IMG/VR virus record: IMGVR_UViG_3300012988_000033
Coordinates: 1-31,325 of that record
DNA length: 31,325 nt
From: a virus
Strand: one strand, 5' to 3'
The translations under genes and the position numbers were made by a program. Shown here one piece after another: positions 1 to 31,325 of this stretch (position 1 is its first letter; each line of letters opens with the position of its first letter). A model generated the notes under the pieces. That model was not told the origin of the DNA and searched no databases. It worked only from the letters and a program-made list of their open reading frames with translations.

Positions 1-474
1 CGCGTAGTACATCGGCGTGTTCTCGGGACCTCCCGGCACGGGCATGCCCTTGGGCACGGGTGCGATGCCCTTGATGTTCGAGTAGGTCTTGCCGTTGCGC
101 TCCTCCTCCACGACCGTAATCATGCAGGGCTTTCCGAGCGGGGATGACACGTCGAATTCGCTGGCTTCCGCATCCGAGAACGGGCGGCCGCGCCAGCTCT
201 CCAAGTGCTTGCGCAGGTTCGCCTTGGTCGACATGGACGCCGTGTAGGTCGTGCCGATCGTCATCGGGCCTTCGACTTTGTGACCGTCCTTCTCGTATTC
301 GGTGCGCTCGTTCGGTGCCTCGAAACGGAAGTAAACCTGGTGCTTCGGTGCAGGGTATTGGCCGCTACCGGGCTGCAATCCGATGTCGGCGATCAGGATG
401 CAGAAGGCGAGATGCGATCCGGCCGAAAGGTTCTTGAAGTCACCGCCGCCGGTGGATGGATATTTCAGAGGCAT
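1..474 (-). CDS. Conserved phage early protein, replication-associated (partial, C-terminus cut by window edge)
   Basis: The first 158 residues are visible and the frame is open to base 1, so the C-terminus lies outside. The ATG at 474 is preceded by GAGAG on the coding strand. Seen motifs are GGGDFKNLSAGSHLA near the start, KHQVYFRFEAP, TASMSTKANLRKHLESWRGRPF and KGMPVPGG. From memory, phage proteins with this pattern (a beta strand-rich start, then LRxHLESWRGRPF) sit next to single-strand-binding or recombination genes and are often annotated only as hypothetical. It is the last visible gene of the leftward operon. A role in replication or recombination is inference from position; no catalytic motif is seen. 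Confidence 0.8.
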   Translation of the reverse strand, partial: MPLKYPSTGGGDFKNLSAGSHLAFCILIADIGLQPGSGQYPAPKHQVYFRFEAPNERTEYEKDGHKVEGPMTIGTTYTASMSTKANLRKHLESWRGRPFSDAEASEFDVSSPLGKPCMITVVEEERNGKTYSNIKGIAPVPKGMPVPGGPENTPMYYA

Positions 475-509
475 GTTCGTTCTCTCGTGTTCGTTAGGGG
501 TTCGTTCGT

Positions 510-671
510 CTAGCCAAGGTCGGAACAGTCCTCGTCCGACCAGTCGTCTGCGGACGCCGCTTCCATTTCGGCGTACTCGCGTCCTTGCAGGTAGTCGGCG
601 AGCACCTTCCGTTGCCGCTCGCGGGTTTCTTCGAGGTGCCGCAGCGCCTCACTCGGGTTCTTCCAGTTCAT
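510..671 (-). CDS. Small acidic-tailed phage protein
   Basis: This 53-residue ORF starts MNWKNPSEALRHLEETRER and ends in an acidic tail, SADDWSDEDCSDLG. The ATG overlaps the stop codon of the upstream gene in an ATGA junction, so translation is probably coupled. The middle is predicted helical and charged (RERQRKVLADYLQGREYAEME). I do not recognise a family. Support comes from coupling, start position and placement in a continuous leftward operon. Confidence 0.6.
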   Translation of the reverse strand: MNWKNPSEALRHLEETRERQRKVLADYLQGREYAEMEAASADDWSDEDCSDLG

Positions 672-973
672 GTCCTCGTCTCCTGACTTTCCAGCCCGCG
701 CCGGCTGTTCAACGCCTCAATCTCCCTCGCGCGGTCGCCGGGCTCGACGCGCTTCACGGGCGTCACCAGCTCGTTGAGACGAGCCGCTGCGATTTCCACG
801 CGGCGCTCGTGGAGGAGCGCATACTCCGAAGCCGTCATGACGAAATCGGTCAGCGCGATGGATTCCATGCCGTGGTTTTCACGAATGGTTTCCAGCGCCT
901 GAGCATGCTGCGCTTTTGCCTTACGCAGCGCCTCCACCGCCTCGCCGATTTCCTCGATGTTGTCGTAGCACAC
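668..973 (-). CDS. Hypothetical helical phage protein
   Basis: This 101-residue protein uses a GTG start, chosen because a near-ideal AAAGGAGG lies about six bases upstream; a longer frame exists but has no such site. The product (VCYDNIEEIGEAVEALRKAK...) is mostly charged helix and probably coiled coil over its first 60 residues. It may assemble with a partner, but no known domain is recognised. It follows the DnaT-like gene directly and its stop overlaps the next start as ATGA. Confidence 0.65.
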   Translation of the reverse strand: MCYDNIEEIGEAVEALRKAKAQHAQALETIRENHGMESIALTDFVMTASEYALLHERRVEIAAARLNELVTPVKRVEPGDRAREIEALNSRRGLESQETRT

Positions 974-975
974 GG

Positions 976-1356
976 TCAGCCTCCTTTCATGCGTTCGAGT
1001 GCCCCGATCGCCGCCTCCGTGCGCGACGCGGGCGGCATCCGGCCGCTCATCGATCGGGCGTTGCGTATCCAGTTCTTGAACGTCGCATTCCAGTCGAGCT
1101 TGCGGCCATCCTTCCCCGGCTTGGCGCACCAGTAGTCGCGGAACGCATCGAGCTGCTGCTGGATCACGAGGTCCGGCCGTTCGTCCATCGCCCACCGCCA
1201 CGTCAGGCTGCTCGGCGTCCAGTCCTGTCGCAGGCGCGATCCACGCGCGTTCGACAGGCTCGCGATGCCGTCGTCCACCGCCCGCGCCAGCTCGGCCGGT
1301 ACGTGCTCCCTGCATTGTCGCAGCAGGTCCGCGATGTACTCGTCATGCAAGCTCAC
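976..1356 (-). CDS. DnaT-like ssDNA-binding/primosomal replication protein
   Basis: This 126-residue product has a C-terminal segment (residues about 46-101) with the hallmark spacing of the DnaT-type ssDNA-binding domain seen in phage replication initiators: DWTPS, then AFRDYWCAKPG, then KLDWNATFKNWIRNA. Such domains bind single-stranded DNA and help load the DnaB helicase. Family members are often 200-300 residues with an N-terminal DNA-binding part; here only about 45 residues precede the domain, so this is a compact or truncated form. The GTG start is chosen because GGGAGG lies six bases upstream. It overlaps the preceding small gene by 14 bases. The domain assignment is from pattern recognition. 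Confidence 0.75.
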   Translation of the reverse strand: MSLHDEYIADLLRQCREHVPAELARAVDDGIASLSNARGSRLRQDWTPSSLTWRWAMDERPDLVIQQQLDAFRDYWCAKPGKDGRKLDWNATFKNWIRNARSMSGRMPPASRTEAAIGALERMKGG

Positions 1357-1507
1357 GGGTTACCTCCCGATGCATCCAAAGACCTATCCATTCCCTAGCT
1401 ACTCCACATTCTTCCATGCCGATCAGTACGCGGTCGTCGCGCATGTAGGGAATATCCGACCAAGGAGGAGTCGTCGCCTCACGACTCGAACGCGGGGGCG
1501 TATCCAT
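1343..1507 (-). CDS. Small hypothetical phage protein
   Basis: This 54-residue ORF starts MDTPPRSSREATTPPW. The start is chosen for the GAGGAGAGG Shine-Dalgarno directly ahead of the ATG. The first 29 bases overlap the end of the DUF6745 gene and the last 14 overlap the start of the DnaT-like gene, so it bridges the two. The composition (proline/threonine-rich start, tryptophan-containing helix at the end) gives no clear function. Confidence 0.5.
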   Translation of the reverse strand: MDTPPRSSREATTPPWSDIPYMRDDRVLIGMEECGVAREWIGLWMHREVTRELA

Positions 1508-2747
1508 CTTCCTCTCCTCGCAATCCGAAGGTACTCGCCACCGCATTGCGGGCCGTCGGCGCCTGCGGATCGCCGCGCCAGCCGTCTGCGCGCATCGGGC
1601 GCAGGTCCGGGTCGACGCGCAGGAAATATTCCTTCCACCGCGTGTCCCGCGTCGCCTTCGCTGCCAGATGCGCCGCCGGGCCGAAGGTGGCGATCGCCTC
1701 GTCTCGCGTCATCGTGCCGTCCGGCTCGGGCGTGGAGTTCAGCACGCGCACCATCACCAGCGGCTCGTCGTCAAGCTGTTCCTTGCGGTAGAGGATGCCG
1801 TATTCGTCGTGGCTGACGACCTTCGCGCCACAGTCCACGAGATAGCGCCCCGCGCCGTACTTCTCCGTCAGCACACGCCGCACTTCGGCGTTACGTTCGC
1901 TCTCGATCATCGACACGGTGATCTTCTGCGGCTCCTCGACGACGAGCGCGGGCACGGCGACGCCGTGGATGTGATAGCCCCGCCAGCCGTCGCGGAACAC
2001 GTAGGACGGTCCGTCCGCGTTGTGCAGGCGGTTGCTCGCGTCCATGCCGATGCGCTGCGCGGGGAAGTCCGACACCATGCAGAAGTCGTCCCCCATCCAG
2101 CGGAAGCCACCCTCCTTGGCGCACGCCTCCCACGCGGCGAACTTCTCCGCCTGCGGCAGGCGCAGGCCCAGCACGTCCCGCAGACCGCACAGGTACGAGG
2201 GCCACGCTGCCATCATGTTGCCGCCTTGGTAGTGCTGTTCCCACTCGCGCATGCGCTGGATCATCGCCTTGGCGAGCGTGCTGCCGCCGATCGTCTCGGC
2301 CAGCGCCCGCGCCATTGCAGGGCGGCTTTCCGGGATCGGCGAATCCTTGCCGGGCGGCGCGTAGGGCAGCGTACTGCCCGTCAACGCCGAGACGACCGCC
2401 TGCACCACCTGCCACTCCAGCGGCCCGAAGGGCTGCTTCTGGCTGGCGTCGCTGATGCGCTTCAAGCACGCGTCCTCGGCCTTCGCCTGCTTGATCGCAG
2501 ACGTGAACCCGCCTGCGACCGCCATCACCAGCGGCGACGACACGACGATCACCTGCGGCGCCGAGAGGCCCGAGGCGACGTACAGCGACTGGATCGCCGG
2601 GCCGATCTTCGCCTCGTCGATCGGCGTAGAGCGGAACGCGACCTCCGTCCAGTACGCTGCCACCTCGCGCAAGCGCGCTTTCTCGTCCTCGGACAACGGC
2701 CCGGCGACGTAGTCGGGCGTGCGGATCACTTCCTGATTTTCTGCCAT
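1479..2747 (-). CDS. DUF6745 domain-containing protein
   Basis: This 422-residue protein is the largest of the leftward operon. Its second half has the pattern I associate with DUF6745: GWRGYHIHGVAVPALVVEEP followed by MIESERNAEVRRVLTEKYGA, then YLVDCGAKVV and further beta-rich sequence. DUF6745 occurs in many bacteria and phages and has no established biochemical role as far as I know. The first half is helical. The ATG is preceded by AAGGGG. The gene immediately upstream (109 residues) is a typical companion, so the two probably work together. No membrane segment or signal peptide is visible. Confidence 0.8.
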   Translation of the reverse strand: MAENQEVIRTPDYVAGPLSEDEKARLREVAAYWTEVAFRSTPIDEAKIGPAIQSLYVASGLSAPQVIVVSSPLVMAVAGGFTSAIKQAKAEDACLKRISDASQKQPFGPLEWQVVQAVVSALTGSTLPYAPPGKDSPIPESRPAMARALAETIGGSTLAKAMIQRMREWEQHYQGGNMMAAWPSYLCGLRDVLGLRLPQAEKFAAWEACAKEGGFRWMGDDFCMVSDFPAQRIGMDASNRLHNADGPSYVFRDGWRGYHIHGVAVPALVVEEPQKITVSMIESERNAEVRRVLTEKYGAGRYLVDCGAKVVSHDEYGILYRKEQLDDEPLVMVRVLNSTPEPDGTMTRDEAIATFGPAAHLAAKATRDTRWKEYFLRVDPDLRPMRADGWRGDPQAPTARNAVASTFGLRGEEDGYAPAFES

Positions 2748-2779
2748 GTTGATCCCCTTCTTCCTCGTGGTGGGTTGTG

Positions 2780-3109
2780 TCAGTCGGCGACGGCGCGAAT
2801 GGCGCCCGGCGAGTAGTCCACCTGCTGGATGACCTCGTAGATACCAGCCGGCAGGTCCACGGTGGCGTGTTCCTCGTGACGCACCTGCGCACCGCCCGCG
2901 ACGGACAGGAAGCGCCGCACGACATTCGCCGCGTCCTGCATCGTGTACTCGACCGCTTCCGTCGGGTCGATCGCGTGAGCGTGCCCGGTGACTTCCCCGT
3001 ACGCGAGGATCACCCGCGTCGGCTCGGTCGGCGGGATCGCAGCCGCCTGCGCCGGCAGTGCGTCGATACGACGCAGCATCACATCACCCTGTCGATAGAT
3101 CGTGTTCAT
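2780..3109 (-). CDS. Small conserved companion of the DUF6745 protein
   Basis: This 109-residue soluble protein has a compact beta-rich pattern: YRQGDVMLRRIDALP, then YGEVTGHAHAI, then HEEHATVDLPAGIYEVIQQVDY. From memory, proteins of this type (QGDV...GEVTGHAH...HEEH...P.G.Y.V..Q) occur beside DUF6745 genes in phages and bacteria. Its histidines (HAH and HEEH) could bind metal, but that is inference. The ATG at 3109 is preceded by GGGAG. Only 32 bases separate it from the DUF6745 gene. Confidence 0.75.
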   Translation of the reverse strand: MNTIYRQGDVMLRRIDALPAQAAAIPPTEPTRVILAYGEVTGHAHAIDPTEAVEYTMQDAANVVRRFLSVAGGAQVRHEEHATVDLPAGIYEVIQQVDYSPGAIRAVAD

Positions 3110-3128
3110 CTTGTCGTACTCCCGTTTG

Positions 3129-3275
3129 TTAGAGCTTGCGGCCCGTGGTCTTGCTGCGCTTGCGGTCCGCCGACTTGCTGCGGATCACTGCGATGCGTTC
3201 TTCTGTCGTCCCGTCGCGCATGAAGCGGCGGTACTTGTACGTTCCTTTCTTCTCGCTGATGCGAATGGTGCTCAT
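3129..3275 (-). CDS. Small basic protein
   Basis: This 48-residue, strongly basic ORF starts MSTIRISEKKGTYKYRR and ends KSADRKRSKTTGRKL. GAGGAG lies just before the ATG, overlapping the stop of the upstream gene. High lysine and arginine content suggests nucleic-acid or ribosome binding; no motif confirms this. It lies between two better supported genes with no room for a competing frame. Confidence 0.6.
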   Translation of the reverse strand: MSTIRISEKKGTYKYRRFMRDGTTEERIAVIRSKSADRKRSKTTGRKL

Positions 3276-3278
3276 GTC

Positions 3279-3596
3279 CTACTCCTCGTCATGCGCCAAC
3301 GCGGCGCGGTGGTCGTCCTCGTCGTCTCGCGCGTCCTGCGCCTCCCTGTCCGCCAACTCCTGCGCCCTGCGTTCGATCCGCTCCTTCGCGTGCACCAGCA
3401 CGGCTGTGCGGAAGGCGGAGGACGTTTTCAGCAGGTGCGCAGCATACCCCGCGATGGCCGGCGATTCCGCCAGCACTTCGCCGAGATAGTCCTCGTCCTC
3501 GAATACCTCCGTGACCGCGTCGTCGATGTTGGCCTGCGACGGCGGGTTGTCGTTCCAGTCGGGCGGATCGAGGTGGAAGCCGTTCAGGGCGCTCAC
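3279..3596 (-). CDS. Hypothetical phage protein
   Basis: This 105-residue product starts VSALNGFHLDPPDWNDNPPS and ends in a highly charged helix (RAQELADREAQDARDDEDDHR). The GTG start at 3596 is chosen over a longer frame because it overlaps the previous stop as GTGA and has AAGGAG eight bases upstream. The middle (VLAESPAIAGYAAHLLKTSSAF) is helical. No family is recognised. Confidence 0.65.
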   Translation of the reverse strand: MSALNGFHLDPPDWNDNPPSQANIDDAVTEVFEDEDYLGEVLAESPAIAGYAAHLLKTSSAFRTAVLVHAKERIERRAQELADREAQDARDDEDDHRAALAHDEE

Positions 3597-3979
3597 GGCT
3601 GCGCTCCTTGGACGGCGGCGAGGGCATCGGATAGAGAATCGCCAGCCATGCGATCGTGGTAATCGTCCGAGCCCCACAGGCGCGCGGCGGCAGTGTGCGC
3701 ATGCTTCACCAGCTCGGCCACAGCGGCATCACGCGCCCGGCGCTCGATTACCTCAGCGAGTAGGGCGGGGGCTGCGGCGATGAGGCGGGCATCAGGCCCG
3801 GTATATCCACCATTGCGGAAATGAACGTCTGGATGCCCGTCTGATTGCTGCACCACCGGCGCGAGAACGTCACCATCGCCTTCGTGCGAAAGGCGGCGGA
3901 AACTGCACGAATCCCACCATTTCCACGGCCCCGGTGTATGCCCGCGCAACGCTTCCACGTCGATGCGTTCGGTGCTCAC
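3593..3979 (-). CDS. Ead/Ea22-like hypothetical phage protein
   Basis: This 128-residue product contains RGHTPGPWKWWD near residue 15 and GPDARLIAAAPALLAEVIERRA in the middle. That pair (a TPGPW motif followed by a D-A-x-LIAAAPxLL helix) is typical of a widespread phage accessory family of unknown function, often labelled Ead/Ea22-like. The GTG start overlaps the upstream stop as GTGA. A longer upstream frame exists but would run through the small membrane gene and is rejected. Confidence 0.7.
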   Translation of the reverse strand: MSTERIDVEALRGHTPGPWKWWDSCSFRRLSHEGDGDVLAPVVQQSDGHPDVHFRNGGYTGPDARLIAAAPALLAEVIERRARDAAVAELVKHAHTAAARLWGSDDYHDRMAGDSLSDALAAVQGAQP

Positions 3980-4077
3980 AGCGCACCTCGCAGAAACAGT
4001 CCAAACACGAGTCCGATCGCGGCCGAGACGCAGGCGGCGAGTGCGGCGGTGGTTACGGCTTCGGTGAGCTTGTTCAC
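3976..4077 (-). CDS. Tiny single-pass membrane protein
   Basis: This 33-residue ORF (start VNKLTEAVTTAALAACVSAA, end FLRGAL) is almost entirely one hydrophobic helix. It is linked at both ends by GTGA overlaps: its GTG uses the stop of the upstream gene and its TGA overlaps the downstream GTG. This exact double coupling is the main support, since short hydrophobic frames can arise by chance. Function unknown. Confidence 0.5.
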   Translation of the reverse strand: MNKLTEAVTTAALAACVSAAIGLVFGLFLRGAL

Positions 4078-4397
4078 GGCGCACCTGCCTTCGCCAGAAT
4101 ACGGCGGACTCTCTCCTCGGTCGATTCGCACGGCATCGCATCGACGATGCGGAAATTGGTCGTGCGGTCCGGCATCCCGAGTTCACTACCACCTTCCAGC
4201 GTTCCGAAGGCATAAGGCCAGTTGGCGCCCCACAGCTCTACGCCATTCAGCGTGATGGTGAAATGGTCTTCACGCACGGGCGCGTAGCCGGCGTCGAGTT
4301 GTTCGTTGATCCACGCGCTAAGTACGCGCGATGTATGGAAATTCCTGATCCAGCATCCGGGCGTCCGGACGATTCGCAGAATGTCTTTCAGCTTCAC
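4074..4397 (-). CDS. Hypothetical phage protein
   Basis: This 107-residue protein starts with GTG in a GTGA overlap (VKLKDILRIVRTPGCWIRN). It contains SAWINEQLDAGYAPVREDHFTI and a conserved-looking LNGVELWGANWPYAFG segment. I recall similar small proteins in other Proteobacteria phages with the phrase V.LWxxNYPYA, always without assigned function. No membrane segment or signal peptide. Confidence 0.65.
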   Translation of the reverse strand: MKLKDILRIVRTPGCWIRNFHTSRVLSAWINEQLDAGYAPVREDHFTITLNGVELWGANWPYAFGTLEGGSELGMPDRTTNFRIVDAMPCESTEERVRRILAKAGAP

Positions 4398-4720
4398 GGC
4401 ATCCCCCTCTTGAAGTAGTTGGTCAGCCCGTCGATCTGCGCCTGTACGCCTAACGGCGTCCCGATGTTCACCACCTTCTGCCCGCGCTCATGCTTCGTCT
4501 CCGGCGGCAGCGCGCCGCGGATCGTTGCCACGGGGGGCCAGCGTGTGGCCGTGCGCTCGACCGCATCGAACGCGGCGGACAGGCGCGCCTCACTGTAGAT
4601 GCCAAGGTGCTTCAACCACACTTCGGCCGTTCGCTCGATCACCGCCATCGACGGCGTGCCTTCCAGCCCGAGCGCCATCAACGCCTGCATGCGGGAGAGA
4701 ATCAGGGCGCGTTGCGTCAT
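4394..4720 (-). CDS. Hypothetical protein, possible helicase-loader-like
   Basis: This 108-residue protein starts MTQRALILSRMQALMALG; the start at 4720 is chosen over one at 4735 because GGGAGCG lies just upstream of it. The product is helical with EVWLKHLGIYSEARLSAAF followed by RWPPVATIRGALPP. The arrangement (W-x2-L, a helical bundle, then W/F-P-x-A-x-I-R) recalls small phage DnaB-loader proteins such as G39P-like ones. The match is weak, and a replication role is inference supported mainly by the DnaT-like gene in the same operon. Confidence 0.65.
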   Translation of the reverse strand: MTQRALILSRMQALMALGLEGTPSMAVIERTAEVWLKHLGIYSEARLSAAFDAVERTATRWPPVATIRGALPPETKHERGQKVVNIGTPLGVQAQIDGLTNYFKRGMP

Positions 4721-4722
4721 GG

Positions 4723-5070
4723 TTAACGCTCCCACCCAGTTTTTCCAGTCTTGCAGTAGTTCAGGAAAACGCTAGCGGCGGTGTTGGCGGAAACACCCTT
4801 GCGCAAAGCAAAAATATCGTCCCTGAACGCTTCCTTGTGATCGAATCCGAAATGATCGCATGCTGCCTTGTAGAGCATGAATTCGCCATCGTTGCCCCAC
4901 CAAACGCATGCCGCGCCAGCGAAACAGCAGACGGTCTTCCCGTCTCGCCGCTCGATGTACCACGCACTTTGGTCGTACGCATCGACGTGCCCTTGCGCGT
5001 CCTCCGGCTCCTCGCCTGTCCTTAGCCAATGTACGAGCGCATCCCGCTTGCGTTGGGATTCCTGCTTCAC
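4723..5070 (-). CDS. Hypothetical phage protein
   Basis: This 115-residue product starts with GTG in a GTGA overlap with the regulator gene (VKQESQRKRDALVHWLRTGE). It is rich in tryptophan, cysteine and phenylalanine in the middle (ACVWWGNDGEFMLYKAACDHFG), suggesting a compact fold. No family is recognised. As the second gene of the leftward operon it is expressed together with the regulator. A longer frame extends upstream to 5289 but would overlap the whole regulator gene. Confidence 0.65.
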   Translation of the reverse strand: MKQESQRKRDALVHWLRTGEEPEDAQGHVDAYDQSAWYIERRDGKTVCCFAGAACVWWGNDGEFMLYKAACDHFGFDHKEAFRDDIFALRKGVSANTAASVFLNYCKTGKTGWER

Positions 5071-5255
5071 GACTTCCCCTCCTTCTCGAACAGTTCCGGC
5101 CGGCGCTCGCGCAGCTCGTCCATTCGGTTCTCCGGCACGTACGTCCACTGCTGGACGGCTTGGACGGAAATGCGCAGGGTTTCGGCAATCGCCCGCTGCG
5201 TGCCGAACAGGCGCAGCAGGCGGGTCTTGTGTACGCGGAGGCGCTTGCGTGGCAT
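5067..5255 (-). CDS. Cro-like helix-turn-helix transcriptional regulator
   Basis: This 62-residue basic protein starts MPRKRLRVHKTRLLRLFGTQ. Residues about 19-38 (TQRAIAETLRISVQAVQQW) form a helix-turn-helix of the Cro/YdaS type, followed by the usual PENRMDELRERRPELFEKE helix. Cro proteins are small dimers that repress early promoters. The start at 5255 is chosen for the AAGGG ahead of it; an in-frame extension to 5342 would cross the promoter. It is the first gene of the leftward operon, 30 bases from the predicted start of transcription, and the 22-bp palindrome upstream is the obvious binding site, implying autoregulation and control of the rightward operon. Confidence 0.85.
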   Translation of the reverse strand: MPRKRLRVHKTRLLRLFGTQRAIAETLRISVQAVQQWTYVPENRMDELRERRPELFEKEGKS

Positions 5256-5284
5256 GTCGTTTCCCTTGTCGTGCGAAGCACTGT

Positions 5285-5320
5285 AGCACACAGGATAATC
5301 GCTTGACAAGGCCTTGTCAA
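5285..5320 (-). promoter_or_regulatory. Leftward early promoter
   Basis: On the minus strand a perfect TTGACA (-35) occupies 5320-5315, followed by exactly 17 bases and TATCCT (-10) at 5297-5292. Transcription would begin near 5285 and give a leader of about 30 bases before the Cro-like gene. The -35 box lies inside the palindromic operator. Confidence 0.75.
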
Positions 5321-5322
5321 GC
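5301..5322. promoter_or_regulatory. 22-bp perfect palindromic operator shared by two divergent promoters
   Basis: The 22 bases are a perfect inverted repeat of the half-site GCTTGACAAGG with no spacer. Each half supplies one TTGACA -35 box, one per strand, so a single bound dimer would cover both promoters. The likely ligand is the adjacent Cro-like protein. Confidence 0.8.
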
Positions 5323-5331
5323 ACGTAGGAT
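5303..5331 (+). promoter_or_regulatory. Rightward early promoter
   Basis: TTGACA at 5303-5308 is followed by 17 bases and TAGGAT at 5326-5331. Transcription would start near 5338, about 25 bases before the ATG at 5363, which has GGAGG ahead of it. This promoter drives the rightward early operon. Confidence 0.75.
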
Positions 5332-5362
5332 GCGAACATCACAACGACGGAGGAAGGCAGGC

Positions 5363-6475
5363 ATGAACACGCGGGAGCGGGAAGAAATCCTGAAGGTGAT
5401 GGATGCGCTGGCGAATGCGCTGCGCCGATCTATGGACGTGGAATTTGGACTCCTATGCGACAGCGCCCTCGCCGCCTACGACTGCTTGACGACGGATGAA
5501 CACGATGCCCTCCTCGCCGAAGGAAGCGCGAGCAGCGAAGGGGCGGAGGCGGTTGCGCCGGTGCCCTGCGTGATCGTAGATAAGGAAGGCGTGATTCTCG
5601 TTCGCAAGGGGACGGAGGACGAGGTTTGCAGGGGACGCGGCGGTCAGCGCCTGTACACCCACCCGCAGCCCGCGCAGGGCGAACAGTGCTCGGCGCTGGA
5701 AGTGTTCCGCATCGCAGGCGGCGACGTGGAATGCACGCCGAACCCAACGGCAGTGGTCGCGATGGACTGCCTGCGCGATCTGCGCCAGTGCTACGACGAA
5801 GAACTTTCCAAGCCGGAGCGGCGGCCGATAGCGGATGAGGTGGTGGGCGCATTGGATCGCATGGATGCGTTGCTAGACCCGAGCCGCGAACTTCTTTCCG
5901 TGCCGTACACGTCGGCCACGTATGCCGGATCGCTGAACGACATGCGGATCATCCGCGCCGCCCTCGAATCCGCCCTCCCGCGCGGCCTGCCTGCCGGGAG
6001 CGATGCGAAGCCGATCGACATGCTGCTGTTCTGCCCGGAATGCGGCGAGCAGCACGTCGACGCGCCGGAAGAATATGAGCGCGACGAAGGACTGTCGGTG
6101 CGCATGGACGTGCACTGGACAAACCCGCCGCACCGTTCGCACTTGTGCCATGCATGCGAATGCATCTGGCGCCCGTCCGACGTCGCTACCAATGGTGTCG
6201 CGAAGATCGCAACGCGAGGCAAGGCTGATACGTGGGACGCCATCGCAGAACAGCCGTCCTGCGGGCAGGATGCGGACATGGCTGCGTTGGACTGGATAGA
6301 AGCGATGCATACGCTGCACGGCAGCGTTGAATTCCTCTACGTTGTCGATGGTTACGAAGTCCGCATTACCAAAGACGACGGCAATTCATGGACGCTGCTT
6401 GGTAGCGGGCCGACGTTGCGGGATGCCATCAAGGAAGCCATCGCCGCCCAACAGCGGCAGGGAGAACACACATGA
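5363..6475 (+). CDS. Phage protein with a zinc-ribbon-like domain
   Basis: This 370-residue protein is the first gene of the rightward early operon. Around residues 224-265 it carries CPECGEQH, then HWTNPPHRSHLC and CHACECIWRPSDV, giving a C-x2-C ... C-x2-C cluster (C224, C227, C262, C265) with histidines between. The block CPxCGxQH...NPPHRSHLCxxC...WRPxDVxTNG recurs in phage early proteins of many Proteobacteria and is probably a zinc-binding module. The N-terminal 200 residues are helical and the C-terminus (residues 310-365) appears to be a small alpha/beta domain. Function unknown; binding of nucleic acid or a host protein is inference. Confidence 0.8.
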   Translation: MNTREREEILKVMDALANALRRSMDVEFGLLCDSALAAYDCLTTDEHDALLAEGSASSEGAEAVAPVPCVIVDKEGVILVRKGTEDEVCRGRGGQRLYTHPQPAQGEQCSALEVFRIAGGDVECTPNPTAVVAMDCLRDLRQCYDEELSKPERRPIADEVVGALDRMDALLDPSRELLSVPYTSATYAGSLNDMRIIRAALESALPRGLPAGSDAKPIDMLLFCPECGEQHVDAPEEYERDEGLSVRMDVHWTNPPHRSHLCHACECIWRPSDVATNGVAKIATRGKADTWDAIAEQPSCGQDADMAALDWIEAMHTLHGSVEFLYVVDGYEVRITKDDGNSWTLLGSGPTLRDAIKEAIAAQQRQGEHT

Positions 6476-6642
6476 AGCGCTTCATTTGGAACATCCGCGT
6501 CGCGTTGAAGTTCTGGACATTCGCTCGGCTTCCGCTGCGCACCGGGTACGGCATTGCCGCGCAGGACGACGATTCGTTTAACGACGATCTTTCACCGGCC
6601 GAAGTGGTGGACAACGAAGTGTCGTATTGGGGTGACCAATGA
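6472..6642 (+). CDS. Small hypothetical phage protein
   Basis: This 56-residue ORF starts MKRFIWNIRVALKFWTFARL, an amphipathic and basic N-terminus that could associate with the membrane. It continues into an acidic stretch (QDDDSFNDDLSPAEVVDNE). It is coupled by ATGA overlaps to both neighbours. No family recognised. Confidence 0.6.
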   Translation: MKRFIWNIRVALKFWTFARLPLRTGYGIAAQDDDSFNDDLSPAEVVDNEVSYWGDQ

Positions 6643-6866
6643 CCAACGAACTCCGCACCAACGACGAACCGCAGCGCATCCTGTTGGAAGCGTCCGAGCG
6701 GATCAAGGCGTGCTATCCGGATGGAGCCAAGATCGTTGCAAAGATCGGCGATGAGCGAATTACCGGCAAAGTTTTTTATAATGAAATCGGGGAGTTTGTC
6801 ATCGTCTCGGGTGCCGAAATCATCCCCTTCTCCCCCGCCGCCCATCCCCACCGGGTGCTGCCATGA
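6639..6866 (+). CDS. Small hypothetical phage protein
   Basis: This 75-residue protein starts MTNELRTNDEPQRILLEASE. The middle (GAKIVAKIGDERITGKVFYNEIGEFVIVSG) looks like a small beta-barrel. ATGA overlaps couple it to both neighbours. The sequence holds an unusually T-rich TTTTTTATAAT patch near 6772-6782, odd for this GC-rich DNA. Confidence 0.6.
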   Translation: MTNELRTNDEPQRILLEASERIKACYPDGAKIVAKIGDERITGKVFYNEIGEFVIVSGAEIIPFSPAAHPHRVLP

Positions 6867-7579
6867 ACACGAACAACGACAAAGGAGCCACGAACGTGGC
6901 GAACGATACCCCCGCCGCGCTGTTGCCGTGTCCGTTTTGCGGTGGCGATGCCTACTTCGAGCGCACTGGAACGCAGCGCAGGTCGTGCATCGTTTCGTGC
7001 ACTGATTGCGGAGCCCGGCATGAATCTAGCGATGAAGGCGATCGGTCTGGATCATCGTGGAACCGCCGCGCCTCCACCGCTCCCGTCGCAAGCGAGAGCC
7101 GAGGGAGCGTGCCGGAGCGCGAGCCCTCGCATGACATGATCGAGGCCGGCGCGCGTTCGATCCGTTGCGATCTTGAAGTTGGCCGTACGCCTCAGCACCG
7201 CACGGCGCAGCGCGCAGCACGCAATGCGTGGGTCACGATGCGCGACGTACTCGCCGCCGCGCCCACGCCGCCAGCCGTTCCCAACGGAGAGCCGCCGGAT
7301 GGGTGGGTGCTGGTGCCGCGCGTTGCAACTGAGGCAATGCGTATCGCTGCCACGAAGGACCACGAAGGCGATTTTTTCCTGCCATTCTCGCTGTGGAAAT
7401 CGATGCTCGCCGCCGCCCCCACGCCGCCAGCCGTTCCCAACGGAGAGCCGCCGGATTGGGCGATTGCGCAGGCGTTCCGCGAGTCACTTCCGTGGTCGCA
7501 CGAACCCGACCGGATGCTTGTAGTGCTGCAACACGCTAAAGAACTCGCCCGCAGCGCAGCGGCGAAGGGGGAAGGATGA
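6863..7579 (+). CDS. Lar-like zinc-ribbon protein with an internal duplication
   Basis: This 238-residue product starts with a zinc ribbon: LPCPFCGGDAYF at residues 22-32 and SCTDCGARHES at 45-55, giving cysteines 23, 26, 46 and 49. This matches the Lar (restriction alleviation) type ribbon common in phages, although many such ribbons have no tested anti-restriction role. The rest is low-complexity, with two copies of LAAAPTPPAVPNGEPPD at about residues 130 and 182. The ATG at 6863 overlaps the previous stop as ATGA, but a GTG at 6896 has a much better AAAGGAG eight bases upstream and may be the true start; it keeps the whole ribbon. Confidence 0.7.
   Translation: MNTNNDKGATNVANDTPAALLPCPFCGGDAYFERTGTQRRSCIVSCTDCGARHESSDEGDRSGSSWNRRASTAPVASESRGSVPEREPSHDMIEAGARSIRCDLEVGRTPQHRTAQRAARNAWVTMRDVLAAAPTPPAVPNGEPPDGWVLVPRVATEAMRIAATKDHEGDFFLPFSLWKSMLAAAPTPPAVPNGEPPDWAIAQAFRESLPWSHEPDRMLVVLQHAKELARSAAAKGEG
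7250..7300 (+). repeat. Direct repeat copy 1 (51 bp)
   Basis: This copy and the one at 7406-7456 are identical at 50 of 51 bases, lie 156 bases apart (52 codons) and keep the reading frame. They encode LAAAPTPPAVPNGEPPD within the zinc-ribbon protein. Confidence 0.9.
7406..7456 (+). repeat. Direct repeat copy 2 (51 bp)
   Basis: Partner of the copy at 7250-7300, with one mismatch. Near-identity at third codon positions indicates a recent duplication or gene conversion. Confidence 0.9.
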
Positions 7580-7719
7580 ATCTTTCGGAATGGGAGGCGA
7601 AGTCGTTAGCGTGGCTGATCGTGATTGGTCTTGCTCTCTCGATCGTCGCCCACTGGTTTTCACCCCAAGGATGGATCGGGATATACGTAAAGGAGCATTC
7701 TCGGGAAAAGCCGCGATGA
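7576..7719 (+). CDS. Small single-pass membrane protein
   Basis: This 47-residue ORF starts MNLSEWEAKSLAWLIVIGLA. Residues about 11-28 form one hydrophobic helix, followed by a basic tail (VKEHSREKPR), suggesting the C-terminus stays in the cytoplasm. ATGA overlaps occur at both ends and GAAGG precedes the ATG. Function unknown; small early membrane proteins of phages often affect host entry or membrane processes, but nothing here shows that. Confidence 0.6.
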   Translation: MNLSEWEAKSLAWLIVIGLALSIVAHWFSPQGWIGIYVKEHSREKPR

Positions 7720-8087
7720 GCACGGTAGGGCTGACGAAGGCGAGAGAGAAGGCGCTGCGTGATTACGGCAACGCTTCCGACCGCATGCTATCTGAACTTG
7801 TGCGCGGCGGGTTTCTCGAAGATGCGCCTATGAACTGCTACAACATCACGCCCCGCGGCCACGCCGCCCGCGCTGCGCCGAGGATGACGCAGGCGGAGTA
7901 CGACTGGCTTTGCTACATCGAGAGCGGAGCGGAGGGAACGCCTTCGCCTATGTACACGCGGCTTTTCAACCGCGGATGGATCGAGCCTGCGACCGCGGGC
8001 CTGACGCGACTCACCCCCGCAGGCCGCACCGCACTCAACAACGTAAGGGCTGCGATGGGTAGCCCGGATTGGAAGGAGGATGTATGA
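7716..8087 (+). CDS. Hypothetical phage protein, winged-helix-like
   Basis: This 123-residue protein contains two similar helical blocks, each followed by a short LT or IT turn: LVRGGFLEDAPMNCYNITPRGHAA and LFNRGWIEPATAGLTRLTPAGRTA. The pattern (G-x-I/L ... Y/L-x-I/L-T-P-x-G) is that of winged-helix DNA-binding units in which the wing ends in LTPxG. Two tandem units of about 60 residues are therefore possible. A DNA-binding role is inference. ATGA overlaps join it to both neighbours. Confidence 0.65.
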   Translation: MSTVGLTKAREKALRDYGNASDRMLSELVRGGFLEDAPMNCYNITPRGHAARAAPRMTQAEYDWLCYIESGAEGTPSPMYTRLFNRGWIEPATAGLTRLTPAGRTALNNVRAAMGSPDWKEDV

Positions 8088-8320
8088 AGTTCCGCATTCA
8101 GTTGAAAGACCCTGACGGCTTCTTTGATGGCGTCGCTGACGCTGTTGACGAAAGCATGAAGTCGGTAGACCTGCACGAGGATGAGCGCGATGCGGTGCGC
8201 GAGCAGCGACGAGAGCGCGTGAATTCGGCGTTGGAGAAGTGGGTGGAATACAGCGAATATGTAACGCTGGAATTCGACACCGACGCTGGCACAGCTGCCG
8301 TCGTAGCGCTGCGGCCATGA
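8084..8320 (+). CDS. Small hypothetical phage protein
   Basis: This 78-residue protein starts MKFRIQLKDPDGFFDGVADAV. The start at 8084 is chosen for its ATGA overlap and the GGAAGGAGG ahead of it. It alternates beta strands with a long charged helix and ends YVTLEFDTDAGTAAVVALRP. Similar short proteins (KFxIxxKDPDGxxD) occur in other phage early regions, without known function. Confidence 0.65.
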   Translation: MKFRIQLKDPDGFFDGVADAVDESMKSVDLHEDERDAVREQRRERVNSALEKWVEYSEYVTLEFDTDAGTAAVVALRP

Positions 8321-8697
8321 CCGCCCCAACCAACGACCGCCAGACGAGCGAGCGGGAGATGCTTGCGGACGATTTGGAGCGTTTCGGGCATAGCTCCACC
8401 GACTGTGATTCGGCGGTATGGCAAGCCGTTGCCCAACTCCGCGCCGACGAGGCCGAGATTGCGCAAGCGCGAGCAGCATACGAACGCGCTGAAAACGACG
8501 TGCAGATTCTGACGCGCGAGATTGCCGCCCTCCGCGCCGAGAACGAGGCGTTGCGGACGGTGACTCCTGATGATGTGGAGGGGTTCCTCACGGCCCTTGC
8601 TGAGCAAGGATGTCGCGGAGTCGAGTACATTCACTACGCCGAAATCCTCACAGCCCTCCAATCGTTCATCCGCAGCAAGGAGAGCCGCCGTGAGTGA
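8317..8697 (+). CDS. Coiled-coil hypothetical phage protein
   Basis: This 126-residue protein starts MTAPTNDRQTSEREMLADDL; the start is set by an ATGA overlap. Residues about 40-80 form a strong heptad coiled coil (ADEAEIAQARAAYERAENDV ... EIAALRAENEALRTV). The C-terminal part is globular-helical. It likely oligomerises; no enzyme motif is present. Confidence 0.65.
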   Translation: MTAPTNDRQTSEREMLADDLERFGHSSTDCDSAVWQAVAQLRADEAEIAQARAAYERAENDVQILTREIAALRAENEALRTVTPDDVEGFLTALAEQGCRGVEYIHYAEILTALQSFIRSKESRRE

Positions 8698-9016
8698 TGC
8701 CGATCAGTTGCATGGGCGCGCAATCATCGCGATCCAAGATATGCGCGACGAAATCGAACGCCTGCGCGCGGAGGTTGCCGGTTGGAAGGAGCAGCATGGC
8801 CGAGACAGCGTAGAACTGCGCAGACTGTGCGCCTCTCGCGATGAAGCCGAGCGCGAGCTGGCAGAGCTGCGGGAGAGGATCGAGAAGGCGCCTGTTCGAG
8901 ACACATACGTTGAAGGCGAGCACGGGCGGGAACTCGTGTGGCTATACGACGAAGTTCTACCCAAAGAATTCAAGGGCCACCGCGTGCGGCTGCTCGTTGA
9001 GGAGAGCGGATCGTGA
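8690..9016 (+). CDS. Coiled-coil hypothetical phage protein
   Basis: This 108-residue protein starts with GTG (VSDADQLHGRAIIAIQDMRD), with AAGGAG seven bases upstream, and overlaps the previous gene by eight bases. The first 70 residues are heptad-rich (EIERLRAEVAGWKEQHG ... ERELAELRERIEKA). The C-terminus (HGRELVWLYDEVLPKEFKGHRV) looks globular. The two adjacent coiled-coil proteins could pair; this is inference. Confidence 0.6.
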   Translation: MSDADQLHGRAIIAIQDMRDEIERLRAEVAGWKEQHGRDSVELRRLCASRDEAERELAELRERIEKAPVRDTYVEGEHGRELVWLYDEVLPKEFKGHRVRLLVEESGS

Positions 9017-9138
9017 CCGCCATCAAGATCGTGGGTACCGTCATCGGCACAATGGGCGCCATTGCGTTCGGCGTGACGCTCGCCGGAGCGCTGCTCCTGC
9101 TGTTCCTGTACGAGAAGGTGATCGGCGATGACGAATGA
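9013..9138 (+). CDS. Small membrane protein
   Basis: This 41-residue ORF starts with GTG in a GTGA overlap (VTAIKIVGTVIGTMGAIAFG) and is hydrophobic for residues 5-33, with a charged tail YEKVIGDDE. One long or two short membrane helices are possible. Support is coupling and hydrophobic composition. Confidence 0.5.
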   Translation: MTAIKIVGTVIGTMGAIAFGVTLAGALLLLFLYEKVIGDDE

Positions 9139-9292
9139 AAACATTCCCGGCCGCCTGCGCGTGCTGGCGGAGCTGCTGTGGGACCGCGAGGATGCGAAGC
9201 TGTTGAACGACGCGGCAGACGAGCTGGAATCCCTGTACGCGCGGCCCGTGGGGCTGCGCTTCACGCTACCGAAGGAGGAAGACCATGCGTAA
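9128..9292 (+). CDS. Small hypothetical phage protein
   Basis: This 54-residue ORF starts MTNENIPGRLRVLAELLWDR and is a helical, acidic protein ending RFTLPKEEDHA. It overlaps the end of the membrane gene by 11 bases and the start of the exported protein by eight. Its final codons contain the GAAGGAGG that serves as ribosome binding site for the next gene. Confidence 0.55.
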   Translation: MTNENIPGRLRVLAELLWDREDAKLLNDAADELESLYARPVGLRFTLPKEEDHA

Positions 9293-9974
9293 CCTGAAAC
9301 GACTTCCCGTCGCGCTCGCGGTCGCTGCGGCGATCGGAGGCGGCGCGCTGTTCCTGTCGCAGACAGAGCCCGGCACGATCTTCGCGAACGGATTCGACCC
9401 ACCCGCTCCCGTCGGCTGTCCCGCCTCGGCGACGCTCGACGGCATCCCGCGCACGCGCTTGACGGTCAGCAACATCGCCTACGGCGCGTCGCTCTCGACC
9501 CGCCCTGCGGTACGGCTGGACGAGTACGGCGCGGTCTACAGCTACAACAGCGGCGCCCCGGGACCGGTGCTGCCCTTCCCAGGCCTCGCCGGCTCCGCCC
9601 CGCGGTATATGGCGTTCCGGCCGTCGAGTTACATCGGCCTGCGCTTCACCGTCCCCGCCGACATCGACCCGCGCAGTGCCGGCCGGTGGATGGCGCCCAG
9701 CGCATGGCCGGGGAGCCTGCCGATTACCGTTGCCGTTTCCAGCGCCTGCGGCGACTTCTCCGCGCATCTGCCGTCGACTGGCTGTAGGGTACAGGGGGTA
9801 CCCGCCGCCGACGCGCAGCTCGTGTTCTGGACGCTTTCCGGGGCATCTCCGGCTACGTCCTGCGTCCTGCGTCCGGGCGGGGTGTACTACCTCAACATCG
9901 CGCAGACCGATCCGGGCAAGCAGCCGGCGTGCTCGGGCAACGTCTGCCAAGCGCCGGCGGCGTGGATCAACTAG
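9285..9974 (+). CDS. Exported protein with signal peptide and disulfide-type cysteines
   Basis: This 229-residue protein has a signal peptide: basic MRNLKRLP, then hydrophobic VALAVAAAIGGGALFLSQ. It is followed by EPGTIFANGFDPP. The IFxxGFD/E motif is, from memory, common in secreted proteins of Xanthomonadaceae, suggesting host-derived sequence. The mature part is proline/glycine- and beta-rich with paired cysteines (SSACGDFS, STGCRVQ, ATSCVLR, QPACSGNVCQ), fitting a periplasmic or extracellular fold. A strong GAAGGAGG precedes the ATG. An exported protein in an early phage operon may be a moron gene altering the cell surface or blocking superinfection; that is inference. Confidence 0.7.
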   Translation: MRNLKRLPVALAVAAAIGGGALFLSQTEPGTIFANGFDPPAPVGCPASATLDGIPRTRLTVSNIAYGASLSTRPAVRLDEYGAVYSYNSGAPGPVLPFPGLAGSAPRYMAFRPSSYIGLRFTVPADIDPRSAGRWMAPSAWPGSLPITVAVSSACGDFSAHLPSTGCRVQGVPAADAQLVFWTLSGASPATSCVLRPGGVYYLNIAQTDPGKQPACSGNVCQAPAAWIN

Positions 9975-10021
9975 GGTCTTGTGTTTCGTTTCGGAGACGA
10001 GTAGAACGTTTTCCAGAAACA

Positions 10022-10052
10022 AACGCCCCGGCACGGAAGTGCTCGGGGCGTT
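10022..10052 (-). terminator. Strong hairpin with a T-rich tail on the minus strand
   Basis: AACGCCCCG (10022-10030) pairs perfectly with CGGGGCGTT (10044-10052). Inside, GCAC pairs with GTGC around a GGAA loop, with one bulged T. On the minus strand the stem is followed by TGTTTCT, the form of a factor-independent terminator; on the plus strand no T-run follows. No minus-strand gene ends here, so it may instead be the first hairpin of the structured region. Confidence 0.5.
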
Positions 10053-10486
10053 ACGTCGGCGAAGGGCGATTCCCGACGGATGGCTGCGGTGTGAACGGCA
10101 CCGGGCGCAGCAAGCATACACGCTTCTGCCCCTCCTGCAAGTCTCCCACTCCTTCCATTCAGAATCGCTCCCAGCCGGCTCCCGGCGCAGGGTCGCTTAG
10201 CCTTGCCACTGGCTGCGTCGGGAACTCCGTTACCAGGGCCTCGGGAAACCGAGGGGTCGAGAAAGCGGCGCTGCCGGCGTGCGTGGCGGTAGCGAAAGAG
10301 TAGAAGCCACCGGGCTACGGTCTGTCCGAAAGGATCACCCGAAGCCGAGAACCCCGAAAGCCTGTCCGGCCGAGGGAAGGCTCGGCTTTGTCGAACCGAA
10401 GGATCAGTGGGTATAAGCCAAGTGACCAATACTCCTAGAAAACAGTTGAACAGGTTGAAGAATCAACTACGCAAGGGAGTGCGTAG
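10022..10486 (+). ncRNA. Candidate structured RNA preceding the HNH gene
   Basis: This covers the only long gene-free stretch in the early operon (9975-10406) and runs into the HNH reading frame. Successive perfect stems are CGTCGG/CCGACG (10054/10073), GCTGCG/CGCAGC (10083/10106), GCCGG/CCGGC (10174/10182), CCTCGG-GAAA-CCGAGG (10239-10254), GTCC-GAAA-GGAT (10324-10335), AAGCCGAG/CTCGGCTT (10342/10381), GTTGA/TCAAC (10454/10463) and CTACGCA/TGCGTAG (10467/10480). GTGGC (10283)/GCCAC (10306) and GTAGC (10289)/GCTAC (10314) interlock as a pseudoknot. A near-repeat CCGAA(A)GGATCA occurs at 10326 and 10396. This resembles HEARO/omega-type RNAs upstream of HNH genes, but identity is unproven. Confidence 0.45.
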
Positions 10487-10988
10487 AAAACTTGGCCTGC
10501 CCAACAAAGCGACGTGCGCTCAGGTCGCCGAAGCATTGGCAGCGCATGGTTTCAAAGGGTCGAAGTTGAAGACATACGCTGCATTTCTCGGGATGGACTA
10601 CCACGCCGAAAGATCGTCCATCAAGGACGCGGCACGAAAGACCTACCTGCCGCCTCGGAAGCCTTTGGTGGTTCGTCCCGCCTACTTACCGCCGATGCCC
10701 AAGCGCAGCCCGGATTACCGCAAGGACGAAGGATTCTACGAATCGAACGAGTGGCGGCAGGTGCGGTACTTCGCCCTTCGCAGGGCGGACGGATGCTGCC
10801 AGTGCTGCGGAGCGCGGGCAATGCCGGACAACCCGCTTCACGTCGACCACATCAAGCCACGCTACACGCATCCCGAGCTGTCGCTGGACCCGGATAACCT
10901 GCAAGTCCTGTGCGTCGATTGCAACATGGGAAAAGGCGCATGGGACGATACCGACTGGCGTTCCAAAACGAGAGGGGAAACCGTATGA
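10407..10988 (+). CDS. HNH endonuclease
   Basis: This 193-residue protein has a C-terminal HNH nuclease domain: YESNEWRQVRYFALRRADG at 111-129, cysteines in CCQCCG at 130-135, the catalytic HVDHIKPR with D147/H148, and NLQVLCVDCNMGKG at 164-177 with the second cysteine pair. The domain cuts DNA using one metal ion. The first 100 residues are basic, with QLNRLKNQLRKGVRRKLGLP and KATCAQVAEALAAHGFKGSK, perhaps a DNA-binding helical unit. There is no PLMP or RuvC motif as in IscB or IsrB. The start is uncertain: the GTG at 10407 has AAGGA only three bases upstream, and strong hairpins extend to 10486. Its stop overlaps the next start as ATGA. Confidence 0.85.
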   Translation: MGISQVTNTPRKQLNRLKNQLRKGVRRKLGLPNKATCAQVAEALAAHGFKGSKLKTYAAFLGMDYHAERSSIKDAARKTYLPPRKPLVVRPAYLPPMPKRSPDYRKDEGFYESNEWRQVRYFALRRADGCCQCCGARAMPDNPLHVDHIKPRYTHPELSLDPDNLQVLCVDCNMGKGAWDDTDWRSKTRGETV

Positions 10989-11185
10989 CTGACGTAGAAC
11001 TCACCGCCGCCCGCGTCCGCCACCTCGCGCACCGCGGCCAGTTGCCGGAGACGGCGCAGATGTTGGCTGCGGATGCGTGGAGAGACATGCAGGCCGCCAT
11101 TTGGGATCGCATGGACGCCTGTATGGCGCGATCCAAGTTCCTGCAGCACTGCTACTGGATACGCCGCACACGGAGGACCGCATGA
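10985..11185 (+). CDS. Small hypothetical phage protein
   Basis: This 66-residue protein starts MTDVELTAARVRHLAHRGQL and is helical, with AADAWRDMQAAIWDRMDAC and a basic tail WIRRTRRTA. The start is set by the ATGA overlap with the HNH gene; GAGGGG lies upstream. No family recognised. Confidence 0.6.
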   Translation: MTDVELTAARVRHLAHRGQLPETAQMLAADAWRDMQAAIWDRMDACMARSKFLQHCYWIRRTRRTA

Positions 11186-11346
11186 GCCACCCGACCGAGT
11201 TGGACGGCATGGCCGTCCTGCGCGAAGTTGACATGAGTCACGCCATTCGCGCGCTTCTTTGGCTAGGCGTATGGATGCCTTTGCGGTTACAGCAGCCGGA
11301 GGGATGGCTCAGGGCGCGACTGGCGGGAGATACCGACAGTGACTGA
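11182..11346 (+). CDS. Small hypothetical phage protein
   Basis: This 54-residue ORF starts MSHPTELDGMAVLREVDMSH. A short hydrophobic segment (AIRALLWLGVWMPLRL) might touch the membrane but is interrupted. ATGA overlap upstream, with GGAGG before the ATG, and an eight-base overlap downstream. Confidence 0.55.
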   Translation: MSHPTELDGMAVLREVDMSHAIRALLWLGVWMPLRLQQPEGWLRARLAGDTDSD

Positions 11347-11542
11347 CGACCTCGCCCCGATCTTCTCGGCGATCGAGCGCATCCAAGCCGATTGCCGCAG
11401 GCGGAACATCGACAAGGAGGCCGTCGCCGCCAACAACCGCGCCCGCCTCAAGCGGTGGAGTCCCGAATGTGCCCGGATGATCGAACAACTGCGCGAGCGC
11501 GGGATGTTCGGTCGCGTTGTCCTCTTGGAGGTGCCGGAATGA
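11339..11542 (+). CDS. Small helical hypothetical phage protein
   Basis: This 67-residue protein starts with GTG and has GGGAGA upstream (start VTDDLAPIFSAIERIQADCR). It is charged and helical and ends MFGRVVLLEVPE. Its last six codons and stop recur at the end of the following gene. Confidence 0.6.
   Translation: MTDDLAPIFSAIERIQADCRRRNIDKEAVAANNRARLKRWSPECARMIEQLRERGMFGRVVLLEVPE
11525..11542 (+). repeat. 18-bp repeated gene junction (second copy 11734-11751)
   Basis: TTGGAGGTGCCGGAATGA occurs at 11525-11542 and again at 11734-11751, each at the end of one gene and containing the ATG of the next. Both genes end LEVPE, and each copy supplies the GGAGG for the next start. Confidence 0.85.
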
Positions 11543-11751
11543 GAGCTTCTATCGCTACGCTCTACTTGCTTCCAATTCGCTTGGAACACGGTCCTACGCG
11601 CGACCCGGAAGTCACGTATGCGCTGGAGAGGTCCATGCGTCCGGAGCTTGAAACCGTCTACTACACAAACCTTTTGAGGGATGACAAAGAGTCGATAGAG
11701 CGCATGGGCTATATCGTCGAGGACTGGTCGCAATTGGAGGTGCCGGAATGA
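11539..11751 (+). CDS. Small hypothetical phage protein
   Basis: This 70-residue protein starts MRASIATLYLLPIRLEHGPT and ends EDWSQLEVPE. The GGAGG in the repeated junction precedes its ATG, which overlaps the previous stop as ATGA. It looks alpha/beta (ETVYYTNLLRDDKESIERMGY). No family recognised. Confidence 0.6.
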   Translation: MRASIATLYLLPIRLEHGPTRDPEVTYALERSMRPELETVYYTNLLRDDKESIERMGYIVEDWSQLEVPE

Positions 11752-11915
11752 ACGCGAAGGAGGCGACGGACTGTCAGGCCTACGAGCCAACCAGCGAGCG
11801 AACGACATTCGAAATCAGAAGTGTGTCCATGGCTTTGACATGGGCTTCGATCCCCGATCTTGATTTACGCATCGTATTGTCGCTGGATGGCGAATGGCCG
11901 CCTCGTTCACCCTAA
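11748..11915 (+). CDS. Small hypothetical phage protein
   Basis: This 55-residue ORF starts MNAKEATDCQAYEPTSERTT and ends LSLDGEWPPRSP. It begins within the second copy of the repeated junction and overlaps the start of ninB by 22 bases. Base composition is less GC-rich than its neighbours. Function unknown. Confidence 0.5.
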   Translation: MNAKEATDCQAYEPTSERTTFEIRSVSMALTWASIPDLDLRIVLSLDGEWPPRSP

Positions 11916-12307
11916 CCGCCGCCACCCTGCGCGCCGGGCTGGTGGAGCTGGAGCGCGCTGTGCGAGCCGCAGTGGCCGACGCGGGATCGGTGCAGGTGTT
12001 GGTCGGCTCCGGCGCGAACGCCCCGCGCAGGCGCAACGGCGCGCAGAACGACCGCCTGAACGCGATGTGCGGGGATGTCGCCAAGCAGGTGGTCTGGCAT
12101 GGCCAACGCCTGACGCGGGACGACTGGCGGCACATGTTCGTCGCGAGCTTCCGCAAGGGACAGAAGGTCGTCCCCGGCATCGACGGCGGGTTCGTCGTGC
12201 TCGGCGCCAGTAGCCGGCAGTTGACGGAGGCCGAATGCTCGGAGTGCTTGGAGCTGATCGCCGCCTTCGGGGCGGAACACAACGTGCAATGGAGGAACGA
12301 GAAGTGA
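11894..12307 (+). CDS. ninB: NinB family recombination protein (lambda Orf-like)
   Basis: This 137-residue protein matches NinB of lambdoid phages. It has the conserved QNDRLNAMCGDVAKQVVWHG at residues 51-70, LTRDDWRHMF at 73-82, and KVVPGIDGGFVVLG at 91-104, then a helical EAECSECLELIAAFGAEHNV. Lambda Orf/NinB binds single-stranded DNA and SSB and aids phage recombination in place of RecFOR. Length is normal. It is near the end of the early operon, as in lambda, where ninB lies upstream of the late switch. The start at 11894 has only a weak upstream GGATGG. Confidence 0.85.
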   Translation: MAASFTLTAATLRAGLVELERAVRAAVADAGSVQVLVGSGANAPRRRNGAQNDRLNAMCGDVAKQVVWHGQRLTRDDWRHMFVASFRKGQKVVPGIDGGFVVLGASSRQLTEAECSECLELIAAFGAEHNVQWRNEK

Positions 12308-12495
12308 ATGCGAGAGACGCGACGGGTTACGAGGCGGAAAGAATCGATGGGTCGGGGGTGTTCATTCTCGCGCGATCGGGCGGGGCGCCCTCAGGTTTCC
12401 TCGTGCGTGACATAGCGGGAGTGATGCGCTGCTACGGGGACCCACCGCCATGCATGGAGGTGCGTGCTGGCATTCGCAGGGATATTGACTTGTGA
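12304..12495 (+). CDS. Small hypothetical protein, last gene of the early operon
   Basis: This 63-residue protein starts with GTG in a GTGA overlap with ninB (VNARDATGYEAERIDGSGVF). It alternates strands and turns and ends AGIRRDIDL. In lambda this place is held by antiterminator Q, but this product is far shorter and no Q similarity is visible. A promoter-like TTGACT lies in its last codons. Confidence 0.55.
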   Translation: MNARDATGYEAERIDGSGVFILARSGGAPSGFLVRDIAGVMRCYGDPPPCMEVRAGIRRDIDL

Positions 12496-12513
12496 ACTGA
12501 AATCGGTTGGAAT
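12485..12513 (+). promoter_or_regulatory. Possible late promoter
   Basis: TTGACT at 12485-12490 is followed by 17 bases and TGGAAT at 12508-12513. The match is moderate (five and four of six). It lies right at the end of the early operon and about 80 bases before a strong terminator. Confidence 0.4.
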
Positions 12514-12593
12514 GTGCGAGTGCTCGAAGTCGTCGCAACGACAGCCTCGCGCTCGTAATTCGTAGCCCATCCCCTAGTCTAGTTCCTCACTCC

Positions 12594-12628
12594 CGCCCGA
12601 TCCGCTTTGGACCGGGCGTTTTTGTTTT
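12594..12628 (+). terminator. Rho-independent terminator
   Basis: CGCCCG (12594-12599) pairs with CGGGCG (12613-12618), an inner TCC pairs with GGA around GCTTT, and TTTTTGTTTT follows directly. It separates the early operon from the lysis genes. Late transcription must read through it or start after it. Confidence 0.85.
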
Positions 12629-12640
12629 CGCATCGCCGAC

Positions 12641-12686
12641 CTTCCCGAACGGAAGGCAGGGAGGGACCTCCCCCTCGCTCCCTGCC
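12641..12686 (+). other. Two hairpins in the late leader
   Basis: CTTCC-CGAAC-GGAAG (12641-12655) is followed by GGCAGGGAG (12655-12663) pairing with CTCCCTGCC (12678-12686). They lie between the terminator and the lysozyme start. The rest of 12496-12767 holds no credible gene. A role in antitermination or leader stability is possible. Confidence 0.4.
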
Positions 12687-12767
12687 ACGCGCCCGCAGCG
12701 CGCCGTTCGTGCGGTCCGCCCCCTTCCTCCGGACCCGGAGGGTCGGCGTTCTTCCACCGGAGTCCGC

Positions 12768-13322
12768 ATGTTCCGCACCATCAGCGAACACGGCCTCCAG
12801 TTCATCAAGGGTTGGGAAGCCCTGCGGCTGTACGCGTACCCGGACCCGCGCTCGGACCTCGCCCTGCAATCGCAGAGCGTGCGCAGGCGGTGGGGCATGG
12901 AGCCAGCCTCGGCAATCCTTGCCGACCTGCCCGAGCCCGTCCGGCTGCTCTCCGGAGCGCCGTGGACGATCGGTTACGGCCACACGGGAGATGTCAAGCC
13001 GGACGACCACATCACCGAGCATCAGGCCGAGGAGCTATTGCGCTTCGACCTCTCGCCGGTCGAGGTCGGGGTGAACAACGTCGGCATCCCGCTGACGCAA
13101 AACCAGTTCGACGCGCTGTGCTCGGCCTGCTTCAACCTCGGTACCGGCATCCTGCAAACGCATCGGTCGCTCGGGATGGCGCTGCGGGGGATCGAGAGCA
13201 CGCCGGGCGACGCGCTGCTGCTGTACGATCACGCCGGAGGTCACAGAGACACCGGCCTCACCCGCCGCCGGAAGGCGGAGAAACGGCTGTACGAGACGCC
13301 CGACGAGGAGGATGCGAAATGA
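12768..13322 (+). CDS. Endolysin, GH24 lysozyme with an insertion
   Basis: This 184-residue muramidase cleaves the glycan chains of peptidoglycan. The catalytic glutamate is E17 in FIKGWEALRLYAYPD, the aspartate is D26 (the usual nine-residue spacing) and the threonine is T73 in PWTIGYGHTGDV. In T4 lysozyme only five residues separate the last two; here about 40 are inserted (27-64, from PRSDLALQSQ to PVRLLSG). Some phage lysozymes carry a similar insertion. The C-terminal half has QNQFDALCSACFNLGTG, normal for the family, and RRRKAEKRLYET. No signal peptide is seen, so a holin is needed for release. It is the first gene after the terminator. Confidence 0.9.
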   Translation: MFRTISEHGLQFIKGWEALRLYAYPDPRSDLALQSQSVRRRWGMEPASAILADLPEPVRLLSGAPWTIGYGHTGDVKPDDHITEHQAEELLRFDLSPVEVGVNNVGIPLTQNQFDALCSACFNLGTGILQTHRSLGMALRGIESTPGDALLLYDHAGGHRDTGLTRRRKAEKRLYETPDEEDAK

Positions 13323-13540
13323 ATCGACGTGAATTCCTGCGGACGGCTGCGGCCGTTCCCTGCGCAGCGGTGGCCAGCGTTGCTGGTGTCGTTGCCGTGG
13401 CGCCTGCAATCCACACGGCCGGCTACATTCAGTCTTCCCTGAAGTTCCCGATCAAAAAGAAGACCAGCTACGAAGTGTCGTGGTTCAATCGGCAGACCGG
13501 ATTCGTCGAGAAGTATCGTTTCTCGGAGCCTGCCGCATGA
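13319..13540 (+). CDS. Small protein with a twin-arginine (Tat) type signal
   Basis: This 73-residue protein starts MNRREFLRTAAAVPCAAVAS. The NRREFLRTAAA sequence is a textbook twin-arginine signal (S/T-R-R-x-F-L-K), followed by a hydrophobic region ending AVAPAIHTAGY. The remaining 45 residues (KKKTSYEVSWFNRQTGFVEK) look like a small beta unit. Tat export carries folded proteins to the periplasm. It sits between lysozyme and holin candidate, coupled by ATGA on both sides, so a role in lysis or the envelope is likely by position only. Confidence 0.7.
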   Translation: MNRREFLRTAAAVPCAAVASVAGVVAVAPAIHTAGYIQSSLKFPIKKKTSYEVSWFNRQTGFVEKYRFSEPAA

Positions 13541-13788
13541 ACCTCCCCGTTCCGCCCGACGTGAAGCTGGTCCCCGAGGCCGGCGACTGGACGAAGCTCT
13601 GGAGCATGCGCCTGTGGATGTTGGCGCTGATCCTCGGCTCCAGTGCGGCGTACGTGACCGAGCACCCGGAAGTGCATGACCTCCTGCCGACGTGGGCCGA
13701 TGCGGCCCTGCGGTGGATGTCCGGCGCGTCCGGCTTCTTCGGCATGCTCGCCCGCGTCATCATCCAGCCTGGACTCGGCAAGCCGTGA
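13537..13788 (+). CDS. Probable holin
   Basis: This 83-residue protein starts MNLPVPPDVKLVPEAGDWTK. A membrane helix at about 26-41 (LWMLALILGSSAAYVT) and a second hydrophobic segment near 63-76 (SGASGFFGMLARVII) flank HPEVHDLLPTWADAA. The design (short N-terminal LVPxxxxxW segment, then a helix, then a hairpin) recalls small phage holins next to lysozyme in other phages. Holins form the inner-membrane lesion that times lysis. Call based on size, topology and position. Confidence 0.6.
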   Translation: MNLPVPPDVKLVPEAGDWTKLWSMRLWMLALILGSSAAYVTEHPEVHDLLPTWADAALRWMSGASGFFGMLARVIIQPGLGKP

Positions 13789-13955
13789 TTAAACCCATCG
13801 TCAATTACGCGGACGTGTTCCCGGCGATGCGTACACTTGGCGCGCTCCTTAAGGAATGCGAATGGGTGGACGATGCAATGCGCTGCATGGCCAAGTCGGA
13901 ATGCGCTGACGAGCTTGGCGTGCCGCTTAGCGTTCAGCGATGGTCGGACGCGTGA
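13785..13955 (+). CDS. Small hypothetical phage protein
   Basis: This 56-residue protein starts with GTG in a GTGA overlap (VIKPIVNYADVFPAMRTLGA). It is helical with several cysteines and methionines (KECEWVDDAMRCMAKSECAD). No membrane segment. Function unknown; it is embedded in the lysis region. Confidence 0.55.
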   Translation: MIKPIVNYADVFPAMRTLGALLKECEWVDDAMRCMAKSECADELGVPLSVQRWSDA

Positions 13956-14209
13956 TGAGTTCGGAATGGCTCGCGCTCGGCATTTCCGTCGTGGCCCTGC
14001 TCGGGTCATGGCTTGCGCGCACGCCCAAGGAAGAAATCACCCAACTCCGGGCTGACGTGGATCGGCTGGAGCGCGATGCGCGCGACTACGCCGGCATCCA
14101 CGGCCGCCACGATCAGGCGCTAATCACCCTCACCGCCGCCATCAACAAGCTGACTGACCGCTTCGACGCGTACATGGGGAACGCGAATGGGCATTCCCGT
14201 CGAGGATGA
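13955..14209 (+). CDS. Single-pass membrane protein with a coiled coil
   Basis: This 84-residue protein starts MSSEWLALGISVVALLGSWL, so the membrane helix is N-terminal. A heptad region follows (QLRADVDRLERDARDYAGIH). The start at 13955 shares one base with the preceding stop (TGATG). An N-terminal helix plus coiled coil is the layout of inner-membrane spanins (Rz-like), but many tail-region proteins look alike, so this is only a candidate. Confidence 0.6.
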   Translation: MSSEWLALGISVVALLGSWLARTPKEEITQLRADVDRLERDARDYAGIHGRHDQALITLTAAINKLTDRFDAYMGNANGHSRRG

Positions 14210-14510
14210 CGACCGCGACCCGAGCACGGTCAAGCTCGACCTGCTCGTAGACCAAGTCAACGCGCTGTGTGCATCGATGGCGGCCGCGATGGAGAATCGC
14301 GGTAACAACACACAGACCGTCATCCATAAGACAGCCGGCCTCGGCCCTTGGGGAGCAGCCGCTGTAACTGCTTGTTTCTTCACGTTTCTTGGACTGATCC
14401 TGCTTGCGATCATGATTCTCCCGGACCTACACGACCTGAAAGCGTGGTCCGACATCTACCGCACGCGCATCCAAGAGATTTCCGCAACCATCAAGAAGGA
14501 GGCACCCTGA
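14187..14510 (+). CDS. Single-pass membrane protein
   Basis: This 107-residue protein starts MGIPVEDDDRDPSTVKLDLL. A strong membrane helix lies near residues 58-77 (AAVTACFFTFLGLILLAIMI), with helical soluble parts on both sides. It overlaps the previous gene by 23 bases. It could be a holin or antiholin partner; no family is recognised. Confidence 0.6.
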   Translation: MGIPVEDDDRDPSTVKLDLLVDQVNALCASMAAAMENRGNNTQTVIHKTAGLGPWGAAAVTACFFTFLGLILLAIMILPDLHDLKAWSDIYRTRIQEISATIKKEAP

Positions 14511-14511
14511 C

Positions 14512-14706
14512 ATGTCCACAGTCATCATCGGAAATGGCGGCACTGCCCGCAGCGCGATCGGCAAGCTGGAACAGGCATCGCTGACCATGACGCAGGAGCA
14601 GCGCGATACCTCGGAAACCTACCTCGCCAAGGTCGCCGACTTCATCGCCTCGGCCGTGACGTACGGCGATTACTCGAAGCTGGAGGCGGTATGCGAAATC
14701 TGCTAA
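14512..14706 (+). CDS. Small hypothetical phage protein
   Basis: This 64-residue protein starts MSTVIIGNGGTARSAIGKLE and is helical (QEQRDTSETYLAKVADFIAS). A GGAGG lies about nine bases before the ATG. It overlaps the lipoprotein gene by 16 bases. Function unknown. Confidence 0.6.
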   Translation: MSTVIIGNGGTARSAIGKLEQASLTMTQEQRDTSETYLAKVADFIASAVTYGDYSKLEAVCEIC

Positions 14707-15074
14707 CCGCCCTCGCGCTCGCCGGCTTCATCTGCATCGGCGGCTGTGCGAACACGCTCCCCAAGCCCAACAGCGCCGCCACCGCCGCGGTCGAACTCGA
14801 CGTCGCCTACGGCCTCGCCGCGCACGAAGTCACGCGCTACCTCGCCTATCCGACCTGCACCGCGCCGCTCACGGCCGTCCCGTGCAAGCGGCAGGACATC
14901 GCCGAACGCCTGAAGGCGGCTGACGCGAAGGCGTGGGACATGAAGGAGGCCGCGCGCACGGAGCTGAAGACGCTCGGCCCGAACGCCACCGAAGTGCAGA
15001 AGATCATGGCAGCGACGCGGACGGCGATTGCCTTCCTCGCGTCGCTCACGCCCACGAAGGAGGCCAGCAAGTGA
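14691..15074 (+). CDS. Lipoprotein
   Basis: This 127-residue protein starts MRNLLTALALAGFICIGGCA: a short basic start, a hydrophobic stretch and a lipobox-like IGGC, so processing by signal peptidase II at cysteine 19 is expected. The mature part is a charged helix with two further cysteines (YPTCTAPLTAVPCKRQD). TGGAGG precedes the ATG. Outer-membrane spanins are lipoproteins in lysis regions but usually shorter and proline-rich, so this may be a spanin partner or an envelope protein. Confidence 0.7.
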   Translation: MRNLLTALALAGFICIGGCANTLPKPNSAATAAVELDVAYGLAAHEVTRYLAYPTCTAPLTAVPCKRQDIAERLKAADAKAWDMKEAARTELKTLGPNATEVQKIMAATRTAIAFLASLTPTKEASK

Positions 15075-15280
15075 ACGCCGCCACGCTCCAGCTCATCAGC
15101 ATGGTCCTTCAGGGCGTCCTGCGCATCGTGCCGGAGACGGCCGAGGACTACGCGCTCGTCCAGCAGTGGGTCGCCTTCTGCAAAACGATCGTCGACGAGA
15201 ACCGCGACCCGACGCCGGACGAGGAAGCGGCTGCGCACGCGTTCGCGCAGGCGCAGCACAACGCGATTCAGGGAGGCTGA
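15071..15280 (+). CDS. Small hypothetical phage protein
   Basis: This 69-residue protein starts with GTG in a GTGA overlap (VNAATLQLISMVLQGVLRIV). It is helical and acidic, with an amphipathic N-terminus. No family recognised. It follows the lipoprotein and precedes a tiny membrane protein. Confidence 0.6.
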   Translation: MNAATLQLISMVLQGVLRIVPETAEDYALVQQWVAFCKTIVDENRDPTPDEEAAAHAFAQAQHNAIQGG

Positions 15281-15281
15281 C

Positions 15282-15395
15282 ATGGCTTACCTCGGCATCC
15301 TCGCTGGCGCTGTGTCGATCGCGCTGGCCCTGTTCGCGCTCGCCGACTGGCTCAGCCGCCCCGCCGAGCGGGACGAGCACGAGGACGGGGTGTAA
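15282..15395 (+). CDS. Tiny single-pass membrane protein
   Basis: This 37-residue ORF starts MAYLGILAGAVSIALALFAL, one hydrophobic helix, and ends in an acidic tail RPAERDEHEDGV. GGGAGG precedes the ATG. Composition and ribosome site support it, and position suggests a lysis accessory. Confidence 0.55.
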   Translation: MAYLGILAGAVSIALALFALADWLSRPAERDEHEDGV

Positions 15396-15400
15396 GCGCC

Positions 15401-15589
15401 GTGGACAAGCCGATCGAACGCCGCCTGCTCGCGTACGTGCTCACCGCGCACGACCCCATGCAGCCGGTCTGCATTGCCAACTCGTTCGACTGGCTACAGG
15501 TCGTCGGCCTCAAGGACACCGACGCGGAGGACAGGGACATGCTCCAGAAATGGCTACTGGAAATCGCAGAGTGCGAGGGGACGGCATGA
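15401..15589 (+). CDS. Small hypothetical phage protein
   Basis: This 62-residue ORF starts with GTG (VDKPIERRLLAYVLTAHDPM) and ends LLEIAECEGTA. It is helical and acidic. No strong ribosome site is visible ahead of it. The overlap with the next gene is ATGA. Confidence 0.5.
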   Translation: MDKPIERRLLAYVLTAHDPMQPVCIANSFDWLQVVGLKDTDAEDRDMLQKWLLEIAECEGTA

Positions 15590-15741
15590 ACACCGAAGAA
15601 CTGCACGAGAACTGCAAGCCTATCGAGTGGGTGTCGATCAGCACCTACGCGCGCGAGGAAGGCAAGGACGCGTGCCGACAGGTCGTCGTGGTCAGCATCG
15701 ACGGCCAGAAGTACAAGCACGAAGGGTGGGCATCCGAGTGA
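15586..15741 (+). CDS. Small hypothetical phage protein
   Basis: This 51-residue protein starts MNTEELHENCKPIEWVSIST and ends IDGQKYKHEGWASE. GAGGGG lies upstream. It is coupled by ATGA to the previous gene and by GTGA to the small terminase. Function unknown. Confidence 0.55.
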   Translation: MNTEELHENCKPIEWVSISTYAREEGKDACRQVVVVSIDGQKYKHEGWASE

Positions 15742-16298
15742 GCGACACCAAGCCCGCCAAGCACCCCGGCGGCCGTCCCACCGACTACAACGACGAGGTC
15801 GCGGCCCGTCTGTTGGCTGCGATTTCCGAAGGCAAGTCCGTCAACGTCCTCTGCAAAGAGGATTGGGCGCCATGCAGGCACACGTTTTTCGTTTGGCTTC
15901 AACGACATAAAGAGTTCGCCGACAACTACGCGGTAGCCAAAGACCAGTGTGCCGAGTCGTTGGCGGACGAAATCATCGACATCGCGGATGACGGCACGAA
16001 CGACTGGATCGCCGAGCACGGCGACGAAAACGCGCAAGAGGCTTACCGCTTCAACGGCGAGCATTACCAGCGCTCCCGGCTGCGCGTCGACGCCCGCAAG
16101 TGGATTGCCAGCAAGCTCAAGCCGAAGAAGTACGGCGAGCGCACGCAGCTCGAACACTCCGGCTCCATCGCTCCCACCGCCGATCCACAGGTCATCGCCG
16201 ACCAGCTCGTGACGATGGCGAACAGCCACCCCACCTACCGCCCCACGCTCGTGCAGTGGGCCAGCGACCTGCTCAAGAGGCTACAGGAGACTACATGA
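15738..16298 (+). CDS. terS: Terminase small subunit
   Basis: This 186-residue protein starts with GTG in a GTGA overlap. The N-terminus has GGRPTDYNDEVA, then a helix-turn-helix-like block (ISEGKSVNVLCKEDWAPCRH, then TFFVWLQRHKEFADNY), then AKDQCAESLADEIIDIADD and the C-terminal RLRVDARKWIASKLKPKKYG. This order is typical of Sf6/P22-type small terminases, which bind the pac or cos DNA and load the large subunit. Length is normal. It begins the packaging module, though three genes separate it from the large subunit. Confidence 0.85.
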   Translation: MSDTKPAKHPGGRPTDYNDEVAARLLAAISEGKSVNVLCKEDWAPCRHTFFVWLQRHKEFADNYAVAKDQCAESLADEIIDIADDGTNDWIAEHGDENAQEAYRFNGEHYQRSRLRVDARKWIASKLKPKKYGERTQLEHSGSIAPTADPQVIADQLVTMANSHPTYRPTLVQWASDLLKRLQETT

Positions 16299-16615
16299 GC
16301 GCCCCCAATCCCGTTATCGGGCTTACCACGGCTGCCGTAACCCAGCAGCTGCAAGGCCAAGAGGCCGACTCCATCGTCTTGTACCTCGTCGGTACGTGGG
16401 GCGTGGGCGAGACGTGCGAAGTACGCCTTCCGGCCGCGCAGACGACGAGCAACATCCCATTCATCGATCCGTTTGCAGCCACGCCCGTGATCCTGAGTTC
16501 TGGCGGCCCTGTATCGGTCGTTATCCCCGGTGGAATCCTGTACGCAATTGTGAAGTCAGGGACGGCCGCCGCCGCGGGAGTCGACTGCCAGTTGAAGCCA
16601 AGGCAGGGTAGTTAA
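16295..16615 (+). CDS. Hypothetical phage protein, possibly virion-associated
   Basis: This 106-residue protein starts MSAPNPVIGLTTAAVTQQLQ in an ATGA overlap with the small terminase. It is beta-rich (IVLYLVGTWGVGETCEVRLP, PVSVVIPGGILYAIV) without charged helices, as expected of small decoration or fibre-associated proteins. No family recognised. Confidence 0.6.
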   Translation: MSAPNPVIGLTTAAVTQQLQGQEADSIVLYLVGTWGVGETCEVRLPAAQTTSNIPFIDPFAATPVILSSGGPVSVVIPGGILYAIVKSGTAAAAGVDCQLKPRQGS

Positions 16616-16707
16616 ATCAATAACTTAGGTAAAACGCGTGATCCCGGCGACACGGGAGAAAGAGGTTCCACAAATCAGGGCACAAGACCCCTCGACAGGA
16701 GACACCC

Positions 16708-17232
16708 ATGAGTCAGCGTATCCGCACCCCCGAAATCGCACTGAACGCCACGTTCACCTCCAACCAGGTGACCGCCATGCTCCGGCAGGCGTTCGGCTAC
16801 AGCATGTCGGCCTACAAGCCGGCCAATCAGGTCGTCAGCGCCTCCACTGCATTCGTCAACGACGACAGCATGTGGACGGAGCTGTACGGCGCAGGCAACC
16901 ACCGCGTGACGATGATCCTCGCCACCCCGAGCATGACGGCAGCAGGCGGCCTCAAGCTCCAGCTCGTCGCCGATCAGGGCCTTACCGTCGGCAACGTGGC
17001 GATGTGCGCCTACTACTTCCCCACCGGCGTCGCCCCGGCTGTCACGCCGATTACCGCGCTGTCCAGTGCCGTCAACGGCGGCACCACGAACGCGTGGACG
17101 AGTGTCCTCGTCACGGGCACGGTCGAGGTGCAGAACGGCGGCGTGTTGCAGCTCCAGTGGGCGCAGCAGGCGGCCAGCGGCAGTACAACCGTCGGCCGAG
17201 GCTCGGAACTCGACACGGTGCAGCTGCTTTGA
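16708..17232 (+). CDS. Hypothetical beta-rich phage protein, possibly virion-associated
   Basis: This 174-residue protein starts MSQRIRTPEIALNATFTSNQ, with ACAGGAGA before the ATG. It is serine-, threonine- and glycine-rich and beta-stranded (VTMILATPSMTAAGGLKLQL, AWTSVLVTGTVEVQNGGVLQ), ending GSELDTVQLL. The composition fits a capsid-surface or fibre protein. It sits between the two terminase genes. The 92 bases upstream (16616-16707) hold an AT-richer stretch and no gene. Confidence 0.65.
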   Translation: MSQRIRTPEIALNATFTSNQVTAMLRQAFGYSMSAYKPANQVVSASTAFVNDDSMWTELYGAGNHRVTMILATPSMTAAGGLKLQLVADQGLTVGNVAMCAYYFPTGVAPAVTPITALSSAVNGGTTNAWTSVLVTGTVEVQNGGVLQLQWAQQAASGSTTVGRGSELDTVQLL

Positions 17233-17933
17233 TCCGCGCGCTAGCGCTGCTCACGATGCTCCTCCCCACTGACTCGGCCGCCATCCAAGGCTCCCGCCTG
17301 ACGCCCAACGCGCAGGCGGCGCTGAACAGCACGCTGTCGGTGCGCACGGCGACCGTCTCGACGATCCAGTACGCGTCCTACACGGCTGCCGCTTACACGC
17401 TGGCGAACTTCTCGTTCCCGGCCTACTCGGTGAACGCTGGATCGCAAGTGCGCTTTCGCGTGTTCGGCACGGCCACCAACACCAGCGGCGGTCCGCTGCC
17501 GTTCGTGCCGCAAGCCCGAGTGATCCAGCAATCGTCCGGCACGGCGCTCGTGGCCTCGTGGAACGTCGACACCTACGCCGACGCTACCGCGTGGGAAATG
17601 GAGGCGGTGATCACCTTCTCCGCGCCGTTGACCAGCACGCCCGCCAGCAAGGAAAAGGCAACGCCAAGGGTATCGAGCACGTACAAGGGCAGCACGCTGG
17701 CTGTTGGGGGCGTCATGCGGCTTCTGCAGAGCGACGCGGGCCTCACGGGCGGCAACGTCGCGGGCGGCACGATCGTCTCGGCGGCGCCGTCATCGAACCA
17801 GTCGTTCCTGGTCGCGACCGTAGACCCCAACACCGTCCTGTACGTCGACCGCTCGCAGCCGATTGCTGTGCGGCTGGACATCACCAGCGATGTGGACTTC
17901 ACCGTCCAAGGCGGCTGGATCGAGGCCATGTAA
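17229..17933 (+). CDS. Hypothetical beta-rich phage protein, possibly virion-associated
   Basis: This 234-residue reading frame starts with TTG in a TTGA overlap, but the start is uncertain; an in-frame ATG at 17256 gives 225 residues, and neither has a good ribosome site. The N-terminus (IRALALLTMLLPTDSAAIQ) looks like a signal peptide if the TTG is used. The rest is beta-rich (ATVSTIQYASYTAAAYTLAN, FRVFGTATNTSGGPLPFVP) and ends DFTVQGGWIEAM. It resembles its neighbour in composition. The function is not recognised; a surface or decoration role is inference. Confidence 0.6.
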   Translation: MIRALALLTMLLPTDSAAIQGSRLTPNAQAALNSTLSVRTATVSTIQYASYTAAAYTLANFSFPAYSVNAGSQVRFRVFGTATNTSGGPLPFVPQARVIQQSSGTALVASWNVDTYADATAWEMEAVITFSAPLTSTPASKEKATPRVSSTYKGSTLAVGGVMRLLQSDAGLTGGNVAGGTIVSAAPSSNQSFLVATVDPNTVLYVDRSQPIAVRLDITSDVDFTVQGGWIEAM

Positions 17934-17935
17934 CC

Positions 17936-19384
17936 GTGCTCGACCTCTCGCGTCTCCCAGAAGCGTTCGCAAAGGGCTTCAAGGAGACGTTCTTTGCCGA
18001 CTCCGGCGAGTTCGCCCGGTACCACTATCCCCGCCACATGGAGGCGATGGAGGCGACGCGTAGTTACAAGCGCTGCACCATCTTCGGCGCCAACCGTGTC
18101 GGCAAGTCGCTGGGATGGTGCTACGCGCTCGCCTGCTTCCTGACGGGCAAGTACCCGCACTGGTGGCGGGGGCGCGTGTTCGCCAAGCCCATCATGGCGT
18201 GGGCCGCGGGCGTCACGGCGACGCAGGTGCGCGACTCGTTGCAACGCTACCTGATCGGCACGCGCGAGCAGCCGGGCGCGTTCGTGGCGGCCGAGGACAT
18301 CGAGGCGGTGAGTTGGGGCAAGGACGGTTGCGCAGAGCGCGCGATCATCCGCTCGGTCCACGGCGGGTTCAGTCAGATCGAGTTCAAGACCTATGCGATG
18401 GAGCAGGAGCGCTTCCAGTCCGCGACCCTCGACTGCGCGCTGATGGACGAGGAGCCCAAGGCGGGCATCTACACGGAAGCCGTCACCCGTACGGCCACGA
18501 CCGGCGGGCTGGTGCTGACGGGCTTTACGGCCCTCAAGGGCGTTACGCCGCTGATTGCGCACCTGCTGCCCGAGTTCGCCGACGGCAAGCCGACGGACCC
18601 GGAAGCGTCGGGGCACTGGTACACGTTCATTGGCTGGGACGACATCCCGCTCGCGCACCTGTCCGCCAAGGACCGCGCCGAGACGATCGCCTCCTACCTG
18701 CCGCACGAAATCGACGCGCGCACCAAGGGCATTCCACGCCTCGGCAGCGGTAAGGTGTGGCCGGTCGACGAACGCGAGTTCGTCATCCCGCACTTCGAGA
18801 TTCCCGACAGCTGGCCGCGCATTGCAGCGATCGACCCCGGCTATCAAGACCCGACGGGCATGCTGTGGGGCGCGGTGGACATGGAGTCGGACACGCTCTA
18901 CCTGTACGCCGAGTACCGCAAGAACCTGCAACCGCTGCCGGTGCATGTCGATGTCGTGCACCGCCGCGGCGACTGGATTCCGTGCGTGATCGACTACGCA
19001 GGCGCCAACATCACCGACGGCAAGGGCGTGTTCGAGCAGTACCGGAACGCGCTGCACAATCCGTGCTTCCAAGCCAACAAGAACCTCACCGAGGGGTTGG
19101 CCGAGGTGTACGACCGCATGCTGGGGTCGCGCTTCTACGTGCTGGACACGCTGTCGCTCTGGCGGCAGGAGTACGCGACGTATTCACGTGACGACAAGGG
19201 CCGGATCATGGACCGCACGCAGGACCATCACTACGACCTGATGGCGGCCACGCGGTACCTCGTGATGGGTCTGAAGTACGCCAAGCAGCGTCCGCCGGGG
19301 TGGAAGCCGAACAACCACCACATGCGCGCCTACGACGCGAGCCTGCCGCAGCAGTCGCTTTCCCTCACCGACGCGATCCTCTAA
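17936..19384 (+). CDS. terL: Terminase large subunit
   Basis: This 482-residue packaging motor has an N-terminal ATPase: Walker A GANRVGKS at 51-58, Walker B CALMDEEP at 167-174 with the catalytic glutamate, and the coupling motif LTGFT at 194-198. The C-terminal RNase H-like nuclease starts at D300 (IDPGYQDPTGMLWG), has D-rich VIDYAGANITDG in the middle and ends with D434 in DHHYDLMAATRYLVMG. It pumps DNA into the procapsid and cuts concatemers. Length is normal. The GTG start is chosen because the frame extends far upstream through the previous gene and LDLSRLPEAFAKGF looks like a real terminus. Confidence 0.95.
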   Translation: MLDLSRLPEAFAKGFKETFFADSGEFARYHYPRHMEAMEATRSYKRCTIFGANRVGKSLGWCYALACFLTGKYPHWWRGRVFAKPIMAWAAGVTATQVRDSLQRYLIGTREQPGAFVAAEDIEAVSWGKDGCAERAIIRSVHGGFSQIEFKTYAMEQERFQSATLDCALMDEEPKAGIYTEAVTRTATTGGLVLTGFTALKGVTPLIAHLLPEFADGKPTDPEASGHWYTFIGWDDIPLAHLSAKDRAETIASYLPHEIDARTKGIPRLGSGKVWPVDEREFVIPHFEIPDSWPRIAAIDPGYQDPTGMLWGAVDMESDTLYLYAEYRKNLQPLPVHVDVVHRRGDWIPCVIDYAGANITDGKGVFEQYRNALHNPCFQANKNLTEGLAEVYDRMLGSRFYVLDTLSLWRQEYATYSRDDKGRIMDRTQDHHYDLMAATRYLVMGLKYAKQRPPGWKPNNHHMRAYDASLPQQSLSLTDAIL

Positions 19385-19389
19385 AAAGA

Positions 19390-21660
19390 ATGGACGACCT
19401 CAGCATCCAAGGCTTGCAGGCGCTTGCCGCCAGCGACCCTCGCTCGCTCGACCTCGCGCTGCTCGACCCGCTGCGCCAGCAGATGCAGGCCGCGGGTGAC
19501 AACGCCCCGCCCGAGCTGTCCGCCGCCGTCGATGCGCTGGTGGCCGAGCAGGTGTCGCGCCTCAACCTCATTGCCAAGGAAGTGGAGGAGGACTGGCAGC
19601 GGGCCGTGAAGGCCAAGCAGCCGATCGAGGACCGCTGGATCGACGACGAACGCCAGTTCAAGGGCGAGGACCGGCTCGACGGCAGCAAGGCCTACCCGGC
19701 GGATGCGGCCGACAGTAGCAAGACCGGACCGCAGCAGATACAGATTCACGCCACGCGCAGCAAGACCCTCAATTGCGCCGCCCGCCTCGCCGACATGCTC
19801 CTGCCGGCGAACGACTTCCCGATGCGCGTAGACCCGCCGGACGAGCTGTCGCCCGAGGAAGTCCAGCGCTACGCGCAGGCGATGCCCCCGCCGCAGCCAG
19901 GCCCCGACGGCCAGCCGCAGCCACCGCCCGACCCGAAGTCGGCGGCACAGGCCGCGTGCAAGCAGGCGGCCGAGAAGATGCAGCAGAAGGTGTTCCAGCT
20001 CCTTCGCGACTGCAAGTTCCAAGCGGAAGCACGCAAGGCCATCTTCGACTGCGCGCGCATCGGTGTCGGCATCCTCAAGGGGCCGTATCCGACCACCAAG
20101 TACAAGCGCACGTTCGGCCCGGATGGATCGCTCAACATCGAGGAGCTGCCCAAGGCCGAGTTCTGCCGCGTCGACCCGTGGCGGTTCTACTACGACATGA
20201 CGCCGAGCCTGCGCCAGTCGAGTGCGACCTACGAAGTCCAGATTCTCTCCAAGCGCGAGCTGGCCGAGTTCAAGCGCTACCCGCGCACGATCGCCAGCAC
20301 GATCGACGAGCTGCTCAAGGAGGAAGACCCCAAGCTCGAAGGCGCCTTCCGCACGTCCGTCACCAAGCGCAACCTTCATACCGATCTGCGCGAGCCGGTA
20401 GACGACGTGTACGCCGTGCTGGAAACCCACAAGGTCATCGACCCCAAGCGCCTGCGCGACTGCCTCGGCATCGAGTGGGAGCACGAGGACATGCCGCTCC
20501 TGCACCTGTGGAGCTGCAACGGTAAGTGCATCAAGTTCAAGCTGACCCCGCTGGAGCGCGACTTCCGGGTCGACTACTACAATTTCACGATCATGCAGGC
20601 CGACGACACGATCTTCGGCTACGGCTACCCCTACCTCGCGCGCGCCAGCCAGCGCGGCCTCAACGGCGGCGTGCGGGCCATGCTCGCCAACGCAGCGGCC
20701 GGCGTTGCGCCGATCATGCTCGTCTCGCAGGGCAAGGTGCAGCCCAACCGCGAGCAGTGGCGGATGACGGGGCTGAACGTGTTCTCGGTCGAGAACCAAG
20801 GCCAGCCGTTGGAGCAGTTCTTCGCGTCCGTCAACGTACCGACGAACGTGGAGGGAAACCTCCAGATGGTGAAGTTCTTCTTGGACATGATGGACGACGA
20901 CACGTTGTTCCGTCAGATCATGGAGGACGGCGGCGCGAACCGCGAGGAAATGCCTGCCAGTGGCATGGTGATGGCGGCCAACATCGCGAACATCTTCCAG
21001 AAGATGATCGCCGCCTACGCGGACGACAACGCGTTCGAGCCGATCTGCGAACGCGCGATGTGGTGGATCAAGCTCTACCAGCCGGACGAGACAACCGGCT
21101 TCGACATGGTGCCCAAGGCCATCGCCTCGACGCAGCTCGTCGCGAAGGACCTTGCGATCCAGCATCTCAGCGCCTTCATGCAGGCTGCCAGCAATGCCCG
21201 CTACGCCGGCTTCACCGATCCGTACGAGGAACTTTCTGCGCTCGTCGCCAACATCGACGGCCTGCCGAACAAGGACGCGATCCTGCTACCGCGGGAGAAA
21301 GCACTCGCCAACCAAGCCGCGATCCAGCAGCAACAGCAGCAGGGCGATCCGAACAAGCTGGCCGAACTCCAGAGCAAGGAGCGCATCGCACAGATGCAGA
21401 TGGTGGCCGAGCAGCAGAACCTTGCGCTGCGCATCCAAGGCGACATCACGGTCGAGCAGTACCGCATGAAGGTGGCACTGATCGAGGCAGCCACCAGCCG
21501 CGAGCTGGACATGGCGGCGCTCTCCGTCGAGGCCGACAAGGCCGCCCGCTCGGATGATACGCAGCGCTTCAAGGCGGTGCTCGACGCGAAGATGAGCGCC
21601 ACGCAGCAGGTGATGGCGGAGCAGAACAAGCCGTCCGACCCCCATAGCCGGTTCGACTGA
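19390..21660 (+). CDS. Portal protein
   Basis: This 756-residue protein is the dodecameric portal through which DNA enters and leaves the head. Recognised parts include HATRSKTLNCAARLADMLLP, RKAIFDCARIGVGILKGPYP, DTIFGYGYPYLARASQRGLN and ANAAAGVAPIMLV, a pattern I associate with portals of podoviruses related to epsilon15 and BPP-1. A proline/glutamine-rich insert (PPPQPGPDGQPQPPPD) lies near 167-182, and a glutamine run at about 645-652 begins a long helical C-terminus, the expected barrel and crown region. Its ATG is six bases after the terminase stop. Confidence 0.85.
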   Translation: MDDLSIQGLQALAASDPRSLDLALLDPLRQQMQAAGDNAPPELSAAVDALVAEQVSRLNLIAKEVEEDWQRAVKAKQPIEDRWIDDERQFKGEDRLDGSKAYPADAADSSKTGPQQIQIHATRSKTLNCAARLADMLLPANDFPMRVDPPDELSPEEVQRYAQAMPPPQPGPDGQPQPPPDPKSAAQAACKQAAEKMQQKVFQLLRDCKFQAEARKAIFDCARIGVGILKGPYPTTKYKRTFGPDGSLNIEELPKAEFCRVDPWRFYYDMTPSLRQSSATYEVQILSKRELAEFKRYPRTIASTIDELLKEEDPKLEGAFRTSVTKRNLHTDLREPVDDVYAVLETHKVIDPKRLRDCLGIEWEHEDMPLLHLWSCNGKCIKFKLTPLERDFRVDYYNFTIMQADDTIFGYGYPYLARASQRGLNGGVRAMLANAAAGVAPIMLVSQGKVQPNREQWRMTGLNVFSVENQGQPLEQFFASVNVPTNVEGNLQMVKFFLDMMDDDTLFRQIMEDGGANREEMPASGMVMAANIANIFQKMIAAYADDNAFEPICERAMWWIKLYQPDETTGFDMVPKAIASTQLVAKDLAIQHLSAFMQAASNARYAGFTDPYEELSALVANIDGLPNKDAILLPREKALANQAAIQQQQQQGDPNKLAELQSKERIAQMQMVAEQQNLALRIQGDITVEQYRMKVALIEAATSRELDMAALSVEADKAARSDDTQRFKAVLDAKMSATQQVMAEQNKPSDPHSRFD

Positions 21661-21664
21661 CTGC

Positions 21665-21883
21665 ATGGACATCAACGAACTACGCCAGCGCATCCAGCTC
21701 GACAGCACGACGTGGCAGGCCGTGCTTCAGCACGCGCAGGACATGCGGGCCGAGCACGCCGAGGCGGTCATGGCGCTGGCGAACTCGCGCGAGTCCGACC
21801 TTGTGAACAAGGCGAAGGCCGTTGCGTGCAGCGAATGGCTTTCGATCGACCGACAGCTTCGGAAACTACCCGATGAGGGATAA
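21665..21883 (+). CDS. Small helical protein between portal and scaffold
   Basis: This 72-residue protein starts MDINELRQRIQLDSTTWQAV and is helical and charged throughout. It is separated from both neighbours by a few bases, which supports its reality. Similar tiny genes follow the portal in related podoviruses without known role. Confidence 0.65.
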   Translation: MDINELRQRIQLDSTTWQAVLQHAQDMRAEHAEAVMALANSRESDLVNKAKAVACSEWLSIDRQLRKLPDEG

Positions 21884-21886
21884 CGC

Positions 21887-23026
21887 ATGAACACCGAACA
21901 CGACCCGTACGCGGACGCCATTGCCGGCGACGGCTACAAGGCATGGAAAGAGGCCGACGAACCGTCGCCGTCCAAGCCGGTAGAGGCTGCGCCTGTTCCG
22001 GCACCCGAGCCTGCCGCTGCGGAACCCGCGCAGGCCGCACAGGAAGCCGCAGGACAGCCGCGCAACTCGGACGGCACCTTCGCCACCAAGCCGGCGGACG
22101 GCTCGCAGGCGCCCGCTCCTGCGGCGGAACGGCTACCGTTCGAGGGGTTTGACAAACTGGACCCTGCGGTTCAGAATCATTTTCGCCGTTTGCAGTCCGA
22201 GGCCGCCGATTTCAAGGAGCGGTACATCCGGACGAACGGACAGCTTCATCGTTACAGAAACGGGAACCCAGCCTCCCTTCCCGCTCGTCCTACCCCGGCC
22301 CCGGCACAAGCCCGCGCCGACAATCTTGCCGATGCTCGTGCTGCCACGGCGGCGATCCCCCAAGGAGCGGATCGACAGGCCGCGCAGGCGCAGCTCGACA
22401 AGTGGGAACAGCACGTCAAGGCATATCCCGACGACGCTGCAGCGATCGACCAGCGAATCCAAGCCTTCCGAGACGATCTGGCCCGTGGCATCGATCCGAT
22501 GCAGCGGGAGTTGCAGTCCTTGCGCGAGACCGTGCAGGAACTGCGCAGCGGCTACGCCGCGATCGAGTCGGAGCGCGCCGAACGACGGATGCATGAAGCA
22601 TTCGACACGATCGGGGAAGTCGCAGGCGACAACTGGCGTCAGATTTGCGGGATCGAGGACGAGCACGGCAACCGCATTCCGGACGACAAGCGACAGTGGC
22701 ATCCCGAGTTCGCTGCATGGGTCAACGGTCACGACCCGGACGAGGCGAGCTACCTGTGGGACACCCTGCGCCATCCGTCGCCCCGCGTGGTCGGTGGTGT
22801 GATCGCCCGATTCAACCGCGAAGTGTTTGCGCTGGACAACCCGAGTACGGCCGCCCCTTCCACGCCGGACCTCGCCACGCGCCGACAGGACGCCTTGAAA
22901 GACACGCAGCCACGCACCGGAGGCGCCCGCACGACGGGCAACGCGGTGTGGACGCCGAGCGGCGATCCGTACGCGGATGCGATCGCAGGCGGCGGCTACG
23001 ACGAGTGGAAGCGAAACACCGCTTAA
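21887..23026 (+). CDS. Scaffolding protein
   Basis: This 379-residue acidic protein precedes the major capsid gene, the usual scaffold position. The N-terminal 90 residues are alanine/proline-rich (PAAAEPAQAAQEAAG), then come a helical region (RLPFEGFDKLDPAVQNHFRR) and a long coiled coil (QRELQSLRETVQELRSGYAA). Scaffolds guide capsid assembly and are then expelled or cleaved. Unusually, DPYADAIAGDGYKAWK near the N-terminus (6-21) recurs as DPYADAIAGGGYDEWK in the last 20 residues (360-375). Confidence 0.8.
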   Translation: MNTEHDPYADAIAGDGYKAWKEADEPSPSKPVEAAPVPAPEPAAAEPAQAAQEAAGQPRNSDGTFATKPADGSQAPAPAAERLPFEGFDKLDPAVQNHFRRLQSEAADFKERYIRTNGQLHRYRNGNPASLPARPTPAPAQARADNLADARAATAAIPQGADRQAAQAQLDKWEQHVKAYPDDAAAIDQRIQAFRDDLARGIDPMQRELQSLRETVQELRSGYAAIESERAERRMHEAFDTIGEVAGDNWRQICGIEDEHGNRIPDDKRQWHPEFAAWVNGHDPDEASYLWDTLRHPSPRVVGGVIARFNREVFALDNPSTAAPSTPDLATRRQDALKDTQPRTGGARTTGNAVWTPSGDPYADAIAGGGYDEWKRNTA

Positions 23027-23038
23027 GGAAACGCCATC

Positions 23039-24061
23039 ATGGCCCTGACTACCTACGCACAGCAGAACGTTCCCAACGGTTCTGTCAACCCGCAATACTT
23101 CATCAACAAGGACCTGCTGGAGTCCGCTGACACCTTCCAGGTCATCGACGAGTTCGCGGACGTCGACACGCTCCCGCCGAACTCCAACGCGTTCCTCGCC
23201 AGCCGTCGCTACCTGACGCCGGCACCGGACGCGACCCCCGCGCCGGAAGGTACGAGCAAGGAAGCGCGCACGCAAATCTACGAGGACTTCACGGTCCAGA
23301 TGTTCCGCTATTCGGAGATGTTCCAAATCTCCCGACAGACCCTGAAGCTCACCCCGTTCCCGGCCCTCAAGGGCGCCCGCAGTGAGATGGCGAAACTCGT
23401 CATCCTCGACCGCGAGCGCGTGCGTTGGAATGCGCTGCTCACCCTCCCGAACATCGCCTACAACTCGGTCGCTGTCGGCGCCATCAATCAGGTCAACGGC
23501 CCGGTCACGGCCTCCCGCCTCCAGATGCTGACCCGCGCCATCCTCAAGGCCAAGGGTAGCTACATCTCGGTCGGGCAGGGCGGCACGAACAAGGAAGGCA
23601 CGAACCCGGTCGAAGCCTCGCTGGTGTTCCTCGGCCATACCGACCTCCAGCCGGACATCCGCGCACTGCCGGGCTTCCAGCCGTCGATCAGCCTCCCGAG
23701 CGGCAAGCCCAAGCACAAGACCCACTTCGGCAACTGGCTGAACATCGAGTTCTACCTCACGCAGGAAGCGCCGATCCTCACGGGTTCGGGTGCGTCCTCG
23801 ACCACGCTCATCAACACCGCGGGCGTGGCGGACGTGTACCAGAACATCCTGATGGCGAAGAACACGATTCGCACCGTCAAGCTCGGCGGCTCGGGCAAGG
23901 AAGGCGGCGGCAATCTGGAGACGCAGCTCCTCGACCAGCCGGACAAGTACGATCCGACGAACGCCTACGCGGACCTCGTCTGCACGTGGTGGGACGCGGC
24001 CTACATCATCACCAACGACTGGGGCTGGCGTCTGTACACCGGCGCCACGCTGACGCCGTAA
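23039..24061 (+). CDS. Major capsid protein
   Basis: This 340-residue protein forms the icosahedral shell. Its position after portal and scaffold, its length and the pattern fit HK97-fold capsid proteins, probably of the N4-gp56-like group: an N-terminal arm (NPQYFINKDLLESADTFQVI), FLASRRYLTPAPDATPAPEG before an extended loop, then YEDFTVQMFRYSEMFQISRQ and a helix with KLVILDRERVRWNALLTL. The C-terminal half contains VEASLVFLGHTDLQPDIRAL and WLNIEFYLTQEAPIL. No prohead protease gene is visible here. TAAGGA lies before the ATG region. Confidence 0.85.
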   Translation: MALTTYAQQNVPNGSVNPQYFINKDLLESADTFQVIDEFADVDTLPPNSNAFLASRRYLTPAPDATPAPEGTSKEARTQIYEDFTVQMFRYSEMFQISRQTLKLTPFPALKGARSEMAKLVILDRERVRWNALLTLPNIAYNSVAVGAINQVNGPVTASRLQMLTRAILKAKGSYISVGQGGTNKEGTNPVEASLVFLGHTDLQPDIRALPGFQPSISLPSGKPKHKTHFGNWLNIEFYLTQEAPILTGSGASSTTLINTAGVADVYQNILMAKNTIRTVKLGGSGKEGGGNLETQLLDQPDKYDPTNAYADLVCTWWDAAYIITNDWGWRLYTGATLTP

Positions 24062-24071
24062 GGAGAACATC

Positions 24072-24551
24072 ATGGCCACCTACTACGCCGACAACACCTA
24101 CAAGCAGAACCCGCTGCGCTCGACCCTGTACGAGGCGATCTACCCGCCCTGCGACAAGGCGGGCATCCTCTACACGAGCTACTTCCGCGGGAACATCCCG
24201 GTCGGTTTCACCACGGCCGATGTGTTCAAGCTGATCGACTTCGCGGCCGCGTTCCCGACCACCTCGCCGCAGTTCGCCGGCATCCGATTCGCGCGCGTTG
24301 TCCTGCGCTCGGCGGGTGACGTCGGCGGCTCGGTGACGGTCAACTTCGGCACGACCGGCAGCGCGACCGCCTTCGGCTCGGCCCTCACCACGCTCCAGAG
24401 CGCGACCACGCTGGACGTGGCCATCGCCACGGTGCTGGCGGGTCCGACCCTGCTCGCGAACGACACGCTCCAGCTCGTCGCGGCGGCCGGCACCTCGACC
24501 ACGCTCCGCCTCGTGGACGGTTACGTCCAGTACTACGTGACGGCCCCGTAA
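24072..24551 (+). CDS. Capsid decoration/cement-like protein
   Basis: This 159-residue protein begins with ATG ten bases after the capsid gene and has AAGGAG upstream. The first 35 residues are tyrosine-rich (MATYYADNTYKQNPLRSTLY), and the remainder is beta-rich with serine and threonine (VTVNFGTTGSATAFGSALTT). Small beta-rich proteins right after the major capsid gene usually stabilise the shell from outside. The name is by position and composition. Confidence 0.65.
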   Translation: MATYYADNTYKQNPLRSTLYEAIYPPCDKAGILYTSYFRGNIPVGFTTADVFKLIDFAAAFPTTSPQFAGIRFARVVLRSAGDVGGSVTVNFGTTGSATAFGSALTTLQSATTLDVAIATVLAGPTLLANDTLQLVAAAGTSTTLRLVDGYVQYYVTAP

Positions 24552-24577
24552 GCGACCCGCTTCGGGCTTTCCCTTCC

Positions 24578-24607
24578 GGGCCGCAGCTCACCCCTGCGGC
24601 CCTTTTT
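24578..24607 (+). terminator. Rho-independent terminator after the capsid genes
   Basis: GGGCCGCAG (24578-24586) pairs perfectly with CTGCGGCCC (24594-24602) around a seven-base loop, followed by TTTTT. It would reduce transcription into the tail genes, keeping capsid protein more abundant than tail proteins. Confidence 0.9.
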
Positions 24608-24621
24608 CTTAGGAGATTCAC

Positions 24622-25416
24622 ATGGCCGGCAAGCGATCCATCGGCAACCTCTTGAAGAACAACTTCATCGACGCGACCCGCGCGGAACTCATCGATGCGC
24701 ATACGCTCCTGCTCGGCACTGCGCCGGCGGAGTCCTTCACCGACGAGGAATTGCGTACTGTCGTGCAGGGTTCGCGGGAGCAGCGCAGCGAGCCGCGCGT
24801 GGCGACGATGCAGCCGCCGCAGCCGGAAGGCGAGCCGACGCCCGTCAAGGCCAAGGGCATCCCGAACCTCGGCACCACGGGCAAGTGGGGCGGGCGCATG
24901 CGGCGCGTGACGCTCCAGCGCCGCACCGATACGCAGGAAGCCTACTGCCAACCGGTGGGCTGGAACGGCCTGATCTGGAACGTTCCGGTCGGCGTTCCGG
25001 TGGACATGCCGTGGCCGTACTACGAGAGCATGCGCAACACGCAGCTGCGCGACGACGGCTCCGATGCGGTGTCCCGCTACGAGCGCGACGGCAAGGGCAA
25101 GGTCACGAAGATCATCACCCCGACTGTCAAGGACACGATCCCGTTCATCGACCACGGCGACGTGCCAGGCACGGAGAACCTGCCGACGAGCTACTTCGAT
25201 TTCTTCACCCGCGAGGCGAAGGCGACGGAGTGCTTCAAGAACAAGACCCGTTCCGCGCTGATCGGCATCCATAACATTCTGTTCGAGCAGATGCCGATGT
25301 TCGCCTTCCGCGACATGACGAACCACGACATCCGCCTCAAGATCGCGATGGCGCTCGGCGGCGATATCGAGGACATCATGCGCGACGAGCAGTACGACTT
25401 GGTGGCAGCGGGCTAA
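24622..25416 (+). CDS. Structural protein of the head-tail region (hypothetical)
   Basis: This 264-residue protein starts MAGKRSIGNLLKNNFIDATR, with AGGAG before the ATG. It has a low-complexity part (PPQPEGEPTPVKAKGIPNLG) and then conserved-looking sequence: WGGRMRRVTLQRR, YCQPVGWNGLIWNVPVGVPV, MPWPYYESMRNTQ and TSYFDFFTREAK. I recall similar proteins in podovirus morphogenesis clusters but not their assigned role. It is the first gene after the terminator. Confidence 0.65.
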   Translation: MAGKRSIGNLLKNNFIDATRAELIDAHTLLLGTAPAESFTDEELRTVVQGSREQRSEPRVATMQPPQPEGEPTPVKAKGIPNLGTTGKWGGRMRRVTLQRRTDTQEAYCQPVGWNGLIWNVPVGVPVDMPWPYYESMRNTQLRDDGSDAVSRYERDGKGKVTKIITPTVKDTIPFIDHGDVPGTENLPTSYFDFFTREAKATECFKNKTRSALIGIHNILFEQMPMFAFRDMTNHDIRLKIAMALGGDIEDIMRDEQYDLVAAG

Positions 25417-25420
25417 GCGC

Positions 25421-26170
25421 ATGGCCGCGATGACGTACCTGCAATTGTGCCAGTACGCGCATCGGTATCTGCGTTCGGGTAACGCGGCCGGAGGTTCGCA
25501 GCCGACGGCCATCCCGCCTGCTGCAACAAGCGATCAGATGGCGTTGGACATCGCAGACGCGATCCCGCGTGCGTGGGAGTGGTTGCAAAACGAGCACCCC
25601 TCGTGGGACTTCATGCGAAAGCAAGGGGTCCTGCAACTCACGTCCGGCCAGCGCACCTACACGCAAGCGCAGATTCAGGTCCAGATCGCCGACTACTACA
25701 GCTTCATCCCGTTTTGGGCCGAGAACAACCAGCCTTACTTCCTCCTCTACGACGGCGGCGCGTCGTTCGAACAGGACTACGTCTACCCATTCGTCGAGTA
25801 CATCGACTGGCGGGGCTTTCGCGACCGCCTGCCGCGTCCGGCGGCCGCACAGCCGAATTTCCTTACCGAGCAACCGAGCCTGACGCTGGAGCTGGACCCC
25901 ACGCCCGCCCTCGCGCCGTCCGGTAGCAACTGGAAGATCAAGTTCGACTACCGCATCAAGAACCAGACCTTGAGCGCCGGCACCGACGTGCCGATCCTGC
26001 CGCCGATGTACCACGAGGCGATTGCGTGGATTGCGATCCGCATGATCTGCGAGTCGCGCATGAACACAGGTCCCCTGCTCCAAGCTTCCATCGCCGAGTG
26101 CAATCGCTACATGGATCGCCTGAAAGCCCGTTTCCTGCCTCGCATTCAGGTGGACACCTGCTATGCCTGA
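25421..26170 (+). CDS. Head-tail adaptor protein
   Basis: This 249-residue protein starts MAAMTYLQLCQYAHRYLRSG. It has the adaptor pattern of SU10-like podovirus proteins: ADAIPRAWEWLQNEHPSWDF followed by VLQLTSGQRTYTQAQ, a beta-rich middle and a C-terminal helical part with YHEAIAWIAIRMICESR. Adaptors bind under the portal and connect it to the tail. The gene lies just before the huge tail gene and overlaps it by eight bases. Confidence 0.75.
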   Translation: MAAMTYLQLCQYAHRYLRSGNAAGGSQPTAIPPAATSDQMALDIADAIPRAWEWLQNEHPSWDFMRKQGVLQLTSGQRTYTQAQIQVQIADYYSFIPFWAENNQPYFLLYDGGASFEQDYVYPFVEYIDWRGFRDRLPRPAAAQPNFLTEQPSLTLELDPTPALAPSGSNWKIKFDYRIKNQTLSAGTDVPILPPMYHEAIAWIAIRMICESRMNTGPLLQASIAECNRYMDRLKARFLPRIQVDTCYA

Positions 26171-29100
26171 AACCTTGGTGTCCATCGAAGGCGGCGTCGA
26201 CCTTCGCACCTCGTCGATCAATTCGCCGAAGGGGTCGCTCACCAACTGCCTCAACTTCGAGAAGGACCAAGGCGCCGGCCTCGTGCGCCGGCTCGGCTGG
26301 ACGCGCTACGACGGGCGCGTGTCGGGCCCGGAAATCGACGATGCGGTCATCTGCTTCTACAACTCGGCCAACAAGACCGGCGCCTTCATCTATGGCGAGC
26401 AGGTGACGATCTTCTCCGCCGGGCGCCCGACGCTGAACGCGATCTTCATCGGCGACGCGGCACCGACCGGCAGCTTCCCGAGCGCGCTGGCGCTGGCCTA
26501 CCCGATCCAGACCTTCACGGACTGGACGGACGTCACGGCCTATCCGAATGCGACGGTCATCACGGGGGTGTCCTCGGGCGCGCAGGTGTCGGTCCTCACG
26601 ACGCCGCCCGTGCTCATGAACGTGTCGGACATCACGATCCCGTGGTACGACAACATCAAGAACGTGATCCAGCTCGCGCACTCGGCCTCGGTGGGGAAGG
26701 TACCCGGCCGGAACGAAAGCCCGATCGATGCCGAGTTCACCTTCGGCAACAACTCCTACGCGATCCACGATTGCGTGACGTACACCTTCACCAATGGCAC
26801 TGGTACGCCCTACCCGCTGGAGGGGCATGTCCTCGTCACGAGTGCGACGGGCAAGATGGTCGGCAAAATCCTGTCCGTCAAGCTCAACTCCGGCGACTGG
26901 ACGAGTGCGGATGCGGCCGGGCAGTTCGTCGTCTACGACTACCCGCTGGGCCAAGCCTTCCCGGCGACCAGTGATTACCTCGACCTCTATTCGGCTGACG
27001 GGTCGACGCTGCTGCTTATGCGCGTCTGCCGGTTCGGCACGACCTCGGCCCTCAGCGCCGATCCGAACAACACACGCGCGCTGCTGTACGAGACGTACGA
27101 GCAGTACGTCAAGAACCAGTCCTACGCCAAGGCGTACGGCGCGCAGATCATCGACCCGCCGAAATGGCAGGTACCGAGTCCGCCGACGTGGACGCGTCCG
27201 CGCATCACGCGCGAGCTTCCGTACTACCTGAGTTCTACCGGTTCGCCGGCCGGATTCGGGCCGAAGGGTCAGCTCGACTACTCGATCTACGAATACAGCC
27301 GGCAGGGATTGACTGCCAACATCCAACTACTCGATCCCGTCAACACAGGCGAGGTGTTCCCGACCGTCGCCGCGACGCCGGGCGGCTGGGTCAACCCGAA
27401 CAACATCCTCGTGCAGGATGGCGCGGTGGCAACGTGGACCAGCTCGGCGGCCGCGGGACAGGTCACCTCCTTCCTCACGGGCAAGACCTTCAACTTTGCA
27501 TCCATCCCGGACGACAGCACGATTCTCGGCGTCGTCGTTCGCTTGCGCGCGGACGGCAATGCGGCCGGCACGAACGGGTGGATCGATAGCGAAGTGCGCC
27601 TCACGTCGAGCGCCTTCCCGAACGGCATCGGATCGCAGAACAAGGCGAATGGCTTCATCGTCCCCGGCGCGCTCACCGATCGCACCTACGGCGGATCGAC
27701 GGATGCGTGGGGCGAGCAGCTCACGACCACGATCATCAAGGACCCGTCCTTCGGTGTTGCGGTGCGTTGGCGGAAGTTGAACGGCACCATCGCCTCGGCC
27801 GTGCAGGTCGACGCGTATGCGATCACGGTCTACTACACGCCCACCACGCGCACCGTCTGGATTCGCGATCCGACGATCGTAGCCGCGCCTGCGCAGGACG
27901 TGGCGGCGAACATCATCCACTACTGCGTGGATACGGGCGATGCCTCGTTCGTCGTCAAGGATGCGGTCGGCGTACTTACGGTCGTCATCGGTACCAACGA
28001 ATACGAAGGCACGGCAGCCGGCAAGATCAGACGCCTCAAGGCCGGCGACGAAATCCGCACCGGCCCTTCGAATCCGGCGACGAACGCCGCTACGGGCACG
28101 CTGCTGGCGTACGTGGGGGCGGAGGACTACCCCTCGACCTTCCCGCCGGGTGCGGCGATCGATGCGAACATCTCGCGCTACGAAGTCATCGACGCGAACT
28201 TCTGGGATGTCCCCGAAGGACGCGCCGCCTACATCGCGAACGGCGCCGAGTACGCGACGATGTGGGACGGCACGTTCACCGTGCGCATCCGCACCGGACG
28301 CCCCGTGGCCTCGGACAATCCGCGCCACCTCGCGGCGCACCTCGGCTACCTGCATCTTGGCTTCGACGCAGGCGCGGTCGTCAACACGGCAACGGGCAAG
28401 CCCTTGACCGTCGTCGGGGCAATCGGTGCGGCGGTGTACAACTTCGGCGAGCCGATCACTGGCATGCTGACCTTGAACGGCCAGACGCTCGGCGTCTGGA
28501 CCGATCGCTCGACCCGCGGATTGCAGGGTAACAGCCCTACCACGGCAGGCGGTGGCTCGGGCTACACCCCGATGATGATTTCGCCGGCGATCAACTGCAT
28601 CGAGTACACGCTCGTGAACCTCGTCGGGCAGGCGGTGTGGACGAGCTACCGTGGCGTCGAGACGGTGCGGACGGTCAACGCCTACGGCGACTTCGAGACG
28701 CTGCCCTTGAGCGCCGCCGCGCAGCTCTGGCTGCAAGGCCGGTTGCAAGCGGACCTCTCCATCGGCTCTCGTCCCTCGCGGGCGCTGTATGCGATTGGCG
28801 TGCGCAACAAGCGCCAGTACCGCCTATACTTCGCCGACGGCTACGTGTACACGCTCACAATGTTCGACGCGGGCGACCAGCCGGTGTCGACGTTCCAGCG
28901 TGTCGAGCGGCCCAACTCGATGACGACGGGTACGGTGCCGAACACGTTCCCGACCAACGCGGGCGTGATCCGGCACATCTACAGTGGCACGCTGTCGGAC
29001 GGCAAGGAAGTCATCCTCGCCTCGTTCGAGAACCAGAACAGCACGGTCGTTACGACGGGAATCACGCCGTACTTCCCGTACGTCGTCAAGATCGACAGCG

Positions 29101-29540
29101 GTTACGCGGACGACGTGGCGTCCTACATGCCCTGCTTCATGGAGCTGGCGGCGATCTATCCGGCCTATCCGACGATCGACAACCAATGGCAGTCCGCGAC
29201 GGTGTTCGTCAACGCGTACGGTGGTAGCCAGTTGACGCTCTACACGCGCGTGAAGTTCGACGCGCCGATCATCGACTTTACCTTCTTCGAGGAAGTCATC
29301 AAGTCCGACGACCCGGATGTCCGCCAGGAAACCCAAGTCCTTCCCCTCATCGAGTACCGCGCCTACATCCCCGTGCCGCAGCGGTATCTGAAGTTCGACA
29401 CGCAGGCGGAGGGGCGGATGTTGAAGCTCCTGATTGACGGCACGCAGAAGCCCGCGCTGCTGAACCCGGCGTTGGTGCCGGTCCGTATCACGCATATCTC
29501 GCTCACCACGTCCGAACCGTTGACCACGGACAAGACGTAA
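26163..29540 (+). CDS. Large tail protein, nozzle-like
   Basis: This 1125-residue protein is the largest in the window. It begins MPETLVSIEGGVDLRTSSIN and continues SPKGSLTNCLNFEKDQGAGL and VRRLGWTRYDGRV, a start I associate with podovirus tail-nozzle or tail-tube proteins that form the tube below the adaptor. The rest is beta-rich throughout, with no long coiled coil and no signal. Order (portal, scaffold, capsid, adaptor, then this) supports a tail nozzle. A role in receptor contact cannot be excluded. Confidence 0.75.
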   Translation: MPETLVSIEGGVDLRTSSINSPKGSLTNCLNFEKDQGAGLVRRLGWTRYDGRVSGPEIDDAVICFYNSANKTGAFIYGEQVTIFSAGRPTLNAIFIGDAAPTGSFPSALALAYPIQTFTDWTDVTAYPNATVITGVSSGAQVSVLTTPPVLMNVSDITIPWYDNIKNVIQLAHSASVGKVPGRNESPIDAEFTFGNNSYAIHDCVTYTFTNGTGTPYPLEGHVLVTSATGKMVGKILSVKLNSGDWTSADAAGQFVVYDYPLGQAFPATSDYLDLYSADGSTLLLMRVCRFGTTSALSADPNNTRALLYETYEQYVKNQSYAKAYGAQIIDPPKWQVPSPPTWTRPRITRELPYYLSSTGSPAGFGPKGQLDYSIYEYSRQGLTANIQLLDPVNTGEVFPTVAATPGGWVNPNNILVQDGAVATWTSSAAAGQVTSFLTGKTFNFASIPDDSTILGVVVRLRADGNAAGTNGWIDSEVRLTSSAFPNGIGSQNKANGFIVPGALTDRTYGGSTDAWGEQLTTTIIKDPSFGVAVRWRKLNGTIASAVQVDAYAITVYYTPTTRTVWIRDPTIVAAPAQDVAANIIHYCVDTGDASFVVKDAVGVLTVVIGTNEYEGTAAGKIRRLKAGDEIRTGPSNPATNAATGTLLAYVGAEDYPSTFPPGAAIDANISRYEVIDANFWDVPEGRAAYIANGAEYATMWDGTFTVRIRTGRPVASDNPRHLAAHLGYLHLGFDAGAVVNTATGKPLTVVGAIGAAVYNFGEPITGMLTLNGQTLGVWTDRSTRGLQGNSPTTAGGGSGYTPMMISPAINCIEYTLVNLVGQAVWTSYRGVETVRTVNAYGDFETLPLSAAAQLWLQGRLQADLSIGSRPSRALYAIGVRNKRQYRLYFADGYVYTLTMFDAGDQPVSTFQRVERPNSMTTGTVPNTFPTNAGVIRHIYSGTLSDGKEVILASFENQNSTVVTTGITPYFPYVVKIDSGYADDVASYMPCFMELAAIYPAYPTIDNQWQSATVFVNAYGGSQLTLYTRVKFDAPIIDFTFFEEVIKSDDPDVRQETQVLPLIEYRAYIPVPQRYLKFDTQAEGRMLKLLIDGTQKPALLNPALVPVRITHISLTTSEPLTTDKT

Positions 29541-29550
29541 AGGACCGTCC

Positions 29551-30279
29551 ATGCCTACCGCCCCTCCTCTTTCGCAATTCAACGTCAATGCGCCGATGGT
29601 GAACGGCATCTCGCAGACGCCGACCGGCGTCGCGCTGACGAGCGTTGGCAACAACGAACTCCTGAGCAACCAGCTCGGCAACCTCATGCGCAGCGACAAC
29701 CCGCTCGTGCAGAACGCGCAGCAGAACGCCCGCGCGTTTGCCGCAGCCCGCGGCGCCGGCCTTTCGGGAAGCCTCTACAGCGACGCTGCCACACGCGCCG
29801 CGTACGACCAGATGGTGCCCATCGCGCAGTTCGACGCCGGCCAGTACGCGGATGTGCGCGACCGTAACCAGGAGGCGCTGAACCAGCAGAACATCGAACG
29901 GATGGGCAATCAGACGTCCGTGCAGGTCGCCGGCATCGGTGCGCGCGCACAGCACGACGCCTTGATCGAGCAGGCGCGCCAGTTCGACATCAACCAGCAG
30001 AACCGCCAGCAGAACCGCGAGTGGGAGCTGGCCGACCAGCGCGCGGCGGCACGAGCGAACCAGCGATCGGCGACCTTCAACACACTCCTTCAAGCGGCCT
30101 TTTCCGATCCGTCGATCTGGCGCGATCCGCAGGGCGTGATGGGCTTCTTCAACACGTACTCGTCGAACATCGACGACATGCTCGCAGGATTGTTCCCCGA
30201 GTATCAGGAGCCGGGCACAGCCGCGCCCGGCACGAACCCGCGACCGGGCTACGCGCTGCCCGCAGGAGGCATGCCGTGA
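29551..30279 (+). CDS. Glutamine-rich internal/ejection-type protein
   Basis: This 242-residue protein starts MPTAPPLSQFNVNAPMVNGI. It is rich in glutamine, asparagine and alanine, with a helical middle (QEALNQQNIERMGNQTSVQV, IEQARQFDINQQNRQQN). Proteins of this type after the tail gene of podoviruses are often ejected into the host with the DNA. The ribosome site is AAAGGA. Function is by position and composition. Confidence 0.65.
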   Translation: MPTAPPLSQFNVNAPMVNGISQTPTGVALTSVGNNELLSNQLGNLMRSDNPLVQNAQQNARAFAAARGAGLSGSLYSDAATRAAYDQMVPIAQFDAGQYADVRDRNQEALNQQNIERMGNQTSVQVAGIGARAQHDALIEQARQFDINQQNRQQNREWELADQRAAARANQRSATFNTLLQAAFSDPSIWRDPQGVMGFFNTYSSNIDDMLAGLFPEYQEPGTAAPGTNPRPGYALPAGGMP

Positions 30280-30737
30280 GCCGTCCCGTGAAGCCCTTCA
30301 ACGGTCCCCGCCGCCAAGGCGGTTGGATCGGACTCGCTGTCGCTGTCGTCGGCGCCTACGCGCGTTCTCGCGCGCAGAGCGCAAGGGATCAAGAGGACGA
30401 AAAGCTTACCTACGAAAACAAGAGCGACCTCTCGAATCTCGACTTCCAACAGCGCCGGTGGTTGCAGGAACAGGCGCGCGCGTGGCAGTTGCAGGACAAG
30501 CAGTTCGACTTGAACTACAAGGAGAACGCGATTGCGGGCTTCCGAGACGCAGCGCCGCCCAACAGCGTGGGCGACAACGGCGCATGGGGCGCCCCGCCTG
30601 CGCCCACGTCGATCGACACGTCGAACCTCGCCCGCACGCAGGCGAACGGACAGGCGGCGATTGTCGATCCGCGCACGGGCCAGCCCGTGAACGCGAATGC
30701 GGTACCCTTGTCGCAATTCGGAGGTGGGTATGGCTGA
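30276..30737 (+). CDS. Small membrane-active or internal virion protein
   Basis: This 153-residue protein starts with GTG in a GTGA overlap (VSRPVKPFNGPRRQGGWIGL). A glycine-rich hydrophobic segment (GWIGLAVAVVGAYA, residues 16-29) is followed by a charged coiled coil (QRRWLQEQARAWQLQDKQFD). The C-terminus is proline- and asparagine-rich. An AGGAGG precedes the start. Probably an ejection protein; no family recognised. Confidence 0.6.
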   Translation: MSRPVKPFNGPRRQGGWIGLAVAVVGAYARSRAQSARDQEDEKLTYENKSDLSNLDFQQRRWLQEQARAWQLQDKQFDLNYKENAIAGFRDAAPPNSVGDNGAWGAPPAPTSIDTSNLARTQANGQAAIVDPRTGQPVNANAVPLSQFGGGYG

Positions 30738-31260
30738 CGCCACAATGGCTGACAACATGCAGCAACCGATGCCCGAGCAGGCACCCGAGCAGGGCAGCTC
30801 GCCGGACGGCGGCGATCCCTCGCAAATGGTCGGCTACATCCCCGAGGAATACCCCGCCAAGATCAAGACCTACCTCGCGGCCGCACGCAAGGTGTATCTG
30901 CGCGACGAGACGGCGGCGATGATCCGCAAGATGCTCGGCGCGGCGAACGATCCGGCGCACGCGCTAGCGTTGTTCGTTGGCAAGCTGATCGACAGCTTGG
31001 AAACCAAGCTCGGGCCGCTGACGGACGACGAGCACGACAAGGTCGCGTTGATCCTCTGCGGCTGGCTCGCGTCCACGATGCAGGCGATGGGCATGCCCGG
31101 CATGGATAGCCCCGAGGGACGGCAGGACTTCATGGGCCGCATCCTCAACCAGCTCGACAGCATGCAGCAGGAAGCACCGCAGGAAGGCGCACAAGACGCG
31201 CAGCAGCCGCCGATGGGCCAATTCCAGCCGCAGCAGGCGCCGCCTGGAGGTGTCCAGTGA
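30730..31260 (+). CDS. Hypothetical internal virion protein
   Basis: This 176-residue protein starts MADATMADNMQQPMPEQAPE; a second ATG at 30745 is possible. The first 30 residues and the last 30 are glutamine/proline-rich, and the middle is helical (YPAKIKTYLAAARKVYLRDE, LALFVGKLIDSLETKLGPLT). It has the composition of its neighbours and probably belongs to the same ejection set. Confidence 0.65.
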   Translation: MADATMADNMQQPMPEQAPEQGSSPDGGDPSQMVGYIPEEYPAKIKTYLAAARKVYLRDETAAMIRKMLGAANDPAHALALFVGKLIDSLETKLGPLTDDEHDKVALILCGWLASTMQAMGMPGMDSPEGRQDFMGRILNQLDSMQQEAPQEGAQDAQQPPMGQFQPQQAPPGGVQ

Positions 31261-31325
31261 GTGGCGATATCTGGGCCGCCATCGCAGGCGGCGCGAACTA
31301 CATCGGCCAGCAGCAGAAGGACGCG
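31257..31325 (+). CDS. Start of the next virion gene (partial)
   Basis: A GTG in a GTGA overlap starts a frame open to the window edge (VSGDIWAAIAGGANYIGQQQ, 23 codons visible). GGAGG lies before it. The start is like those of internal virion proteins with a glycine/alanine-rich hydrophobic beginning. The rest lies outside the window. Confidence 0.6.
   Translation, partial: MSGDIWAAIAGGANYIGQQQKDA

What the first reader, a model, noticed from the sequence alone, without database searches (positions are those of the whole stretch)
9975..10988. Dense run of RNA-like hairpins and a pseudoknot directly preceding an HNH endonuclease gene
Seen: in an operon where genes overlap by four bases, 432 bases carry no credible gene but at least six perfect stems, two GAAA tetraloops and one interlocked pair of stems (10283-10318). 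Two more stems lie inside the start of the HNH frame. Known: HEARO/omega RNAs sit upstream of HNH- or RuvC-type genes (IscB, IsrB) and guide them. Inference: this may be such an RNA or a relative. The AAGCC segment in the pseudoknot recalls those RNAs. But the HNH protein has no visible PLMP or RuvC part, so a true match would be a new pairing.
Basis: partly seen in the sequence, partly recalled or inferred. Interest (0 to 1): 0.75.

Follow-up and report, generated by a model that had tools for sequence, protein, structure and literature searches.

The report
Pseudoknotted phage RNA beside HNH gene
The gap in front of this phage's HNH nuclease gene very probably encodes a folded RNA related to a little-known bacterial RNA motif (Betaproteobacteria-1); similar RNAs lie beside nuclease genes in other phages but also occur without them, so it does not look like a guide RNA for the nuclease.

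Summary
9975-10406 is non-coding and full of stems, and its 3' half is strikingly conserved: 10174-10465 is 100% identical in a sister phage while the 95 nt before it diverge.

It is not HEARO. RF02033 was found in 14 of 14 IscB control loci and never in the window.

Relatives of the HNH protein led to a phage RNA family with two crossing helices. On 9 sequences 22 of 32 pairs show compensatory change, 96.8% of cells pair, and 0 of 500 shuffles reach this. Its better-scoring members match Rfam RF02932 (Betaproteobacteria-1 RNA, function unknown) below the gathering score.

The window RNA (about 10174-10406) is probably a divergent member. It is the best covariance-model hit in the window, though weak (9.2 bits, E 0.07), and its sequence similarity exceeds shuffles and almost all other window segments. 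It is not itself an Rfam hit.

In RNA-first searches 4 of 9 distinct viral loci have HNH downstream and 5 do not. HNH is a recurrent but dispensable neighbour. RNA-guided HNH is unsupported; an operon-leader role is my inference.

The parts
10174..10465 (+). block without a single difference from the sister phage (L002); holds the RNA and the first 59 nt of the HNH frame
10174..10406 (+). proposed RNA, divergent member of the phage RNA family related to RF02932
   Evidence: best R3 hit in the whole window at 10240-10396, weak (9.2 bits, E 0.07); similarity to L228 222 against shuffles 129 +/- 17 and ranked first of 1074 window segments; colinear with L228 from end to end
10180..10223 (+). 5' hairpin, arms 10180-10190 and 10213-10223
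   Evidence: same place as the 5' hairpin of RF02932 (alignment), by reading
10227..10268 (+). stem 1: CCGUU 10227-10231 with AGCGG 10264-10268, followed by ACC and preceded by GAGAA as in relatives; carries an extra GAAA hairpin 10239-10254
   Evidence: sequence; helix 1 of the family
10269..10294 (+). hairpin a: CGCUGCC 10269-10275 with GGUAGCG 10288-10294, loop 10276-10287
   Evidence: sequence; descriptor scan on the near-identical sister locus L055; helix 3 of the family
10283..10310 (+). pseudoknot: loop GUGGC 10283-10287 with GCCAC 10306-10310, linker AAAGAGUAGAA
   Evidence: sequence; descriptor scan; helix 4 of the family, 7 of 7 pairs with compensatory change
10289..10318 (+). alternative pairing GUAGC 10289-10293 with GCUAC 10314-10318, competes with hairpin a
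   Evidence: sequence
10319..10338 (+). GGUC...GAUCACC segment, near-identical to L225/L228
   Evidence: alignment
10342..10388 (+). 3' hairpin AAGCCGAG 10342-10349 with CUCGGCUU 10381-10388, with GGGAAGG before the 3' arm (GGGAUGC in relatives)
   Evidence: sequence; helix 5 of the family; aligned
10398..10403 (+). Shine-Dalgarno-like GAAGGA
   Evidence: sequence
10407..10988 (+). HNH endonuclease, 193 aa: helical N-terminal part of no known family, HNH domain at 131-177
10022..10052 (-). GC-rich hairpin with a T-rich tail on the minus strand

Best explanation
The gap encodes a roughly 230-nt structured RNA, a divergent member of a phage-borne RNA family related to Rfam Betaproteobacteria-1 RNA (RF02932). 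The family fold is a 5' hairpin, stem 1, a hairpin whose loop pairs downstream (pseudoknot), a second crossing helix (not found in the window) and a 3' hairpin. The RNA's own function does not depend on the HNH protein. The HNH gene is most likely a free-standing homing-type endonuclease that has repeatedly come to lie just downstream of this conserved RNA. Shown here: the family fold and its covariation, and its occurrence with and without an adjacent HNH gene. Probable: membership of the window RNA. Inferred only: the RNA works in cis as an operon-level leader, for example by acting on transcription elongation as HK022 put RNA does (about 0.35; a trans-acting RNA about 0.3).
For: Conservation of 10174-10465. 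Family covariation: 19 of 32 pairs compensatory on 4 HNH loci, 22 of 32 after adding five loci found by a sequence pattern alone, 96.8% of cells paired, 0 of 500 shuffles, slid versions 36-40%. Model R3, built without the window, has its best match in the 31-kb window at 10240-10396 +. Sequence similarity: L228 222 against 129 +/- 17, summed score 1611 against 1265 +/- 88, 0 of 300 shuffles; rank 3 of 1074 window segments on the summed score and first for L228. RF02932 matches L468 (44 bits) and L228 (35 bits) on the same strand and place. The RNA occurs without an adjacent HNH in L216, L217, L222/L225/L228, L224 and L478. In the viral loci read, the next credible ORF lies downstream on the same strand.
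Against: The window RNA reaches significance in none of the covariance models (E 0.07 at best over the whole window) and gives no RF02932 match at E up to 10. R1 ranks nothing there. R3's calibration is rough: at least three genome hits of 25-31 bits lie in coding sequence. The second crossing helix (GGNNC/GNNCC) of the family was not found in the window. Only near-identical sister sequences exist, so covariation cannot be tested for the window's own subgroup. No promoter or plus-strand terminator supports a particular transcript. HNH genes elsewhere in the HNH-less phages were not excluded.
Confidence: 0.62

Rival explanations
1. The RNA is a functional partner of the HNH protein, as omega RNA is of IscB: it binds the protein and guides or activates cleavage, and HNH-less phages carry solitary copies.
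For: HNH directly downstream in 4 of 9 distinct viral loci found by RNA pattern alone and in L065 and the window; P0001 residues 117-181 match the NCBIfam guided_IscB profile better than any other NCBIfam model (32.6 bits), although that reflects only the HNH domain; variable sequence just upstream of the conserved block.
Against: 5 of 9 distinct RNA loci have no HNH next to them. Many relatives of this HNH have unrelated or no RNA upstream. No RuvC, PLMP or RF02033. The N-terminal parts of the RNA-associated HNH proteins differ widely.
Confidence: 0.1
2. The structure is a cis-acting translational or stability switch for the HNH gene itself, keeping a potentially harmful nuclease low.
For: The 3' hairpin ends 18 nt before the GTG start and the Shine-Dalgarno site lies between them; RBS-sequestering hairpins are known for phage homing endonucleases (from general knowledge).
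Against: The same RNA precedes unrelated genes at variable distances, and a simple RBS switch would not need a conserved double pseudoknot.
Confidence: 0.12
3. The window RNA is not homologous to the family. It is a GC-rich, stem-rich intergenic region kept identical in two phages by recent recombination, and the resemblances are selected by eye.
For: Weak model scores; another 365-nt identical run exists at 4058; z-score of the core only about -1 to -1.6.
Against: Similarity tests with shuffles and with the window's own segments as null; position and strand of the best R3 hit; same order of five structural elements.
Confidence: 0.15
4. It is a HEARO/omega RNA or a group I/II intron.
For: Position before an HNH gene; AAGCC in the pseudoknot.
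Against: No Rfam match at E up to 10 in 1.1 kb or in the 271 nt alone, although RF02033 is found in 14 of 14 IscB loci down to 32 bits; the family fold differs from the RF02033 consensus.
Confidence: 0.01

Closest known systems
Betaproteobacteria-1 RNA, Rfam RF02932
   Same: 5' hairpin closing around CGGGUAA...ACGGC, stem 1 around GUGGGA and UGARA, hairpin with loop pseudoknot and GAA linker; relatives of the window RNA score 25-44 bits
   Different: the window itself gives no match; the phage family adds a covarying second crossing helix and a 3' hairpin that are not in the 120-nt Rfam model; HNH gene often downstream
HEARO / omega RNA of IscB, RF02033
   Same: structured RNA directly upstream of an HNH-encoding gene, with a pseudoknot
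   Different: no sequence or structure match; protein lacks RuvC and PLMP; the RNA family is not tied to the nuclease gene
HK022 put RNA (PMC9378689)
   Same: phage RNA in the leader of long operons, adjacent to different genes; in L225 it follows cI- and cro-like genes, roughly where putR also lies
   Different: put is about 70 nt with two stem-loops; this family is about 200 nt with pseudoknots; no antitermination activity is known
Phage HNH homing endonucleases (PHROG 144, 589, 5956)
   Same: HNH domain of P0001 matches these families
   Different: the N-terminal part (1-105) matches no family; recurrent structured RNA upstream

Membership tests
HEARO/omega RNA (RF02033) with IscB | match to the covariance model | tested here: not met
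   no match at E up to 10; 14 of 14 control loci matched
HEARO/omega RNA (RF02033) with IscB | protein with PLMP/RRXRR and RuvC parts | tested here: not met
   Pfam: HNH families plus one weak HEAT hit, no RuvC or RRXRR; guided_IscB 32.6 bits against cut-off 175, HNH part only
HEARO/omega RNA (RF02033) with IscB | RNA guides the nuclease to DNA | not testable with these tools
   needs experiment
Betaproteobacteria-1 RNA (RF02932) | score above the gathering threshold 49.4 | tested here: not met
   window no match; relatives L468 44.4 and L228 34.9 bits, below threshold
Betaproteobacteria-1 RNA (RF02932) | order of elements: 5' hairpin, stem 1, hairpin with loop pseudoknot | tested here: inconclusive
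   all present in the window by reading; alignment of the window to RF02932 matches p = 0.003 to 0.12
phage RNA family described here (models R1-R3) | significant covariance-model score | tested here: inconclusive
   best hit of the window but E 0.07; not found by R1
phage RNA family described here (models R1-R3) | second crossing helix GGNNC/GNNCC | tested here: not met
   no partner for the GGUC before GAGAA found after hairpin a, by reading
phage RNA family described here (models R1-R3) | end-to-end sequence similarity above chance | tested here: met
group I or II intron | Rfam model match | tested here: not met
HK022-type put RNA | about 70 nt, two stem-loops, antitermination by binding RNA polymerase | not testable with these tools
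   size and fold differ; activity needs experiment

The most novel reading that the evidence does not exclude
A pseudoknotted RNA that works together with a small, RuvC-less HNH nuclease: an RNA-guided or RNA-activated HNH enzyme outside the IscB/Cas9 lineage, with HNH-less phages carrying the RNA alone.
Probability: 0.08. Interest if true: 0.92.

Novelty: new variant of a known kind. Interest (0 to 1): 0.52.

Why it matters
RF02932 has no assigned function that I know of. This work connects it to a wider phage RNA family, adds a pseudoknot, a second crossing helix and a 3' hairpin with compensatory changes, and shows recurrent juxtaposition with HNH nucleases and with other phage genes. That turns a vague motif into testable hypotheses: operon-leader control, a homing site for HNH genes, or an RNA-HNH partnership.

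Tried and rejected
HEARO: rejected with a positive control. Group I/II introns and ribozymes: no Rfam match. Similarity in named phages and plasmids: none for the window RNA beyond chance (the Ciceribacter hit is inside a coding gene) and none for L217 or L228. The pattern CGAAAGAGTAGAAGCC in viral contigs gave only chance hits besides the sister phages. P0001 in genome contigs: nothing. Pseudoknot descriptor scan: recovers known members but is only mildly enriched over shuffles across all HNH loci, so most long gaps before HNH genes are not shown to hold this RNA. Genome hits of R3: L467, L469 and L470 lie in coding sequence and were rejected; only L468 looks real. AlphaFold of P0001 gave a moderate model (pTM 0.47); no fold search was run.

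Full report
Observation. The upstream gene ends at 9974 and the HNH frame (P0001, 193 aa) starts at GTG 10407. Folding energy is unusual for 9975-10490 (z -3.8) but not for the RNA core alone (z -1.1 to -1.6), so energy is not the main argument. Comparison with a sister phage (L002/L013) is stronger: no difference over 292 nt (10174-10465), then one until 10573, in a block with 106 differences over 1.8 kb. Random placement of the differences never gave such a run in 20,000 trials. The 95 nt just upstream are highly diverged. Recombination could produce identity runs too (one of 365 nt lies at 4058).

Not HEARO. The window has no match to RF02033 at E up to 10. As a control I fetched 14 IscB loci from plasmids and a phage, and cmscan found RF02033 in all 14, down to 32 bits. 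The protein has the HNH domain only; the N-terminal part is helical and of no known family.

From the protein to an RNA family. HNH relatives in phages often have long non-coding gaps upstream. The upstream DNA of L072, L086, L058 and L075 aligns. Reading it gave five helices: stem 1, a crossing helix GGNNC/GNNCC, hairpin a, a loop pseudoknot and a 3' hairpin. On the four sequences 95% of cells pair and 19 of 32 pairs show compensatory change. A sequence pattern from the core then found five further loci (L216, L217, L224, L225, L228) that had not been used to define the structure. With them 96.8% of cells pair, 22 of 32 pairs are compensatory, all seven pseudoknot pairs among them, and 0 of 500 shuffles reach these values. 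A second pattern added L478.

The RNA is not tied to HNH. Among nine distinct viral loci found by RNA pattern alone, four have HNH as the next gene. Five have other genes: zinc-ribbon proteins (L217, L478), a VRR-NUC-like protein (L216), a ParB-like protein after cI- and cro-like genes (L225, L228), and connector and capsid genes (L224). These gene names are my reading of the translations. Whether HNH genes lie elsewhere in those phages was not tested.

Relation to Rfam. cmscan of the new members gives RF02932, Betaproteobacteria-1 RNA, on L468 (44 bits), L228 (35 bits) and L072 (25 bits) at the right place and strand, below its gathering score of 49.4. RF02932 matches from an order-wide search (4 of 399 genomes over the cut-off) show the same order of elements and have no HNH directly downstream in the stretches read. 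The phage family is therefore a broader relative of a known motif whose function is, as far as I know, not established.

Is the window RNA a member? R1 does not find it. R2 gives 5.0 bits. R3, which adds L065 (found by R2 at E 0.0036), gives 9.2 bits and E 0.07; this is the best hit of the whole window, on the right strand and place. E-values are rough: chance hits of 25-31 bits were seen in genomes. Independent of models, the local alignment to L228 scores 222 against 129 +/- 17 for shuffles and the summed score 1611 against 1265 +/- 88, 0 of 300 shuffles. Among 1074 segments of the window itself, the RNA ranks third on the summed score and first for L228. By reading, the window shows the 5' hairpin, stem 1 with ACC and GAGA neighbours, hairpin a with loop pseudoknot, the GGAUCACC segment and the 3' hairpin. 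It lacks the second crossing helix. I put homology at about 0.85, and I do not file it as an RF02932 member because the threshold is not met.

Function. What is shown is a conserved fold in phages next to different genes. My preferred inference is a cis leader acting at the level of the operon, comparable in role to put RNA (PMC9378689), with HNH as a homing-type neighbour; a trans-acting RNA is nearly as likely. RNA-guided HNH remains possible at about 0.1. No literature on an HNH-linked RNA of this kind turned up in the held library, which lacks many subscription papers.

Noticed in passing
L050 745-960, L062, L072, L217 (upstream of the RNA): A second conserved element, 76-80% identical between some of these loci, ends in a terminator-like CCCCAG...CTTGGGGTTTTTC whose 5' arm lies inside another hairpin (pseudoknotted terminator); it folds far better than shuffles in Kintu (z -5.6).
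   Followed up: partly
L051 725-930 and L053 715-880 (Vibrio phages): A promoter-like TTGCAT...TATAAT is followed by a small RNA with interlocked stems and a T-tract, upstream of an HNH gene; the stems differ in sequence but keep the architecture.
   Followed up: partly
window 4058-4422: 365-nt run identical to the sister phage L013, the longest in the compared parts; cause unknown.
   Followed up: no
L217 440-722: tRNA-Pro and tRNA-Gln genes lie shortly upstream of the structured RNA.
   Followed up: no
window 10022-10052, minus strand: A GC-rich hairpin with a T-rich tail on the minus strand suggests a possible antisense transcription unit across the RNA.
   Followed up: no
window 9285-9974: Predicted exported protein of no known Pfam family directly upstream of the RNA.
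   Followed up: no
L065 1493-1679: RNA upstream of an HNH gene that bridges the family and the window (GCGAAAGAGAAGCCGC; crossing helix GCUCC/GGAGC).
   Followed up: partly
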